Shown in pieces: positions 1 through 63,459 of a DNA stretch of 63,459 nucleotides. Both the position numbers and the translations under genes were made by a program. This stretch comes from an uncultured bacterium. Its GTDB lineage: Bacteria; Dictyoglomota; Dictyoglomia; Dictyoglomales; Dictyoglomaceae. Below the pieces are notes generated by a model, which made no database searches, was not told where the DNA came from, and saw only the letters and a list, made by a program, of their open reading frames with translations. Location: assembly GCA_938034905.1 (NCBI GenBank), contig CALHLF010000039.1:1-63459 (forward strand), read 5' to 3'. The stretch's first letter is position 1. Every line of letters begins with the position of its first letter.

Positions 1-109
1 TATGGCAGGATCCCATCTAGTTCCCAAAATAAAGCCTAATCCAAAAGTTTGAATGGAAAGCCACGACCCGTTAATCAACTCGTAAACCATTAAGCCTAGA
101 AGCAGAAGG
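1..109 (-). pseudogene. PstC-like phosphate permease fragment at the window edge
   Basis: Read on the minus strand, this stretch encodes a hydrophobic helix followed by WLSIQTFGLGFILGTRWDP. That resembles the first transmembrane helix and the following conserved loop of PstC, the membrane subunit of the phosphate ABC importer. The open frame meets a stop just to the right, inside the V-ATPase subunit C gene, and no start with a ribosome binding site is visible. GC content is clearly higher here than in the next kilobase. The piece runs off the left edge. It is either the remnant of a broken pstC gene or foreign sequence joined at a contig end. The PstC assignment rests on remembered motifs only. 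Confidence 0.45.
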
Positions 110-931
110 ATGCTGGAAGTTATAGATTGGTTAAAGAATACTCCTTATAGTTTTTTATTAGAAAATGAAGATTGGGATAAGGCTTTATGGGAGCATTTAA
201 ATAAGGAACTTCAAAATATAAGAAGAAGTATAAGGGATGAAATTTTTGAAAGTTTACTTCTCTGGGATTTTTATTTTTATAATTTGAAAGCCTCTATACA
301 TCAAATTAGTAAAGAAACTGATTGGGAAGTTTTATATCCTATAAATTTCCCTAAAAGATTCTATCAAGAATCTAAATTTATCTATCAAAAGGCTGTTAGA
401 ATTTGGGAAGAAACAAATGATGTTTTTGAGGTAGATTTGTTTTTGGACTTACAGAATATTTTGATTTCTGAAAGCTTTCTTGAAAATTTAGGAAATAGAA
501 ATCTCTATTCTTTCTTTAATTTTAAAAACAAATTACTACTTATCAAAATTATTTATAGAGGGATAAACTTAGGAAAGAAATGGGAAGAAATTGAAAAAGC
601 AGGAATTTTACAGGTTAAGTATGGAATTGATTTTAAATATTTATATTCTTTATCAATAAATCAATGGCCTGAATTTTTTAGTGGAAAATATAGAGATTTT
701 ACAAGAGAGCTAATTGAAAGAAATGAGGATATAGATTTTCTAATTGAGAAATTTATCTTTGAATTTCTAAAGAGGAATTTTTCGAATTTAGTAAGTGGCC
801 CTGAAGTTGTTTTATATTATTTTTATAATAAATACTTAGAGGGGAAAGAATTAATATCTATTTTGAAACTGAAGAGAAATAAAATTCCCTTTAATTTATG
901 GGAGAAAGGATTTCTAAAGACAAATGTCTGA
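110..931 (+). CDS. atpC: V-type ATP synthase subunit C, N-terminus probably missing
   Basis: Subunit C is the central-stalk cap that links the rotor shaft to the membrane ring in V/A-type ATPases. The C-terminal part (GPEVVLYYFYNKYLEGKELISILKLKRNKI region, split by the family pattern G-P-E...K..E...I) and the following F, A, B and D genes support the call. The product of 273 residues is about 30 to 60 shorter than usual. The protein begins where homologues are already at about residue 35 to 40 (the L..T-P-Y motif). An in-frame stop lies at 80-82 and there is no good ribosome binding site before ATG 110. The true start was probably lost at the junction near 100-120. It overlaps atpF by 8 bases. 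Confidence 0.75.
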   Translation: MLEVIDWLKNTPYSFLLENEDWDKALWEHLNKELQNIRRSIRDEIFESLLLWDFYFYNLKASIHQISKETDWEVLYPINFPKRFYQESKFIYQKAVRIWEETNDVFEVDLFLDLQNILISESFLENLGNRNLYSFFNFKNKLLLIKIIYRGINLGKKWEEIEKAGILQVKYGIDFKYLYSLSINQWPEFFSGKYRDFTRELIERNEDIDFLIEKFIFEFLKRNFSNLVSGPEVVLYYFYNKYLEGKELISILKLKRNKIPFNLWEKGFLKTNV

Positions 932-1256
932 GGGAAGAATTGCAATTATAGGTTTTAAAGATTTAATAGAGATCTTTAAAATTTTTGGAGTGGAAACATT
1001 TAGTGTTAAGAATGATTTACAAGCCCTAGATGTTTTTAAAAATCTTTCTGAAAAGGAGTATAAACTTATAATAATTTTAGAAAGTGTTTCCCAAAAAATC
1101 TTAGAGCAAAAGACAAAAAAGAGAGTCCTTATTCTTCCTGATACTTTTTCCCATATTAATTTGGGAATGGAAATTATAAGAGAGAATATTGAAAAGGTAT
1201 TAGGAGTAGATATTTTAGCAGAGGGAGAGGGATATTATGAAAGGAAAAATTATTAG
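924..1256 (+). CDS. atpF: V-type ATP synthase subunit F
   Basis: This 110-residue protein starts with a Rossmann-like strand ([20 protein letters not shown]) and continues with a glycine-poor alpha/beta fold of the size typical for subunit F (NtpG/AtpF). Subunit F sits on the central rotor stalk with subunit D and can regulate ATP hydrolysis. Its position between subunits C and A is the standard order in bacterial V/A-ATPase operons. It overlaps the upstream gene by 8 bases and subunit A by 20 bases, so the operon is probably translationally coupled. Confidence 0.85.
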
Positions 1257-3006
1257 GGTAGCAGGTCCCTTAGTTATAGCTAAAGGACTTACCAATGTTA
1301 AGATGTATGAAATGGTGAGGGTGGGGAATTTAGAACTTTTTGGTGAAATTATTGGATTGGATAAAGATACTGCAGCAATTCAAGTTTATGAAGAAACTCA
1401 AGGAATAGGCCCAGGAGAACCTGTATATCCTTTAGGAGAACCCTTAAGTGTAGAATTAGGTCCAGGTATTATTGGACAGATATATGATGGAATTCAAAGG
1501 CCTTTAACCCAATTAGCTATAAAAACTGGAGATTTTTTAAGTAGAGGTCTCTCTCTTCCCGCATTAGATAGAGAGAAAAAATGGGATTTTGAGGCAAGAG
1601 TTAAGAAGGGAGAATATGTAGAAGGAGGAGATATATTAGGAGTTGTTCCAGAAACTTCTGCATTAGAGCATAGAATTCTCTTACCTCCAAATCTTAAAGG
1701 AAAGATCTTAGATATTAAAAGTGGAAGTTTTACTGTAGAAGAAACAATAGGTATTCTTGAAGATGAAAAGGGAAATAGGGTTGAATTAAAATTAATGCAT
1801 AAGTGGCCTGTAAGATATCAAAGACCTGTAAAAGAGAAAAGACCTCCAGTTATCCCTTTAATTACAGGGCAAAGGGTTTTAGATACCTTCTTCCCTTTGG
1901 TTAAAGGTGGAACTGCTTGTGTCCCTGGTCCCTTTGGAAGTGGTAAAACTATAATACAGCATCAATTGGCAAAATGGGCTGATACAGAAGTAGTGGTATA
2001 TATTGGGTGTGGTGAAAGGGGAAATGAAATGACAGAAGTTCTAATAGAATTTCCAGAGCTTAAGGATCCAAGAACAGGAAAGCCTTTAATGGAAAGAACA
2101 GTATTAATAGCTAATACTTCTAATATGCCTGTTGCTGCAAGAGAAGCATCGGTATTTACAGGTATAACCATTGCAGAGTATTTTAGAGATATGGGTTATC
2201 ATGTATCATTAATGGCTGATTCTACATCTCGTTGGGCAGAAGCAATGCGTGAGATCTCTGGAAGATTAGGAGAAATGCCAGGAGAAGAAGGTTATCCTGC
2301 TTATCTTGCATCACGAATCGCAAGCTTCTATGAGAGAGCAGGTTTAGTTTATTGTCTTGGAAGAGATAAAAGAATTGGCTCTATTAGCATTATTGGAGCA
2401 GTTTCTCCTCCAGGTGGAGACCTTTCGGATCCAGTAGTTCAAGCTACTTTAAGAGTAACTAAGGTATTTTGGGGATTAGATGCACGTCTTGCCTTTGCAA
2501 GACATTTTCCAGCTGTAGATTGGCTTATTAGTTATTCTCTTTATGTAGAGCCTGTTTCTGAATATTGGAGAGAAAACATTTCTGAGGATTTATATGAACT
2601 CAGACAGATTTCAATGGCTATTTTACAAAGGGAAGCAGAGCTCCAAGATATTGTAAGACTTGTAGGAATGGAAGCATTATCTCCTCATGATAGATTAATT
2701 TTAGAAGTAGCAAGATCTATTAGGGAGGATTTTTTGCATCAAAATGCTCTTCACGAAGTGGATACTTATACCTCTCCTAAAAAACAATATCTTATGTTAA
2801 GAAATATTATAAACTTCTATAGAAAGGCGAGTAAGGCTCTTGATTCAGGAGTTGATCTAGAAGCTATTTTAAAACTTCCAGAAAGGGAGAAAATTTCTCA
2901 GATGAAATATATTCCTGAAAAAGATATTCATAAATTAGAAGAACTTATTTATTTAATTGATAGAAAATTAGAGGAATTAAGGGAGGGAATAAAGCAATAT
3001 GCCTAA
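1237..3006 (+). CDS. atpA: V-type ATP synthase catalytic subunit A
   Basis: This is the catalytic subunit of the V/A-type ATPase, 589 residues, the usual length. It has an N-terminal beta-barrel ([15 protein letters not shown]), the non-homologous insertion that marks A subunits (about residues 110-200), and a Walker A loop GPFGSGKT near residue 230. The GERGNEM motif and the [15 protein letters not shown]-type segment also fit. ATG 1237 is preceded by a GAGGGAGAGG-like ribosome binding site. In thermophilic anaerobes this enzyme may work as an ATP synthase or as an ion pump. The c-ring subunit is not in the window, so the coupling ion cannot be told. Confidence 0.97.
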
Positions 3007-4372
3007 GGAATATACATCTATTTCAAGAATAAGTGGACCCTTAGTCTTTGTAGAAAATGTTGAAAATGTTAAGTATGGTGAGTTGGTGGAAGTTAAGCTA
3101 AGTTCCGGAGAAATACGCCAAGGGCAAGTTCTTGAGGCTTACGAAGGAGCAGCCTTGATTCAGATGTTTACTAGTACTCAGGATCTCTCCCTTCAGGGAA
3201 TGAGGGTTAAATTTTTGGGACATGTTTTAGAGATAAATCTTTCTCCGGCAATATTAGGAAGGACCTTTGATGGATTAGGAAGACCTCGAGATGGAGGTCC
3301 ATCTATTATTCCTGAAAAAAAGAGAGATATAAATGGAAGCCCTATAAATCCATATTCTCGAGCATATCCTTCAGAATTCATTCAGACGGGTATTTCTGCT
3401 ATTGATGGGATGAACACCTTAGTTAGGGGACAGAAATTACCTATATTTTCAGGTGCAGGTCTTCCCCATGCTACCTTAGCAGCTCAGATTGCAAGACAAG
3501 CAAGGCTATTGAATGAAGAAGAGAAGTTTGCAGTAGTTTTTGGAGCTCTTGGTATTACCTTTGAAGAGGCAAATTTTTTTATAGAGGAATTTAGAAAAAC
3601 AGGAGCTTTAGAAAGGTCAGTATTATTCATAAATCTTGCCGATGATCCAGTAATTGAGAGAATTGCAACTCCAAGATTTGTTTTAAGTTGTGCAGAATAT
3701 TTAGCCTTTGATTTGGATATGCATGTTTTAGTTATTATTTCTGACATGACCAATTATGCGGAAGCATTGAGAGAAATTTCTGCTGCAAGAAAGGAGATTC
3801 CAGGAAGAAGAGGATATCCAGGATATCTTTATACAGATCTTGCTACCTTATATGAAAGAGCAGGAAGAATTAAAGGAAGAAAAGGGTCTATAACATTAAT
3901 TCCTATTCTTACCATGCCAGAAGATGATAGAACTCATCCTATACCTGATCTTACAGGATATATAACTGAAGGGCAGATTTTCTTAAGTAGAGAGCTCCAT
4001 AGAAAGGGAATTTATCCTCCTATTGATGTTTTACAATCTCTTTCTCGACTTATGAGAGGAGGAATAGGTGAGGGAAGGACAAGAAAAGATCATGGAGATC
4101 TTTCAAACCAATTATATGCAGGATATTCTAGAGGTGTAGAAGCAAGGGAGTTGGCCGTTGTCTTAGGAGAATCTGCATTAACAGAGGAGGATATTCTGTT
4201 TTTAAGATTTGCCCAAGAATTTGAAGAGAAATTTATCAAACAAGGAGAGTATGAGAATAGAAGTATATTTGAGACCTTAGATTTGGGATGGAAATTATTA
4301 CGAATGCTTCCAAAGAGCTCATTAAAGAGAATAAGACCGGAATATTTAGAAGAGTTCTGGGGGAGAGAATAG
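2999..4372 (+). CDS. atpB: V-type ATP synthase subunit B
   Basis: The 457-residue non-catalytic nucleotide-binding subunit pairs with subunit A in the A3B3 head. The family features are the N-terminal barrel ([20 protein letters not shown]), [19 protein letters not shown] and [18 protein letters not shown]. The last lies where a Walker A motif would be and lacks the GKT signature, as expected for [13 protein letters not shown] and the C-terminal [17 protein letters not shown] region complete the fold. It overlaps subunit A by 8 bases and is followed one base later by subunit D. Confidence 0.96.
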
Positions 4373-4373
4373 T

Positions 4374-4979
4374 ATGCCATTAAAGGTAAATCCCAACAGG
4401 ATGGAGTTGTTAAGATTAAAAAGAAGATTAGTTATAGCTCGAAGGGGACATAAGCTTCTTGAAGATAAATTGGAAGGTCTAATACAAAAATTTCTTGAGG
4501 AAGTAAAGAATTATAAAGAATTAAGAGAGGAGGTTTCAGAGAAATTTTTGTCCTTTTTATCTCTGGGATGTTTTACTTTTTTGAGAATACCCTCTTTTGT
4601 CTGGAAGGATTTAGTTTTAATAAATGAAGGAGAGACCCTTTTGAAAGAAAAAATTATAAAAGAAATGAATATATCTATTCCTATAGTAGAGATAGAATAT
4701 ACTTATTTTCCAAAATATAGTTTTCTTAGTACACCTTATTCTTTAGATTCTTTAGTCCTCCAATGGAAGGAACTTTTAGAAGGATTAATAAATTTGGTAA
4801 ATAAAGAAAAGGAACTTTTATCTCTTTCTGAGGAAATCGAGAAGACTAAAAGAAGGGTAAATGCATTAGAATATAAACTTATCCCCCAATTGGAAGAGAC
4901 AGTAAAATATATAACAACAAAATTAGAGGAATTAGAAAGAGGTAACTTTGTAAGACTTCTTAGATTAAAAGAAAGTTGA
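4374..4979 (+). CDS. atpD: V-type ATP synthase subunit D
   Basis: Subunit D forms the long coiled-coil rotor shaft inside the A3B3 head. The N-terminus NPNRMELLRLKRRLVIARRG followed by HKLLEDKLEGL is the typical D-subunit signature, with a matching C-terminal helix (residues about 140-195, EKTKRRVNALEYKLIPQLEE). Length is 201 residues. ATG 4374 lies one base after the subunit B stop codon. This appears to be the last ATPase gene of the operon. The membrane subunits I, K and E are not to the right and are presumably to the left, outside the window. Confidence 0.93.
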   Translation: MPLKVNPNRMELLRLKRRLVIARRGHKLLEDKLEGLIQKFLEEVKNYKELREEVSEKFLSFLSLGCFTFLRIPSFVWKDLVLINEGETLLKEKIIKEMNISIPIVEIEYTYFPKYSFLSTPYSLDSLVLQWKELLEGLINLVNKEKELLSLSEEIEKTKRRVNALEYKLIPQLEETVKYITTKLEELERGNFVRLLRLKES

Positions 4980-6112
4980 TGCTGAATAAATTAGCATGGA
5001 AAGAAATAGATTTATCTTCTCTTTTTCATAATTTTTCTATCCTAAAAGATAAGGTAGGAAAAAATGTAGAAATTATTCCTGTAGTTAAAGCTGATGCCTA
5101 TGGGCATGGAGCAAGGGTAATAAGTAAATTTTTAGCTGGGAAGGGAGTCAAAAATTTTGCAGTTGCTATAATTGAAGAGGGAATAGAACTTAGAAATCAT
5201 GGAATAGAAGGGAGAATATTAGTTCTTTCTCCCCAATTTTTAGATTCAATTCCTTACTTAGTAAATTATAATCTAATCCCTGTTGTTTCTTCTTTAGAAT
5301 TTCTATCTGCTTTGGGGAAGTATGTTCTTTCAAAAAATATAGAATTCCCTTTTCATTTAGGAATAGATACGGGAATGGGTAGAGAAGGATTGATGTTAGA
5401 AGATTTAGATAAAGCCTTAAAGATAATAGAAAAATATCCAAGCTTAAAATTGGAAGGTTTATCTTCTCATTTATCAAGTTCTGAAGATAAGTTTGATATA
5501 TATAATGAAAAGCAGGGAGAAATTTTTGAGAGGGCTTATAATAAATTAAAAAAATTAGGCTATAACATCTTCTGCCATTTTGCAAACACAGGGGCCATTT
5601 TTAATTTTCCAAAATTTTATTATCATGGAGTAAGACCTGGAATTGCTCTTTATGGATATGGAGATGATAACTTGATACCTGTAATGTCTGTAAAAGCAAG
5701 AATTACCCTAATAAAAGAGGTTCCAAAGGATTGGGGAATTGGATATAATCATACTTATATTACAAGGTCTCCTACTTTAATTGCTATTATTCCTATGGGA
5801 TATGCAGATGGATATAGAAGAGATTTTTCTAATAGGGCTTGTGTAATAATAAAAAATAAACTTTTTCCTGTTATCGGAAGGGTTTCTATGGATCAATTTG
5901 TAGTAGATATTTCCTCTGACCCATCTATAAAAATAGGAGATCTGGTAATAATTTTAGGAAGAAGTGGAGATCTAAGTATTGATGCTGAAAAACTTTCCTC
6001 TTTAGCTAATACTATACCCTATGAGATATTAACTGCCTTTGGTATGGCAAAGAGATTAGGATGTATTTATAAGTATGAAGAAAAAATTCTCTCAGAAGTA
6101 ACTCTTTATTAA
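4979..6112 (+). CDS. alr: Alanine racemase
   Basis: A fold type III PLP enzyme that makes D-alanine for peptidoglycan. The PLP-lysine motif VVKADAYGHGA lies near residue 40, and HYHGVRPGIALYG-like and SMDQFVVDIS segments (catalytic tyrosine and substrate loop) follow. A TTG at 4976 would extend the protein by one residue. I chose ATG 4979 because it overlaps the subunit D stop in the common TGATG arrangement. The gene ends at 6112 and the convergent gene ends at 6113, leaving no intergenic space. Confidence 0.93.
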   Translation: MLNKLAWKEIDLSSLFHNFSILKDKVGKNVEIIPVVKADAYGHGARVISKFLAGKGVKNFAVAIIEEGIELRNHGIEGRILVLSPQFLDSIPYLVNYNLIPVVSSLEFLSALGKYVLSKNIEFPFHLGIDTGMGREGLMLEDLDKALKIIEKYPSLKLEGLSSHLSSSEDKFDIYNEKQGEIFERAYNKLKKLGYNIFCHFANTGAIFNFPKFYYHGVRPGIALYGYGDDNLIPVMSVKARITLIKEVPKDWGIGYNHTYITRSPTLIAIIPMGYADGYRRDFSNRACVIIKNKLFPVIGRVSMDQFVVDISSDPSIKIGDLVIILGRSGDLSIDAEKLSSLANTIPYEILTAFGMAKRLGCIYKYEEKILSEVTLY

Positions 6113-8641
6113 CTAAAGATTTTTATTTCTGATTAACTCTTGAACAAATTTAATTTCTTCTTCTCTATTTTTTATTTTTCCTTCTAAATATCCTATAAAA
6201 AGATTCTTTAACAATTCTCCTATAATTTTACCTTCTTTTACTCCAAGATTAATAAGATCTCTTCCCATTAAATGGGGAAGTTTTTTTTCTTTAAGTTCCT
6301 TTATCTTTAGAAGAATTTGAGATTTCTTCTCATCTTGAGCTGTCAAGGCCATAAATAATATTAATTCCAAGGGAAGCTCAATAATCTTTTCTAAATTTTT
6401 TTTATCTAACTTTTTGTCAATATACTCAAAATAGTTATTCACTAAGAATATAATCTTGTAAGAAAAATGATATTCTTTTAACCAGTTTATAGCTTTCTCC
6501 TTTTCCATCTCTCTTAAAAGATTTAAAATCTGAAGACTGATTTGATCTAACTTTTCTTCTTTTCTGAGTTCTTTATTTATTTCTTCAAAATTAGATGGCA
6601 ATTTTCTTATAGGAAGAATATAAGGTAAAGCTTCTAATTCTTCTAATCTTTTCCAAACCTTTTCAGATTCAGGTTCTTTTAATATTAATAAAATCTCTTC
6701 CTTTATCCTCTCTTTACTTAATTTTTTTAAAAATCCTTGCTCTATTGCATCCTTTAATAGTTTAAAAGACTTTTCCTCAAAATTAAAATTTAACCTTTTT
6801 TCTAATCTGATTCCCCTTAGGATTCTTGAAGGATCTTCAATAAAGCTCAAATTATGAAGTATCCTTAATTCTTTTCTTGATAAATCCTCAAGACCTCCAT
6901 AAAGATCAATAATCTCTAACCATCTATCAGGATTTAAAGAAAGGGCTAAAGTATTTATGGTAAAGTCTCTTCTCTTTAAATCTAACCAGAAGGAACTTTT
7001 CTCAACTTGAGGCAAAGCTCCTGGTGCTTCATAATATTCTTGTCTTGCACTGGCAATATCAATTTTACTTCCATTTTCTAATATAATCTCTGCAGTTCCA
7101 AATTGTTCATGGACTCTAATTTTTCCTTTAAGTTTACCTAATAGACTATCAAGAAAAGGCTTTATATCTCCTTCCACTACAATATCTAAATCCATATTGG
7201 GATATTGTAATAATAAATCTCTTACAAAACCTCCTACTGCATATATGGAAACATTAAGTTGAGAGGATATGTTTCTAATATTTTGCAATATCTCCCACCA
7301 AAAGGAATCTTTAAGAAGGTCCTCACTTAAAATAGCTATGTTCCCTAAGGGTAAGGGGAGATGGTTTCTCATAAAATGAAATTTTAATATATCCTGCCTT
7401 GTTATAATTCCTAAGATTTTTCCATTTTTTACTACAGGAACCCTTCCAATATCCTTTTCCACAAATAATTGCTCGATAAAAGATAAGGGAGTCTCAGGAT
7501 CTACTGTTATTACAGGCTTTGACATAAAGGATTTAACCTTTCTTTTTGACAACTTCATATTTATAGCTTTTTCCACATCTCTCCTACTAATTATTCCTAC
7601 TAACCTATCTTTATCTAATACACATAATCCTCCATACCCATATCTAATCATAATTTTATGAGCTTCAGAGATAGTTGCATCTTGAGGTATAGTTTCTACT
7701 GGATAGGACATTATATTTTTAGCTAAAAGATTATATGGGAGTAACTTTTTAAGTTTTCCTCTTAAATAGTTTTCTATTTCTTTTAAATCCTGGTTCGTTA
7801 AAACTACAGTAGATGCTGTGGGATGTCCTCCTGGATTAAATTCTTTTAATAACTCCAAAAGATTTATCTTGACAGTTCTTGATCTTCCCATTAAATAAAC
7901 CTTCTCCTTAATCTTTAGAAGAATGAATAAGGCATCTGCATTTTTTTCGTCTAGTAATACATGGGCCAAAATAGAGAGTCCCTCAATATATTTTTCCCTT
8001 TCTAAGGAAACCCATAGAATTTTATAGCCACTTATATCTTCTTCCTTTGTATTTTGAAGCATATCATTTAAAAGATTTCTTTGGTCGTCAGTCAATCTCT
8101 CTCTATTGTAATAATTAATGATATTTAAATTTGCACCCCTTTCTAATAAATAAGCACATACTTTAAGATCTCGTGGAGTGGTTGTAGAAAAGGTAAATCC
8201 TCCTGTATCTTGATATATTCCAAGGGCAAAAATGGTAGCTTCAATGGGATCTATAGGTATATTATTTTTGATAATTAATTCCACTAACAGAGTCGTTGTA
8301 GCTCCAACTTCTTCTATATATTCTTTATCCCCTTTAATATCTCCTGATTTATGGTGATCATATATCTCTATATACGGTCTTTCTTTTCCCTCAAGTAATT
8401 TTTGAAAGTCTTTTTCTAATCTATTCAACCAATGATTATCTACAAGAATAACCTTCTCTACCTTCTCTGGTGGTTTCTCCTGAAATTTTAAAAAATCTTT
8501 ATATAAAGAATAAAATTCATAAACCTTCCTCTCCATACTTCTACTGGGTATAGCTACTGCTTGGGGGAAAAGCTTTTTTCCTGCATATAGAGAGGCTAAG
8601 GCATCAAAATCTAAATAATTATGGGAAAATATTACCTGCAT
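6113..8641 (-). CDS. DHH-CBS-tRNA nucleotidyltransferase (poly(A) polymerase family) fusion
   Basis: A three-part protein of 842 residues. Residues about 1-300 are a DHH/DHHA1 phosphoesterase (SHNYLDFDALASLYAGKK, VDNHW, YDHHKSGD, and GGHPTASTVV near 275). Two CBS domains follow (about 310-430, with MSYPVETIPQDATISEA and MSKPVITVDPETPL). From about 455 comes a class II nucleotidyltransferase head and neck (VGGFVRDLLL, DLDIVVEGD, RRDFTINTLA, EDPSRILRGIRLEKRLN), which adds C and/or A to tRNA 3' ends. The same architecture is known in other thermophiles such as Aquifex, where CC- and A-addition can be split between enzymes. Which step this one performs cannot be told here. It overlaps the PP-loop gene by 10 bases. 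Confidence 0.9.
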   Translation of the reverse strand: MQVIFSHNYLDFDALASLYAGKKLFPQAVAIPSRSMERKVYEFYSLYKDFLKFQEKPPEKVEKVILVDNHWLNRLEKDFQKLLEGKERPYIEIYDHHKSGDIKGDKEYIEEVGATTTLLVELIIKNNIPIDPIEATIFALGIYQDTGGFTFSTTTPRDLKVCAYLLERGANLNIINYYNRERLTDDQRNLLNDMLQNTKEEDISGYKILWVSLEREKYIEGLSILAHVLLDEKNADALFILLKIKEKVYLMGRSRTVKINLLELLKEFNPGGHPTASTVVLTNQDLKEIENYLRGKLKKLLPYNLLAKNIMSYPVETIPQDATISEAHKIMIRYGYGGLCVLDKDRLVGIISRRDVEKAINMKLSKRKVKSFMSKPVITVDPETPLSFIEQLFVEKDIGRVPVVKNGKILGIITRQDILKFHFMRNHLPLPLGNIAILSEDLLKDSFWWEILQNIRNISSQLNVSIYAVGGFVRDLLLQYPNMDLDIVVEGDIKPFLDSLLGKLKGKIRVHEQFGTAEIILENGSKIDIASARQEYYEAPGALPQVEKSSFWLDLKRRDFTINTLALSLNPDRWLEIIDLYGGLEDLSRKELRILHNLSFIEDPSRILRGIRLEKRLNFNFEEKSFKLLKDAIEQGFLKKLSKERIKEEILLILKEPESEKVWKRLEELEALPYILPIRKLPSNFEEINKELRKEEKLDQISLQILNLLREMEKEKAINWLKEYHFSYKIIFLVNNYFEYIDKKLDKKNLEKIIELPLELILFMALTAQDEKKSQILLKIKELKEKKLPHLMGRDLINLGVKEGKIIGELLKNLFIGYLEGKIKNREEEIKFVQELIRNKNL

Positions 8642-9636
8642 GATAAATTATAAATTGAAAACTCTAAATTTTCTTTTAGAAGATCTCTAACCAACAAGAT
8701 TTCCTCTTTATAAAAAGTTTTATATAGAACAGGAATTTCAGACTCCCTTTTGTGATCACTATAATATGCAGATATTTTTGCAATAAATTCTTTATCTTCT
8801 TTCTCATTTATAATATTATCAGGAACTAAAACTACTGCACTTGGTTCCTTTGCTTTAAACAAAGTATCTTTTTCATCAAAATAGGATAAAAGCTTTTCAT
8901 TTTCCTCTTTATCTCTTCCCACTATTACTTTTATATTATTAGGTAAGCGAAAGTGTCTTCCAATTTTTAAAAGCTCTAAATCTCTTCTTGTAATATTCTC
9001 TTTATTTTTTAATAAATCTAAAAGCCTTTTAGCAAAGAATTTCTCAGTTAGAAGACATCCTCCTGAGGGAGTTGGTATTTCTTTTAGTCCTATTTCCTTT
9101 GCCAACTCTAATTGTCGTTTTCTTGATCTTCCCTGAATATCAAGAAGCTTTTCTCTATCTATTAATCCTTCTCTTTCTAGTCTTGTTAATGGAAGAAGTT
9201 TTGCAGAAAGAGGTCTTAGAACATAGTCTTTTATTCCTGAATATTTCGCAACAATATTTAGGGAATTTCTATTTTGGGACATGGGTCTTTCTCCTAAAAC
9301 TTCTCCCGTAATTATAAAATCAGCTTGATATTTTTTCATTAATTCAAAGGTCTTTTTAAGCATAAAAGCATGACAATCAATACAAGGATTTAAATTTTTG
9401 CCGTATCCATATTTAGGATTTTTAAGTATTTTTAAATACTCATCAGTTATGTCAATTATCTCTAAGGGGATATTTAAAGCTTCTGAAGCTTTTATTGCAT
9501 TTTTAGGACCAAAAAAAGGAGTAGTAAAATTTATTCCAATAACTTCAACCCCTTGTTGTAATATTAACCAAACTGCTAAAGTGCTATCTAATCCCCCTGA
9601 TAATAAGGCTAAAGCTCTAATTTTTTTATCTTTCAT
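8632..9636 (-). CDS. PP-loop ATPase, MnmA/ThiI-like tRNA-thiolation family protein
   Basis: An N-terminal adenylating PP-loop (LALLSGGLDSTLAVWLI, residues about 9-25) is followed by a conserved NPCIDCHAFMLKK cysteine pair and by TPSGGCLLTEKFFAKR near the middle. The 334-residue layout matches proteins annotated as a predicted subunit of tRNA 2-thiouridylase (COG0482-like). Cys-x2-Cys and the later Cys would be candidates for sulfur transfer or a metal cluster. A C-terminal domain of about 100 residues has no obvious function. It sits directly upstream of the tRNA nucleotidyltransferase, with overlapping ends, which fits a role in tRNA maturation. The exact substrate is not known. Confidence 0.75.
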   Translation of the reverse strand: MKDKKIRALALLSGGLDSTLAVWLILQQGVEVIGINFTTPFFGPKNAIKASEALNIPLEIIDITDEYLKILKNPKYGYGKNLNPCIDCHAFMLKKTFELMKKYQADFIITGEVLGERPMSQNRNSLNIVAKYSGIKDYVLRPLSAKLLPLTRLEREGLIDREKLLDIQGRSRKRQLELAKEIGLKEIPTPSGGCLLTEKFFAKRLLDLLKNKENITRRDLELLKIGRHFRLPNNIKVIVGRDKEENEKLLSYFDEKDTLFKAKEPSAVVLVPDNIINEKEDKEFIAKISAYYSDHKRESEIPVLYKTFYKEEILLVRDLLKENLEFSIYNLSCR

Positions 9637-10694
9637 AGTTTATTAACTGTTTCTTGATCTAATCTTTTAATTACCTCTAAAATTAAATTTTTTGCAGTTA
9701 AAAAATCATCTAAGTGAATAATACCAGCGTGGGAATGAATATATCTTGCAGGAATCCCTATTACTATTGAAGGAACACCCTTAGCATTTATATGGATTCT
9801 ACCACCATCGGTTCCTCCCCTTTCCAATACTGAAAACTGTAAAGGAATATTTAAAATCTCTGCAGTTTCTATAAATAATCTTCTAAGATTAGTATTGGGA
9901 ATCATAGTTGCATCGTAGAGAATTAATGAAGGTCCTTTTCCTAAGGATATAGGCTTTTCCTGTTCTGTTCCTGGAACATCTGTAGCGATGTCTGATTCTA
10001 AGATGATTCCTACATCAGGATTTATCAGATAAGAACTTGTGGTTGCTCCTCTCAAACCTACCTCTTCTTGAACAGTAAAACTTACATATATTGTGTTGGG
10101 ATGGGGGAAATTATGCAACTCTCTAAGTACTTCTATCCCCAAAGCACATCCTACTCTGTCATCCCATGCCTTTCCTAAAAGAAGCTTATTATTATATAAA
10201 GGAGTAAATTCGCTTTGAGGAATGATAGGATCTCCAGGAGAAACCCCCATCTCTCTTGCTTCTTCTTCACTTTTTGCTCCAATATCAATATACATATCTT
10301 TTTTTTCTAAAACTTTTTTTCTTTCCTCCTCTGTTAAAATATGAGGTGGCTTTGATCCAATAACTCCAACAATGTCTCCCTTAGTAGTTTTTATTATTAC
10401 TCTTTGGGATAATAATACCTGATCCCACCAGCCTCCTAAAGGTAAGAATTTTATAAATCCATCCTTTGTAATGCTTTTCACCATAAAACCTATTTCGTCC
10501 ATATGAGCTGATAACATTATCTTTGGAGATTCCTTCTCTCCTTTTTTTCTTACAATTAGACTACCTAATCTATCTTCTAAAATTTCTCCAAGAGGTTCCA
10601 CATATCTCCTAATTAGTTCCCTTATATCCTTCTCATATCCAGGAACTCCACTTGTTTCTGTAATTTCCTTTAACATCCTCATTAGATTTTCCAT
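9633..10694 (-). CDS. M42 family metallo-aminopeptidase
   Basis: This 353-residue protein has the M42 dinuclear-metal motifs in order: LSAHMDEIGFMV (first metal His-x-Asp), GKAWDDRVGCALGIEV, VSFTVQEEVGLRGA (catalytic Glu-Glu), ILESDIATDVPG, RGGTDGGRIH and RYIHSHAGIIHLDD. M42 enzymes form large tetrahedral complexes that trim peptides in the cytoplasm, and many were first annotated as endoglucanases. ATG 10694 follows a GAGGAG site at about 12 bases. The stop codon overlaps the ATG of the next gene (ATGA), so the two are probably coupled. Confidence 0.92.
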   Translation of the reverse strand: MENLMRMLKEITETSGVPGYEKDIRELIRRYVEPLGEILEDRLGSLIVRKKGEKESPKIMLSAHMDEIGFMVKSITKDGFIKFLPLGGWWDQVLLSQRVIIKTTKGDIVGVIGSKPPHILTEEERKKVLEKKDMYIDIGAKSEEEAREMGVSPGDPIIPQSEFTPLYNNKLLLGKAWDDRVGCALGIEVLRELHNFPHPNTIYVSFTVQEEVGLRGATTSSYLINPDVGIILESDIATDVPGTEQEKPISLGKGPSLILYDATMIPNTNLRRLFIETAEILNIPLQFSVLERGGTDGGRIHINAKGVPSIVIGIPARYIHSHAGIIHLDDFLTAKNLILEVIKRLDQETVNKL

Positions 10695-10696
10695 CT

Positions 10697-11908
10697 TTAT
10701 TTTTCTCTCCTCTCTAATATTTCTATAGGATATCCTTCTTTCTTTATTTTATCAACTAATCTATCTATTTGAGAAAAATTTTTTGTTTCTAAGGTGATAT
10801 CTACAAGGGTCTCTCCAATAGGAAAAAGGGGATCTGCTCTATCATGATGAATAGAAACAATATTTGCCTTTTCCTTAGCAATAATTTCTAAGATTTTTGA
10901 AAGACGACCAGGTATATCCAAAACCCTTATACGTAAATGGATTAATCTTCCTGAATGGATTAATCCAAATTCAAGAACTCTTGAAAGAAGACTTACATCA
11001 ATATTTCCTCCGCTTAATATTAACACAATTTTCTTTTCTCTAATATTTGGATAATTTTTTAATAAAGCTGATAAAGCTACCGCTCCTGCACCTTCCACTA
11101 AGGTTTTAGCCCTCTCTAATAGAAGTAGAATTCCTTGAGCAATCTCCATTTCATCGACTAAAAATATATCATCAAGATATTTTTCTAATATTTTTCTTGT
11201 TAGCTCACCTTCTTTTTTTACTGCTATACCATCGGCAATAGTTGAGTAAGGTTTATTCTCTATTTTAATATTTTTAAAAATTTCATAATATGAAGGAAAG
11301 GCAAGGGTTTGGACCCCATAAATTTTAACCTCTGGTTTTTGTTCCTTTATTGCAATAGATATACCACTTGCCAATCCCCCACCCCCAATGGGAAGTATTA
11401 TTGCCTCCAAATCAGGAATATCATTAAGAATTTCTAACCCAATAGTTCCCTGACCAGCGATAACTAAAGGATCATCAAAGGGATGAACAAAAATCAAGTT
11501 ATCTTCCTTTGCCTTCTTTAAAGCATATTTATAGGCCTCATCATATAAAGAACCATAAAGAATTACATTTGCAGAATAATTTTTTGTGGAGAGAACTTTG
11601 ACTAAAGGGGTATTCTCAGGCATAACAATAGTTGTGGGAATAGAAAATGCTTTTCCTGCAAAGGCAACTCCTTGGGCATGATTTCCTGCTGAAGAGGCAA
11701 TAATTCCTTTTATATTTTTATCCAACTGACTAATAAAATTGATGGCACCTCTTATCTTAAAGGAACCTGTTTTTTGAAAGTTTTCATATTTTAAAAAAAC
11801 TTCCTTTTGGGTCATCTCACTAAAGGTTTGAGAGAAACTCAAAGGAGTCTTATGGATCCAAGGGGAGATTCTTTCGAGGGCATCTCTGACCTCTTTTAAA
11901 CCAATCAT
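10697..11908 (-). CDS. ilvA: Threonine ammonia-lyase with ACT domain
   Basis: A PLP enzyme that deaminates threonine to 2-oxobutanoate. The PLP-lysine motif ENFQKTGSFKIRGA lies near residue 50, and the glycine loop LPIGGGGLASG near 185. The serine-binding loop is AGAVALSALL. Residues about 325-400 form a single ACT domain (RIRVLDIPGRLSKILEIIA). The 403-residue length with one ACT domain is closer to the TdcB-like short form than to the two-domain biosynthetic IlvA. Either name would be acceptable. The start is preceded by AGAGGTGA. Confidence 0.9.
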   Translation of the reverse strand: MIGLKEVRDALERISPWIHKTPLSFSQTFSEMTQKEVFLKYENFQKTGSFKIRGAINFISQLDKNIKGIIASSAGNHAQGVAFAGKAFSIPTTIVMPENTPLVKVLSTKNYSANVILYGSLYDEAYKYALKKAKEDNLIFVHPFDDPLVIAGQGTIGLEILNDIPDLEAIILPIGGGGLASGISIAIKEQKPEVKIYGVQTLAFPSYYEIFKNIKIENKPYSTIADGIAVKKEGELTRKILEKYLDDIFLVDEMEIAQGILLLLERAKTLVEGAGAVALSALLKNYPNIREKKIVLILSGGNIDVSLLSRVLEFGLIHSGRLIHLRIRVLDIPGRLSKILEIIAKEKANIVSIHHDRADPLFPIGETLVDITLETKNFSQIDRLVDKIKKEGYPIEILERREK

Positions 11909-11912
11909 TTTA

Positions 11913-12770
11913 TCACCTCTTTACTAAAAATCCTTTATCAACGAATCTACATATTCTTATTTTACATCCTAAATTAGAGGAAATATAATTTTGGGCTATA
12001 ATTAACTTATTTTTATCTTCAAATAATGCAAAGATACTTGAACCTGTTCCTGAGAGGGAAACATAAGGCGAAAATTCCAGTAGTCTTTCCTTTAGATCTT
12101 TCAATAGAGGATAATTTCTAAATACTATATCCTCAAAAAAGTTATAAAGTTTTGGAAGTTTTTTGTTTTTAATTTTTTCAAGAACATGATCCCAATTTAA
12201 ATGATAACCTAAGCTTTTTGGATCAATCTGAGAATATATACTTTTTGTATCAATTCCAAAAGGTGGAGTTATCAATAGTACATAATACTTAGGTAATTGA
12301 GGGAGTTTTGTTATTTTTTCTCCCTTTCCCTCTGCTAAAGAGATTCCACCATATAGAAAAAAGGGAACATCAGAACCTAATTTTGTAGCTATTCTTAGAA
12401 GTTCATCCCTATTAAGTTCTGTATTAGTTAGTAAATTAAGAACAAATAGAATACTTGCTGAATTAGAACTTCCTCCTCCTAAACCTCCTTTAATTGGGAT
12501 TCTTTTTAAATGGTAAATATATAATCCAATTTTTATTTTTGTTTCCTCTATAAAGGCCTTATACGCCTTATATATTAAATTTTCCTCTAAAGGAATTTCA
12601 TAATTTGAGTTTAATAGAAAATAAGGATAGGGAAGGGGTTTTATTATTAAGAAATCTGAAAGATCAATGTTTTGTAAGACTATTTTGACATTATGATAGT
12701 CATCAGGTCTTTTATTAATTACGTCAAGAAATAAGGTTATCTTCGCATAGGAGTGAATTTTTATTACCAT
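11913..12770 (-). CDS. ispE: 4-diphosphocytidyl-2-C-methyl-D-erythritol kinase
   Basis: A GHMP kinase of the non-mevalonate isoprenoid pathway. It phosphorylates CDP-methylerythritol. Seen are the N-terminal SYAKITLFLDVINKRPDDYH substrate loop, the ATP loop IKGGLGGGSSNSASIL near residue 95, and the C-terminal SLSGTGSSIFALF. Length is 285. The natural start at 12770 places the first 47 bases inside the end of rsmA, an unusually long overlap. No shorter start would preserve the conserved SYAKI segment. ispD and ispF, which act before and after it, lie together at 36771-37939. Confidence 0.93.
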   Translation of the reverse strand: MVIKIHSYAKITLFLDVINKRPDDYHNVKIVLQNIDLSDFLIIKPLPYPYFLLNSNYEIPLEENLIYKAYKAFIEETKIKIGLYIYHLKRIPIKGGLGGGSSNSASILFVLNLLTNTELNRDELLRIATKLGSDVPFFLYGGISLAEGKGEKITKLPQLPKYYVLLITPPFGIDTKSIYSQIDPKSLGYHLNWDHVLEKIKNKKLPKLYNFFEDIVFRNYPLLKDLKERLLEFSPYVSLSGTGSSIFALFEDKNKLIIAQNYISSNLGCKIRICRFVDKGFLVKR

Positions 12771-13596
12771 ATTTCAAAATAAAATTACTCAAATCAATAT
12801 AATTTTCCAAGGATAAGTCTTCTGCTCTTTTTTTAAAATCTATATTTAATTTTTTAAAGATCTCTTCCCAAGGATATAAAGGAAATTCTCTTTTTAGATT
12901 ATTTATAAGATACTTTCTTCTATATTTAAAGGAAGATTTTATAAGTCTAAAAAACAACTCTTTATCTCTTATACTATCTAATTTAGGAGAAAATTTAAAT
13001 TTTAATAAAAGGGAATCCACTTCTGGGGCTGGAAAAAAGAAATGAGAAGGTACAGAACATATAACATCTACTTTATAGGTCAATTCTAATAAAAGAGATA
13101 AAGGACTAAATTTTTTGCTTCCTGGTTTTGACATAATTCTTTCTGCCATTTCTTTTTGGAGCATGAGTATCATCAAATCCGCATATGGCCCTTTTTTTAA
13201 ATATTCACCTAAAAAACTTCCTGATACATAATAGGGTAGGTTTCCAAAAATTTTAAAGGGTTTTTCTATAATTGAAGATAAATCTATTTTCAATATATCC
13301 CCTATAATTATCTCAATATTTTTAAAATCTTTTACCATCTCCATTAAAATTTTTTCAAATCTTTTATCAATCTCAACAGCAATCACCTTTTTTGAATATT
13401 TTGCCAATTCTACAGTTAAAGTTCCTATCCCTGCTCCTATTTCTAAGATTATATCGGTTTTTTTTAATTCACCATAGGATATTATTTTTTCTATGATATT
13501 TTTATTTACTAAAAAGTTTTGCCCTAAACTTTTCTTTAGAAAGATTTTATTTTCGTTAAGAATTGAAATTAATACCTCTCTATCTGCTAAATCCAT
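12724..13596 (-). CDS. rsmA: 16S rRNA dimethyladenosine transferase (KsgA)
   Basis: This enzyme dimethylates two adjacent adenosines in the 3' terminal helix of 16S rRNA. The SLGQNFLVNKNIIEKII N-terminal motif, the SAM loop ILEIGAGIGTLTVEL near residue 50 and the catalytic GNLPYYVSG near 120 are all visible. Length is 290. It is next to a 3D-domain cell-wall gene, as the yabE-rnmV-ksgA cluster is in Bacillus, although rnmV itself is missing here. Its last 47 bases are shared with ispE in another frame. Confidence 0.93.
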   Translation of the reverse strand: MDLADREVLISILNENKIFLKKSLGQNFLVNKNIIEKIISYGELKKTDIILEIGAGIGTLTVELAKYSKKVIAVEIDKRFEKILMEMVKDFKNIEIIIGDILKIDLSSIIEKPFKIFGNLPYYVSGSFLGEYLKKGPYADLMILMLQKEMAERIMSKPGSKKFSPLSLLLELTYKVDVICSVPSHFFFPAPEVDSLLLKFKFSPKLDSIRDKELFFRLIKSSFKYRRKYLINNLKREFPLYPWEEIFKKLNIDFKKRAEDLSLENYIDLSNFILKYGNKNSLLCEDNLIS

Positions 13597-13597
13597 T

Positions 13598-14443
13598 TTA
13601 ACTAATTCTTTCCAATATATATGCAGTTATTTTTCTTCTTCCAAAATTTATTACCTCTCTTCTTGTGGGATAGAGTAGATCAATCCTATGTCTCTTAATT
13701 GCTCCCCCTGTATCTCCTGCGATAGCAAATCCATAGTTAGGGATATATAATGGAGTTCTAAGGGGAATATATTTGGGATCTACCGCAACAATCCCTTTTA
13801 CTGCTTTCCATCCAAGGGCTGTTATATCATCTACCCCTTTTCCTTCCCAGGGATAATATGCTGTTGCTGTTAGGATTAAAGACTTTTTTACTCTAAAGGT
13901 TGCAGAAGTAAGTTTAAGATTTTTTAATACAGGAGATGTTATTTCATAAATTATAGGGCTCTTCTTTACTAAGATTTTTCTATTTAATAATCTTTTTTCT
14001 TCCAGCTTTTTATTAATATATAATAACTTCCACTCCTCTTCTATCTTTCCTTCTTTTCCTATGTTTATTTTCTTTTCTTTATAGTGCTCCCCATAAGAGA
14101 CCTTAAATATTATTTCAGGTTTTTCTATAATATATTTCTTGATTTTTTTCTCTTCAATCCTATCTATCCTTATTACTTTGAGATGGGGATAAATAGGAGT
14201 TCTCGCATGGGGTGTAATTTTATCTTTTTTATTTATTTTTATATTATTTTCCTTTAAAATTTCCCATACAAACTTTGCTCTAGTTTTAACTTTCATCTTT
14301 TTTGTATTACCATCGATTATTGTTATTTCATGGGGAGGTTTTATCAATTTTGAAGGATCAAAATAAAACTCATTGATTAAACCATTACTATTTCCTATTA
14401 AAAAATTAACGGTTAATATCATAAATAAGAATTTTTTTCTCAT
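13598..14443 (-). CDS. Secreted 3D-domain protein with G5/DUF348-like region (YabE type)
   Basis: Residues 1-20 are a signal peptide or membrane anchor (KKFLFMILTVNFLIG). A DUF348-like repeat follows (TIIDGNTKKMKVKTRAKFV and KENNIKINKKDKITP), then a G5-like segment (KIEEEWKLLYINKKLEEKRLL). The C-terminal domain of about 75 residues (ALGWKAVKGIVAVDPKYIP, GFAIAGDTGGAIKRHRIDLL) is a 3D domain, named for three conserved aspartates. It is a double-psi beta-barrel related to MltA and RpfB lytic enzymes. The protein probably cuts or remodels peptidoglycan outside the cell membrane. Its ATG overlaps the tyrS stop codon. Confidence 0.85.
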   Translation of the reverse strand: MRKKFLFMILTVNFLIGNSNGLINEFYFDPSKLIKPPHEITIIDGNTKKMKVKTRAKFVWEILKENNIKINKKDKITPHARTPIYPHLKVIRIDRIEEKKIKKYIIEKPEIIFKVSYGEHYKEKKINIGKEGKIEEEWKLLYINKKLEEKRLLNRKILVKKSPIIYEITSPVLKNLKLTSATFRVKKSLILTATAYYPWEGKGVDDITALGWKAVKGIVAVDPKYIPLRTPLYIPNYGFAIAGDTGGAIKRHRIDLLYPTRREVINFGRRKITAYILERIS

Positions 14444-15657
14444 TTTGGGACCACCTTTTTAAAGAAATGTTTTCCAACTCTTAAAATCAAAGGTTTTTCA
14501 ATATTCAATTCTAAATTTGCATCTAAAATCTTTTCTCCATCAATCTCCACTGCTCCTTGAAATATTAACCTTCTTGCCTCACTATTACTCTTTACTGCTC
14601 CTACAAGATTCAAAAGTTTTACAATCCAAATTTTTCTTTCATTCAAAATATATTCTTCTACCTCTTCTGGTAATTCTCTTTGCCTAAAGATTCGTTCAAA
14701 TTCCTCTTCTGCCTTTTTACTCTCTTCTTCTCCATGATACATTCTTACAATTTCTCTTGCTAATCTTGCCTTTACATCACGAGGATGTAATACCTCATCC
14801 TTAAGACCTTTTTCTATTTTCTCTATCTCATTCTTAGGGAGATCTGTTGCTAATTGAAAATATCTTATTAAAAGTTCATCAGGAATAGACATTATTTTTC
14901 CATACATACTATTAGGAGGTTCTGTAAGTCCAATATAATTTCCGAGACTTTTACTCATTTTTTGTTTTCCATCGAGTCCTTCTAATATGGGCATAAGCAT
15001 TGCAACTTGGGGTTCTTGTCCAAATTCCTTTTGAATTTCTCTTCCTACTAAAAGATTAAATTTTTGATCTGTACCTCCTAATTCAATATCTGCATTAATA
15101 GCAACAGAATCATAGGCCTGTAGTAATGGGTATAATACCTCATGAAGATATATGGGTTTGTTTCCCTTAAATCTTAGAGAAAAATCATCTCTTTCTAATA
15201 TTCTTGCAATGGTATATTTAGAAAGAAGATTTATTACATCTTCCAATTTCATTTTTCCAAACCATTCTTCTTGATATCTAATTTCTGCTTTAGATATATC
15301 TAAAATTTTCCCTACTTGCTCCTGATAAGTAAAAGCATTTTTCTTTACCTCTTGAGGAGATAAAGGTTTTCTTGTTTCTGATCTTCCTGATGGATCCCCA
15401 ATTCTTGCTGTAAAATCACCAATAATAAAAACTACTTGATGACCTAATTCCTGAAATTGCCTCATCTTTCTTAAAACTACTGCATGTCCTAAATGTAAAT
15501 CTGGAGCAGAGGGATCTGCCCCCAGTTTTACCCTTAATGGTCTTCCTTCTTTTCTTGCCTTTTTTATCTTTTCTTCCAATCCATTTTCAGGAATTACTTC
15601 TACAGTATTAGACATTAATATAGAGAGTTCCTCCTCTATACTTAATTTATTATTCAT
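14440..15657 (-). CDS. tyrS: Tyrosyl-tRNA synthetase
   Basis: A class I synthetase that charges tRNA-Tyr. The HIGH-type motif is DLHLGHAVVLRKMRQFQ near residue 50, and KMSKSLGNYIGL lies near 235. An S4 RNA-binding domain occupies the last 70 residues (SEARRLIFQGAVEIDGEK). I place the start at ATG 15657, six residues inside the longest frame, because GGGGAGAG lies just before it. Product length is then 405. The gene overlaps the end of the QueT-like gene by 8 bases. Confidence 0.95.
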   Translation of the reverse strand: MNNKLSIEEELSILMSNTVEVIPENGLEEKIKKARKEGRPLRVKLGADPSAPDLHLGHAVVLRKMRQFQELGHQVVFIIGDFTARIGDPSGRSETRKPLSPQEVKKNAFTYQEQVGKILDISKAEIRYQEEWFGKMKLEDVINLLSKYTIARILERDDFSLRFKGNKPIYLHEVLYPLLQAYDSVAINADIELGGTDQKFNLLVGREIQKEFGQEPQVAMLMPILEGLDGKQKMSKSLGNYIGLTEPPNSMYGKIMSIPDELLIRYFQLATDLPKNEIEKIEKGLKDEVLHPRDVKARLAREIVRMYHGEEESKKAEEEFERIFRQRELPEEVEEYILNERKIWIVKLLNLVGAVKSNSEARRLIFQGAVEIDGEKILDANLELNIEKPLILRVGKHFFKKVVPK

Positions 15658-16144
15658 TTTTCTCTCCCCTTCCAAAAAGCTTTGTTTTTATATAGTGATT
15701 TCTATCGATATAAACCAAGATAGGAAGACCAATTAGATAAGTCACCAATGCTTCGCTTATGGCAATATAGATAACATTCAGTAAATAAGGAAGTTTAAAG
15801 AAGATATGAAGATATAAACTTACCCCAAGGGCATTCACTATAATTGGAGGAAGAGGAGCTAAATAAATCTTTGGCATTTTATATGTTAAATATCCTGCTA
15901 TTAATGTACATAGACTTCCAAAAATAACATCAATCCATCCTGCAGGACTAAAAAAATTTGCTACAAAACAACCCAAAAATAGTCCGGGGATTGCCAAGGA
16001 ATCTATAAAGGGAAATACTGTAAGGAACTCTGATATTCTAAACTGTATAGGACCATAACTTAAACTTATCGCACTAAAGATCAGAGTTAAAACAATATAT
16101 ATACTTGCATATATTGCAATTCTTGCTAAAGTTTTTGAAGACAA
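15650..16144 (-). CDS. QueT-like ECF transporter S component
   Basis: A 164-residue membrane protein with five or six predicted helices. The segment YGPIQFRISEFLTVFPF matches the QueT family pattern (V-Q-F-R-I-S-E-A-L), the substrate-binding component for a queuosine precursor imported by an energy-coupling-factor transporter. The start is TTG 16144, eight or so bases after AAAGGAGGTGG. No preQ1 riboswitch can be placed upstream, because the preceding gene runs into this one by 19 bases. No ATPase or EcfT genes are near, so a shared energizing module elsewhere is assumed. Substrate assignment is by family only. Confidence 0.7.
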   Translation of the reverse strand: MSSKTLARIAIYASIYIVLTLIFSAISLSYGPIQFRISEFLTVFPFIDSLAIPGLFLGCFVANFFSPAGWIDVIFGSLCTLIAGYLTYKMPKIYLAPLPPIIVNALGVSLYLHIFFKLPYLLNVIYIAISEALVTYLIGLPILVYIDRNHYIKTKLFGRGEKNE

Positions 16145-16458
16145 AAGGCCACCTCCTTTTGAATTCTTTTCATTTTTCTTTTTATAGACTTATCTCTTGA
16201 GGAAGATGCTACTAAAAGTAAACCCATATCATTCACTTGAAAGGATAATTCTTGTATTTTATCATTCTTTAAAGAATTTTCAAATAAGTTTTTACTTTCT
16301 TTATAAATTAGAGAAACAAATGCCCCTAAAATCTCTGAGAAGTTTTCTTCTAAACTACTTTTTAAAACTAATCCTTCAAAGGAGGTGAGAATTAAAAAAG
16401 AAAAACTTTCCTCTTTACATTTATTAGAAAAATCATAGTCTAATAAACTGGAATTCAT
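16126..16458 (-). CDS. Roadblock/LC7-like small protein
   Basis: A protein of 110 residues without transmembrane helices. The pattern SFEGLVLKSSLEENFSEILGAFVSLIYKESKNL, then a strand pair ending GLLLVASSS, looks like a roadblock/LC7 domain, a dimeric fold that binds small Ras-like GTPases of the MglA type. The C-terminus is lysine-rich and helical. No GTPase gene is adjacent. The gene starts at an ATG after GGGGGAT and sits between an HD protein and a QueT-like transporter. The fold call is tentative. Confidence 0.45.
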   Translation of the reverse strand: MNSSLLDYDFSNKCKEESFSFLILTSFEGLVLKSSLEENFSEILGAFVSLIYKESKNLFENSLKNDKIQELSFQVNDMGLLLVASSSRDKSIKRKMKRIQKEVAFCLQKL

Positions 16459-16468
16459 ATTAATCCCC

Positions 16469-17020
16469 CTATAACTCTAATTCTCTTGAAATACTCTTCA
16501 TTGCAGACAAGCCTATGCTTATGAACTCATCTAAATTTAAACCAAGTTCTTCACAGGATTTTATTTGTTCTCTATTTGCTCCCCGTGCAAAACTCTTTTC
16601 TTTAAATTTCTTCAATATAAATTCTGTATCTAAGGGATCTAATTTTCTCTCAGGATGGACTAAAGCGGATGCTACGATCAAACCTGTCAAAGGATCAATA
16701 GCATATAATGCCTTCGCCAATAAGCTATTTCTTGAAAATCCATGAATTTCATTATGAGCTTTTATAGCTTCAATCATTTCTAATGGTAGATTATATGGTT
16801 TCAATATTTCTTCTGATAAAAGACTATGTTTTTCTGGCTCTTTTTCTGTTAATTCATAATCTACATCATGAAGTAGTCCTGTTAGTCCCCAAAGTTCTTC
16901 ATCCTCATTTAGGCGTCTTGCAAGAGCTTTCATTATAGCCTCTGTAGCTAACATGTGTTTTATTAAATTATTATTTTTTACATATTTCTTTAATAAATTT
17001 AGAGCCTCTTCTCTTGTCAT
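16469..17020 (-). CDS. HD domain protein
   Basis: A metal-dependent HD-fold protein of 183 residues. Conserved elements are HMLATEAIMKALARRLNE, WGLTGLLHDVDYEL (the HD pair), a second histidine cluster KHSLLSEEI, and EAIKAHNEIHGF. The family hydrolyses phosphate esters of nucleotides or is regulatory. The substrate of this one is unknown. A longer frame exists to 17089, but ATG 17020 has an AGGAGG site seven bases upstream and fits the usual length. It follows the MBL-fold gene by about 10 bases and ends 10 bases before the next start. Confidence 0.8.
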   Translation of the reverse strand: MTREEALNLLKKYVKNNNLIKHMLATEAIMKALARRLNEDEELWGLTGLLHDVDYELTEKEPEKHSLLSEEILKPYNLPLEMIEAIKAHNEIHGFSRNSLLAKALYAIDPLTGLIVASALVHPERKLDPLDTEFILKKFKEKSFARGANREQIKSCEELGLNLDEFISIGLSAMKSISRELEL

Positions 17021-17030
17021 AGATATCCTC

Positions 17031-17669
17031 CTAATAGGGTAAAACCCATACTTCAGTTGATTTAGGTAAATTTTCTTTACTAATCTCAATTTCTTTTTCA
17101 GTTAATCTTTTTATAGGATATTTTATGAGAGAAAGAAAACTCTCTACAGGAGCCAAATCAAACTTTAAATTAGAAGTTTTATAATGCATAGGAAGAACAA
17201 TCTTTGGATTAACCTTTTCCACAATTTCTAATGCTTGATTTGCATCCACAGTATAAATTCCTCCAATTGGAATGCAAAGAATATCTATTTCTCCTAATTT
17301 TTCTATTTGCTCCTTTGTTAAAACATGGCCTAAATCTCCTAAGTGAGCTATATTTATTTCATCTATTTTAAAAACAAAGATTTGATTTTCTCCACGTTTA
17401 GAACCTAAGGATTCATCATGGTAGGAATTTATACTCCTAATCTTTATTCCCAATTCTTCTCTATCTACAACTCCCTTTAAGGTTATAAATTTCCCTTTTA
17501 AAAGGGCTACCGCATTATGATCAAAATGTTCATGACTTGTAGTAACGATATCAGGTTCCACATCAGGGATAGAATATCCTACAGATTTATCAAAGGGATC
17601 TGTTAAGACCTTTATGCCATCCTTACTTGTAAATAAAAAACATGAATGTCCATACCATCTTATTCTCAT
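17031..17669 (-). CDS. MBL-fold metal-dependent hydrolase (UPF0173/UlaG-like)
   Basis: Metallo-beta-lactamase-fold protein of 212 residues. It begins MRIRWYGHSCFLF, carries the metal motif TTSHEHFDHN near residue 40, a second ligand region HLGDLGH, and PMHYKT near 165. These match the UPF0173/UlaG-like group of small hydrolases. The physiological substrate is not known. A GGGAGG site precedes ATG 17669. It lies 14 bases downstream of argS in the same operon. Confidence 0.8.
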   Translation of the reverse strand: MRIRWYGHSCFLFTSKDGIKVLTDPFDKSVGYSIPDVEPDIVTTSHEHFDHNAVALLKGKFITLKGVVDREELGIKIRSINSYHDESLGSKRGENQIFVFKIDEINIAHLGDLGHVLTKEQIEKLGEIDILCIPIGGIYTVDANQALEIVEKVNPKIVLPMHYKTSNLKFDLAPVESFLSLIKYPIKRLTEKEIEISKENLPKSTEVWVLPY

Positions 17670-17683
17670 TTTTCTCCCTCCCT

Positions 17684-19336
17684 TTACATTCTTTCTGGAG
17701 AAGAAATGCCAAGAATTTTTAATCCATCACTAATAATTATTCTAACACTATCTACTAAGTTAAGTCTTGCTAAGGTTAATTTTCTATCCTCTGTCAATAC
17801 ACGACATGAATCATAAAAGGTATGAAAAGCAGTAGCAAGATCTAAAAGATAATGAGGTAGGAGATGTATTTCCAACGTTCTCACAATATCTCTTAACTTA
17901 TCAGGATATCTCATTAACAAAATTAAAAGTTCCTTTTCTTTATTATCTTTTAATAAGGTTAAATCTGCAGAATCCAAATCCTCAAGATTTATGTTCTTTT
18001 CTTGTGCCTGTCTCAATATACTGCAACATCGAGCATGGGCATATTGAACATAATAGACTGGATTATCTACCGCCTGTTTCTTAGCTAAATCAATATCAAA
18101 ATCTAATTGACTATCTGAACTCCTTAATAAAAAGAAAAATCTTATAGGATCTTTACCCACTTCTTCTTGCACTTCCTCTAAGGTTATAAAATCTCCTGTC
18201 CTTTTTGAAATTTTTACTTCTTCTTTTCCTCTTAGAAGTCTTACCATTTGAACCAAAATGATATCTAAAATATCAGGAGAAAAACCCAGGGCTTGTAGGG
18301 AGGCTTTCATTCTTTTTACATGAGCATGATGATCAGCACCCCAGACATCTATTATCCAGTCAAATCCCCTCTCAATTTTGTCAAGATGATATGCAATATC
18401 TGCTAAAAAGTAAGTAGGAGAACCATCTCTTTTTACTAAGACTCTATCATCTTCATCACCAAATTTTGTTGATGAAAACCAAATGGCAGAATCCTTTTTA
18501 TAGATATACCCCTTTTCCTGGAGAATTTCTAATACTTTATTTAATTTTCCCTCTCTATGTAAACTTTTCTCACTAAACCAGCAATCGTATTCCACCCCAA
18601 AATTTTGTAGGGTTTTTTTTATATTTTCCAACATCTTATTTAGAGCATATTCTTTAAAGAATTCCTTTTTTTCCTTTCCATCCATTGTATCGATTTTTTC
18701 CTTTTCATTTAATAGTTCATAAGCTAAGTCCTTTAGATATTCTCCTCTATAGCCCTCTTTTGGGAATTCATGATTTATTCCTTGAATTTCCAAATATCTT
18801 GAATATAAGGATTCTCCTAAGAGGTCGATTTGGTTTCCTGCATCATTTATATAAAATTCCTTTTCTGCATTCCATCCCAATCTCCTAAAAAGATTTGCAA
18901 GGGAATCTCCAATAACTACTCCTCTTGCATGAGCAATATGCATAGGACCTGTAGGATTGATACTTCCAAATTCTACTTGTATTTTTTTGTAAGTATTAGG
19001 TATTTTTACAAAGTTATCTAAATCTTTTCTAATATACTTTATAATATTTATTAGAAGTTGATTAGAAACGAAAAAATTAATAAAACCAGGGCCTGCAATC
19101 TCGATTTTTTCAAAGATATTTTCTGTTTTTAGATTATTAACTAATTCATAAGCAATCTCTAAAGGAGGCTTTTTATTCTTCTGTGCCACTAATAAAGGAA
19201 GAGGAGTAGAATAATCCCCAAACTCTTTTTGTTTTGGAATCTCAACTATTACCTCTATTCCATTTACATTTAATCCTCTCTCGCCCAAACCCTTAAGAGC
19301 TTCTCCTAAAATCTTCTTGATTTTCTCCCTTACCAT
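17684..19336 (-). CDS. argS: Arginyl-tRNA synthetase
   Basis: A class I synthetase of 550 residues. The N-terminal Add-1 domain (KEFGDYSTPLPLLVA) is followed by the active site GSINPTGPMHIAHARGVVIG, in which HIAH replaces HIGH. KISKRTGDFITL is the KMSKS-type motif, and the helical anticodon-binding domain ends the protein. I chose ATG 19336, with GAGGGAGA just upstream, rather than a TTG five codons earlier. This is the first gene of a long minus-strand run that reaches 6113. Confidence 0.95.
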   Translation of the reverse strand: MVREKIKKILGEALKGLGERGLNVNGIEVIVEIPKQKEFGDYSTPLPLLVAQKNKKPPLEIAYELVNNLKTENIFEKIEIAGPGFINFFVSNQLLINIIKYIRKDLDNFVKIPNTYKKIQVEFGSINPTGPMHIAHARGVVIGDSLANLFRRLGWNAEKEFYINDAGNQIDLLGESLYSRYLEIQGINHEFPKEGYRGEYLKDLAYELLNEKEKIDTMDGKEKKEFFKEYALNKMLENIKKTLQNFGVEYDCWFSEKSLHREGKLNKVLEILQEKGYIYKKDSAIWFSSTKFGDEDDRVLVKRDGSPTYFLADIAYHLDKIERGFDWIIDVWGADHHAHVKRMKASLQALGFSPDILDIILVQMVRLLRGKEEVKISKRTGDFITLEEVQEEVGKDPIRFFFLLRSSDSQLDFDIDLAKKQAVDNPVYYVQYAHARCCSILRQAQEKNINLEDLDSADLTLLKDNKEKELLILLMRYPDKLRDIVRTLEIHLLPHYLLDLATAFHTFYDSCRVLTEDRKLTLARLNLVDSVRIIISDGLKILGISSPERM

Positions 19337-19373
19337 TTCTATCTCCCTCAAATATTTCTTTAAAAATACTTAA

Positions 19374-19379
19374 ATTATA
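19374..19379 (-). promoter_or_regulatory. Possible -10 element for the argS operon
   Basis: On the minus strand a perfect TATAAT lies about 38 bases before the argS ATG. No convincing -35 box is found 16 to 18 bases further up, so this is only a candidate. The remainder of the space between argS and lacI (19380-19564) holds no gene. It contains a weak AAAGT/ACTTT hairpin followed by T residues around 19485-19512 that could end lacI transcription. Confidence 0.3.
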
Positions 19380-19564
19380 CTAAAATATACCCCAGAATTC
19401 TATTAAAGGCAAGAATTTTACTTCGAATAGATATAGACATACTTACCATTCTTTCAGTTTCCTAATTTACTTCTTGAAGATATCCTGAAAAAAAGTAGGT
19501 ACTTTCAGCTTTCTGTTCTGTAATAAATTTGGTGGTAAATATGTCTTCACTAAGTGTCCTTCTT

Positions 19565-20578
19565 TTATCTTCTAGGCCCTGTACTTTCTCGTATAACTAA
19601 TTTTGTGGGAAGTTTTATATGCTGGATAGGTAAATTAGGATTTTTAATCCTTTCTATCAAAATCTCTGCTGCCTTTGCTCCCATCTCATAAAAAGGTTGT
19701 GAAACAGTAGTTAAAGAGGGAATTGTCAAATCAGCAAGAGTATCATCAAATCCTATTATCGATATATCTTGAGGAATTCTGTATCCTCTTTTATTTAAAT
19801 TTTTCATAATCTGAATCGCTATAAAATCACTAAAGGCAAAAATTGCAGTTGGAGGATTCGAAAGAGATAAAAGTTCATTAACAGCTAATTCCTCATCTAC
19901 TTTATCATAAAAAATCTTCAATAGATCACTATCAAAGGGAATACCCGCATCTTGTAAAGCTTTTTTATAACCTTCTATCCTTTCTTGAACAATAATACTT
20001 TCGGGATTAATAGTTACATGAGCAATCCTTGTATGACCTAATTCTATTAAATGCATAATTGCATCATAGCTTCCTTTCACATTATCAGCATAAACTACAT
20101 CATGTTCTAAAAGTCTGGGATGTTCTAATATCACCATCGGTATATTTTTCTTTTGAGCAATTCTGCTAATTTCTTCATTAGACAAAGCTCCAACAATTAT
20201 ACCATCAACTCTCCTTTCCAACATTATATTCATGTACCTTAACTCTCTCAAAGATTTCCCATCAGTATTGCAAAGAAGTAGGATATACCTATTATGTCTT
20301 GCTACATCTTCGATACCCCTTGCCATATTAGGAAAAACTGGGTTAGCTATATCAAGGACAAAAAAGGCTATAGCCTCAGTCTTTTGCTTTGCTAAACTTC
20401 TTGCTATAGCATTAGGCTTATAATCTAAAATTTTTACAGCCTCCAAAACTCTTTTTCTCGTTTCTTCACTTATCTTTATACCTGGAGTATTATTCAACAC
20501 AAAAGAAACAGTAGAACGAGATACACCTGCTAGTTTTGCCACATCCCAACTTGTAGGTACTTCTTTCTTTTTCTTCAC
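19565..20578 (-). CDS. LacI-family transcriptional regulator
   Basis: A DNA-binding sugar-responsive repressor of 337 residues. The helix-turn-helix WDVAKLAGVSRSTVSFVLNN lies near the N-terminus, followed by a hinge helix (KPNAIARSLAKQ) and a periplasmic-binding-protein-like sensor domain (IIVGALSNEEIS, IIGFDDTLADLTIPSLTTV). I start at GTG 20578, because GGAGG lies seven bases before it and a promoter at 20635-20663 excludes the longer ATG frame. Its neighbours suggest it senses maltose or malto-oligosaccharides and controls the GH57 and transporter genes. That is inference. Confidence 0.9.
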   Translation of the reverse strand: MKKKKEVPTSWDVAKLAGVSRSTVSFVLNNTPGIKISEETRKRVLEAVKILDYKPNAIARSLAKQKTEAIAFFVLDIANPVFPNMARGIEDVARHNRYILLLCNTDGKSLRELRYMNIMLERRVDGIIVGALSNEEISRIAQKKNIPMVILEHPRLLEHDVVYADNVKGSYDAIMHLIELGHTRIAHVTINPESIIVQERIEGYKKALQDAGIPFDSDLLKIFYDKVDEELAVNELLSLSNPPTAIFAFSDFIAIQIMKNLNKRGYRIPQDISIIGFDDTLADLTIPSLTTVSQPFYEMGAKAAEILIERIKNPNLPIQHIKLPTKLVIRESTGPRR

Positions 20579-20634
20579 TCTATTACCTCCATATAGAATA
20601 AAAATTACATTATTAACACCAGTTATTAGTAAAA

Positions 20635-20663
20635 ATTTTACTGTCATCTTGTAAATCTTTCAA
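20635..20663 (-). promoter_or_regulatory. Sigma-A type promoter of the LacI-family gene
   Basis: On the minus strand TTGAAA (plus 20658-20663) and TAAAAT (plus 20635-20640) are separated by exactly 17 bases. Transcription would begin near 20628, about 50 bases before the GTG start. It lies upstream of the chosen start and inside the longer open frame, which argues for GTG 20578. Confidence 0.6.
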
Positions 20664-20810
20664 GTTTTCGATCTTTCTCAAAAATAATCTACCCAAAAAA
20701 GCTAAAGTTATCAGAAAAGCTCTAAAAATAAAAACCTTCCTTTGATAAGATTTATGAAATTTGGAAAAATACTGTTTCTAACTTAAATTCCAAAAGTTAT
20801 AATCTAATTA

Positions 20811-20845
20811 AAAATAAAAGAGGAAGGGTTTTCCCCTTCCTCTTT
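20811..20845 (-). terminator. Intrinsic terminator after the GH57 gene
   Basis: A perfect 12-base-pair stem (arms 20817-20828 and 20834-20845) with a five-base loop begins two bases after the GH57 stop codon. On the minus strand the stem is followed by a T-rich run (TATTTTTAATT). The arms are AGAGGAAGGG-like and flanked by A/T runs on both sides, so it could also work from the plus strand. The remaining 20664-20816 holds no gene. Confidence 0.8.
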
Positions 20846-20846
20846 T

Positions 20847-23774
20847 TTATTGGGTCATAAGGGCCCTAAGGGGGATCAAAGGTAATTCTACGTAGACATT
20901 TTCTTCTTCTTCATCGCTACTTACCCATTTAGACAAAATTTCTTCCTGTTTCATTCCCGGAGGAACAATCATATCGATTATATTAGGATCACCATAGAAA
21001 TCGTCCCCACCACCAAATCTCCATTGTTTAGCTGTTTCTTCTACTTCTCTTACTCTCCAGTTTCCAGGTCTTGGATATCCCTCTTGCCCACAAAGGATTA
21101 ATAGTATTTTCCAGTCCGGACTTACAGAGCCCAAATACTTTTCTGGTACTGAAATAATTATAGTTCTTTCTGTAGGATCTGTACTTAATTGTACTACGCC
21201 TTTTATTTCTTTAAGTTGTAATTTCCCCTTTTCATCTATAACAGGAATTATCAACTCTTGTGTCCATCCTTCAGCCCATATAGCTTTGTTCCATCCTTCA
21301 GGGATATTGGCTTGTCTACCAGGTAAGGCTTGATAGTAATATGGTCCTTCTTTACTATCATTTATATATATGTCTATTGTCTGAACAGATAAACCTACAG
21401 GAGATCCCCATGGATTTTCTAAATCTCCTCTTATTTTAACCTTAAATACAATATCTTCTTTACTCTTTCCCATTTCTACATGGATAATGTCAAATACTCC
21501 TGGTTTGAATACAGGAGCTGTAGGATATACGATTTCACCCCAACCGTAGTCATCTCCTATGGGATCCTCTATAGAGAAATAAGTTACTTCTAATTTTGCT
21601 TCAGGAACTGTAATATATATAGGTGTATAATAGGGTACTACATCTTCAGGTTTATCTTTTCCAAAGACTATATTTGTTGCTATTTGGTCTCTTCCTTGTA
21701 GCTTCAATGTTTTGAAGGGTATGCCAATTTCTATATATTTTTCTGAAATCATAACTTTTAATTTAGAAATCTCTTTCCAAAGATTGTTTCCTAAGGCTTG
21801 ATTTATTAAGGCTTCCACTTCGTTTAAATTAACAAATTTAGAGAAGTCTATTAAAATTTCATAGGCTATTCCGTACCCTAAAGTTTTATCTCCATTTCTA
21901 GGATAGATATTTACTTCTTTTTGATGTGGACTATAGAAATAAATTGCTAGATAATAAGGTTTTCCAAGATAATTCTTGAAGTTCTCTTTAGCTTCTATAA
22001 GGAAGTAGAGCGAGTCATTGTCAAGTCCCATATAAACCTTCTCTAAGAAATCTCCTGGCTTAGTAGATAAGCCTTTCCCTTTTTTAACTAAGTAGATTGC
22101 TGCTTTTTTCCATTCATCCTCTGGTTCTATTTTACCATCAATGTTTGGTGCAAATTTAGCTTGTAGACTTTGGATAGGCTTTTCTTCCCCTATCTTTACT
22201 ATAGGTAAATATAGATAGGAAGGTGGCTCTTTTCCAATTAGTTTGTATACGTTGATTAAATGCTTTCTAAATAGTTCATCAAAAGCAAGATCATTTGTAG
22301 AGTCTTGATCATCACCGTACCACCAGAACCAATCACTTCCTTCTGCTGCGTAAAGTTCAAACCAAGCTTTTTCTATATTATCTTTTAAAGAATCGGGATT
22401 TAAGATAGGAGATATATTTCTCTTTTGTTTTACAGTTTCGTATATTAGCTCGGTTCTAGTTTTGTCTAGTAATTCCCATGCTTTATTTTCTTCTTGTTCT
22501 CCAATCCATGTTAAGAAAGTACCATCAACCCAGGATCCTGCATGGAGTTTCTCTATTTTTTGGTTTGGAGAAAATCTATTTAAGAAATCAGAAAGTCTTA
22601 CTGTTTCTATATAAGGGCTATCAGTTAATAACTTATACAACGTGTGTAAAAATTCTTTCCCGTCATTTTCATAATATTCCCAACAGTTTTCTCCATCGAG
22701 AATTACTGTGACAAGGTAAGGTTTGTTCTTATCTTTTACCTTCTCATAAATAGTTTCTAATCTATTTATAAAGTCTTTTGCAGCATTTTCACCCTTCATC
22801 CCGCTATAGATAAATCCTATTTTGTCTGATAGGTTCTTGTCCCTAAATACTATATATACTTTTTTACCTTGATCTTCTAATACATAAGGTTGATATAAGA
22901 TATCTATATTGATTACATTTCCTTTCGAATCTCTCAGTATAGGCGTATTTAAAGATTTAGAAAGCACATCTTCATCACTTGCCATCCAAAGAAAACCAGC
23001 ATCTTTCACTAAAGATATTATATCTTGACTTACAGAACCTTCCGAAGGCCATAAACCTTTTGGTGTTTCTCTAAAGAATTTTTTATAGTAGTTTACAGCC
23101 ATCTTTAATTGAGCTTTTACATCATCAGGGTAATTAATAGTAACATTGGGTATGGTTATGTCTTGTACAGCAATTTTAGCAGATTTAATATCTGTAAGAA
23201 GAGGCATAATAGGATGAAAGAATGGTGTAGTTGTTACTTCTATTTGCTTATTTTTTTGAAGCTCTGCATAGAGAGGTATTATTTTAGACATTATTTCATA
23301 CTGTTTTTTTATAACTGTTTTTTTGTCCTCTTCAGTAAAGTCTTTACCTTTTTTTATTAGGTTAGCTAATTCTTTATCATATTTTTGAAAGTCTGGATCA
23401 AACCATGCTAAATTGAACCATACTTGCAAATCCCTAAAATCTTGTATTGTGAAATTCTGGATTGCTTTTGCTATTACCACATCATCTATAGATTGTCCTC
23501 TTTTGTTTAGTAATTCCCAGTATCTTGGAAATTTCTTTATGATTCTATCCCAGTTTACATCAAAGAATCTTCTTAAGATAAATTCTTTATCCTCTATAGT
23601 TAGTTGCTCAGCTGGCTTTTCGGTAAGTATAAGGTAAGTATCTTTAATATCTTTTTTTGTGTAGAGTTCCAATTGGTATAGAAGAGATGGAACCATATTG
23701 AAATTTGCCTTAATTTTAGGATAATTTTTTAATATGTATGCCATATCATAGTAGTCTTTCCAAAACCCACGCAT
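20847..23774 (-). CDS. GH57 amylopullulanase-like glycoside hydrolase, N-terminus missing
   Basis: A starch or malto-oligosaccharide hydrolase of 975 residues. GH57 signatures are KDYYDMAYILKNYPKIKANF, LWPSEGSVSQDII (catalytic glutamate) near residue 240, and VTVILDGENCWEYY (acid/base aspartate) near 355. From about 560 onward come beta-rich modules, the last resembling the C-terminal binding domain of glucodextranases and pullulanases (ITVPEAKLEVTYFSIEDPIG onward). The protein begins only about five residues before KDYYDM. Homologues have a signal peptide and the metal-site His-Gln-Pro motif some 40 to 60 residues earlier. As it stands it would be cytoplasmic and probably inactive. Its first 37 bases overlap malF. 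Confidence 0.82.
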   Translation of the reverse strand: MRGFWKDYYDMAYILKNYPKIKANFNMVPSLLYQLELYTKKDIKDTYLILTEKPAEQLTIEDKEFILRRFFDVNWDRIIKKFPRYWELLNKRGQSIDDVVIAKAIQNFTIQDFRDLQVWFNLAWFDPDFQKYDKELANLIKKGKDFTEEDKKTVIKKQYEIMSKIIPLYAELQKNKQIEVTTTPFFHPIMPLLTDIKSAKIAVQDITIPNVTINYPDDVKAQLKMAVNYYKKFFRETPKGLWPSEGSVSQDIISLVKDAGFLWMASDEDVLSKSLNTPILRDSKGNVINIDILYQPYVLEDQGKKVYIVFRDKNLSDKIGFIYSGMKGENAAKDFINRLETIYEKVKDKNKPYLVTVILDGENCWEYYENDGKEFLHTLYKLLTDSPYIETVRLSDFLNRFSPNQKIEKLHAGSWVDGTFLTWIGEQEENKAWELLDKTRTELIYETVKQKRNISPILNPDSLKDNIEKAWFELYAAEGSDWFWWYGDDQDSTNDLAFDELFRKHLINVYKLIGKEPPSYLYLPIVKIGEEKPIQSLQAKFAPNIDGKIEPEDEWKKAAIYLVKKGKGLSTKPGDFLEKVYMGLDNDSLYFLIEAKENFKNYLGKPYYLAIYFYSPHQKEVNIYPRNGDKTLGYGIAYEILIDFSKFVNLNEVEALINQALGNNLWKEISKLKVMISEKYIEIGIPFKTLKLQGRDQIATNIVFGKDKPEDVVPYYTPIYITVPEAKLEVTYFSIEDPIGDDYGWGEIVYPTAPVFKPGVFDIIHVEMGKSKEDIVFKVKIRGDLENPWGSPVGLSVQTIDIYINDSKEGPYYYQALPGRQANIPEGWNKAIWAEGWTQELIIPVIDEKGKLQLKEIKGVVQLSTDPTERTIIISVPEKYLGSVSPDWKILLILCGQEGYPRPGNWRVREVEETAKQWRFGGGDDFYGDPNIIDMIVPPGMKQEEILSKWVSSDEEEENVYVELPLIPLRALMTQ

Positions 23775-25120
23775 GGAGATATATTATACCTTCCTTTTTA
23801 TTAATGTTTATTTTCATGATATACCCTATTATTTACACTATTCAAATTGCCTTTACCAATTATGGCACAGGGCATATATTAACCAAAATACAGGCTGTAG
23901 AACAACTTGAAAAGGAAACTTTTTTGCCCGAAGATGCAAAAAGCTTTAAATATGAAATATATCAAGATAAATCTGGGGAACTAACTTTACTATTTATAGA
24001 TGAAGAAGGCTCTATATATAAAGTAGAAGATAAGAAATTGGTAAAAATAGGAGAAGGGAAAATACCTACAAATTATAATGGCTATAAGCTTCTTGAAGGT
24101 CAAAAAAAATTTTCGCAGGTGGCTAAAATACAAAACTTAAAAATCGAATTAGAAGGTGATTTCTTTTTACAATTGTCTGATTTAAACCATTTTTCTATTT
24201 ATAAACAAAGATATACTTATAATCCTAAAGATGATGTCCTGATAGATAACTTAACAGGAGAAAAATTAATTTCTCAAAGTGGTTTTTTCGTAAGACCTAA
24301 TGGAGATAAAATATTACCAGGATTTGTTACTTTTGTGGGTTTTGAGAACTTTTTAAGTCTTCTTAGTGATGAGAGGGTTTCTAAGCCATTCCTAAGGGTA
24401 TTTTCTTGGACCCTTATTTGGGCATCGGGAACTACGTTTATTAATTTTACTTTTGGATTATTCCTGGCTCTTTTAATGAACAACAAAAATATTAAATTTA
24501 GAGGAATTTACAGAACTTTATTAATCGTTCCATGGGCTATCCCTGCCTTTATATCCTTGCTTGTATGGGTAGGATTATTAAATACAGAAGTGGGAGTAGT
24601 TAACAGGATTCTTCACTCTATATTTGGGATAAAAATACCCTGGTTTTTAGAGCCTACATGGACAAAAGTAGCATTGTTTATTGTAAATTTATGGCTTGGC
24701 TATCCTTATGCTATGACTGTATGTTTGGGAAGCTTACAAAGCATTCCAGAAGAGCTTTATGAAGCTGCAAAAGTAGATGGGGCTACTTATACTCAGCAAT
24801 TAACAAAGATAACTTTACCTTTATTATTAACAGCTATAGGACCTCTTATCGTAGGAACTTTTGCCTTTAACTTTAATAACTTCAACGTTATATACCTACT
24901 TACTGGTGGAAGACCTCCTATGCAAGATATTTCATCGGTAGCTGGTACCACTGATATATTAATTTCATATACATATAAATTAGCTTTTGAAGGAGGAAGA
25001 GGACAAGACTATGGATTAGCAGCAACCATATCTATTATTGTATTCATCATTGTAGCTACTCTAAGTATTATAAATTTCTGGCTTTCTGGAATGTTCAAAC
25101 GTGAGGTGAGATACGAATGA
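23738..25120 (+). CDS. malF: Maltose-type ABC transporter permease MalF, N-terminus missing
   Basis: An inner-membrane permease subunit of a maltose or malto-oligosaccharide importer, 460 residues. HAWRYIIPSFL and the helix ending YTIQIAFTNYGTG align with the third helix of E. coli MalF. A periplasmic P2-like domain follows (residues about 45-190), then the transport core with the EAA motif SIPEELYEAAKVDGATYTQQ. E. coli-type MalF has about 60 residues and two helices before this point, and they are absent here. No ribosome binding site or promoter precedes ATG 23738, and the reading frame is immediately closed upstream. The start given is only the first available ATG. Confidence 0.85.
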   Translation: MPYHSSLSKTHAWRYIIPSFLLMFIFMIYPIIYTIQIAFTNYGTGHILTKIQAVEQLEKETFLPEDAKSFKYEIYQDKSGELTLLFIDEEGSIYKVEDKKLVKIGEGKIPTNYNGYKLLEGQKKFSQVAKIQNLKIELEGDFFLQLSDLNHFSIYKQRYTYNPKDDVLIDNLTGEKLISQSGFFVRPNGDKILPGFVTFVGFENFLSLLSDERVSKPFLRVFSWTLIWASGTTFINFTFGLFLALLMNNKNIKFRGIYRTLLIVPWAIPAFISLLVWVGLLNTEVGVVNRILHSIFGIKIPWFLEPTWTKVALFIVNLWLGYPYAMTVCLGSLQSIPEELYEAAKVDGATYTQQLTKITLPLLLTAIGPLIVGTFAFNFNNFNVIYLLTGGRPPMQDISSVAGTTDILISYTYKLAFEGGRGQDYGLAATISIIVFIIVATLSIINFWLSGMFKREVRYE

Positions 25121-25962
25121 AAAAAGAAAATTTCTTAAAACAGCTCCCAAAACATATTATTATATGGGTTATTTTAAGTTTTACCTTTTTTCCAGTAGCA
25201 TGGACCATTTCAGCCTCGCTAAGAGCAGGAGGAAGTTTAGTAGGACAAAAACTAATACCTGATGTGTTAACTTTTGAACATTATTCAAACCTTATAGAGA
25301 TTGGATTCTTTACATGGATAAAAAATTCCTTAATTGTATCCACAACTACTGCTGTATTAACAGTATTCTTCATATCTCTTGCTGCATATGCCTTTTCGAG
25401 ATTTAAATTTTGGGGCAAGAAATACTCCCTAATAACCCTCTTTATCTTCCAAATGTTTCCAGCGATTATGGGAATGGTAGCTATATATCTTTTACTGTTT
25501 CATATAGGAAAATATATACCATTTTTAGGATTAAACACTCTATCGGGTTTGATAATGGTATATTTAGGAGGGAGTATTCCCTATAACATATGGCTAATGA
25601 AAGGTTTTTTTGATAGCATACCCGAATCACTAGAAGAGTCAGCATTAATAGATGGGGCAACAAGATTCCAAGCTTACTACAAAATAATCCTTCCCCTCTC
25701 TACCCCTGTATTAGCTGTTACTGCAATCAATACCTTCATAGGAACCTATTCCGATTTCCTTCTTGCAAGCATAATCTTGAAAGACGCATCTAAATATACT
25801 TTTGCTGTGGGATTAAGAAACTTTATCACTGGATCATACGACGTGAGATGGGGAGACTTTGCAGCTGCCTCTATCATAGGAGCACTTCCTATTGTTATAT
25901 TATTCTTAACTCTACAAAACCTTATAGTCTCAGGACTTACTCGTGGCGCTGTAAAAGAGTAA
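25117..25962 (+). CDS. malG: Maltose-type ABC transporter permease MalG
   Basis: The second permease subunit, 281 residues and six predicted helices. The EAA loop is SIPESLEESALIDGATRFQA, the site that docks the ATPase MalK. The C-terminus GLTRGAVKE is typical of MalG. Its ATG overlaps the malF stop (ATGA). Neither a substrate-binding protein (malE) nor malK is in the window, although malE usually lies directly upstream of malF. That fits the idea that sequence is missing at 23.77 kb. Confidence 0.93.
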   Translation: MKKENFLKQLPKHIIIWVILSFTFFPVAWTISASLRAGGSLVGQKLIPDVLTFEHYSNLIEIGFFTWIKNSLIVSTTTAVLTVFFISLAAYAFSRFKFWGKKYSLITLFIFQMFPAIMGMVAIYLLLFHIGKYIPFLGLNTLSGLIMVYLGGSIPYNIWLMKGFFDSIPESLEESALIDGATRFQAYYKIILPLSTPVLAVTAINTFIGTYSDFLLASIILKDASKYTFAVGLRNFITGSYDVRWGDFAAASIIGALPIVILFLTLQNLIVSGLTRGAVKE

Positions 25963-26036
25963 GATAAAGTTTCTCTATCCATTTTTGTCAATTATAATTT
26001 TGAGTTATTTTTGTAATCACTTCTTGAAAAGAGAAA

Positions 26037-26098
26037 GCCTCCGTGGGATAGAATTCTTTAAATTTCAGTTTCTAAAAAAAATCTAATCCCAGGGAGGC
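26037..26098. repeat. Inverted repeat with 13-base arms after malG
   Basis: Arms GCCTCCGTGGGAT (26037-26049) and ATCCCAGGGAGGC (26086-26098) pair over 13 bases with one mismatch and enclose 36 A/T-rich bases. The arms are far richer in GC than the surroundings. The right arm is not followed by a T-run, and no open frame lies inside. It could be a small mobile remnant such as a MITE or an IS end, or an RNA structure at the end of the malF-malG transcript. The rest of the 25963-26155 gap shows no gene. Confidence 0.5.
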
Positions 26099-26155
26099 GA
26101 TACTATATTAATAAAGCAACAGTTAATAAAAATTACAGATCATAAGCTCACCCCA

Positions 26156-26184
26156 TTGACTTTGCTAATTCGCAAATGTAAAAT
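26156..26184 (+). promoter_or_regulatory. Promoter of uvrC
   Basis: TTGACT (26156-26161) and TAAAAT (26179-26184) are separated by 17 bases. The expected transcript start near 26191 is only about four bases before the ATG at 26195, so the uvrC message would be nearly leaderless. Confidence 0.6.
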
Positions 26185-26194
26185 CTTAATTAAA

Positions 26195-27985
26195 ATGAAT
26201 GTAAATTTATCAAACGACTTATATAAAAAAGCAAGTTTCCTTCCTGATGCACCCGGAGTATATATCTTTAAGGATGCACAAGATAAGATTATTTATGTTG
26301 GGAAATCAAAATCCTTAAGAAAAAGAGTTCTTTCTTATTTTAAAGATAATTCTCCTAAAAATATCCTTCTTTTGAAAAGAGCTCAAGATTTAGAGTATAT
26401 AATAACAGATTCTGAAACTGAAGCCTACATATTGGAATCTATTCTTATAAAGAAACATAAACCAACATATAATATTCAGTTAAGAGATGACAAACAATAT
26501 CCCTTGTTAAAATTAACATTAAATGAGCCTTTCCCTCGATTGATAATGACAAGAAGAATTGAGGATGACTCTGCAAGATATTTTGGCCCTTTTCCTCAGT
26601 CAAATACCGTTAGAGAAACTATTTCTTTAGTTAAAAAAATCTTTAATCTTCGAAGCTGTTCCTGGGAATTACCAAAAAGAGGCCCAAAGAGACCTTGTAT
26701 ATATTACGATCTAAAAAGGTGTAGCGCTCCTTGTCAAGGATATATTTCCCAAGAGGAATATAGAAAAATTGTTGAGGAGGTCCTTTTATTCTTAGAGGGT
26801 AAATATCAAAAGTTAGTTGAGGGATTAACAGAGAAAATGAATTCTGCAGTTTCTAATTTAGAATTTGAAAAAGCTATAAAATACAGAGACCAAATAAGAT
26901 ATCTTCAAAATCTTTGGGAAAAACAAAAAATTTTTTCCTTTGATAAAAAAGATAAAGATCTTATCCAAATTTATATAGAAGAAGCTTCTGCTAAAGTTCT
27001 AATTTATTTGATAAGGGAAGGAAAATTGATAGAAAAAAGGATAAATACTTTAAAGATACCCTTAGACTATGAAAAGAAGGAAATATTACTTAGTTTCTTA
27101 ACCCAATATTATTCTCAAAGGGAAATTCCTAATATAATTGTTATTCCCTTAGATTTAGGAAAAGAAAAAAATGAGATAGAAAGATTTTTATCTGAAAGAA
27201 AAAAGGATAATGTTTCTATAAGAGAACCTATAGGAGAAGAGATGGAATTATTGGAAATGGCTTTAAAGGATCTTAATATACTTGAAATTAAAAAGGATAA
27301 AATATGGAATGAGTTATTAGAGTTGCAAAAAGTACTTAATTTAGAAAATATCCCATTGTGGATTGAAGGTTATGATGTTTCAAATCTTCAAGGAAAAGAG
27401 GCAGTGGGATCCCGTGTAGTATTCTATAAGGGATTACCTTATAAAGAAAAATATAGAAGATATAAAATTGAATTTACCAATGAAGCACCTAATGATTATT
27501 TAATGCTTCAGGAGATAATGGAAAGAAGACTTAAAGATACCGGAGATGAAATTTCTGATATTATTTTAATAGATGGAGGAAAGGGACAACTCAATGCAAT
27601 ATTAGAAGTATTTGAGAGATTAAATATAAAACCAAAGGCTTTAGTGGCTTTAGCTAAAAAGGAGGAAGAAATTTATATTCCAAATAGAAAGAAACCTATA
27701 AAATTAGATAAATCTTCTCCTGCTCTACATATATTACAAAGAGTTAGAGATGAGGCTCATAGATTTGCTTTAACTTATCACAGAAAATTAAGAAAGAAAA
27801 AAATTTTAGAAAGTAAATCTCTAAAAATTAAAGGATTAGGAGAAAAGAGATGGAGGATATTATTAGAGAAATTTCATTCCATAGATGAGATGAAAAAAGT
27901 TCCTAAGGAAGAATTTTTAAATATAAATGGGATTCCTAAAACCTTAGGAGAAAGGATTTATCAATATTTACATAGTCAAGATTAA
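26195..27985 (+). CDS. uvrC: Excinuclease ABC subunit C
   Basis: The dual-incision nuclease of nucleotide excision repair, 596 residues. The GIY-YIG nuclease domain is PGVYIFKDAQDKIIYVGKSK. A cysteine cluster (CIYYDLKRCSAPC) and a UVR motif near 225 (LEFEKAIKYRDQIRYLQNL) follow, and then the RNase H-like second nuclease (GYDVSNLQGKEAVGSRVVF, ILIDGGKGQLNA). A helix-hairpin-helix pair ends it (GLGEKRWRILLEKFHSIDEM). A longer frame begins at TTG 26156, but that overlaps the promoter, so ATG 26195 is chosen. No ribosome binding site is visible before it. uvrA and uvrB are not in the window. Confidence 0.94.
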   Translation: MNVNLSNDLYKKASFLPDAPGVYIFKDAQDKIIYVGKSKSLRKRVLSYFKDNSPKNILLLKRAQDLEYIITDSETEAYILESILIKKHKPTYNIQLRDDKQYPLLKLTLNEPFPRLIMTRRIEDDSARYFGPFPQSNTVRETISLVKKIFNLRSCSWELPKRGPKRPCIYYDLKRCSAPCQGYISQEEYRKIVEEVLLFLEGKYQKLVEGLTEKMNSAVSNLEFEKAIKYRDQIRYLQNLWEKQKIFSFDKKDKDLIQIYIEEASAKVLIYLIREGKLIEKRINTLKIPLDYEKKEILLSFLTQYYSQREIPNIIVIPLDLGKEKNEIERFLSERKKDNVSIREPIGEEMELLEMALKDLNILEIKKDKIWNELLELQKVLNLENIPLWIEGYDVSNLQGKEAVGSRVVFYKGLPYKEKYRRYKIEFTNEAPNDYLMLQEIMERRLKDTGDEISDIILIDGGKGQLNAILEVFERLNIKPKALVALAKKEEEIYIPNRKKPIKLDKSSPALHILQRVRDEAHRFALTYHRKLRKKKILESKSLKIKGLGEKRWRILLEKFHSIDEMKKVPKEEFLNINGIPKTLGERIYQYLHSQD

Positions 27986-27994
27986 AAAAATTTT

Positions 27995-28025
27995 TTGACA
28001 AATTTAACCAAAAAGAGTATATGAT
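27995..28025 (+). promoter_or_regulatory. Promoter of pdxS-pdxT
   Basis: A consensus TTGACA (27995-28000) stands 17 to 19 bases before a TATATGAT -10 region (28018-28025), immediately after uvrC. It would drive pdxS and perhaps the downstream mcsA-clpC-radA run. Confidence 0.65.
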
Positions 28026-28055
28026 GTATAATTTTATTTGAAAGGAGGGTATGCG

Positions 28056-28943
28056 ATGGAAGTAATATTAGGAAACGAAAAGGTAAAAAGAGGACTTGCA
28101 CAAATGTTAAAAGGTGGAGTAATAATGGACGTTACTAATGCCGAACAAGCAGAAATAGCTGAATCTGCTGGAGCTGTTGCTGTTATGGCTTTGGAAAGGG
28201 TTCCTGCAGACATAAGAGCCCAAGGTGGGGTAGCTCGAATGGCAGATCCAAAGAAGATAAAGGAAATAATGTCCGCTGTTAGCATTCCTGTCATGGCAAA
28301 GGTAAGAATTGGCCACTTTGTTGAGGCACAAATATTAGAAGCCCTTGGAGTTGATTTTATAGATGAAAGTGAAGTTTTAACTCCAGCAGATGAAAAATAT
28401 CATATAAATAAACATTTATTTAAAGTTCCTTTCGTTTGTGGAGCAAGGGATTTGGGTGAGGCCTTAAGAAGGATTGCAGAAGGTGCAGCAATGATTAGGA
28501 CAAAAGGGGAGGCAGGAACAGGAAACGTAGTTGAAGCAGTAAGACATATGAGACAAATAATGGACGAAATAAGATCTTTAGCTCTTATTCCTGATGAAGA
28601 ATTAGTTACTAAAGCAAAGGAATTAGGGGCTCCTTTGGAGGTCTTAATAGAAACTAAGAAATTGGGAAGACTTCCCGTTGTGAATTTTGCAGCTGGAGGT
28701 ATTGCAACTCCTGCAGATGCTGCATTAATGATGCACTTAGGTGCAGATGGGGTTTTTGTTGGTTCTGGAATATTTAAATCCAAGGATCCAAGAAAGAGGG
28801 CAAGGGCAATAGTTTTAGCTGTAACTTACTATAATGATCCTGAGGTCCTTGCCGAAATTTCTGAGGATTTAGGAGAGCCTATGCCTGGAATTGATGTCCG
28901 ACAACTTTCAGAAAAAGAGTTACTACAGATTAGGGGTTGGTAA
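28056..28943 (+). CDS. pdxS: Pyridoxal 5'-phosphate synthase, lyase subunit
   Basis: The TIM-barrel subunit of the ribose-5-phosphate dependent PLP pathway, 295 residues. The catalytic lysines are seen in [17 protein letters not shown] (near 80) and [14 protein letters not shown] (near 150). The phosphate loop is [22 protein letters not shown] 28056 is preceded by AAAGGAGGG. A longer TTG frame from 28038 would swallow this site and is rejected. It works with PdxT, which follows directly. Twelve PdxS and twelve PdxT subunits form the usual complex. Confidence 0.96.
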
Positions 28944-28948
28944 TTAAT

Positions 28949-29518
28949 ATGAAGATAGGAATTTTAGCTATTCAAGGTTCTGTAGAAGAACATAAGGTAA
29001 TTTTAGAAAAACTGGGAATAGAGAATGTCTTAGTAAAAAAAGCAAAGGATTTAGATACTATAGATGGCTTAATATTGCCAGGAGGCGAAAGTACTACTTT
29101 AATACATATATTAAAAACGATGGACATCTTTGAATATCTTAAGGAAAAAATTAAGAAGGGCCTTCCTGTGCTTTCCACTTGCGCTGGTTTGATTATTCTT
29201 GCAAAACAAATTGAGAATTATCCTAATCAAAATTCTTTAGATGTATTAAATATTACCCTATCTCGCAATGCTTATGGTCGTCAGAGAGAAAGTTTTATAA
29301 CCTATCTTCCTATTCCTATATTGGGAGATGAACCCTATGAAGCAGTGTTTATTAGGGCTCCAAAGATAATAAAAACTGGAGAAGGAGTTAAAATTCATGC
29401 AACCTTTCAAGATAGTCCTGTTTTTGTGGAAGAGGGAAATATTTTAGGACTTACCTTTCATCCTGAGCTTACTAATGATTTAAGAATTCACAAATATTTT
29501 CTAAGTAAAATGAGGTAA
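28949..29518 (+). CDS. pdxT: Pyridoxal 5'-phosphate synthase, glutaminase subunit
   Basis: A class I glutamine amidotransferase of 189 residues that supplies ammonia to Pdx[15 protein letters not shown] starts the protein, [16 protein letters not shown] is the conserved oxyanion region, the nucleophile is the cysteine in [10 protein letters not shown], and HPELTND carries the catalytic His-x-Glu. I use ATG 28949 rather than an upstream TTG that overlaps pdxS. It is six bases from the pdxS stop codon. Confidence 0.95.
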
Positions 29519-29523
29519 AGTTT

Positions 29524-29982
29524 ATGTTATGTCAAAATTGTAGAAAAAAACCTGCCGAAGTAATTATAGAGATAAATGATGAAAATAAAAAAGAAAGAAT
29601 TTCTTTGTGTAGAGATTGTTTTAAAGATTATTATCATCAATTTCTGAAAGATACCTTTAAGGAACTATTACATATTGTTGAAGAAAATTTCTTTAAATAT
29701 AATGATTATTGTCCATATTGTGGAAAAAGCTGGAAAGAAATCGAGGAAAGTAAAAAGATAGGATGTATAAATTGCTACAAAACTTTTAAAGAAAGATTAA
29801 ATGGTATCTTAGAGAAAATACATGGAAAGAAGAAATATAGAGGAAAAGCTCCAAAATCATCAGGAGAAAAATTAGAAGAGATTATGAAAAATAGAATATT
29901 ACTTTCAAAGGCTATCGAAGAGGAAAATTATGAAAAAGCTGCAGAGATTAGAGATTATCTAAAAAAGTTAAAAAAAGGCTGA
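29524..29982 (+). CDS. mcsA: McsA-like zinc protein with UVR motif
   Basis: A 152-residue protein with four Cys-x2-Cys pairs (CQNC, CRDC, CPYC, CINC), which should bind two zinc ions, and a C-terminal UVR motif (IEEENYEKAAEIRDYLKKL). In Firmicutes McsA binds and stimulates the protein arginine kinase McsB and, with it, tags proteins for ClpCP. The gene is followed two bases later by the mcsB homologue and then by clpC. No ctsR repressor gene precedes it, and pdxT lies there instead. Confidence 0.88.
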   Translation: MLCQNCRKKPAEVIIEINDENKKERISLCRDCFKDYYHQFLKDTFKELLHIVEENFFKYNDYCPYCGKSWKEIEESKKIGCINCYKTFKERLNGILEKIHGKKKYRGKAPKSSGEKLEEIMKNRILLSKAIEEENYEKAAEIRDYLKKLKKG

Positions 29983-29984
29983 AA

Positions 29985-31025
29985 ATGAATGAAATTTATA
30001 AGTATTTAGGCTGGATAAGAGAGGATCATCAATATAGAGATATTTTTGTGAGAACTAAAATCCGCCTAATGAGAAATGTGGCGGATTTTCCTTTTCCTAA
30101 TCAAATAGATAATATAAAAAGAAAGGTATTTTTAAATAAAGTAGAATGGTTATTTAATAATAGTAATGTCTTTGAGGGATTTGAGTTTATCCCCCTGAAT
30201 AAACAAACTTTAAGGATTAAATACCTCTTTTTGGAAAAGGGAGTTCTTAATGAAGATCCAAAAGAGGATGGCAAGAGCATATTAATTAACAAAAAAGGAG
30301 ACCTCAGTATATTGATTAATGAAAATGATCACTTTCAATTGCAAAAAACTGTTTCAGGTTTTGAATTTGAAAATTCTTTAAATCACCTATATGAATTAGA
30401 AGAGAGGCTCTCAGAATATTTTGAATTTGCCTTTGATTCCAATATAGGTTATTTAACTTCCTCAATAGAAAATATTGGTCTTGGAATAAAAATAACCTTT
30501 TGGGTTCATCTTCCAGGACTATCCCAAGAAGATGAAGTTCTTGATTTAATGAGATCTTTTAAACCTTCAAAAATATATATGAAAGAAGTTTATAAAAATG
30601 AGGATTATTCAGTAGGAAATTTATTTGAAGTTTCTATAGATGAAGGATTTTCTACCCCAAAAAGATTAATTTCCAAGGTAAAAAGAGTTGTAGAAAAGAT
30701 AATTAATCGAGAAAGAGAGGCAAGAAAAATTTTGTTAACAGAAAGAAGGATTATTGTTGAAGATACTGTTTATAAGTCCTTAGGACTTATAAATTATAGT
30801 AAAATTCTTAGCTTTAGAGGAGCAGTGGAATTGTTATATAACTTAAGATTAGGAGCTTCATTAAATATTATATCAATTCCCCTAAAATTAATTGATATTC
30901 TTTCCATTTTTGTCCAGCCAAACCATATTCAATTAAGATATGGAAAGGAATTAAATTCTCCAGAAATGGAAATTTTGAGAGCAAATTTATTGCGTGATGT
31001 TTTCAAAAGTTATAAAATATCATAG
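29985..31025 (+). CDS. mcsB: McsB-like protein, probably a catalytically dead arginine kinase
   Basis: Overall this is a guanido-kinase-fold protein of McsB size (346 residues) in the mcsA-mcsB-clpC context. Compared with active McsB as I remember it, the functional motifs are changed. S-R-I-R-L-A-R-N is T-K-I-R-L-M-R-N; N-E-E-D-H-I-R is N-E-N-D-H-F-Q (catalytic Glu lost); T-S-C-P-T-N-V-G-T-G-L-R is T-S-S-I-E-N-I-G-L-G-I-K (conserved Cys lost). The R-G-I-Y-G-E-G loop is K-E-V-Y-K-N-E, and the C-terminal R-D-x-x-R-A phosphoarginine sensor is M-E-I-L-R-A. The frame is intact and starts cleanly at ATG 29985. It may serve as a scaffold or adaptor rather than an enzyme. Confidence 0.8.
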   Translation: MNEIYKYLGWIREDHQYRDIFVRTKIRLMRNVADFPFPNQIDNIKRKVFLNKVEWLFNNSNVFEGFEFIPLNKQTLRIKYLFLEKGVLNEDPKEDGKSILINKKGDLSILINENDHFQLQKTVSGFEFENSLNHLYELEERLSEYFEFAFDSNIGYLTSSIENIGLGIKITFWVHLPGLSQEDEVLDLMRSFKPSKIYMKEVYKNEDYSVGNLFEVSIDEGFSTPKRLISKVKRVVEKIINREREARKILLTERRIIVEDTVYKSLGLINYSKILSFRGAVELLYNLRLGASLNIISIPLKLIDILSIFVQPNHIQLRYGKELNSPEMEILRANLLRDVFKSYKIS

Positions 31026-31054
31026 GGAAGTGTATTAAAGGAGGTGTATCTTAT

Positions 31055-33505
31055 ATGATGGACAAACTAACACAGAGAGCATATAGGGTATTATTGTTGG
31101 CACAAGAAGAGGCACGACGTTTAAACTATTCCACAGTTGGAACAGAGCATATTCTATTGGGACTAATTCGTGAAGAAGGGGGAGTTGCTGCCCAAGCTCT
31201 TATCAATTTGGGTTTAGATCTTAATTATCTAAGAACAGAAATAGAACGCTTAATTGGACGGGGAGATGGAACCTCTTATGGTGCACTTCCCTTTACTTCC
31301 CGAGCAAAAAAGGTCTTAGAATATGCCTCTGAATCTGCCCAAGAATTAAATCATAATTATATTGGAACAGAACATCTTCTTTTAGGGCTTTTAAAAGAAG
31401 GAGAAGGTGTTGCTGCTCATGTATTAGAAGGTATGGGGGTAAGATTAGAAGATGTAACTGTGGAAATTCTTAAAATCTTAGGAGAACCTATTGAGCCTAA
31501 TAGATTAAAAAATAAGTTCCTTTCTACATCTAGAAAAAAGAGACCAATTACTGCAACTTTAGATGAATTTGGAAGAGATCTTACCCAATTGGCAAGACAA
31601 GGGAAATTAGATCCTATAATTGGCAGAGAAAAAGAATTGGAAAGAATAATACAAATTCTTAGTAGAAGAACAAAAAATAATCCAGTACTTATAGGAGAAC
31701 CAGGAGTTGGAAAAACTGCAATTGTTGAAGGATTAGCCCAAAAAATTATTATGAATGAAGTTCCAGATGTCCTTTTAAATAAAAAAATTATTGCCTTAGA
31801 TATGGGGACAATAATTGCTGGCACAAAATATAGAGGTGAATTTGAAGAAAGAATGCAAAGGATTATTGAAGAAGTAAAGATGTCAAAGGATATTATTCTA
31901 TTTATTGATGAAATCCATACATTAGTAGGGGCAGGAGCTGCAGAGGGAGCAGTTGATGCAGCTAATATTTTAAAACCTTCTCTTGCAAAGGGAGAAATTC
32001 AACTTATTGGAGCTACCACTCCTACAGAGTATAGAAAATACATTGAAAAGGATGGTGCTTTAGAGAGAAGATTTCAGCCTGTCAGAGTGATGGAACCCAC
32101 ATACGATGAAACTATAAAGATCCTTAAGGGATTAAGAGAAAGGTATGAGAACTTCCACCATGTTAGAATTCCTGATGAAACTATAGAGGAAGCTGTTAAG
32201 CTCTCAGTAAGATATATTAATGATCGTTTCCTTCCCGATAAAGCTATTGATATTATTGATGAAGCATCTGCAAGGGTAAGATTAACGAGGCCAAAATCTA
32301 TTGCACACAGCAATTTGGAAAGAGAACTTGAGAGAATAAAAGAGCAAAAAGAGATTGCAATAAGAAATCAAAATTTTGAAAGAGCAGCTCAATTGAGAGA
32401 TGAGGAGAGAAAATTAGAAGAATATATTAGAGGCTTTTTAAATTCCACATCTATTTCAGAAAGGATTGTAACTCCAGAAGATGTAGCCCAAGTGGTATCT
32501 GCGTGGACAGGTATTCCTGTTGCTCAATTGTTAATTGAAGAGAGAGAAAGACTTTTAAGAATGGAAGAGGAACTACATAAAAGAATTATATCTCAAGATG
32601 AAGCAGTAAGAGTAGTGTCAAAGGCAATTAGAAGATCTCGCTCAGGAATTAAAGATCCAAAGAGACCAATTGGAGTATTTCTATTCTTAGGTCCTACTGG
32701 AGTGGGAAAAACAGAATTGGCAAGGGCATTAGCAGAATATCTATTTGGAAATGAGAATGCCCTTATACGTTTTGATATGTCTGAATATATGGAAAAGCAT
32801 AGTGTATCGAGATTAATAGGAGCCCCTCCTGGATATGTAGGATATGAAGAGGGAGGGCAATTGACAGAAAAAGTTCATAGAAGACCTTATTCTGTAATAC
32901 TTTTTGATGAAATTGAAAAGGCTCATACAGATATCTTCAACGTCTTACTACAAATTATGGATGATGGACAATTAACTGATGGCCATGGAAGGAGAGTAGA
33001 TTTTAAGAACACTATTCTAATTATGACTTCTAACTTTGGAGCAGAATACTTTAAACAAGAAACTACTCTTGGCTTTGCATCAAAAGAAGACAAAGAAAAA
33101 TCCTTTGAGAAAATTAAAGATCTTATTCTGAGCGAGATAAAAAAATATTTCCGTCCCGAATTTTTGAACCGATTAGATGAAATTGTATTCTTCCATCCAT
33201 TATCTCGAGATGATTTAAGAAGGATTGTAGAACTTCTACTTAAGCCCATTGCAGGAAGATTAATGGAGAAGAAGATCACCCTTGAAGTAGATGAAGAAGT
33301 TAAGAACTTCTTAGTGGAAAAAGGATATGATCCTTTCTATGGTGCAAGACCATTAAAGAGAACTATTCAAAATTATCTGGAAGATCCTTTAGCAGAGCTA
33401 CTTCTTGAGGGAAGATTTAAGGAGGGAGATATTGTAAGAGCAGAATTAGATAAAGAAAATAATAAAATAGAATTTAGAAATGTATCTTTGGTAGTTAATA
33501 GATGA
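31055..33505 (+). CDS. clpC: ATP-dependent Clp protease ATPase subunit ClpC
   Basis: A two-ring AAA+ unfoldase of 816 residues that feeds ClpP. It has two N-terminal Clp repeats (GTEHILLGLIREEGGVAAQA and GTEHLLLGLLKEGEGVAAHV). The first AAA domain is GEPGVGKTAIVEGLA with LFIDEIHTLVGAG. The middle coiled coil contains a UVR motif (RNQNFERAAQLRDEERKLEE). The second AAA domain is GPTGVGKTELARALAE. The glutamates that bind phosphoarginine in the N-domain of Bacillus ClpC appear to be kept in both repeats. AAGGAGGTG precedes tandem ATGs, and the first is used. Confidence 0.96.
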   Translation: MMDKLTQRAYRVLLLAQEEARRLNYSTVGTEHILLGLIREEGGVAAQALINLGLDLNYLRTEIERLIGRGDGTSYGALPFTSRAKKVLEYASESAQELNHNYIGTEHLLLGLLKEGEGVAAHVLEGMGVRLEDVTVEILKILGEPIEPNRLKNKFLSTSRKKRPITATLDEFGRDLTQLARQGKLDPIIGREKELERIIQILSRRTKNNPVLIGEPGVGKTAIVEGLAQKIIMNEVPDVLLNKKIIALDMGTIIAGTKYRGEFEERMQRIIEEVKMSKDIILFIDEIHTLVGAGAAEGAVDAANILKPSLAKGEIQLIGATTPTEYRKYIEKDGALERRFQPVRVMEPTYDETIKILKGLRERYENFHHVRIPDETIEEAVKLSVRYINDRFLPDKAIDIIDEASARVRLTRPKSIAHSNLERELERIKEQKEIAIRNQNFERAAQLRDEERKLEEYIRGFLNSTSISERIVTPEDVAQVVSAWTGIPVAQLLIEERERLLRMEEELHKRIISQDEAVRVVSKAIRRSRSGIKDPKRPIGVFLFLGPTGVGKTELARALAEYLFGNENALIRFDMSEYMEKHSVSRLIGAPPGYVGYEEGGQLTEKVHRRPYSVILFDEIEKAHTDIFNVLLQIMDDGQLTDGHGRRVDFKNTILIMTSNFGAEYFKQETTLGFASKEDKEKSFEKIKDLILSEIKKYFRPEFLNRLDEIVFFHPLSRDDLRRIVELLLKPIAGRLMEKKITLEVDEEVKNFLVEKGYDPFYGARPLKRTIQNYLEDPLAELLLEGRFKEGDIVRAELDKENNKIEFRNVSLVVNR

Positions 33506-33518
33506 GAAAGAGAATTGA

Positions 33519-34880
33519 ATGGTAAAGTTAAAGGTAAAATATATTTGTCAAATATGTGGGTATGAGTCCATAGGATGGTTAGGAAAATGCCCTAATTGTG
33601 GTTCTTTTGGATCTTTAACTGAAATTAAAGAAGAGGATGTAGAAAAGGTAGAGGAAAGAAAAGATATAAAAACTTTTTTAATTGATGAGATAGAATCAGA
33701 AGAAAGTAAAAGGCTAAAAAGTGGATTAAAGGAATTTGATGATCTTTTAGGGGGAGGAATAGTTCCAGGATCCCTCATTCTCCTTGCAGGGGAACCTGGA
33801 ATTGGAAAATCTACTTTACTTCTTCAATTAGCTTTTTCTTTAGAGGAAAAAGGTTTTCCAGTGTTATATGTTTCTGCTGAAGAATCTTTATCTCAAATAA
33901 GATTTCGAGCAGAAAGAATTTCGGATAAGATTCCATCTGTTAAATTTTTACCCGAAAATCAATTAGAGAACATCTTAGAGGTATTAAAATCTAACAATTT
34001 TTTAGTAGTTATAATAGATTCAATTCAAACAATTTATTCTAATAATCTTTCTACTTCTCCAGGAGGAATTGTACAGGTTAGAGAGTGTACTTCGAGGCTT
34101 ATGAATTTTGCAAAAAGCACAAACACTGCAATATTTCTTGTGGGACATATCACAAAGGAAGGAGATATAGCTGGCCCTAAAACTTTAGAACATTTAGTAG
34201 ATGTAGTTTTATACTTAGAAGGGGACAGATATCAAGAATTAAGAGTCCTTAGAGCTATTAAAAATAGATTTGGTCCCACCAACGATCTTGCTTTATATGA
34301 AATGAGAGACTCAGGTCTTAAGGAAATCTTAGATGTATCAAAAAAGCTATTGGAGGAGAGAAACAAGAATATTTCTGGGGCATTAGTGGTTCCAATTATG
34401 GAGGGAACAAAACCTATATTAGTTGAACTTCAATCTTTAATAAGTAGAAGTAATACCACTTTCCCAAGAAGAATTAGTATTGGCATAGATATAAACAAGT
34501 TAGCTTTAATTCTTGCAATTCTTGAAAAAAAATTAAACTTAAAATTACAGGATAAAGATGTATTTTTCAATGTAGTGGGAGGAATAAAAATTAATGAACC
34601 TGCAGTAGATTTAGGTATTGCCTTCTCTATTTTTTCTTCCTACTACGATATTGTTTTCCCTGAGGATACAGTGGTAATTGGGGAATTGGGATTAGGAGGA
34701 GAAATTAGATCTGTAGGAAATATTGAAAAAAGGTTAAAGGAATCGCAAAAATTAGGATTTAAAAGGGTGATTCTTCCAAAAAGTAAATTGTCAAAAAACT
34801 TTGAGAACCTTATATTATATCCTATTTCAGATATTTATGAGGGAATAAAAATTATTTGGGGAAATAAATGGCTGAGTTAA
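33519..34880 (+). CDS. radA: DNA repair protein RadA (Sms)
   Basis: A RecA-like ATPase and branch-migration helicase in recombination repair, 453 residues. The N-terminal zinc finger is CQICGYESIGWLGKCPNC, Walker A is LAGEPGIGKSTLLLQ, and the family signature KNRFGPTNDLALYEM lies near residue 250. The C-terminal part is Lon-protease-like (NVVGGIKINEPAVDLGIAF) without its catalytic serine, as is normal for RadA. The gene overlaps disA by 13 bases. RadA and DisA act together at branched DNA in Bacillus. Confidence 0.95.
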   Translation: MVKLKVKYICQICGYESIGWLGKCPNCGSFGSLTEIKEEDVEKVEERKDIKTFLIDEIESEESKRLKSGLKEFDDLLGGGIVPGSLILLAGEPGIGKSTLLLQLAFSLEEKGFPVLYVSAEESLSQIRFRAERISDKIPSVKFLPENQLENILEVLKSNNFLVVIIDSIQTIYSNNLSTSPGGIVQVRECTSRLMNFAKSTNTAIFLVGHITKEGDIAGPKTLEHLVDVVLYLEGDRYQELRVLRAIKNRFGPTNDLALYEMRDSGLKEILDVSKKLLEERNKNISGALVVPIMEGTKPILVELQSLISRSNTTFPRRISIGIDINKLALILAILEKKLNLKLQDKDVFFNVVGGIKINEPAVDLGIAFSIFSSYYDIVFPEDTVVIGELGLGGEIRSVGNIEKRLKESQKLGFKRVILPKSKLSKNFENLILYPISDIYEGIKIIWGNKWLS

Positions 34881-35926
34881 AGAAATTCGCAATTGGTGCT
34901 ATAAAGACTGTTGCTCCTGGAACTCAATTAAGAGAAGCCTTAGATCAGATAGTAAGAGCAAAGACAGGAGCTCTTATAGTTATTGGAGATTTAGAAAAAA
35001 TTAAACCATTACTAAATGGGGGGTTCCCTTTAGATATTGATTTTTCCCCAAATAGACTTTATGAACTTTCCAAAATGGATGGAGCTATTATTCTTAGTAA
35101 AGACTGTAAAAAAATACTTTTTGCAAATGTAATCCTACTCCCAGATACAAAAATTCCTTCTCAAGAGACTGGAGCAAGACATGCAACTGCTGAAAGAGTT
35201 GCAAGGCAAACGGGACAATTGGTCATTAGTGTCTCTCAAAAAAAGGATACTATTACCCTTTATCAAAGTGATTGGAAGTATGTATTAAGAGATGTAGAAG
35301 AAATATTAGCAAAAGCAACTCAAGCATTACAAACATTAGAAAGATATAGAAGTATATATGATGAATTTCTTCAAAGATTAAATGCATTGGAAATAGAAAA
35401 TCAGGTTACTTTATTAGAAGTTATTTTATTCCTACATAAAGTAGGAATGCTTTTAGCTGTGGGAAAAGAGGTAGAAAATTATCTTATTGAATTAGGATCA
35501 GAAGGAAGATTAATAGAACTTCAGCTTGAAACCTTGATAGCAGGCGTCCCTGAGGAAGGTCTTTTAACTGTTAGAGATTACGCTAAAATGAATGAGGATT
35601 ATGACAATATCTATAGAAACCTTTTAAATAATTTTAAAGGGGATTTTCAAAGTTTTTCAACGATTGCTGGGGAGATAATGGGTTATACAAAAGAAGAAAT
35701 TGAATTAAATATTACTGTTGTTCCAAGGGGGTATAGACTACTAAGTAGATTATCCTTTATTCCCAGCAATGTAATGGAAAATCTTGTAAAGCATTTTGGT
35801 ATTTTGCCACGAATTCTTGAAAGCTCTTTAGAAGATCTTGATAATATTGAGGGAATAGGGGAGGTGAGAGCAAAAAGAATTAAAGAGGGATTAACAAGAC
35901 TTCAGAAATCTGTTTTAATCATATAA
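34868..35926 (+). CDS. disA: DNA integrity scanning protein DisA, variant cyclase motif
   Basis: An octameric diadenylate cyclase that makes c-di-AMP and pauses at branched DNA, 352 residues. The DAC domain shows DGAIILSKDCKKILFANV and GARHATAERVARQTGQLVIS. A helical spine and a HhH DNA-binding domain follow (SSLEDLDNIEGIGEVRAKRI). The usual ATP-binding segment reads G-T-R-H-R, while here it is G-A-R-H-A, so the second Arg of the RHR motif is Ala. This may weaken cyclase activity. The DGA motif is intact. Confidence 0.92.
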   Translation: MAELKKFAIGAIKTVAPGTQLREALDQIVRAKTGALIVIGDLEKIKPLLNGGFPLDIDFSPNRLYELSKMDGAIILSKDCKKILFANVILLPDTKIPSQETGARHATAERVARQTGQLVISVSQKKDTITLYQSDWKYVLRDVEEILAKATQALQTLERYRSIYDEFLQRLNALEIENQVTLLEVILFLHKVGMLLAVGKEVENYLIELGSEGRLIELQLETLIAGVPEEGLLTVRDYAKMNEDYDNIYRNLLNNFKGDFQSFSTIAGEIMGYTKEEIELNITVVPRGYRLLSRLSFIPSNVMENLVKHFGILPRILESSLEDLDNIEGIGEVRAKRIKEGLTRLQKSVLII

Positions 35927-35971
35927 TCATTATTTATTCCATTTATATAAATTTTGGAGGATGAATTTTTT

Positions 35972-36778
35972 ATGAAAAAAGAAGTGAAGTTATTGTTAGC
36001 AACAAATATTTTCCCCTTTATAGGATTATTTATTATATCTCTTTGGATTATACTCGGCGGAAACAAGAATATAGCTTTATATTTGACATTGATATTTTTC
36101 TTTCTTTTTATTTTTGGGTTTTATTACTTTTATGTTAGGAGAAGAATTTTTTCTGATATTCTTAATTTTCCATCGGTGAAGATTTTAGATACCAGCGTAA
36201 TTATTGATGGAAGAATTGTTGATATTTTAAAAACCAATTTTATAGAGGGAAAAATTGTAATTCCTCGTTTTGTTCTAAAAGAACTACAGCAATTAGCAGA
36301 TTCCTCAGAATCTCTAAAAAAGAATAGAGGAAGATATGGTTTAGATAATCTAAGTAAAATAAGAAAAGAATTGAAGGAACAAGTTATAATTGTAGAAAAA
36401 GATTTTACAAATATTCATAGTGTAGATTCAAAACTTGTAAAATTAGCAAAGATATTAAATGGAAAAATAATTACAAATGATTACGGATTAAATAAATTAG
36501 CTAAAATTGAAGGAATAACTGTTCTAAATATAAATGAATTAGCAAATGCTTTAAAACCCATTTATTTGCCTGGAGAAGAATTACAAATAAGCATATTAAA
36601 AGAAGGAAAAGAAGTAGGACAGGGAGTTGGATATTTAGAAGATGGAACTATGGTTGTGGTGGAAAATGGGAGAAAATATATTGGTTCCACTTTAAGAGTT
36701 GTAGTTACAAGTGTATTTCAGACTGCTGCAGGGAGAATAATTTTTGCAAGAGTAAAAGAGGAAAGAAGATTTGGTTAA
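35972..36778 (+). CDS. Membrane-anchored PIN/TRAM domain protein (YacL type)
   Basis: Two N-terminal transmembrane helices (residues about 8-50) precede a PIN nuclease-like domain ([34 protein letters not shown]). A C-terminal TRAM RNA-binding domain follows ([20 protein letters not shown]). The order radA-disA-yacL-ispD-ispF is the same as in Bacillus. The listed longer frame starts with TTG at 35954, but GGAGG lies just after it, so ATG 35972 is preferred (268 residues). The acidic PIN residues are present, so RNase activity is possible but untested for this family. Confidence 0.85.
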
Positions 36779-37460
36779 GAAGATTTTAGGAATTATTTTA
36801 GCAGCAGGAAGAGGAGAAAGATTTGGGAAAGAAGATAAACTTCTTCAGGATTTAATGGGGAAGCCAGTAATATATTACCCTCTTTTTACTTTGGAAAAGG
36901 TTGATGAGATAAATGAAATTGTAATAGTTAGCAATAAAGAAAAAAAGAATTTACTAAAAGATCTTGTAAAAAAATGGAACTTTAAAAAGGTAAGAGAGAT
37001 AATCGAGGGTGGAAAAGAAAGACAGGATTCAGTATACAATGCTTTAAAAACCTTTTCCTCTTATGACTATGTTTTGATTCATGATGGGGCAAGACCATTA
37101 ATAAAAGAAGAGTTGGTAAAAAGAGTTATTCAAGAGGGCTTAGAAAAAAAGGCTATTATTTCTGGAATTCCTGTTAAGGATACTATTAAATTAATATCCT
37201 CTATGAAGGTAGAGAAAACTCTTCCCCGAGAGAAATTATGGCAGATTCAAACCCCTCAATTTTTTGAATATTCATTAATATTAAAAGCCCATGAGAAAGC
37301 AAAAGAAGATAACTTTTATGGTACAGATGATGGAGTATTAGTAGAAAGATTAAATTATCCGGTTTATGTTGTTGAAGGAGAATGGTGGAATATTAAAATA
37401 ACTACAAAGGAGGATTTATTTCTTGTTAGATGGTTAATGGAGAGAAAATTTTTAAAATAG
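36771..37460 (+). CDS. ispD: 2-C-methyl-D-erythritol 4-phosphate cytidylyltransferase
   Basis: The third step of the non-mevalonate pathway. It transfers CMP to methylerythritol phosphate. The nucleotide loop [19 protein letters not shown] is N-terminal, and [11 protein letters not shown] and [10 protein letters not shown] are conserved substrate segments. Length is 229 residues. The start is TTG 36771 with AGAGGAAAG before it, and it overlaps the PIN/TRAM gene by eight bases. Confidence 0.93.
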
Positions 37461-37939
37461 GTCTAGGATACGATATTCATCCCTTTTCTGAGGGTAGGAA
37501 ATTGATTTTAGGGGGTATAGAAATCCCTTATAAAAAAGGGTTAAAGGGACATTCCGATGGGGATGTTCTTATTCATGCAATTATGGATGCTTTACTTGGT
37601 GCTTTAGGACTTCCCGATATAGGTTTTTTCTTTCCCAATAATAATGAAAAATATAAAAACATAGAAAGTTCGGTTCTTTTGAAAGAAGTATTAAAAATGG
37701 TTAAGGAAGAAAATTTTAAAATTGAAAATATAGATGCAGTGATCATTGCGGAAGAGCCTAAAATTCTACCCTATAGGGAGAGAATTATTTCCAATTTATC
37801 TTATCATCTTTCTATTTCTCAAGAAAATATCAGTATAAAAGCAACAACTAATGAAGGGATAGGTTTCATAGGAAAAAAAGAGGGAATAGCTGTTTTAGCA
37901 GTAGCTTTATTATCAAAGGAAAAGAAATATGAAGGATAA
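37430..37939 (+). CDS. ispF: 2-C-methyl-D-erythritol 2,4-cyclodiphosphate synthase
   Basis: A trimeric zinc enzyme that closes the cyclodiphosphate ring, 169 residues. [19 protein letters not shown] carries the Asp-x-His zinc pair, LKGHSDGDVLIHAIMDALLG gives the third ligand, and KATTNEGIGFIGKKEGI is the CDP-binding region. The reading frame overlaps ispD by 31 bases, which suggests coupled translation. With ispE at 11913 the window holds three steps of the pathway. Confidence 0.95.
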   Translation: MVNGEKIFKIGLGYDIHPFSEGRKLILGGIEIPYKKGLKGHSDGDVLIHAIMDALLGALGLPDIGFFFPNNNEKYKNIESSVLLKEVLKMVKEENFKIENIDAVIIAEEPKILPYRERIISNLSYHLSISQENISIKATTNEGIGFIGKKEGIAVLAVALLSKEKKYEG

Positions 37940-38651
37940 AATTTATGGCAAAAACACTGTTCTTGAAGCCTTAAAAGGAGATATAAGTATTAATAAGATT
38001 CTTGTTTCCAAGAATATCCATAAAGATAAAAAGATTATCGATATTATAAATTTGGCAAAGGATAAAGGTATTCCTATTCAATTTGTAGAAAAGGAATGGA
38101 TTGATAAAGAGAGCAATGGAAAATCCCAAGGGGTTTTAGCATATATCTCGCCAATAAGATATTATGAATGGGAGGATGTTCAGAGTTCAATTGATTCTTC
38201 AAGAGACTTTATCGTAATTTTAGATCATGTTCAAGATCCTCAAAACTTAGGGTCTGCTATAAGAACCTCAGAATTTGGGGGAGCAAAGGTACTTGTTATT
38301 CCTAAAGTAAGATCTGCTCAAATATCTTCTTTAGTATTTAAGGTATCTGCTGGAGCCTTAAGTTATTTGCCTGTTGTAAGAGTAGTAAATATCTCTCAAT
38401 TTTTAAGAAACTTAAAAAATGATGGATGGTTCATTGTTGGAGCTGACTTAAATACAGATTTGTTATATAATCAAGTAGAATATAAATTTCCTTTAGCTTT
38501 AGTCATTGGAAGTGAGGGAGAAGGATTACATAGATTGGTAAAACAAGAATGTGACATATTAGTAAAGATACCAAGATTTGGAAGGGTTGATTCTCTAAAT
38601 TTATCTGTTGCCTTAGGAATTTTAATTTATAAAATTAGGGAAAGTTTATGA
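37929..38651 (+). CDS. rlmB: TrmH/RlmB family rRNA 2'-O-methyltransferase
   Basis: A SPOUT methyltransferase of 240 residues, probably for a conserved guanosine in 23S rRNA. YGKNTVLEAL begins the small substrate-binding domain. The knot motifs are ILDHVQDPQNLGSAIRTSEF, LVIGSEGEGLHRLV and IPRFGRVDSLNLSVALGI. It overlaps ispF by 11 bases and the recombinase gene by four. Some TrmH relatives modify tRNA instead. Confidence 0.9.
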   Translation: MKDKIYGKNTVLEALKGDISINKILVSKNIHKDKKIIDIINLAKDKGIPIQFVEKEWIDKESNGKSQGVLAYISPIRYYEWEDVQSSIDSSRDFIVILDHVQDPQNLGSAIRTSEFGGAKVLVIPKVRSAQISSLVFKVSAGALSYLPVVRVVNISQFLRNLKNDGWFIVGADLNTDLLYNQVEYKFPLALVIGSEGEGLHRLVKQECDILVKIPRFGRVDSLNLSVALGILIYKIRESL

Positions 38652-39538
38652 AGGATATATTTACAGATTTTCTCTTTTATTTGCAATATGAAAGAAATTT
38701 ATCATCAAATACTTTTTTATCTTATAGAAAGGATCTATTAGATTTCGTAAATTTTTTAGAAAAAAATAACATTAATTTTGTAGATTTTAATAGGAAAATA
38801 TGGCAAAAATATTTAGAAAATCTATACTCTAAATATACACCAAGATCTATATCTCGAAAGATCTCTGCAATAAGAACATTCTTTAAATTCCTTACAAGAG
38901 AGGGATATATAAAAAAGAACTATGCAAATTTTATTAGTAATCCTAAAATTCCTCAATATCTTCCTTCTTTTTTAGAAGAAGATGAGATTTTAAAAATTTT
39001 AAATCTTCCTGATCCTACAACCCCCTTAGGACGAAGAAATCAAGCTATATTAGAATCTTTGTATGCAGGAGGATTCAGGGTTTCAGAACTTGTAACCCTA
39101 AATTTAGAAGATGTAGACTTAAAGAGGGGACTAATTAGGTGTTTTGGAAAGGGTAATAAAGAAAGAATTGTTCCTATAGGTGAATATGCAAAGGAGAGTT
39201 TAGAAAAATATTTAGAAGTAAGGACATATTTTAGACCAAAAGAAAATGAAAAAGCTTTGTTTTTAAATAAAAAAGGGAGAAGAATAAGTAGACAAGGGAT
39301 ATGGCTAATAATAAATAAATATAAAAAAATCTTAAATCTTCCCAAGAAAGTTTCTCCTCACACTTTTAGACATAGTTTTGCTACTCATCTTTTATCTAGG
39401 GGGGCAGATATAAGGATTGTTCAAGAACTTTTGGGACATTCAAATATTTCTTCTACTCAAATTTATACTCATATAACTTCAAATAGATTGCATGAAGTTT
39501 ATAAAAGGTCCCATCCCTTGTCAAGGAAAATAAGATGA
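38648..39538 (+). CDS. xerD: Tyrosine recombinase XerC/XerD
   Basis: A site-specific recombinase of 296 residues for chromosome dimer resolution. It has the N-terminal SAM-like DNA-binding domain ([20 protein letters not shown]). The catalytic residues are in [37 protein letters not shown] (nucleophile Tyr). The deoB neighbour matches the xerD-deoB order in Firmicutes. XerC and XerD cannot be told apart from the sequence alone, and thermophiles often have only one. No phage or integron context is present. Confidence 0.88.
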
Positions 39539-40701
39539 AAAGAGTAATTTTAATTGTTTTAGATGGCGTAGGAATTGGAGAACTTCCTGATGCCTATAAA
39601 TTTAATGATCAGGGAAGTAATACATTAGCAAATATTGCAAAAGCAATAGGGGGATTAAATCTCCCTAATCTGGAAAAGTTAGGTCTTTCCAATATATTTC
39701 CAATTCTTGGAATAAGAAAACAAGAAAAACCCTTTTCCTATTTTGGTAAGATGGCAGAGAAATCTCCTGGCAAGGATACTACTACAGGTCACTGGGAAAT
39801 TGCAGGAATAATTTTAGATAAGCCCTTTCCTGTTTATCCCAATGGCTTTCCCAAGGAGATCATAGAGAAATTTGAAAAAGAAATTGGAAGAAAAGTCTTA
39901 GGGAATTATCCATCATCAGGAACAGAAATAATTAATAAATTAGGAGAAGAGCATATAAAAACTGGATATCCTATAGTGTATACCTCTGCAGATAGTGTCT
40001 TTCAAATAGCAGCCCATGAAGAAGTTATTCCCATCGAGGAACTTTATAGAATATGCGAGATTGCAAGAAACATTCTTCAAGGAGAGCATAAAGTAGCAAG
40101 GGTTATTGCAAGACCATTCTTAGGAGAAAAAGGAAATTTTTATAGAACTTCAAGAAGAAAGGATTTTTCTTTACCTCCACCAAGAAAGACATTATTAGAT
40201 TATTTAAAGGAAGAGGGGAAAGATGTTATTGGTATTGGAAAAATTGAAGATATTTTTGCAGGTAGAGGAGTCACACTAAGTTTACATCAGGAAAACAATA
40301 AAGAAGGGATGGAAAATATAATTAAAGCATTGAATATCTTAAGGGAGGGTATAATTTTTGCAAATCTTGTAGATTTTGATATGCTATATGGACATAGAAA
40401 TAATATAGAAGGATTTGCTAAGGCATTAGAAGAATTTGATTCCTTTATTCCAAAGATTTTATCTTTATTAAAACATGAAGATATATTGATAATTACTGCA
40501 GATCATGGGTGTGATCCGACTACAGAAAGTACTGATCATTCTCGGGAATATGTTCCTTTATTAATATACTCACCAAGATTTTTGAAACCTAACTCCTTGG
40601 GGATACAGTCTTCCTTTTCAAATCTTGGTAAAACTATTGCAGATTATTTTAAAATAGAAAATGACTTAGATGGAGAAAGTTTTTTAGAAAAACTTATATG
40701 A
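39535..40701 (+). CDS. deoB: Phosphopentomutase
   Basis: An alkaline-phosphatase-superfamily enzyme of 388 residues that interconverts (deoxy)ribose 1- and 5-phosphates. The N-terminal metal site is [13 protein letters not shown], the phosphate-acceptor threonine lies in [12 protein letters not shown], and the second metal site is [20 protein letters not shown]. The gene overlaps the recombinase by four bases and is followed by pdp, with which it forms a nucleoside salvage pair. Confidence 0.95.
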
Positions 40702-40710
40702 GGTGAATTT

Positions 40711-42012
40711 ATGAGAATGGTGGATATCATAATAAAGAAAAGAAATGGAGAAAAATTAAGTAGAGAAGAAATTGAGTTTTTAATTGATAAATATTTAGAA
40801 AATGAAATACCCGACTATCAAATGTCTGCATTATTAATGGCAATTTATTTTAGGGGTATGGACGATGAAGAAACTACAATACTCACTGAGAAGATGGCAA
40901 ATACTGGTAAAATAATAGACCTCTCCGAAATAGAGGGAATAAAAATAGATAAACATAGTACTGGTGGGGTTGGAGATAAAACAACCTTAGTATTTGCTCC
41001 ATTAATATCTGCATATGGATTCCCTATTGCAAAAATGTCTGGAAGAAGTTTAGGACATACAGGTGGAACAATAGACAAATTAGAGTCGATTCCAGGATTT
41101 AGGACAAATTTAACCCTTGAAGAAGTGATTAATCAAGTTAAAAAAATTGGAATATCAATAGTAGGACAAACAGAAAATTTGGTACCAGCAGATAAAAAAA
41201 TTTATGCTTTAAGAGATGTAACAGGAACTGTAGATTCTATCCCTTTAATTGCCAGTAGTATTATGAGTAAGAAAATTGCAGGAGGTTCTGATATTATTGT
41301 GTTAGATGTAAAGGTGGGAAAGGGAGCTTTTATAGAATCTATCGATAAAGCAGAAAAGTTAGCAACATTGATGGTAAATATTGGAAGAAGATTGGGCAAA
41401 AAAATTTCTGTAGTAATATCTAATATGGATGAACCCTTAGGAAACACAGTGGGAAATTCTTTAGAGGTTATAGAAGCAATAGAAACTTTAAAGGGATATG
41501 GACCATCTGATTTAAAGGAATTAGTTATTAATCTTGGGGTTCAGGCAGTTTTATTATCTGGTAAAGAAAAAGATGAGGAAAAAATTAGAAGAGACTTAGA
41601 GAATTTGATAAAGAATGGCTCTGCATTAAAAAAATTTAGAGATTTAATAGTTGCCCAAGGAGGAAATGATGAAGTGATTGATAATTATAAATTATTTCCC
41701 CAAGCTAAAATTCAAAAGGAAATTTTTTCAAGAGAAGAAGGATATATAACTAAAATGGATGCTTATCTTATTGCAAAAAGTGTTATGGCTTTAGGGGCGG
41801 GAAGAGATAAAAAAGATGATGTTATTGATCTTTCTGTAGGGATAAAAATTCATAAAAAATTAGGGGATAAAGTTGAGAAAAATGAGCCAATTGTTACATT
41901 TTTTGCTAATGATTCTTCTAAGTTATCAATAGCTCAGGAAATTTTTAAAAATGCGTATAAAATTGGAAAAGATAGAATAGATAAAAGATTAATTTTAAAA
42001 ATAATAAAATAG
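40711..42012 (+). CDS. pdp: Pyrimidine-nucleoside phosphorylase
   Basis: A 433-residue enzyme that splits thymidine or uridine into base and (deoxy)ribose 1-phosphate, which DeoB then uses. DKHSTGGVGDKTTLV is the phosphate loop. KMSGRSLGHTGGTIDKLESI and the C-terminal domain (AGRDKKDDVIDLSVGI) are typical. AGGTGA lies before ATG 40711. Family members differ in thymidine versus uridine preference, which cannot be decided here. Confidence 0.94.
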   Translation: MRMVDIIIKKRNGEKLSREEIEFLIDKYLENEIPDYQMSALLMAIYFRGMDDEETTILTEKMANTGKIIDLSEIEGIKIDKHSTGGVGDKTTLVFAPLISAYGFPIAKMSGRSLGHTGGTIDKLESIPGFRTNLTLEEVINQVKKIGISIVGQTENLVPADKKIYALRDVTGTVDSIPLIASSIMSKKIAGGSDIIVLDVKVGKGAFIESIDKAEKLATLMVNIGRRLGKKISVVISNMDEPLGNTVGNSLEVIEAIETLKGYGPSDLKELVINLGVQAVLLSGKEKDEEKIRRDLENLIKNGSALKKFRDLIVAQGGNDEVIDNYKLFPQAKIQKEIFSREEGYITKMDAYLIAKSVMALGAGRDKKDDVIDLSVGIKIHKKLGDKVEKNEPIVTFFANDSSKLSIAQEIFKNAYKIGKDRIDKRLILKIIK

Positions 42013-42022
42013 GGGGAAATTT

Positions 42023-42628
42023 ATGATTTTTAATATAGGAAGTTTTCAAGAACTTATATGGAGATTGATGGCAATCTTATTTGCCATTACAATTCATGAA
42101 TTTTTTCATGGAAAGGTTGCAGATTGGGAAGGGGATCCAACCCCTCGTCTTTCTGGCAGGTTAACCTTAAATCCCATTGCTCATATTGATCCTATTGGAT
42201 TTTTGATGCTAATTTTTTTTCGATTTGGATGGGCAAAACCTGTTCCTGTAAATTTTTATAATCTAAGAAGGGGAAGGAAAAGTGTAATATTAGTTTCCCT
42301 TGCAGGCCCCTTATCCAATATAATCTTTGCTTTTTTATTAAGTTTATTTTGGAGGTTTAATCTAAATCTTCCAGTAAATTTCATAAGATTTTCTATAGAA
42401 TTGGCTATCCTAAACTTATATCTTGGAATTTTTAATCTTATTCCTATTCCTCCTTTAGATGGATCTCACATCTTAGAATCCTTACTCCCTTATTCCTATA
42501 GACATTATTTTGATTTTTTAAGGATTTATGGATTTTTTATTTTAATTCTTTTAATATCTACAGGATTATTATTAAAAATAATTCGACCAGTTTTATATTT
42601 TTTTATTTATCTTTTGGGACTTTTTTAA
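42023..42628 (+). CDS. Site-2 protease family (M50) membrane metalloprotease
   Basis: A protein of 201 residues with about five membrane helices. The zinc motif is AITIHEFFHGKVADWEGDPT, the HExxH embedded in a helix, followed by SGRLTLNPIAHIDPIGFLM. The third ligand region is NLIPIPPLDGSHIL. This is the short YwhC/FtsH-independent type of rhomboid-like peptidase found beside deoB/pdp, trpS and scpAB in Firmicutes. Its substrate is unknown. Confidence 0.9.
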   Translation: MIFNIGSFQELIWRLMAILFAITIHEFFHGKVADWEGDPTPRLSGRLTLNPIAHIDPIGFLMLIFFRFGWAKPVPVNFYNLRRGRKSVILVSLAGPLSNIIFAFLLSLFWRFNLNLPVNFIRFSIELAILNLYLGIFNLIPIPPLDGSHILESLLPYSYRHYFDFLRIYGFFILILLISTGLLLKIIRPVLYFFIYLLGLF

Positions 42629-42671
42629 TATAATTTTGTTAAAATCCCAATAATTATGGAGGAGAGTCTAA

Positions 42672-43664
42672 ATGAAGATAGGAAGAATTCTTTCTGGCAT
42701 GAGACCAACAGGTAAACTTCATTTAGGTCATAAATTGGGGGTATTAGATAATTGGGTAAAATTACAAGACTCCTATGAGTGCTTTTTTGAGATTGCTGAT
42801 TGGCATGCCCTTACCACCCACTATAAAGAAACAGAGAGTTTAAAAGATAATATTTTCCAAATGGTATGTGATTGGCTAAGTGTAGGAATTAATCCAAATA
42901 AAAGTATAATTTTTAGACAGTCAGATGTTTTAGAGCATAGTGAGCTTTTTATTTTATTTTCTATGTTTGTTCCATTACCATGGCTCGAAAGAAATCCCAC
43001 TTATAAGGAACAGTTGAGGGAAATAGAGGGAAGAGATCTTTTTACCTATGGATTTCTGGGATACCCAGTTCTACAGGCAGCAGATATTCTTATATATAGA
43101 GCAGATACTGTTCCTGTAGGAGAGGACCAACTACCTCATTTAGAGCTTACGCGAGAAATAGCTCGAAGGTTTAATTATCTCTACAAGCCTATATTTCCAG
43201 AACCTCAAGCAAAGCTTTCAGATGTTCCAGCTTTAATAGGAACTGATGGAAGAAGAATGCATAAAAGTTATGGAAATACTATACCTCTTGATACAGAAGA
43301 AGAGGATCTTAAAAATATTGTAAAGAATATGGTAACAGATCCTGCAAGGGTAAGAAGGAGTGATCCAGGACATCCCGAGGTTTGTCCTGTATTTTCCTAT
43401 CATAAGATATTTAATATTAAAGAGGTTGATTACATTTCTAATGCTTGTAAAACAGCAGAAATTGGATGTGTAGAGTGCAAAATGAAACTTTTTGTTAAAC
43501 TTAACGAGTTCCTAACACCTTCTCGAGAAAAAAGAAAATATTATATGGAACATCCAAAGGAAGTATGGGATATTATTTATGAAGGAAATAGAAAGGCAAG
43601 AGAAGAAGCCCAAAAAACTATGGATTTAGTAAGGGAGGCAATGGGGATAAAGATTTGGAAATAA
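42672..43664 (+). CDS. trpS: Tryptophanyl-tRNA synthetase
   Basis: A class I synthetase of 330 residues. The HIGH motif is in SGMRPTGKLHLGHKLGVL, and the KMSKS-type loop is GRRMHKSYGNTIPL. YPVLQAADILIYRADTVPVG is the tryptophan pocket region. GGAGGAGAG lies nine or so bases before ATG 42672. The gene ends 10 bases into scpA. Confidence 0.96.
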   Translation: MKIGRILSGMRPTGKLHLGHKLGVLDNWVKLQDSYECFFEIADWHALTTHYKETESLKDNIFQMVCDWLSVGINPNKSIIFRQSDVLEHSELFILFSMFVPLPWLERNPTYKEQLREIEGRDLFTYGFLGYPVLQAADILIYRADTVPVGEDQLPHLELTREIARRFNYLYKPIFPEPQAKLSDVPALIGTDGRRMHKSYGNTIPLDTEEEDLKNIVKNMVTDPARVRRSDPGHPEVCPVFSYHKIFNIKEVDYISNACKTAEIGCVECKMKLFVKLNEFLTPSREKRKYYMEHPKEVWDIIYEGNRKAREEAQKTMDLVREAMGIKIWK

Positions 43665-44314
43665 TTTATAATCCCTTTTATATAATAAAAGAAATTATAA
43701 ATAATGAGATTAATTCAAGAGTCTTTCCATTAAAAGAGATCATTGAGCAATATGAAAAATTAAATAAGAAAAAAGGGAAAGATCTAGAACTTACTACATA
43801 TTTCTTAGATGTAATAGTAGATATTTTAGAGATTAAACTGAAAAACTTTTTTCCTCAAGAGAAACAAATTAGGGATAAACAGGAAAGATCAATTATTTTT
43901 GTCTATAATAATAAAAATTGGGAGAGGATAAGAAATTATTTAGAAAAACAAGAGGAAAAGGGGATAAGAGTTTTTTTTAGAGAAAGAAGGAATGAGTTTT
44001 ACTTAGATGAAAAGGAAAAGATAAATATTACAAAAATCTACAAAACTTGGTTAAATTCAAAGAAATATAAAAATTATTCTTTTAATTTTCCAAGGGAAAT
44101 ATATAGAATCGAGGATAAAATGGAGGAGATATTAAAAAAGACTAAAAATAAAATACCTTTTTCAGAAATTATAAAAGGCTCATCTAAATTAGAAATAATA
44201 TATTATTTTCTTGCTTTATGTGAATTAGTAAATCAAGGATTAATTAAAGCTTATCAAAAGGAATTTTTTGATGAGATTTTCTTAGAAAGAAGTTTTGAAT
44301 ATGCAAGAGTATAG
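43655..44314 (+). CDS. scpA: ScpA-like segregation and condensation protein, short form
   Basis: The kleisin partner of SMC and ScpB in chromosome condensation. YNPFYIIKEIINNEINSRVF and LTTYFLDVIVDILEIKLKNFF resemble the N-terminal SMC-binding helices. The last 60 residues (MEEILKKTKNKIPFSEIIKG, IIYYFLALCELVNQGLIKAY) form the C-terminal winged helix. It has 219 residues and poorly conserved intermediate sequence, so it is shorter and more divergent than usual. The start is TTG 43655 after GGGAGG. Adjacency to scpB is the strongest support. Confidence 0.75.
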   Translation: MEIIYNPFYIIKEIINNEINSRVFPLKEIIEQYEKLNKKKGKDLELTTYFLDVIVDILEIKLKNFFPQEKQIRDKQERSIIFVYNNKNWERIRNYLEKQEEKGIRVFFRERRNEFYLDEKEKINITKIYKTWLNSKKYKNYSFNFPREIYRIEDKMEEILKKTKNKIPFSEIIKGSSKLEIIYYFLALCELVNQGLIKAYQKEFFDEIFLERSFEYARV

Positions 44315-44813
44315 AAATCTTTTAAAGAAACAAATAGAAGGATTAATCTTTATCTCTAATAAACCTGTAAGTTCTTCTGAAATCTCGAAATTTTTGGGGA
44401 TAGATGAAGGAGAAGTTTTAGAAATATTAGAAGAATTAGAAAGGGATTATAAAGAGAGAGGAATAAATTTATATAAAATTAATGGAAGATATGAATTTGG
44501 AACTTCTCCTGATATTTCTGATTTTTTATTAAAATTTTTAAAAGAAAAACGGGAGAAACTTAGTAAATCTGCACTTGAAATATTGTCAATTATAGCATAT
44601 CATCAACCTATAACAAAAGCTGAAATTGATGCATTAAGGGGAATAAAAAGTGATGGAATAATTCATAGTTTGTTGGAAAAGGGATTAATAAAGATAATAG
44701 GTAAAAAAGATACTCCTGGAAGACCATTTCTTTATGGTGTTTCCGAAAAATTTTATAAATATTTTTTAATTGAAGATGAAAAACAATTAAAAGATTTTGA
44801 GGAATTAGAATGA
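44301..44813 (+). CDS. scpB: Segregation and condensation protein B
   Basis: A 170-residue protein with two winged-helix domains (LIFISNKPVSSSEISKFLGI; KSALEILSIIAYHQPITKAE). TPGRPFLYGVSEKFYKYF is the family end motif. It clamps the ScpA kleisin on the SMC head. I use ATG 44301 rather than TTG 44295. It overlaps scpA by 14 bases and the RodZ gene by four. Confidence 0.92.
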   Translation: MQEYRNLLKKQIEGLIFISNKPVSSSEISKFLGIDEGEVLEILEELERDYKERGINLYKINGRYEFGTSPDISDFLLKFLKEKREKLSKSALEILSIIAYHQPITKAEIDALRGIKSDGIIHSLLEKGLIKIIGKKDTPGRPFLYGVSEKFYKYFLIEDEKQLKDFEELE

Positions 44814-45511
44814 AAACTCTTGGAGAGCTTTTTAGAAGGGAAAGGGAAGCTCAAAATAAAAATTTAAAAAAAATTGCAATAGAATTAAAGATCTCTTTAA
44901 GATATTTAGAGGCTTTAGAATTAGATAAATTTGATGAGATTGATCTTGCAGATATTTATAAAAAGGGAATTGTTAGGAAGTATGCAAGATATTTAAAAAT
45001 AAATGAAAACCAAGCTCTTGAGTTATATAAACAACAATATGTAAAACCTATCTTAGAAGAGACTAAAAAGGAAGAGAAAAAGGAACAAAATTTTATTTTT
45101 TTAATCTACGTAATTGTAGGAGTTATAATCTTAATATCTATATATTTGGGTTATAGAGGTACTTTAAAACCGAAATCTTCCCCTCAAACTTTCGTTCAAA
45201 CCTATACCCTTCCTTCTTTTACTGAAAGTATAAAGGAAACCTATACTCCAACAGTAGTTTCTGATATTCAAAAAAAGGAATTAATTCCTAATATAAAAAT
45301 CATAGCTTTTGATAGAACATGGATAAGGGCAATTTATGATGATAAAGTCGTTTTTGAAGGAATATTGAATAAGGGGGATACGAAGACTTTTACTTATTCC
45401 TATCTTGATCTCCATATAGGAAATGCAGGTGGTATTGAGATATTTTATAATGATAAAAGTTTAGGAATTTTAGGTAAAAAAGGAGAAGTAATAATTAGAA
45501 GAATACCATGA
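44810..45511 (+). CDS. rodZ: RodZ-like membrane protein with HTH domain
   Basis: Residues 1-75 form a cytoplasmic XRE-type helix-turn-helix (LGELFRREREAQNKNLKKIA, SLRYLEALELDKFDEI, the R-K-Y-A-R-Y-L segment). A transmembrane helix follows at about 95-115 (FIFLIYVIVGVIILISIYLG). A threonine/serine/proline-rich linker and a DUF4115-type beta domain (IRAIYDDKVVFEGILNKGDT) complete the 233 residues. RodZ links the MreB cytoskeleton to the elongation machinery. Overlaps of four bases at both ends place it in a tight operon. Confidence 0.85.
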   Translation: MKTLGELFRREREAQNKNLKKIAIELKISLRYLEALELDKFDEIDLADIYKKGIVRKYARYLKINENQALELYKQQYVKPILEETKKEEKKEQNFIFLIYVIVGVIILISIYLGYRGTLKPKSSPQTFVQTYTLPSFTESIKETYTPTVVSDIQKKELIPNIKIIAFDRTWIRAIYDDKVVFEGILNKGDTKTFTYSYLDLHIGNAGGIEIFYNDKSLGILGKKGEVIIRRIP

Positions 45512-46818
45512 AGAAGGCAAGAATTATCTCCTTAGGATGCGCTAAAAATTTAGTAGATACTGAAATATTGATGGGAATGCTTAAAGAGAAGAATTATGAT
45601 TTTACTCCTATTGAAGAGGAGGCAGATTTGATTCTTATAAATACTTGTGCATTTATATCACCTGCCTCAAAAGAGACAGAAGAAAACATTTTGGAGCTCT
45701 TTAAATATAAAAAGTTGGGAAAAAAAATAATAGTATGTGGTTGCTATGTGGAGAGATTCAAGGATAAGTTAAGAGAATTTTTCCCTTTTGTAGATCTTTT
45801 TGTTGGACCTGGAGAATATGAAAAATTTAATATTTATCTTGAGAATTCAAGTTCTCAAAATATATTTTCAAGTCCTGCTTCTAATTTTTTATATACCAAT
45901 AGTCATAAAAGATTTCATATAACGCCAAAGCATTGGACATATGTAAAAATATCAGAAGGATGTAATAATTTTTGTAATTATTGCACAATTCCCCAAATTA
46001 GAGGATCTTTGAGAAGCAGATCTATTAATGATATTGAAAGGGAAGTGAGAAATTTAGTGGACGAAGGTGTAAAGGAAGTAAATTTAATAGCACAGGATAC
46101 TACAAGATATGGAGAGGATATCTATGGAAAACCATCTCTTTTGGAACTTTTAAGGATATTGGAAAAAATTTCTGGAGATTTTAGAATTAGAATTCTTTAT
46201 TCTTATCCATCAAGATTAAATAACGAAATATTAGATTTTATTAAAAATTCTGAAAAAATTGTCCCCTACTTCGACATCCCATTACAACATGTAAATAATA
46301 ATATTTTAAGATTAATGGGAAGAAATTACACAAAGGAACAAATCATAGATCTCTGGGAAAAGCTTAGAAAAACCTTTAAGGAATGTGTTTTAAGAACAAC
46401 TTTTATTTTGGGATTTCCTGGGGAAGGAGATAAAGAATTTGAAGAGTTGTTAGATTTTATTGAAAATTATCCCTTTGAAAGGGTTGGAGTTTTTCCCTTT
46501 TATCCAGAAGTGGGAACAAAGGCATATAATTTTTCAAATCAGGTAGAAGAAAAAATTAAAAAGCAAAGGGTAGATATATTGATGAAAAAACAGCAAAAGA
46601 TATCAAAAAAATTAAATGAAGCTTTGGTGGGAAAAGTTTTTGAAGTATTTATTGAGCAGAAGATAAATAATTATTATTTAGCAAGAAGTTTCAGAGAGGC
46701 TCCTGAAGTTGATCCCTGGATTATTATTCATGATTCTAATAAATTAAATATTGGAGAGAAAATTAAAGTAAGAATTGTAAAGGCAGGTATTTATGATTTA
46801 TGGGGAAAAAAGGTTTAA
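45508..46818 (+). CDS. rimO: Ribosomal protein S12 methylthiotransferase RimO
   Basis: A radical-SAM enzyme of 436 residues that methylthiolates an aspartate of ribosomal protein S12. The UPF0004 cysteines lie in SLGCAKNLVDTEIL, LINTCAFI and VCGCYVER. The radical-SAM cluster is EGCNNFCNYCTIPQIRGSLR, and a TRAM domain ends the protein. RimO rather than MiaB is inferred from the CAKNLVDTE and CTIPQIRG sequences. It overlaps rodZ by four and pgsA by 19 bases. Confidence 0.93.
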   Translation: MKKARIISLGCAKNLVDTEILMGMLKEKNYDFTPIEEEADLILINTCAFISPASKETEENILELFKYKKLGKKIIVCGCYVERFKDKLREFFPFVDLFVGPGEYEKFNIYLENSSSQNIFSSPASNFLYTNSHKRFHITPKHWTYVKISEGCNNFCNYCTIPQIRGSLRSRSINDIEREVRNLVDEGVKEVNLIAQDTTRYGEDIYGKPSLLELLRILEKISGDFRIRILYSYPSRLNNEILDFIKNSEKIVPYFDIPLQHVNNNILRLMGRNYTKEQIIDLWEKLRKTFKECVLRTTFILGFPGEGDKEFEELLDFIENYPFERVGVFPFYPEVGTKAYNFSNQVEEKIKKQRVDILMKKQQKISKKLNEALVGKVFEVFIEQKINNYYLARSFREAPEVDPWIIIHDSNKLNIGEKIKVRIVKAGIYDLWGKKV

Positions 46819-47327
46819 TTCCTAATTATCTGACTATTTCAAGAATTTTCTTGACTCTCCCTGTAATTATTTTTTTATTTTTTGATAAATTTTCTATTTT
46901 CGCTGGAATTTTGTTTTTTATTGCTATATTCACAGATTATCTGGACGGTAAGATTGCAAGAAGATATAATCAAGTTTCCAACTTAGGAAAATTCTTAGAT
47001 CCCCTTGCAGATAAAATATTAGTATTAAGTATATTAATTGTTTTTGTAGATAAAAAGGAGATTCCCTTTTTTATTCCCATAATTATTCTTATTAGAGAAT
47101 TTGCTATAACAGGCTTAAGAACAATCTTAGCTCAAAAGGGAGTTATTCTATCTGCATTAAGGGAAGGAAAGATTAAAACCTTTCTTCAAGACATAAGTAT
47201 TTTATTTTATATCTTTAAATTTCCTGGGAAGGAAATATTATTGGCGTTAGCTATGTTTTTTACTATTTATTCAGGTATAGTTTATCTATCAAAGTATTGG
47301 AAAATCTTATCAGAGGAGAAGTTATGA
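46800..47327 (+). CDS. pgsA: CDP-diacylglycerol-glycerol-3-phosphate phosphatidyltransferase
   Basis: An integral membrane enzyme of 175 residues that makes phosphatidylglycerol phosphate. The CDP-alcohol motif D-G-x2-A-R-x8-G-x3-D-x3-D is intact in YLDGKIARRYNQVSNLGKF followed by LDPLADK. Four or more helices are predicted. The start overlaps rimO by 19 bases and the stop overlaps thpR (ATGA). Confidence 0.93.
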   Translation: MGKKGLIPNYLTISRIFLTLPVIIFLFFDKFSIFAGILFFIAIFTDYLDGKIARRYNQVSNLGKFLDPLADKILVLSILIVFVDKKEIPFFIPIIILIREFAITGLRTILAQKGVILSALREGKIKTFLQDISILFYIFKFPGKEILLALAMFFTIYSGIVYLSKYWKILSEEKL

Positions 47328-47890
47328 AAAGATTATTTATTGCTATAGACTTACCCCTGGAAATAAAGAGGAAATTACATAAATGTGAGCAAGAATTAGC
47401 AAAATACATTCCACGAGGAGTTAAGTGGGTGGAACTGGAAAATCTTCATTTTACCATTCGATTTTTAGGAGAGACCGAAGAAGATAAGATACCTAATATA
47501 ATAAAGATTATGGATGAGGTTTCCCAAGAATTAAGTCCTTTTAGTATTTCTTTAAAAGAATTGGGAGCTTTTCCCAGTTTTAAAAATCCAAGGGTTATTT
47601 GGATTGGAATTGAAAAGGGAGAAAAGGAGATGACAAATTTATTTAATAAACTTGAAAAGAAAATTATAGAGTTGGGATTTAAAAGAGAAGAAAAAGATTT
47701 TTCCCCTCATTTGACCTTAGGAAGAGTTAAAGAAAGAATTAAATGGGATGAAAAATGGAAGATTAATATTCTATATTTAGAATTTTTAGTAGAAGAAATA
47801 ACTCTCTTTGAAAGTCAACTTACTCCTCAAGGACCTATTTATACTCCTCTTTATAAATGTAAATTCTCAAAAATCTATAAAAAACCTTAA
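47324..47890 (+). CDS. thpR: RNA 2',3'-cyclic phosphodiesterase
   Basis: A 2H phosphoesterase of 188 residues. The two His-x-Thr motifs are LENLHFTIRFLGE and FSPHLTLGRVKE, about 85 residues apart. A longer frame from TTG 47297 is rejected because GAGGAGAAG lies just before ATG 47324. It is the last gene of the run that begins at pdxS. A 155-base space with a promoter for speD follows. Confidence 0.9.
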   Translation: MKRLFIAIDLPLEIKRKLHKCEQELAKYIPRGVKWVELENLHFTIRFLGETEEDKIPNIIKIMDEVSQELSPFSISLKELGAFPSFKNPRVIWIGIEKGEKEMTNLFNKLEKKIIELGFKREEKDFSPHLTLGRVKERIKWDEKWKINILYLEFLVEEITLFESQLTPQGPIYTPLYKCKFSKIYKKP

Positions 47891-47978
47891 AAAATCTTAA
47901 AAAAACAAGAATAAGGTTATAATTTTCCAAAATTTTCAGATTAATATTTATTAATCCTAAATTTTTCTTATATATCTC

Positions 47979-48007
47979 TTGCTAAATCTGAAAGTTAGTG
48001 ATAAAAT
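47979..48007 (+). promoter_or_regulatory. Promoter of the speD-speE transcript
   Basis: TTGCTA (47979-47984) and TAAAAT (48002-48007) are 17 bases apart. The transcript would start near 48014 and give a leader of about 30 bases with a GGGGGCGAG site. Confidence 0.55.
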
Positions 48008-48045
48008 CTTTTGCGTAAAAATTTTTGAAAGGGGGCGAGACCAAA

Positions 48046-48450
48046 GTGAAAATGACTGGAAAATCTCTGGGGAGACATATCCTTGCAGAGATGTACAATT
48101 GTAACAAGGATCTACTAAATGATCTAACAAAAATTAAAGAGATTATGACAAAAGCTGCCATTTTAGCAGGAGCAGAGGTTGTGGAGGTGGTATTTCACCA
48201 ATTTAATCCCTACGGGATAAGTGGTGTTGTTGTAATTTCTGAATCTCATCTTGCAATACATACTTGGCCAGAATATGGATTTGTAGCTGCAGATCTATTT
48301 ACTTGTGGGGATCATGTAGATCCTTGGAAGGCTTTTGAATATCTAAATAAAGAATTACAAGCAGAACAGGTTATAACCTTTGAGGCAAGAAGAGGAATTT
48401 TACCTTTAGATGCTGAAAAGTTTTCATATAAATATAATAAGGTGGGTTGA
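48046..48450 (+). CDS. speD: S-adenosylmethionine decarboxylase proenzyme
   Basis: The pyruvoyl enzyme that makes the aminopropyl donor for polyamines. The self-cleavage site is the Glu-Ser bond in [34 protein letters not shown] starts the beta subunit, and [18 protein letters not shown] contains the catalytic cysteine. The start is GTG 48046, about ten bases after GGGGG; ATG 48052 is the alternative. It lies directly before speE, so the pair makes a polyamine operon. Confidence 0.95.
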
Positions 48451-48478
48451 CTAACTTTTAAAAATAGGTGGATAAACA

Positions 48479-49390
48479 ATGAATGTATATGGGTTAATTG
48501 AGAAAAACCATCCCAGTGAAATTCACTGGCATGGAATAGAGAGTTTCATTTTTGCCACAGAGACTCCATATCAAAAGATAGAGATTGTTGAAAGCCCTTT
48601 TTATGGGAGATGTCTTGTGCTGGATGGAAGAATTCAATCCAGTGAGAGGGATGAATTTATTTATCATGAAGCTCTAGTCCATCCCGCCTTAATTCTGCAT
48701 CCGTCTCCCCAGAAGGTATTAATATTAGGAGGAGGAGAAGGAGCAACATTAAGAGAGGTTTTAAAATATAAACAGGTTGATAAGGTTGTGATGGTGGATA
48801 TTGATGAAAAGGTTGTAAAGATATCTCAGGAGTTTCTTCCTCAATGGCATAAAGGTTCCTTTGAAGATAAAAGATTAAACTTAGTATTTAGAGATGCTAG
48901 GGATTATTTAGAGAAGACCGATGCCAAATTTGATGTAGTTATTAGTGATCTCTCAGAACCTATGAAGGGAAGTCCTGCAGTAAAGCTATTTACCTATGAA
49001 TTCTATAATATTATAAAAGATCACCTAAATTCTGATGGTATATTTGTCATGCAAGCAGGAACATCCCACCATCTAAAAATTCATTTTCATTCGACAATGC
49101 ACTCTACTCTTAAAAAGGTTTTTGACAAAGTGTTTTCTTACCAAGCTTATGTACCTGTCTATGATTTCATTTGGAGTTTTATTTTTTGTAGTGATAAAAT
49201 AGATCCTAAGAATGTCTTAGAAGAAGAAATTAATAAGAGATTGGAAGAAAGAGATATTAAAGATTTAAGATTTTATGATGGTGAAACCCATAAAATGATG
49301 TTTTCTCTTCCAAAACATATAAGGAAAGCTTTGGAAGAAGAAAAAAATATTGCTTATGATTCAAATCCCCTTTATGCGGTAGAGGAATAA
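48479..49390 (+). CDS. speE: Aminopropyltransferase, spermidine/thermospermine synthase family
   Basis: A Rossmann-fold transferase of 303 residues. The N-terminal beta domain and YQKIEIVESPFYGRCLVLDG precede the dcSAM loop LILGGGEGATLREVLKY. The active-site stretch is VISDLSEPMKGSPAVKLFTY, whereas classical spermidine synthases read D-x-T-D-P-x-G-P-A. The form here resembles the ACAULIS5/thermospermine group that makes long-chain polyamines. A second, divergent copy is at 51092. The exact acceptor cannot be told. Confidence 0.88.
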   Translation: MNVYGLIEKNHPSEIHWHGIESFIFATETPYQKIEIVESPFYGRCLVLDGRIQSSERDEFIYHEALVHPALILHPSPQKVLILGGGEGATLREVLKYKQVDKVVMVDIDEKVVKISQEFLPQWHKGSFEDKRLNLVFRDARDYLEKTDAKFDVVISDLSEPMKGSPAVKLFTYEFYNIIKDHLNSDGIFVMQAGTSHHLKIHFHSTMHSTLKKVFDKVFSYQAYVPVYDFIWSFIFCSDKIDPKNVLEEEINKRLEERDIKDLRFYDGETHKMMFSLPKHIRKALEEEKNIAYDSNPLYAVEE

Positions 49391-49408
49391 AAAATTTAGG
49401 AGGTCTTG

Positions 49409-49534
49409 ATGTATTGTTGTGAAGATTGTCCCTATTATAAAGAGTGTTTAACTCATAAATTAGGTTGTTGCAATCGTTGCCCTCACTTTAATGATTGTTA
49501 TGATACAAAAGAGAATTACAATTCAGAGTCTTAG
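49409..49534 (+). CDS. Eight-cysteine mini-protein, function unknown
   Basis: A 41-residue frame with a strong TTAGGAGG site seven bases before ATG. It contains two copies of the pattern CC-x2-C-P-x4-C: CCEDCPYYKEC at residues 3-13 and CCNRCPHFNDC at 20-30, spaced 17 residues apart. All eight cysteines sit in the repeat, so binding of zinc or another metal, or an Fe-S cluster, is likely. It lies between speE and a one-helix mini-gene. I do not recognise a family. Confidence 0.7.
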   Translation: MYCCEDCPYYKECLTHKLGCCNRCPHFNDCYDTKENYNSES

Positions 49535-49543
49535 GAGTAAAAA

Positions 49544-49654
49544 ATGAATAGGAAAAAACAGGAAAAAATTATAAAGATTATAGCTATAATTATATCAATA
49601 TTCTTCCTAATAAGTATCTTTATAGTTTGGGGAATGTATATATTCAGTAGATGA
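49544..49654 (+). CDS. Small single-helix membrane protein
   Basis: A 36-residue frame: five charged N-terminal residues followed by one hydrophobic helix (IIAIIISIFFLISIFIVWGM) and a short RYIFSR-like end. GGAG stands nine bases before ATG 49544, and the stop codon overlaps the aroK start as ATGA. The position inside an operon and the coupled ends support real expression. Its function is unknown. Confidence 0.6.
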   Translation: MNRKKQEKIIKIIAIIISIFFLISIFIVWGMYIFSR

Positions 49655-50166
49655 AATCTTCCCTTTCCTTTATTGGCTTTATGGGAAGTGGAAAGACAAG
49701 TGTTGGAAGGGAAGTTTCTCTTCTTTTAGAAATCCCCTTTTTAGATTTGGACGATTATATAGAAAAAAAATTAAGAACATCTATATATGATATATTCGAG
49801 AAAAAAGGAGAAGAATATTTTAGAAAATTAGAAACAGATGCGTTAAGGGAAGTTTTTTTACTCTTTCCCCAGTTAATTCTCTCTACAGGAGGAGGAATTG
49901 TTATAAAAGAAGAAAACAGAAAATTATTGAAAGAAAATAGTAAAATTATATATTTAAAGGGAAGTTTTGAGAATCTCATGGAACGATTGGAGATAGAAGA
50001 GGAGTATAAAAAGAGACCTCTTTTAAAAAAAGGAAAAGAAGAATTGTTAAAGCTTTGGACTGCAAGACTTTCTTTATATGAGTCTTGTGCTGATATTATT
50101 ATAAATATAGATAATAAAACTATAGAAGAAATAACTTATGAAGTCATCAGGAGATTAAATTTATGA
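49651..50166 (+). CDS. aroK: Shikimate kinase
   Basis: A P-loop kinase of 171 residues in the chorismate pathway. SFIGFMGSGKTSVGREVSLL is Walker A, DLDDYIEKK binds shikimate, and FRKLETDALREV with STGGGIV supply the conserved substrate residues. RPLL lies in the lid. Its ATG overlaps the mini-gene before it, and it overlaps aroQ by four bases. Confidence 0.95.
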   Translation: MKSSLSFIGFMGSGKTSVGREVSLLLEIPFLDLDDYIEKKLRTSIYDIFEKKGEEYFRKLETDALREVFLLFPQLILSTGGGIVIKEENRKLLKENSKIIYLKGSFENLMERLEIEEEYKKRPLLKKGKEELLKLWTARLSLYESCADIIINIDNKTIEEITYEVIRRLNL

Positions 50167-50600
50167 TCAAAGTATTGATTTTAAATGGTCCTAATTTGAA
50201 TCTATTAGGGAAAAGAAATCCTGAGGTATATGGAAGTATAAGTTTCCAAACCCTTAATAATTTAATATTAGAAAAGGCAAAAGAAAAGAAAATAGAAGTA
50301 GAAATAAAACAATCTAACTTTGAAGGACAGCTTATAGATTGGATCCAGGAATATAGGGATTGGGCAGACGCTATAATTATAAATCCCGGAGCTTTAACTC
50401 ATTACAGTTACTCCTTAAGAGATGCCTTATTAGATTTTGGGAAACCTGTTGTAGAAGTTCATATAAGTAATATTTATAAAAGAGAGGAATTTCGTCGTCA
50501 TTCAGTTATCTCAGATATTTCTTTAGGCCAGATATGTGGCTTTGGAATTAATAGTTATATTTTGGCTTTAGAGGCCATTTACTTATATTTCTCTACATAA
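50163..50600 (+). CDS. aroQ: 3-dehydroquinate dehydratase, type II
   Basis: A dodecameric enzyme of 145 residues. ILNGPNLNLLGKRNPEVYG is the N-terminal signature with the catalytic tyrosine, IINPGALTHYSYSLRDAL carries the substrate-binding Asn, and VEVHISNIYKREEFRRHS the catalytic His and Arg residues. It forms a pair with aroK. No other aro genes are near. Confidence 0.96.
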   Translation: MIKVLILNGPNLNLLGKRNPEVYGSISFQTLNNLILEKAKEKKIEVEIKQSNFEGQLIDWIQEYRDWADAIIINPGALTHYSYSLRDALLDFGKPVVEVHISNIYKREEFRRHSVISDISLGQICGFGINSYILALEAIYLYFST

Positions 50601-50611
50601 GGTTTTTATGA

Positions 50612-50617
50612 TATAAT
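50612..50617 (+). promoter_or_regulatory. -10 element for the tRNA-Pro pair
   Basis: A perfect TATAAT, preceded by TATGA, ends 10 bases before the first tRNA. The matching -35 position (about 50589-50594, TTCTCT) is a poor match, so strength is uncertain. It would drive two tRNAs and perhaps acylphosphatase and the genes after it. Confidence 0.45.
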
Positions 50618-50627
50618 ATTTAGAGTT

Positions 50628-50703
50628 CGGGGCGTAGCGCAGGGGTTAGCGCGTCCGTTTGGGGTGCGGAAGGTCGCTGGTTCGAGTCCAGTCGCCCCGA
50701 CCA
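50628..50703 (+). tRNA. tRNA-Pro (anticodon GGG)
   Basis: The 76-base gene folds as a standard cloverleaf. The acceptor CGGGGCG pairs with CGCCCCG, and the anticodon stem TCCGT/GCGGA closes the loop TTGGGGT, giving anticodon GGG. The T arm contains GGTTCGAGTCC. The CCA end is encoded. It is followed 19 bases later by a second proline tRNA with the same acceptor stem. Confidence 0.97.
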
Positions 50704-50722
50704 TCTAATTTAAAATTACTTT

Positions 50723-50798
50723 CGGGGCGTAGCGCAGAGGTTAGCGCGCCTGCTTCGGGAGTAGGAGGCCGCTGGTTCAAGTCCAGTCGCCCCGACCA
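50723..50798 (+). tRNA. tRNA-Pro (anticodon CGG)
   Basis: A 76-base cloverleaf with the same acceptor and nearly the same D and T arms as its neighbour. The anticodon stem CCTGC/GTAGG holds the loop TTCGGGA, so the anticodon is CGG. CCA is encoded. The two genes are evidently duplicates that took up different proline anticodons. In AT-rich DNA a CGG-reading tRNA serves a rare codon. Confidence 0.97.
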
Positions 50799-50808
50799 TT
50801 TTCTAAAT

Positions 50809-51081
50809 ATGCAAAAATATATCCATGTTTATGTATATGGAATAGTTCAAGGGGTAGGATATAGGTATTTTGCCTATAAATGGGCAAAAAGATTAGGCAT
50901 TAAGGGGAAGGTAAAAAATCTTCCCGATGGAAGAGTAGAAGTAGAAGGGGAGGGGGAAGAAGAAAATTTAAAAGTCTTTTTAGATAAATTATCAGAGGGA
51001 CCTGCTGGTGCAATAGTAGAGAAATTAGATGTTCAGTGGAAGGAGGCTAAAGAATCCTTTAAAGATTTTTATATATTTTAG
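50809..51081 (+). CDS. acyP: Acylphosphatase
   Basis: A 90-residue enzyme that hydrolyses acyl phosphates. The signature VYGIVQGVGYRYFAYKWAKR has the catalytic Arg, and KVKNLPDGRVEVEGEGEEE is the second conserved block. The frame is open back through the tRNAs, but ATG 50809 fits the family start. It is only ten bases after the encoded CCA of the second tRNA and has no ribosome binding site, so a cut at the tRNA 3' end would leave a message with a very short leader. Confidence 0.92.
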   Translation: MQKYIHVYVYGIVQGVGYRYFAYKWAKRLGIKGKVKNLPDGRVEVEGEGEEENLKVFLDKLSEGPAGAIVEKLDVQWKEAKESFKDFYIF

Positions 51082-51091
51082 GGTGAAAGAT

Positions 51092-51943
51092 ATGCATTTT
51101 CAATGGTTTATTGATCAAGTAGCAGAAGATCAGTTTCATTGTTATGCAGTTTCGGAGGTATTGGTGGATATAAAAACTTCATGGCAGAAGATTCAAATTG
51201 TGAGGAACACTACCTTTGGAAAATGTTTAATAATTGATGGGAAAATACAATCTTCAGAGGTAGATGAATACATCTATCATGAAACTTTAATTCATCCACC
51301 CTTAATATTACATCCTAATCCCCGAGATATTCTTGTTATAGGAGTTGGCGAGGGTGCAACTTTAAGAGAACTTCTTAAATATCCTGAAATTAATATTATT
51401 GCTGTTGAAATTGATCCTGAGGTTATAAATTTTGCAGAGCAATATTTAGAAGAATGGCATCAAGGCGCCCTTAGAAATCCAAGGATAAAATTAATTTATG
51501 AAGATGGATGGGATTATCTAAAAAATACGAATAATTCTTTTGATGTAATTGTATTGGACTTACCAGAACCATATCCTAATACTCCTGCATATAGGCTTTA
51601 CACTCCTGAATTTTATAAAATGGTTTGGGAAAAACTTAATCCTTATGGGAATATGGTAACTCAAGGAGAGACTACCCAGCTGGGACAACATCATAAACAT
51701 TTTTGGATCAAGAACAATTTAAAAAAAGTATTTCAAGATAATGTATTCTCATATCAAGTCTATATACCTTCTTTTGATAGTAGCTGGGGATTTTTACTCG
51801 CTAGTAAAGATAAGATTAATCCCTTTAGACAAGAAGAAGAAATTAATGAATTAATTAAAAAGAGAATAAAAGGCTCTTTAAGATTTTACGATGGAGTAAC
51901 CCATTTATCTCTATTTTATCTTCCAAAATATCTTAGAGAGTAA
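51092..51943 (+). CDS. Second aminopropyltransferase, spermidine synthase-like
   Basis: A divergent homologue of the speE gene at 48479, 283 residues. The loop is VIGVGEGATLRELLKYPE (GVGEG instead of GGGEG), and the active-site strand is VLDLPEPYPNTPAYRLYT, which has DLPEP in place of the usual D-x-T-D-P. The N-terminal IIDGKIQSSEVDEYIYHETL is well kept. The substrate may be a longer or branched polyamine, as in other thermophiles. ATG 51092 follows GGGTGA. Longer frames would overlap acylphosphatase. Confidence 0.85.
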   Translation: MHFQWFIDQVAEDQFHCYAVSEVLVDIKTSWQKIQIVRNTTFGKCLIIDGKIQSSEVDEYIYHETLIHPPLILHPNPRDILVIGVGEGATLRELLKYPEINIIAVEIDPEVINFAEQYLEEWHQGALRNPRIKLIYEDGWDYLKNTNNSFDVIVLDLPEPYPNTPAYRLYTPEFYKMVWEKLNPYGNMVTQGETTQLGQHHKHFWIKNNLKKVFQDNVFSYQVYIPSFDSSWGFLLASKDKINPFRQEEEINELIKKRIKGSLRFYDGVTHLSLFYLPKYLRE

Positions 51944-51944
51944 T

Positions 51945-52607
51945 TTGGATAAAGAACTTTTTGATACTTGGGAACATAAGAAAAAAAGACAAGAGTTGGT
52001 AAACCTTTTAAGAGAAGAAGGAATTACTTCAGAATCTGTTCTTAAAGTTTTAGGTAAAATCCAAAGACATTTATTTATTCCTAAGGAATTGGAAGAGGTT
52101 GCTTATGAAAATCAAGCCTTACCAATAGGTGAATTTCAGACAATATCTCAACCTTTTATTGTCGCTCTGATGACTCAGGCATTAGAACTATCTGGAAAAG
52201 AAAGAGTTTTAGAGATAGGAACAGGGTCAGGATATCAGACTGCAATTTTAGCAGAGTTATCTAAGGAAGTATTCACTATTGAAATAAGAGAATCTCTTTT
52301 AGAAAAATCTAAGAAAATTTTAGAATTTTTAGGTTATAAAAATATCCATTTCAAACTTGGTGATGGAACTAAAGGTTGGGAAGAATTTGCTCCCTATGAC
52401 AGAATTATTGTTACTGCCTCTGCTCCTGAAATTCCTATTCCATTATGGGAACAGTTGAAAGAAGATGGTATAATGGTAATTCCAATTGGAAGTAGAGAAT
52501 ATCAAAATCTTTATAAAATAATTAAAAAATTAGATAAAAAGCTAGTAGAAAATTTAGGAGGTGTAGTTTTTGTCCCTTTGATTGGAGAATATGGGTGGAA
52601 GGAATGA
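51945..52607 (+). CDS. pcm: Protein-L-isoaspartate O-methyltransferase
   Basis: A repair methyltransferase of 220 residues for isomerised aspartates, useful at high temperature. QALPIGEFQTISQPFIVALM is the family signature, VLEIGTGSGYQTAIL the SAM loop, and DRIIVTASAPEIP a later block. Start is TTG 51945 with AGAGAG before it, one base after the previous stop. It overlaps the next gene by four bases. Confidence 0.94.
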   Translation: MDKELFDTWEHKKKRQELVNLLREEGITSESVLKVLGKIQRHLFIPKELEEVAYENQALPIGEFQTISQPFIVALMTQALELSGKERVLEIGTGSGYQTAILAELSKEVFTIEIRESLLEKSKKILEFLGYKNIHFKLGDGTKGWEEFAPYDRIIVTASAPEIPIPLWEQLKEDGIMVIPIGSREYQNLYKIIKKLDKKLVENLGGVVFVPLIGEYGWKE

Positions 52608-53194
52608 TGGATCTAAAAATCTTAGAGGAAGAAGTTAGAAAATGTAGAAAATGTGATCTTTGGAATAAGAGAACAAATGTTGTTTTTGGAGAAGGAGATC
52701 CCTTTTCCAAAATTATGTTTATTGGTGAAGCTCCTGGATATCACGAAGACCAACAAGGAAGACCATTTGTTGGTGCTGCAGGAAAACTTCTTACCGAACT
52801 GATTGAGTCTTTAAATTTAAAAAGAGAGGATGTATATATTGCTAATGTTCTAAAATGTAGACCTCCAAATAATAGAGATCCCAATTCTGAAGAAATTCAA
52901 GCATGTTCTCCTTGGTTAGAAGAACAGATTAATGTTATAAATCCTAAAATTATTTGTACTTTAGGAAGATATTCTGCTTATGTTTTGTTAAAATTTCCAA
53001 TAAATATTTCTTCTTTGCATGGTAGATCTTATAAAATTGGTGGGAGAATTATCTTTTTAACCTATCATCCTGCAGCTGCTCTCTATCATGGTAGAATTTT
53101 AGAGGAAATAAAAAAAGATTTTCAAGAACTTAAAAAGATTATTTTAGAAATAACAGAAAAAGATGAGAAAAGGGAACAATTATCATTTTGGTAA
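52604..53194 (+). CDS. Uracil-DNA glycosylase, family 4 (Fe-S)
   Basis: Repairs uracil from cytosine deamination, frequent at high temperature; 196 residues. CRKCDLWNKRTNVVFGEGD starts the protein. GEAPGYHEDQQGRPFVG is the active-site motif A, and HPAAALYH is motif B. Cysteines at CRKC, VLKCRPP and ACSPWL are the expected 4Fe-4S ligands. I use ATG 52604, which overlaps pcm as ATGA; GTG 52595 is an alternative. Confidence 0.92.
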   Translation: MMDLKILEEEVRKCRKCDLWNKRTNVVFGEGDPFSKIMFIGEAPGYHEDQQGRPFVGAAGKLLTELIESLNLKREDVYIANVLKCRPPNNRDPNSEEIQACSPWLEEQINVINPKIICTLGRYSAYVLLKFPINISSLHGRSYKIGGRIIFLTYHPAAALYHGRILEEIKKDFQELKKIILEITEKDEKREQLSFW

Positions 53195-53216
53195 ATTAAT
53201 GAAAGGAGAAAAAGAG

Positions 53217-53516
53217 ATGGAGAAAGAACAGATTTTAAAGGGATTAGATGGATTTGCAAAGTTAGCAAAGCAGGATATTTTAGCAAGTAGTGCTTTACCC
53301 AATAGAGATTTTTGGGAAAAAAATGCCCAGGCAAGGTATGAAAAGTATAAAGAATTATATAAATTAGTTGAAGAGATTGGCTTAGATGAAACTTTGAATA
53401 TATCAATAGAAGAATATAAAAATTTAAAAGAAAGTGAAGATGCAATTTCTCGAGGTAAAAAGAGAGCATTAGAAAGTTTTTTTATCCTTATTGGTATTGA
53501 TCCTACTCAAATCTAA
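53217..53516 (+). CDS. Hypothetical helical protein before dnaE
   Basis: A 99-residue protein of unknown family. It is mainly helical and charged (EQILKGLDGFAKLAKQDILA; RDFWEKNAQARYEKYKELYK), with no cysteines, signal or membrane helix. The start is ATG 53217 after AAAGGAGAAAAAGAG; a longer frame from 53163 overlaps the glycosylase gene and is less likely. It ends three bases before dnaE, so the two are probably co-translated. I do not recognise it. Confidence 0.7.
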   Translation: MEKEQILKGLDGFAKLAKQDILASSALPNRDFWEKNAQARYEKYKELYKLVEEIGLDETLNISIEEYKNLKESEDAISRGKKRALESFFILIGIDPTQI

Positions 53517-53519
53517 GGT

Positions 53520-56500
53520 ATGAAATTTGTTCATCTACACGTTCATACTGAATATAGCCTCCTTGATGGAGCATGTAGAATCCCAGATTTAATTCAAAGG
53601 GTTAAAGAACTGGGAATGCCAGGGATAGCTATCACAGATCATGGAGTAATGTATGGAGTTATTGATTTTTATAAAACTGCAAAGGAGAATGGTATAAAAC
53701 CTATCATTGGATGTGAAGTCTATTTAACCCCAAATTCTCGTTTTGAGAGAAAAGGTCAAAAGGAACAGTTGTTCCATCTAATTCTTTTAGCAAAGAATCA
53801 AGAAGGATATAAAAATTTGATAAAACTGGTTACATTATCCTATTTAGAAGGTTTTTATTATAAACCAAGAATTGATAAAGAACTTTTAAAAAATTACAGT
53901 AAAGGACTCATAGGGCTTACAAGTTGTATTGCAGGAGAAATTCCCACATATATACTTCAAGGCAATATAGATAAGGCAAGGGAAAGCATACTTGAATATT
54001 TAAGTATATTTGAGCCCGGTGATTTTTATTTAGAATTACAGGATAATGGACTTCCAGAGCAAAAGACTGTAAATAATACATTAATTTCCTTATCTAAGGA
54101 ATTGGAAGTTCCTCTTGTAGCAAGCAATGATGTTCATTATTTAAATAAAGAAGATGCGGAATTACATGATATCCTTTTGTGTATTCAAACGGGCTCAAAA
54201 TTAAAGGACAAAAATCGATTAAGATTTGAAACTAACGAGTTTTATTTAAAATCTCAGGAAGAAATGGAAAAAATTTTTAGTAATGTTCCTTCTGCATTAG
54301 AGAATACTTATAAAATTGCAGAAAAATGTAATTTAGAAATAAGTCTTAATAATATTCTACTTCCAACCTTTAAAGTTCCAGAGGGAGAAACCTTAGAATC
54401 ATGGTTTGAAAAGCTTTGTTGGGAAAATGCAGAAAAAAAATTTAAAAACATTACTCCAGAAATAAAGGAAAGACTAAATTATGAAATATCTGTTATCAAA
54501 CAAATGGGATTTGCTGGTTATTTTCTAATTGTCTCAGATTTTGTCGATTTTGCGAAGAGAAATGGGATACCTGTAGGACCAGGGAGAGGATCTGCAGCAG
54601 GATCTCTTGTTGCATATGTTTTAGGTATCACAAATCTCGAACCTACAAGATGGGGATTAATATTTGAGAGATTTTTAAATCCCGAAAGAATTACTATGCC
54701 TGATATTGATATAGATTTTTGCTTTGAAAGAAGAGAAGAAGTAATAAATTATGTAAGAGAAAAATATGGGAAAGACCATGTAGCCCAAATTATCACCTTT
54801 GGAACTATGGCTGCAAGAGCAGCGATAAGAGATGTGGGTAGGGTTTTGGATATATCTTATGGAGAGGTAGATAGGTTAGCAAAAATGATACCTCCAAATA
54901 CTTCTATTGAAGAAGCTATCTCTTCATCTCGTGAGCTCCAAGAACTTATTAAAAATAATCCTACCTATGAAAAAATAATTTCCATTGCAAAGAGTTTAGA
55001 AGGTTATGCTCGACACGCTTCAATACATGCTGCTGGTATTGTAATTTCAAAGGACCCCATAACAGAATATGTTCCCTTACAGACTATGGAGGGAGGAAAT
55101 GAAATTGTTACTCAATTTCCGATGACAAATTTAGAAGAGCTGGGCCTTTTAAAAATGGATTTCTTAGGACTAAGAACCCTGACAGTGATAAATGATACAT
55201 TAAAGGAGATTAAAAACCGATATGGAATTGATTTGGATATAAACGATATATCCTTAGAGGATAAAAAAGTATATGAATTACTCCAATCAGGAGAAACTAT
55301 TGGAGTATTTCAATTAGAGAGTAAAGGAATGAGAAATTTACTAAAGGAAGTTAAGCCAGAAAAATTTGAAGATTTAATTGCAGTATTAGCATTATATCGT
55401 CCTGGACCTTTGGGAAGATTAGAAAGCTATATAAAGAGAAAGAAGGGAGAGGAAGAAGTAAAGTATCTTCATCCAGATTTAGAACCAATATTATCTGAGA
55501 CTTATGGGGTAATAATATATCAAGAACAGGTAATGGAGATTGCCCATAGATTAGCAGGTTTTTCCTTAGGACAAGCAGATTTACTAAGAAGAGCAATGGG
55601 GAAAAAGATGCCAGAAGTTATGGAACAACAAAGAGAAATATTTATAAATGGAGCAAAGGAAAGAGGAATTCCAGAAGATATCGCAAGAGAAATCTTTGAA
55701 GATATGGCAAAATTTGCAGAGTATGGTTTTAACAAATCCCATAGTGCTGCTTATGCTTTGATCTCATATCAAACTGCATATCTTAAAACATATTATCCGA
55801 AGGAATATATTGCATCAGTAATGACTAGTGTAATGGGTAATAATGAGAAACTTGCGAAGTATTTAGCTGAAGCTAAAAGAATGGGTATAAAAATTCTTCC
55901 TCCAGATATAAATGAGAGTATGATAGGATTTACTGTGACTTCAGAGGGAATAAGATTTAGTTTGTCAGGAATAAAAAATGTGGGAGAGAAAGTAGCAAAA
56001 GCTATCGTTCAGGAAAGAGAAGCGAATGGAAGATTTATATCAATTTTGGATTTTGCTCGTAGATTAGACAAAAGAATTATGAATAAAAGGACTTTAGAAA
56101 GTTTAATAAAAGCTGGTGCTTTTGATAGTTTTAAACATACACGTAGAACTCTTCTTAATAACGTAGAAAAGATATTGGATCTGTCTCAAAATTCGAAAAA
56201 AGGTAGTATTCTTCAGACATCTTTATTGGAACTTTCTACAGAACCTTCTGAAACTTTCTTTGAAAATCTTCCTGAGCTCAGTTTAGAAGAGCTCCTATCT
56301 ATGGAGAAGGAAGTATTAGGATTTTATATATCTTATGATCCTCTTTTGGATTTACAAAAATTTTCTAATAAACTTTTTGATATAAATATAGAAGATCTTT
56401 ATGAGATGGAAAGTGGGAAATATGTTGTAATCTCTGGGATATTAAAAAATCTAAGAGAAACTATTGATAGAAAGAAACAAAAAATGCTTTTTGCTACCTT

Positions 56501-56906
56501 AGAAGATATAACTGGTGAATTGGATTTAACTATTTTTTCTTCGGTTTATAATACCCATAAGAATTTATTATTAGAAGGTAAAAAGATAATTGTTGCTGGA
56601 AAGTTGGAAAATTCTAAAGAAGAGGAAGAAAGAATTAAAATTATTGTAGATGATATTGGAGACTTAGAGGGAGAGATCTTAGTTATAAAATTAAATTCTT
56701 CAAAATTAGATTACAAATTTATATTTGATTTAAAGGAATTTTTAAAGAAAAGAAAGGGATTAAATCCCGTCTTTATCCAATTAAAGGGGGAGAAGATTTT
56801 AACCTCCTATGAATTTTGGGTAAAAATTGATAATGAATTTTTAAAATCTTTAGAAAGATTTTTAGGGCCTGATCATTCTTTTAATATTGAGAGATTAAGT
56901 TTTTAA
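53520..56906 (+). CDS. dnaE: DNA polymerase III alpha subunit
   Basis: The replicative polymerase, 1128 residues. The PHP domain starts with HLHVHTEYSLLDGACRI. The polymerase active site is in GPGRGSAAGSLVAYVLG and MPDIDIDFCFERREEVI, and the third aspartate in LKMDFLGLRTL. A helix-hairpin-helix region and a C-terminal OB fold (VVISGILKNLRETIDRKKQK) follow. The order and absence of an exonuclease insertion mark it as DnaE rather than PolC. Only one such gene is in the window. Confidence 0.96.
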   Translation: MKFVHLHVHTEYSLLDGACRIPDLIQRVKELGMPGIAITDHGVMYGVIDFYKTAKENGIKPIIGCEVYLTPNSRFERKGQKEQLFHLILLAKNQEGYKNLIKLVTLSYLEGFYYKPRIDKELLKNYSKGLIGLTSCIAGEIPTYILQGNIDKARESILEYLSIFEPGDFYLELQDNGLPEQKTVNNTLISLSKELEVPLVASNDVHYLNKEDAELHDILLCIQTGSKLKDKNRLRFETNEFYLKSQEEMEKIFSNVPSALENTYKIAEKCNLEISLNNILLPTFKVPEGETLESWFEKLCWENAEKKFKNITPEIKERLNYEISVIKQMGFAGYFLIVSDFVDFAKRNGIPVGPGRGSAAGSLVAYVLGITNLEPTRWGLIFERFLNPERITMPDIDIDFCFERREEVINYVREKYGKDHVAQIITFGTMAARAAIRDVGRVLDISYGEVDRLAKMIPPNTSIEEAISSSRELQELIKNNPTYEKIISIAKSLEGYARHASIHAAGIVISKDPITEYVPLQTMEGGNEIVTQFPMTNLEELGLLKMDFLGLRTLTVINDTLKEIKNRYGIDLDINDISLEDKKVYELLQSGETIGVFQLESKGMRNLLKEVKPEKFEDLIAVLALYRPGPLGRLESYIKRKKGEEEVKYLHPDLEPILSETYGVIIYQEQVMEIAHRLAGFSLGQADLLRRAMGKKMPEVMEQQREIFINGAKERGIPEDIAREIFEDMAKFAEYGFNKSHSAAYALISYQTAYLKTYYPKEYIASVMTSVMGNNEKLAKYLAEAKRMGIKILPPDINESMIGFTVTSEGIRFSLSGIKNVGEKVAKAIVQEREANGRFISILDFARRLDKRIMNKRTLESLIKAGAFDSFKHTRRTLLNNVEKILDLSQNSKKGSILQTSLLELSTEPSETFFENLPELSLEELLSMEKEVLGFYISYDPLLDLQKFSNKLFDINIEDLYEMESGKYVVISGILKNLRETIDRKKQKMLFATLEDITGELDLTIFSSVYNTHKNLLLEGKKIIVAGKLENSKEEEERIKIIVDDIGDLEGEILVIKLNSSKLDYKFIFDLKEFLKKRKGLNPVFIQLKGEKILTSYEFWVKIDNEFLKSLERFLGPDHSFNIERLSF

Positions 56907-56951
56907 AAATTTATGTTAAAATTATAAAAACTTATTTTTAGGAGTATAATT

Positions 56952-57809
56952 ATGTTTATGGATTGGCTTAATAAGAAAAAAGAGAGCATTGAATCAAAAA
57001 AATCTATTTTCAACAATATCCCAGATGGGCTCTGGGTAAAATGTCCCCAGTGTAATCAGATTATTTACTCAAAGGATTGGCTTGAAAACTATAAAGTTTG
57101 CATTAAGTGTGGATTCCATTCCCAACTTAACTTTTATGAAAGAATTGCTTTATTAACTGATGAAGGGAGTTTTAAAGAAACTGATGAAAATATAATTTCC
57201 TTTGATATATTAGGTTTTCATGATACAAAACCTTATTCTCAAAGATTAATGGAGGCACAACTAGAAACAAATTTAAAGGAGGCAGTAATCACGGGTCTTG
57301 CATCTATAGAAAAAATTCCTGTAAATTTAATAGTAATGGACTTTAGATTTATAGGCGGAAGTATGGGATCTGTGGTAGGGGAAAAGGTAACAAGAGCTAT
57401 TGAAAGATCAATTGATATGAAATTGCCATTAATAAGTGTAATCGCTTCAGGAGGAGCAAGAATGCAAGAAGGATTAATCTCCCTCTTTCAAATGGCAAAA
57501 ACAAGCTCTGCTATTGCAAGGTTAGATAAAGAAAAAATTCTTTACATATGTATACTGACTCATCCTTCTACTGCAGGAGTTTTAGCAAGCTTTGGTTCCT
57601 TAGGTGATGTAATAATTGCAGAACCTGGAGCGCTAATTGGTTTTGCAGGACCAAGGGTTATAGAGCAAACCATAAAACAAAAACTTCCTGCAGGGTTCCA
57701 GAAAGCAGAATTTGTTTTACAACATGGTATGATTGACGCAGTCGTAGAAAGGAAAAAATTAAAATCTACTGTTGCCTTATTATTGAGACTTCTTTGGAGG
57801 AAAAAATGA
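56952..57809 (+). CDS. accD: Acetyl-CoA carboxylase carboxyltransferase subunit beta
   Basis: One half of the carboxyltransferase that makes malonyl-CoA, 285 residues. The N-terminal zinc finger is [16 protein letters not shown] with a second pair at [42 protein letters not shown] and [14 protein letters not shown] are the crotonase-like core. AGGAG precedes ATG 56952; ATG 56958 is possible. It overlaps accA by four bases. Biotin carboxylase and carrier genes are not in the window. Confidence 0.96.
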
Positions 57810-58624
57810 AAAGAAGCCTTTCTCCTTGGGAGAGAATTTTATTAGCAAGACATCCCCAAAGACCAACATTTCTTACTTATCTTCCTGAATTATTTGACGA
57901 TTTTATAGAACTTCATGGAGATAGGTATTTTGGTGATGATCCTGCAATTATAGCAGGATTTGGATTTTTTGATGGAGAAAGTGTAGCGATAATTGGCCAA
58001 GAAAAGGGGCAAAATGTTCAAGAAAAAATTAAAAGAAATTTTGGTATGCCTCATCCTGAAGGATATAGAAAGGCCTTAAGAATAATGAAACTTGCAGAAA
58101 AATTTAATATTCCTATATTTTCCTTTATTGATACCCCCGGAGCTTATCCAGGTATAGGCGCGGAAGAGAGAGGACAAGCTATGGCTATCGCTGTAAATTT
58201 AAAGGAAATGTCTCTTCTTAGGGTTCCCATAATAGTGACGGTTTTAAGTGAAGGAGGAAGTGGAGGAGCCTTAGGAATTGGAGTAGGAGATTATATACTG
58301 ATGCTCGAGAATGCTTATTATTCTGTAATATCCCCAGAGGGTTGTGCTTCTATATTATTTAGAGATTCTAGCAAAGCTCCTGAAGCAGCTTCCGCTTTAA
58401 AAATAACTGCAGAAGATTTATTTAAGTTAAAACTTATAGATGAGATCATTCCTGAACCTGAAGAAGGAGCTCATACTAACCCCTCTGAAACTGCCGATAA
58501 TATTAAAAAAGCTCTTAAAAGGATATATAAAAACTTAAAAGCTAAACCAATAGAAGTATTATTAAAGGAGCGATATGAGAAACTACGAAACTATGGAAAG
58601 TTTTTAGAGGAGGTTAGAAAGTGA
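57806..58624 (+). CDS. accA: Acetyl-CoA carboxylase carboxyltransferase subunit alpha
   Basis: The other half of the carboxyltransferase, 272 residues. [20 protein letters not shown] starts it. [37 protein letters not shown] and [16 protein letters not shown] are family motifs that bind the biotin and carboxyl groups. I use ATG 57806, which has GGAGG before it, over a frame four codons longer. It overlaps the pfkA start by four bases. Confidence 0.96.
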
Positions 58625-59577
58625 GAAAAATAGCTGTGTTAACCAGTGGTGGGGATGCACCGGGAATGAACTCTGCAATAAGATCTATTGTAAGATATGG
58701 TTTGAGTCAAAGATTAGAAATAATTGGAATTGAAAGAGGGTACCAAGGTTTAATAGAGGGAGATTTTAGAAAACTTAACAGAGAGGATGTAAGTGAGATT
58801 GTTCAAAAAGGTGGAACAATTCTTAAAACAGCAAGATCCGATGAGTTTTATAAAGAAGAAGGACAGAGAAAAGCTTTAGAAAATTTAGAAAGGGAAAATA
58901 TTGATGGTCTAATTGTTATAGGAGGAGAAGGATCCTTAAAGGGAGCTTTTTCCTTATATAAATTAGGATATCCCGTAGTAGGAATTCCAGGCAGTATTGA
59001 TAATGATATTTGGGGAACAGATTATTCAATTGGTTTTGATACCGCATGTAATAACGTAATTGATGCCATAAATAAAATTCGGGATACTGCTGCTGCTCAT
59101 GAAAGAACTTTTGTTGTGGAAGTTATGGGAAGAGATTGCGGCTACATTGCTTTCACCTCAGGATTAGTAAGTGGTGCAGATGTTATTCTTATTCCTGAAG
59201 TTCCTTTAGATTTTCCATATATAATAGAAAAATTAAAGGAAAGGCAGAAAAAATTAAAAAGGCACAACATAATTGTAGTTGCAGAAGGGGTAGGAAGTGC
59301 CTACTTCATAGGAAAGCAGATTGAAGATAGATTAGGAATTTCTACGAGAATCGTAGTTTTAGGACATATCCAACGGGGAGGTTCCCCTTCGGTTTTAGAT
59401 AGGACTTTAGGAACTTTTATGGGAATACAAGCAGTAAGAAGTTTGCTGGATAAGACATATGGGGTCATAATTGGATGGCAGAGTAATAAACCTGTTTCTG
59501 TAAGTTTAGAGGAGGTTGTAAAAAATAAAAAAAGAGTTGATCCTAAATTATATTATGAAGTGGAAAGTATCCTTTAA
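58621..59577 (+). CDS. pfkA: ATP-type 6-phosphofructokinase
   Basis: A glycolytic kinase of 318 residues. [20 protein letters not shown] is the first loop. GGEGSLKGA keeps Gly at the position that selects ATP (104 in E. coli), and [13 protein letters not shown] keeps Gly at 124 with the catalytic Asp. [10 protein letters not shown] and [10 protein letters not shown] complete the site. The start is GTG 58621 after GGAGG. A PPi-type relative is two kilobases to the right. A tRNA-Leu on the other strand begins six bases after the stop. Confidence 0.93.
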
Positions 59578-59582
59578 AACTT

Positions 59583-59672
59583 TGGTGCCGAAGGCCGGAG
59601 TCGAACCGGCACGGATGTCGCCCATCCACCAGATTTTGAGTCTGGCGCGTCTGCCAATTCCGCCACTTCGGC
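59583..59672 (-). tRNA. tRNA-Leu (anticodon CAA)
   Basis: A class II tRNA of 90 bases on the minus strand. The acceptor GCCGAAG pairs with CTTCGGC, the anticodon stem CCAGA/TCTGG holds the loop CTCAAAA and so the anticodon CAA. A long variable arm (TGGATGGGCGACATCCG) is typical of leucine tRNAs. The T arm contains GGTTCGACTCC. CCA is encoded at 59583-59585. Confidence 0.97.
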
Positions 59673-59683
59673 AACCTTATTTT

Positions 59684-59712
59684 AATATAGTTTTATATTT
59701 ATTATCTGTCAA
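59684..59712 (-). promoter_or_regulatory. Promoter of tRNA-Leu
   Basis: On the minus strand a consensus TTGACA (plus 59707-59712) and TATATT (plus 59684-59689) are 17 bases apart. Transcription would start a few bases before the tRNA. Confidence 0.7.
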
Positions 59713-59733
59713 GATTATTATGAAGGGAGAAAA

Positions 59734-60240
59734 ATGATGAAAAGACTTTATTGTCCTTGGAGAATTAAATATATTACATCTCCAAAATCAGATAAATGTG
59801 TATTCTGTGAACATATAAAGGAGAATAATGATGAGAAAAATTTGATCCTTTTAAGAGGAAATTATTGCTTTATTATGCTTAATTTATATCCATACAATAA
59901 TGGACATCTTATGATCATCCCATACTCCCATAAAGCTAATTTAATAGATTTATCCCAAGAAGAATATAGTGAAATGATGTTTTTAGCTCAAATTTGTATA
60001 GAAGCTTTACAGAAGATTATGAAACCTCATGGGTTTAACCTGGGAATGAATATAGGAACCTCAGCTGGGGCGGGAATTGCAGATCATATTCACCTGCATA
60101 TTGTCCCTCGATGGGAGGGGGATTCTAATTTTATGTTAGTTGTTGGAGAAACAAAGATAATATCAGAAGATCTCTCTTTAACCTATAAAAAATTACATCC
60201 TGTTATAAAAAATCTCTATGAAGAAAAAAAGAAGTTTTAG
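59734..60240 (+). CDS. HIT family nucleotide hydrolase
   Basis: A histidine-triad protein of 168 residues. CPWRIKYITSPKSDKCVFCE places it with the zinc-binding AP4A-phosphorylase-like branch. GHLMIIPYSHKANLIDL and the triad DHIHLHIVPRWEGDSNF (His-x-His-x-His) are present. It probably splits dinucleoside polyphosphates or nucleotide conjugates. GGGAG stands before tandem ATGs, and the first is used. It overlaps the next gene by 23 bases. Confidence 0.9.
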   Translation: MMKRLYCPWRIKYITSPKSDKCVFCEHIKENNDEKNLILLRGNYCFIMLNLYPYNNGHLMIIPYSHKANLIDLSQEEYSEMMFLAQICIEALQKIMKPHGFNLGMNIGTSAGAGIADHIHLHIVPRWEGDSNFMLVVGETKIISEDLSLTYKKLHPVIKNLYEEKKKF

Positions 60241-60691
60241 AAGAATCTTTAAGTTAATCTATTTAAAAGTTATTAGAATAAATGATTCCCCTGAGAAAAT
60301 TGCAAAAAGTTTTGCCTTAGGTGTTTTTATAGGAATCTTCCCTACTTTTGGAATCGGGGGTATTTTAGCATTAATTTTAGCAAAGATCTTGAAATTAAAT
60401 TATATTGCTTCAGTATTGGGAACTTTTATAATGAACTACTTTACCTCTCCGATTTTTTGGTCTCTTAGTTATTTTTTAGGAAGTCTAATTCTCGAAGGAA
60501 AAGTAAATTTTAGATTTTTAAGAGAGGGAGAAATTAAATATTTTGCTTTAACTTATATTTTAGGAAATTTTATTGTCTCGGTTCTATTTTCTTTTTTTAG
60601 CTATTTTGTTATCAAACTTGCGATAACTAAATATAGAAGGAAAAAAGAGGAGAGGAAAAGACCTCTCCTCGGGAATAAATCTATTTATTAA
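60218..60691 (+). CDS. DUF2062 membrane protein
   Basis: A 157-residue protein with a positive N-terminus and three or four predicted helices. PEKIAKSFALGVFIGIFPTF and ASVLGTFIMNYFTSPIFWSL match the DUF2062 pattern. Its function is unknown, though the domain is sometimes attached to glycosyltransferases. ATG 60218 lies inside the HIT gene. The gene overlaps the last 11 bases of the convergent pfp gene and contains its terminator. Confidence 0.85.
   Translation: MKKKRSFRRIFKLIYLKVIRINDSPEKIAKSFALGVFIGIFPTFGIGGILALILAKILKLNYIASVLGTFIMNYFTSPIFWSLSYFLGSLILEGKVNFRFLREGEIKYFALTYILGNFIVSVLFSFFSYFVIKLAITKYRRKKEERKRPLLGNKSIY
60641..60670 (-). terminator. Terminator of pfp, embedded in the DUF2062 gene
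   Basis: Arms 60647-60655 and 60662-60670 (GAGGAGAGG/CCTCTCCTC) make a nine-base-pair stem with a six-base loop. On the minus strand it is followed by six T residues. It lies 11 bases beyond the pfp stop codon but inside the last codons of the convergent gene, so it must serve as coding sequence on the plus strand. Confidence 0.75.
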
Positions 60692-61721
60692 AGAAAGTTT
60701 TCATACTTTCATAAAATTTTGGATCTACATTCTTTGTTTTTCCCTCTATTAAGGTTATATCAACAGGAACTAGTTCATTCCCTTTAATTGCAATAAAATA
60801 TCCTGATTTTCCTTGATGCACTAAATCTACAGCTTCCTTTCCAAGTCTTAACCCTAAGATTCTATCATAGATTGATGGAGAGCCACCCCTTTGAAGATGG
60901 CTTAAAATTACCGCTCTCGTTTCTATCCCTAAATTTTTCTCAATTTCTTCTGCGAGAACCTGTCCCACTCCTCCAAGGCGAACATGTCCAAAAGCATCCA
61001 CCATTCCTTCCTGTCCCTTTTGATATGTAAATCCTGGAAGTTGAACTCCTTCTGCAATAGCGACAACTGCCCATGTGTGGCCTCGATTATAGAGTTTTCT
61101 AATATGATTGTATAATTCCTCTAAATTGGGTTCTACTTCCGGAATAAGAATATAATCTGCCCCTCCCGCAAGACCTCCATATAAGGCTAACCAACCTGCA
61201 TGTCTTCCCATAATTTCTGCAACCACAACCCTTGCATGAGATTTTGCAGTATCTCTCAGTCTTTGGATAGCATCCATTACTACCTCTACCGCAGTATCAA
61301 AGCCAAGACAATAATCAGTTTCTTCTAAATCCTTATCAATTGTTTTTGGAATACCAATCATAGGAAGTCCTCTTTTACTAAATTTAGATGCAACTCCTAA
61401 GGTATCCTCTCCACCTATTGCAATAAGAGCATCTAAATTTAATCTCTTAAAATTCTCTATACATTTTTGAACATCTTCTTCTTTTTTAAAGGGATTTGTT
61501 CTGGAACTTCCTAAGATTGTGCCACCTTTATCTAATATATCCTCCACAGATTGTAATGTTAATGGCATTGTATCTGCTTTAATTAGTCCTGCCCATCCAT
61601 ATTTTATTCCTATAATCTCATCTTCATAATCCAAAGCCCTTAAAACTATTCCTCTTATTGCTGGATTTAGTCCTGGACAGTCTCCTCCCCCTGTTAGGAC
61701 TCCAATTCTTTTTTTATCCAT
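60681..61721 (-). CDS. pfp: Pyrophosphate-dependent phosphofructokinase
   Basis: A 346-residue enzyme that uses PPi in place of ATP for fructose 6-phosphate. VLTGGGDCPGLNPAIRGIVL starts it. GGEDTLGVAS has Asp where ATP enzymes have Gly, and IPKTIDKDLEETD has Lys at the second specificity position; both mark PPi use. EIMGRHAGWLALYGG and HLQRGGSPSIYDR follow. A PPi-PFK from Dictyoglomus thermophilum has been described, and the length here fits. AAGGAGGAGA precedes ATG 61721. Confidence 0.93.
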   Translation of the reverse strand: MDKKRIGVLTGGGDCPGLNPAIRGIVLRALDYEDEIIGIKYGWAGLIKADTMPLTLQSVEDILDKGGTILGSSRTNPFKKEEDVQKCIENFKRLNLDALIAIGGEDTLGVASKFSKRGLPMIGIPKTIDKDLEETDYCLGFDTAVEVVMDAIQRLRDTAKSHARVVVAEIMGRHAGWLALYGGLAGGADYILIPEVEPNLEELYNHIRKLYNRGHTWAVVAIAEGVQLPGFTYQKGQEGMVDAFGHVRLGGVGQVLAEEIEKNLGIETRAVILSHLQRGGSPSIYDRILGLRLGKEAVDLVHQGKSGYFIAIKGNELVPVDITLIEGKTKNVDPKFYESMKTFFNK

Positions 61722-61764
61722 TTTTAATCTCCTCCTTCTTAATTTTATGTAGATTTTATTTTAA

Positions 61765-61793
61765 ATTTTATTATCTTGAGGGAAAATTGACAA
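61765..61793 (-). promoter_or_regulatory. Promoter of pfp
   Basis: On the minus strand TTGTCA (plus 61788-61793) and TAAAAT (plus 61765-61770) are separated by 17 bases. Its -35 box overlaps that of the divergent promoter. Confidence 0.6.
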
Positions 61794-61815
61794 GAATTTT
61801 AGAGATTGTTATTCT
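61787..61815 (+). promoter_or_regulatory. Promoter of the O-antigen-ligase-like gene
   Basis: TTGACA (61787-61792) and TATTCT (61810-61815) are separated by 17 bases. The transcript would start about 25 bases before the ATG at 61848. It shares five bases with the -35 box of the pfp promoter. Confidence 0.55.
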
Positions 61816-61847
61816 TTAAAAGAACATTAAATTTGGAGGATTTAAGT

Positions 61848-63459
61848 ATGCCAAAGAAAAAGGTAGAAATAGAATTTGAAGTAAAGAGAGATCACTACTT
61901 TCGACTTATTATTTTTTCTTTTCTTCTTCTATCTATAATGTTTATTCCTATTACCTATTATTTAAAAGCCCATGATATCTCAGAACTTCCTAAGGTTACT
62001 CTCTTGAGAATTTTAACAGGTTTTTCTATAATTTTTTGGGGAGTTTGGATTCTTTTTAGAAAAAAGAATATTATTCTTCCCTCCAAAAATATATCAATAT
62101 TTATTCTTCTATTCTTGATTTCTTGGATAATTTCTACATTATTTTCCACAAACTTTTATCTAAGCTTTTTTGGTTCCTATATGAGACAGTTGGGGTTTTT
62201 TACCTACTTTGCCTTTTTTATAATCTTTTTTCTTCTTCATGATGTGATAAATACAGAAAGAGAAATAAAATATTTCTATTGGGGAATAGCAATTATAGCT
62301 TTTATAGTAGGGATTATTGGATTACAACAGTTCTTTAGATTATCTCCATGGTTTGAAAGGGTTAGAAATGAATCAAGGGTAATCTCGACTTTGGGACATG
62401 CAGATTTTTTAGGACATTATTTAGTTATGGTTATTCCTATAATTTTAGGTTTTCTCTTCCAAGTAAAAAATATTTATTTGAAGACTCTTTTTTTTATTGA
62501 ATTTACTATTCTTTTTTTTACATTGTTAGCATCATATACCAGGGGTTCATGGATTGCATTTTTATTTACTTTTCCTTTATTTTTTATAATTAGTTACTGG
62601 AAAGATAAAAGAAAACTAAGAAATATTATTAATAAGGGATTAATATCATTATTAATAGTTGGAATTGTTATAACAGTAATTTTATTTGGTTACCTTGAAA
62701 AAAAGCTTTATCCTCCTAATACTCGCCTTGGGACCTTCAGTCTACAAGAAAGATTTATTACTATAGGACATGGCTTAGGATTAACCCAGGCAAATCCTCG
62801 AGGTTTAACCTGGAGGGATAGTTTAAATTTATTCAAAGATAAAATTTTGTTTTCAGAAAGATTAATATTTGGATTAGGTCCTGAGACTTTTTCCTTCAAT
62901 TTCACTCCATATAAGTCTTTAGAGCTTGCAAGATATGATAGGGGAAAGGGATATCCTGATAGAGAACATAATGAGTATTTGGATATTTTATTTCCCCAAG
63001 GTTTATTAGGACTAATCTCTTTCTTAGGGATAATCCTTATAACTTTTATTTCCTTTTGGAAAAATCTTTCTAAATTTCCCGAGGAAAATAAATTTCTTAT
63101 AATTGGAACCTTCACTGGATTTTTAGCATTTTTAATTCAAGCATTAGTGCTCTTTGGACTTACTGCCACTTATCTTTATTTTTGGACTTTAACTTCCTTT
63201 TTATTCTTGTGGCTGAGACTAATAGATGAAAAAAATAAAATTAAAATAAAAATAGAGAAAATTCCTCAAATATCAAAATATTTAATAACAGTTTTTTGCT
63301 TAGTTATTGGTTCATTCTATATAATAAAATCTATTAACTTCTTTAAAGCAGAAGTATTTTATAGGTATGGATTAGATTTTTTAAATAGTAATGATCCGGA
63401 AAGAGCTGTATATATATTGGAAGAAGCAATAAAACTTAGACCTCAAGAAAGTGCTTTTC
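61848..63459 (+). CDS. O-antigen ligase-like membrane protein, cut off by the window edge
   Basis: An open frame of at least 537 codons that continues past the right edge. TTGGAGGA stands before ATG 61848. About 12 hydrophobic helices are seen. The Wzy/WaaL-type region includes LASYTRGSWIAFLFTFPLFF (the Arg-Gly-Ser/T-W motif) and a large loop with WRDSLNLFKDKILFSERLIF, GLGPETF and EHNEYLDIL. After the last helix, AEVFYRYGLDFLNSNDPERA starts a TPR-like repeat. The family ligates or polymerises surface polysaccharides, so a role in cell-surface glycan or glycoprotein making is likely. Confidence 0.85.
   Translation, partial: MPKKKVEIEFEVKRDHYFRLIIFSFLLLSIMFIPITYYLKAHDISELPKVTLLRILTGFSIIFWGVWILFRKKNIILPSKNISIFILLFLISWIISTLFSTNFYLSFFGSYMRQLGFFTYFAFFIIFFLLHDVINTEREIKYFYWGIAIIAFIVGIIGLQQFFRLSPWFERVRNESRVISTLGHADFLGHYLVMVIPIILGFLFQVKNIYLKTLFFIEFTILFFTLLASYTRGSWIAFLFTFPLFFIISYWKDKRKLRNIINKGLISLLIVGIVITVILFGYLEKKLYPPNTRLGTFSLQERFITIGHGLGLTQANPRGLTWRDSLNLFKDKILFSERLIFGLGPETFSFNFTPYKSLELARYDRGKGYPDREHNEYLDILFPQGLLGLISFLGIILITFISFWKNLSKFPEENKFLIIGTFTGFLAFLIQALVLFGLTATYLYFWTLTSFLFLWLRLIDEKNKIKIKIEKIPQISKYLITVFCLVIGSFYIIKSINFFKAEVFYRYGLDFLNSNDPERAVYILEEAIKLRPQESAF

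Follow-up and report, generated by a model that had tools for sequence, protein, structure and literature searches.

A degenerate McsB in the mcsA-mcsB-clpC operon of a Dictyoglomota genus, probably kept as a phosphorylation-independent partner of McsA and ClpC

The window, that is, the whole stretch of 63,459 nucleotides analysed here, contains a locus with the gene order pdxS-pdxT-mcsA-mcsB-clpC-radA-disA, in which the names pdxS, radA and disA rest on sequence and gene order. The mcsA gene (29524-29982, + strand) encodes a protein in which the UVR motif and, in each of the two zinc fingers, the CxxC pairs are kept, and ends 2 bases before an open reading frame with an ATG start and 346 amino acids (29985-31025, + strand; hereafter named pseudo-mcsB). 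After a spacing of 29 bases this frame is followed by clpC (31055-33505, + strand), whose product carries the GTEH glutamates (equivalents of E32 and E106) and an N-domain nearly the same as that of the sister genus. The place and length between mcsA and clpC that the earlier note had assigned to this gene are confirmed by the coordinates and by the intact frame.

The product of the pseudo-mcsB gene is a full-length McsB homologue by descent, as indicated by the frame, profile, PDB and structure matches and alignment. It matched PF00217 (guanido-phosphotransferase domain) at 102 bits, the McsB equivalog models with E=2e-71 (NF002194, residues 10-341) and 2e-59, and the McsB structure 6fh1 with E=7e-40. 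The equivalog cut-offs were far from being reached (240.8 vs. 385 bits and 201.4 vs. 500 bits). Scanning contigs with the single protein sequence as query gave no match, and with an alignment as query gave Bacillota relatives only, which served mainly as alignment depth. The PF00217 search revealed one gene per genome in the phylum, and this is the sole one in the source genome (1.84 Mb, 99.6% complete), so there is no second McsB. McsB and CtsR genes are both known in Bacillus subtilis; the B. subtilis control genome was unmatched in the PF00217 and CtsR profile searches, and these controls are uninformative.

An AlphaFold2 model built with 59 sequences, which was used instead of a 7-sequence run (pLDDT 57.5), reached pLDDT 94.7 and pTM 0.91, a confidence aided by the many McsB sequences in that alignment. 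With Foldseek, all the top matches of this model were McsB, the best being 6fh1 and 6tv6 at TM 0.90-0.93, above the animal arginine kinases. Hence the predicted structure matches the McsB fold, dimerisation domain included, while the alignment to the Bacillus and Geobacillus proteins shows the losses in the active site that are described below.

The protein was aligned to the McsB of B. subtilis and Geobacillus stearothermophilus, with the numbering anchored on R337, D338 and R341 (PMC8370763, eLife); the residue roles of Suskiewicz 2019 are given as reported in papers citing that study. In arginine kinases two Glu and a Cys orient the guanidinium group and arginines hold the phosphate (PMC11075012). 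Compared with B. subtilis McsB, the substitutions are R29K, E121N, R125Q, C167S, R176K, R207K, E212N, R337M and D338E, whereas R31, R34, D122, H123 and R341 are unchanged. The altered residues are K25, equivalent to R29 (30057-30059); N114, in the place of the catalytic Glu E121 (30324-30326); Q118, in the place of R125 (30336-30338), which is Q in the three genomes of the genus; S160, in the place of the catalytic Cys C167 (30462-30464); K169, equivalent to R176 (30489-30491); K200 to N205, corresponding to R207 to E212 of the lid loop (30582-30599); and M328 and E329 which, with the retained R332, correspond to R337, D338 and R341 of the phosphoarginine receptor (30966-30980). All of these are on the + strand. 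At the level of motifs, NEEDH has become NENDH, TSC[PI]TN has become TSSIEN, RGxYGE has become KEVYKN and ERDxxRA has become EMEILRA.

In the B. subtilis lysine scan R29K, R31K, R34K, R125K, R176K, R207K and R337K each abolished the kinase, and C167S is the classical kinase-dead McsB used in vivo (PMC7235348). Four of these exact substitutions (R29K, C167S, R176K and R207K) occur in the protein described here and two further essential positions have changed (R125Q and R337M). The catalytic Cys, the two Glu and the phosphate-binding Arg that together characterize a protein arginine kinase are not present as a set in this McsB, nor is the receptor R337-D338-xx-R341, which in the genus reads M/M/I at the first position and E/E/E at the second, with the last Arg retained here. 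The earlier note had listed the catalytic Glu, the Cys region, the RGIYGEG loop and the RDxxRA site as changed. Each change is present and those of the Cys region and the loop stand in full; in the RDxxRA site R337 and D338 are gone but R341 is not, the NENDH motif is not found throughout the genus, and the losses of the essential arginines (R29K, R125Q, R176K and R207K) had been overlooked.

Seven genomes of the phylum were compared, three of this genus (G000, G005 and G006) and four of the sister genus (G001-G004), two of which are single contigs of 1,959,987 and 1,855,560 bases. G000, G005 and G006 each have a degenerate McsB protein, while NEEDH, TSC, RGxYGE and ERDxxRA, with all the catalytic residues, are found in the four sister genomes. 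The losses of R29, R125, C167, R207, R337 and D338 are fixed across the trio, the Cys position reading S, Y and S. The position of the catalytic Glu reads N, D and E, the two relatives having NEDDH and NEEEH, both together with E212, and one of them (G005) retains both catalytic glutamates.

One could ask whether a weak but real arginine kinase persists, with Lys substituting for Arg and Ser for Cys. The conservative nature of R29K, R176K, R207K and C167S and the two glutamates of G005 would fit it, but exactly these conservative changes kill the activity of B. subtilis McsB and, as shown below, the cognate phosphatase is gone, which makes this explanation very improbable. An enzyme of changed chemistry, with the site re-tooled to another nucleotide or acceptor, is improbable as well. 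The new pocket residues common to the three genomes (S27R, R29K, R125Q and T169E) and the presence of R31, R34 and H123 speak for it; however, the Cys, the lid and most of the arginines that bind phosphate are altered, and even among the three genomes the sequences differ in the lid loop and at both glutamate positions, which would not be expected of a new active site. The changes of S27 to Arg (30051-30053) and T169 to Glu (30468-30470), which lie at the old active site in the three genomes, might form a salt bridge plugging the old pocket.

In other bacteria McsB marks damaged proteins for degradation by phosphorylating arginine, and the phosphatase YwlE takes the mark off again; this phosphatase was sought in the same genomes. 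The complete sister genomes have two PF01451 relatives, the source genome a single one. The YwlE signature C[TS]GNTCRSPMAE is present in the four sister genomes, and it is the Thr of C[TS]GNTCR that distinguishes arginine phosphatases. A single change sets the selectivity (PMC5506225). In the sister genomes checked the gene order is prmC-sua5-ywlE-rpiB, followed by glyA where this was read, whereas in the three genomes of this genus it is prmC-sua5-rpiB and sua5 adjoins rpiB. A protein search for YwlE in these three genomes yielded nothing but an ArsC-like gene with CTHNSARS, and the exact CxGNTCR motif, found once in each of the four sisters, did not occur in any of them. This indicates that the cognate phosphatase YwlE has been lost from this genus. 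Taken with the substitutions, it points to an arginine kinase activity that has very likely been lost.

The pseudo-mcsB frame is not a pseudogene, but an intact gene under purifying selection. The three orthologues are intact and full length, and their structural residues are strictly conserved. Pairwise dN/dS for the closest pair of the genus (G000-G006) was 0.19 (NG86) or 0.10 (YN00) at a dS of about 0.8-1.4, and 0.09 and 0.10 for the closest pair of the sister genus, with dS close to saturation in most pairs. The tree groups the trio at 100/100 and joins it to the sister genus in a clade of 100/100 support, the whole lying inside McsB. The stem leading to the trio is long (1.06 vs. 0.13), which suggests fast change at the time of loss and constraint afterwards. 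A decaying gene whose frame stayed open by chance would be in keeping with that long branch and with an identity below that of most neighbouring genes, but the same length in three species, a dN/dS of 0.1-0.2 at this divergence and the kept structural residues make it the most improbable of the explanations considered. The proposal of the earlier note that kinase function was lost while selection maintained a non-enzymatic role is strongly supported by the kinase-dead substitutions, the ywlE deletion and the constrained frame in three species. We regard the maintenance of such a role as very likely.

As to what this role may be, the C-terminal zinc finger of McsA binds, in Staphylococcus aureus, the McsB loop Y147-Y153, just before the catalytic Cys (PMC12467219, review). 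The equivalent loop here is FDSNIGY (residues 150-156; 30432-30452, + strand), in which the Gly-Tyr is retained, as is the Leu-Thr-Ser directly after it, alongside the second zinc finger of McsA. Binding of pseudo-McsB to McsA is likely on the basis of these sequences. Within the phylum the ClpC sequences share 83-94% identity, and the N-domain, both GTEH motifs included, hardly varies. The phosphoarginine pockets of ClpC also stabilise its resting state (PMC12583610), so the pocket glutamates are no proof that phosphoarginine is read; their retention as a sign of phosphoarginine signalling was considered and set aside, since the resting-state role offers another explanation for it.

In B. subtilis the kinase-dead C167S prolonged the half-life of MgsR less than deletion of McsB did (12.3 vs. 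17.7 min), and the authors of that study concluded that McsB has an adaptor function independent of its kinase activity (PMC7235348). On the other hand, the stimulation of ClpC by B. subtilis McsB requires the kinase activity of McsB (PMC5506225), so an adaptor free of kinase activity must act differently. A role of pseudo-McsB as regulator of ClpC or as its adaptor, the function proposed in the earlier note, is plausible, and that it works as an McsA-bound partner of ClpC appears fairly probable from the retained sequences. A protein that regulates rather than adapts, either titrating or positioning McsA or holding ClpC in its resting state, is possible but less likely. B. subtilis McsB and ClpC do interact, and before stress ClpC inhibits McsB (PMC5506225), and both the conserved anchoring sites on the ClpC N-domain and the retained operon order would suit a regulator. 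The sequence alone separates neither from the other. A profile search across the phylum, in which the control matched only in Lactococcus, gave no hit for CtsR, the classic regulated target; this counts against a regulator, and CtsR was dropped as a candidate for the retained target.

Our preferred explanation is that this McsB is a pseudokinase that has probably been kept as a phosphorylation-independent partner of McsA and ClpC. The ancestor would have had an active McsB-YwlE pair for arginine phosphorylation, surviving in the sister genus. The ancestor of this genus would then have lost ywlE by deletion, and its McsB would have shed the arginine- and phosphate-binding residues and the phosphoarginine receptor, after which purifying selection would have held pseudo-McsB within the mcsA-mcsB-clpC operon. 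The scaffold would bind McsA via the retained docking loop and both proteins together might deliver or present substrates to ClpC, or control ClpC, without a phosphoarginine tag.

The state is not unique to this genus, a recurrence of which the earlier note was unaware. Of 193 genomes surveyed, the majority from separate families, 74 had PF00217 and all 74 were read for nine catalytic residues. None was lost in 52, one to four in seven, and five to eight in fifteen, these last comprising this genus and twelve other families. With the losses shared by three genomes, four sister genomes intact and 52 of the 74 complete, neither chance nor assembly error can account for them. The class is defined by the nine catalytic residues, and their depletion is thus a matter of construction, but the retention of other residues is not: R34, N35, H123, G172, P184, E251 and R341 are kept in 93-100% of the degenerate set and, in the docking region, G162 in 87%, Y163 in 67%, L164 in 93% and T165 in 80%, compared with 7% for the catalytic Cys. 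McsA adjoins or is fused to the degenerate McsB in 10 of the 12 families. At L159 (4241-5941, + strand) a single 567-aa frame encodes McsA, with its zinc fingers, and a degenerate McsB as one protein, a fusion that is evidence for a lasting complex of the two. In the tree about five state changes are needed and the AU test rejected a single origin (p=0.004; the long branches call for caution), which suggests that the degeneracy arose more than once.

Outside the Dictyoglomota the YwlE motif was found in 3 of 12 genomes with degenerate McsB vs. 24 of 48 with intact McsB (Fisher p=0.19). A general link between absence of YwlE and degeneracy of McsB is weak there, and in other phyla YwlE does not always accompany McsB. 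Genomes G009, G157 and G131 (L155, L156 and L158) have retained a CxGNTCR phosphatase of the YwlE type despite the degeneracy of their McsB. Three further families were also observed. In f31 (L148 and L153) an McsB-like protein has the catalytic residues and an adjoining Clp ATPase, the RDxxRA receptor is absent and an McsA gene was not found. The guanido-kinase homologues of f5 (L146 and L147) have Glu and Arg, Cys replaced by Ser, and neither McsA nor Clp nearby, and are perhaps arginine kinases of another role. The two genomes of f7 (L209 and L164) have lost four and two catalytic residues and may be at a halfway stage of decay.

One of the twelve, G122, scores near model NF002191, and in its phylum 30 of the 30 fetched McsB proteins (L212-L241) have lost seven or eight of the nine catalytic residues and have an McsA-like gene in the same locus. 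The cut-off of NF002191, named 'protein arginine kinase', is exceeded by 22 of these 30. In the main genus of that phylum (genomes of 1.0-1.3 Mb) the mcsAB pair has tRNA-Glu/Lys on one side and tRNA-Thr on the other. This agrees with the published account of C. trachomatis, in which tRNAs flank mcsAB (PMC10128030), so that the phylum is evidently Chlamydiota. The McsB of Chlamydia has been called a retained or putative arginine kinase (PMC11708050; PMC5177608); to judge from the residues, the name carried by NF002191 is probably an annotation error for these proteins.

The protein thus shares full-length homology, the two-domain fold and the mcsA-mcsB-clpC arrangement with the McsB kinases of B. 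subtilis, G. stearothermophilus and S. aureus (6fh1, 6tv6, 8gqd), but differs from them in the nine substituted residues and in the absence of YwlE. The B. subtilis C167S mutant is likewise kinase-dead and retains part of the adaptor effect in vivo (PMC7235348); here, in contrast, the state is natural, has become fixed throughout a genus, involves far more substitutions and goes together with loss of the cognate phosphatase. The chlamydial McsB (NF002191; CT_675 in C. trachomatis) is apparently also degenerate with mcsA adjacent, although on the tree it is probably a separate loss and its mcsAB sits apart from clpC, flanked by tRNA genes. MecA and other ClpC adaptors belong to a family unrelated to McsB, and the proposed role that may be shared is the passing of substrate to ClpC without phosphorylation.

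In a literature search no report of McsB pseudokinases was found. The adaptor and kinase functions of B. subtilis McsB are hard to separate (PMC5506225). Of the two sister genera, one has the full McsB/YwlE pair and the other neither activity, with McsA, the McsB protein and ClpC in both; evolution has separated the kinase from the protein, and a kinase-independent role of McsB becomes directly testable. It seems somewhat likelier than the contrary that McsB has repeatedly turned into a non-catalytic partner of McsA, evidently also in Chlamydiota, as part of a widespread module that targets substrates to ClpC or regulates it without phosphoarginine. Such recurrence implies that the annotation 'protein arginine kinase' is wrong in many genomes, including members of NF002191 and apparently Chlamydia, for which an McsB-directed phosphoproteome study has been planned (PMC11708050). 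If this is true, the chlamydial 'arginine kinase' would not be one, and the hypotheses in which arginine phosphorylation drives chlamydial development would need revision.
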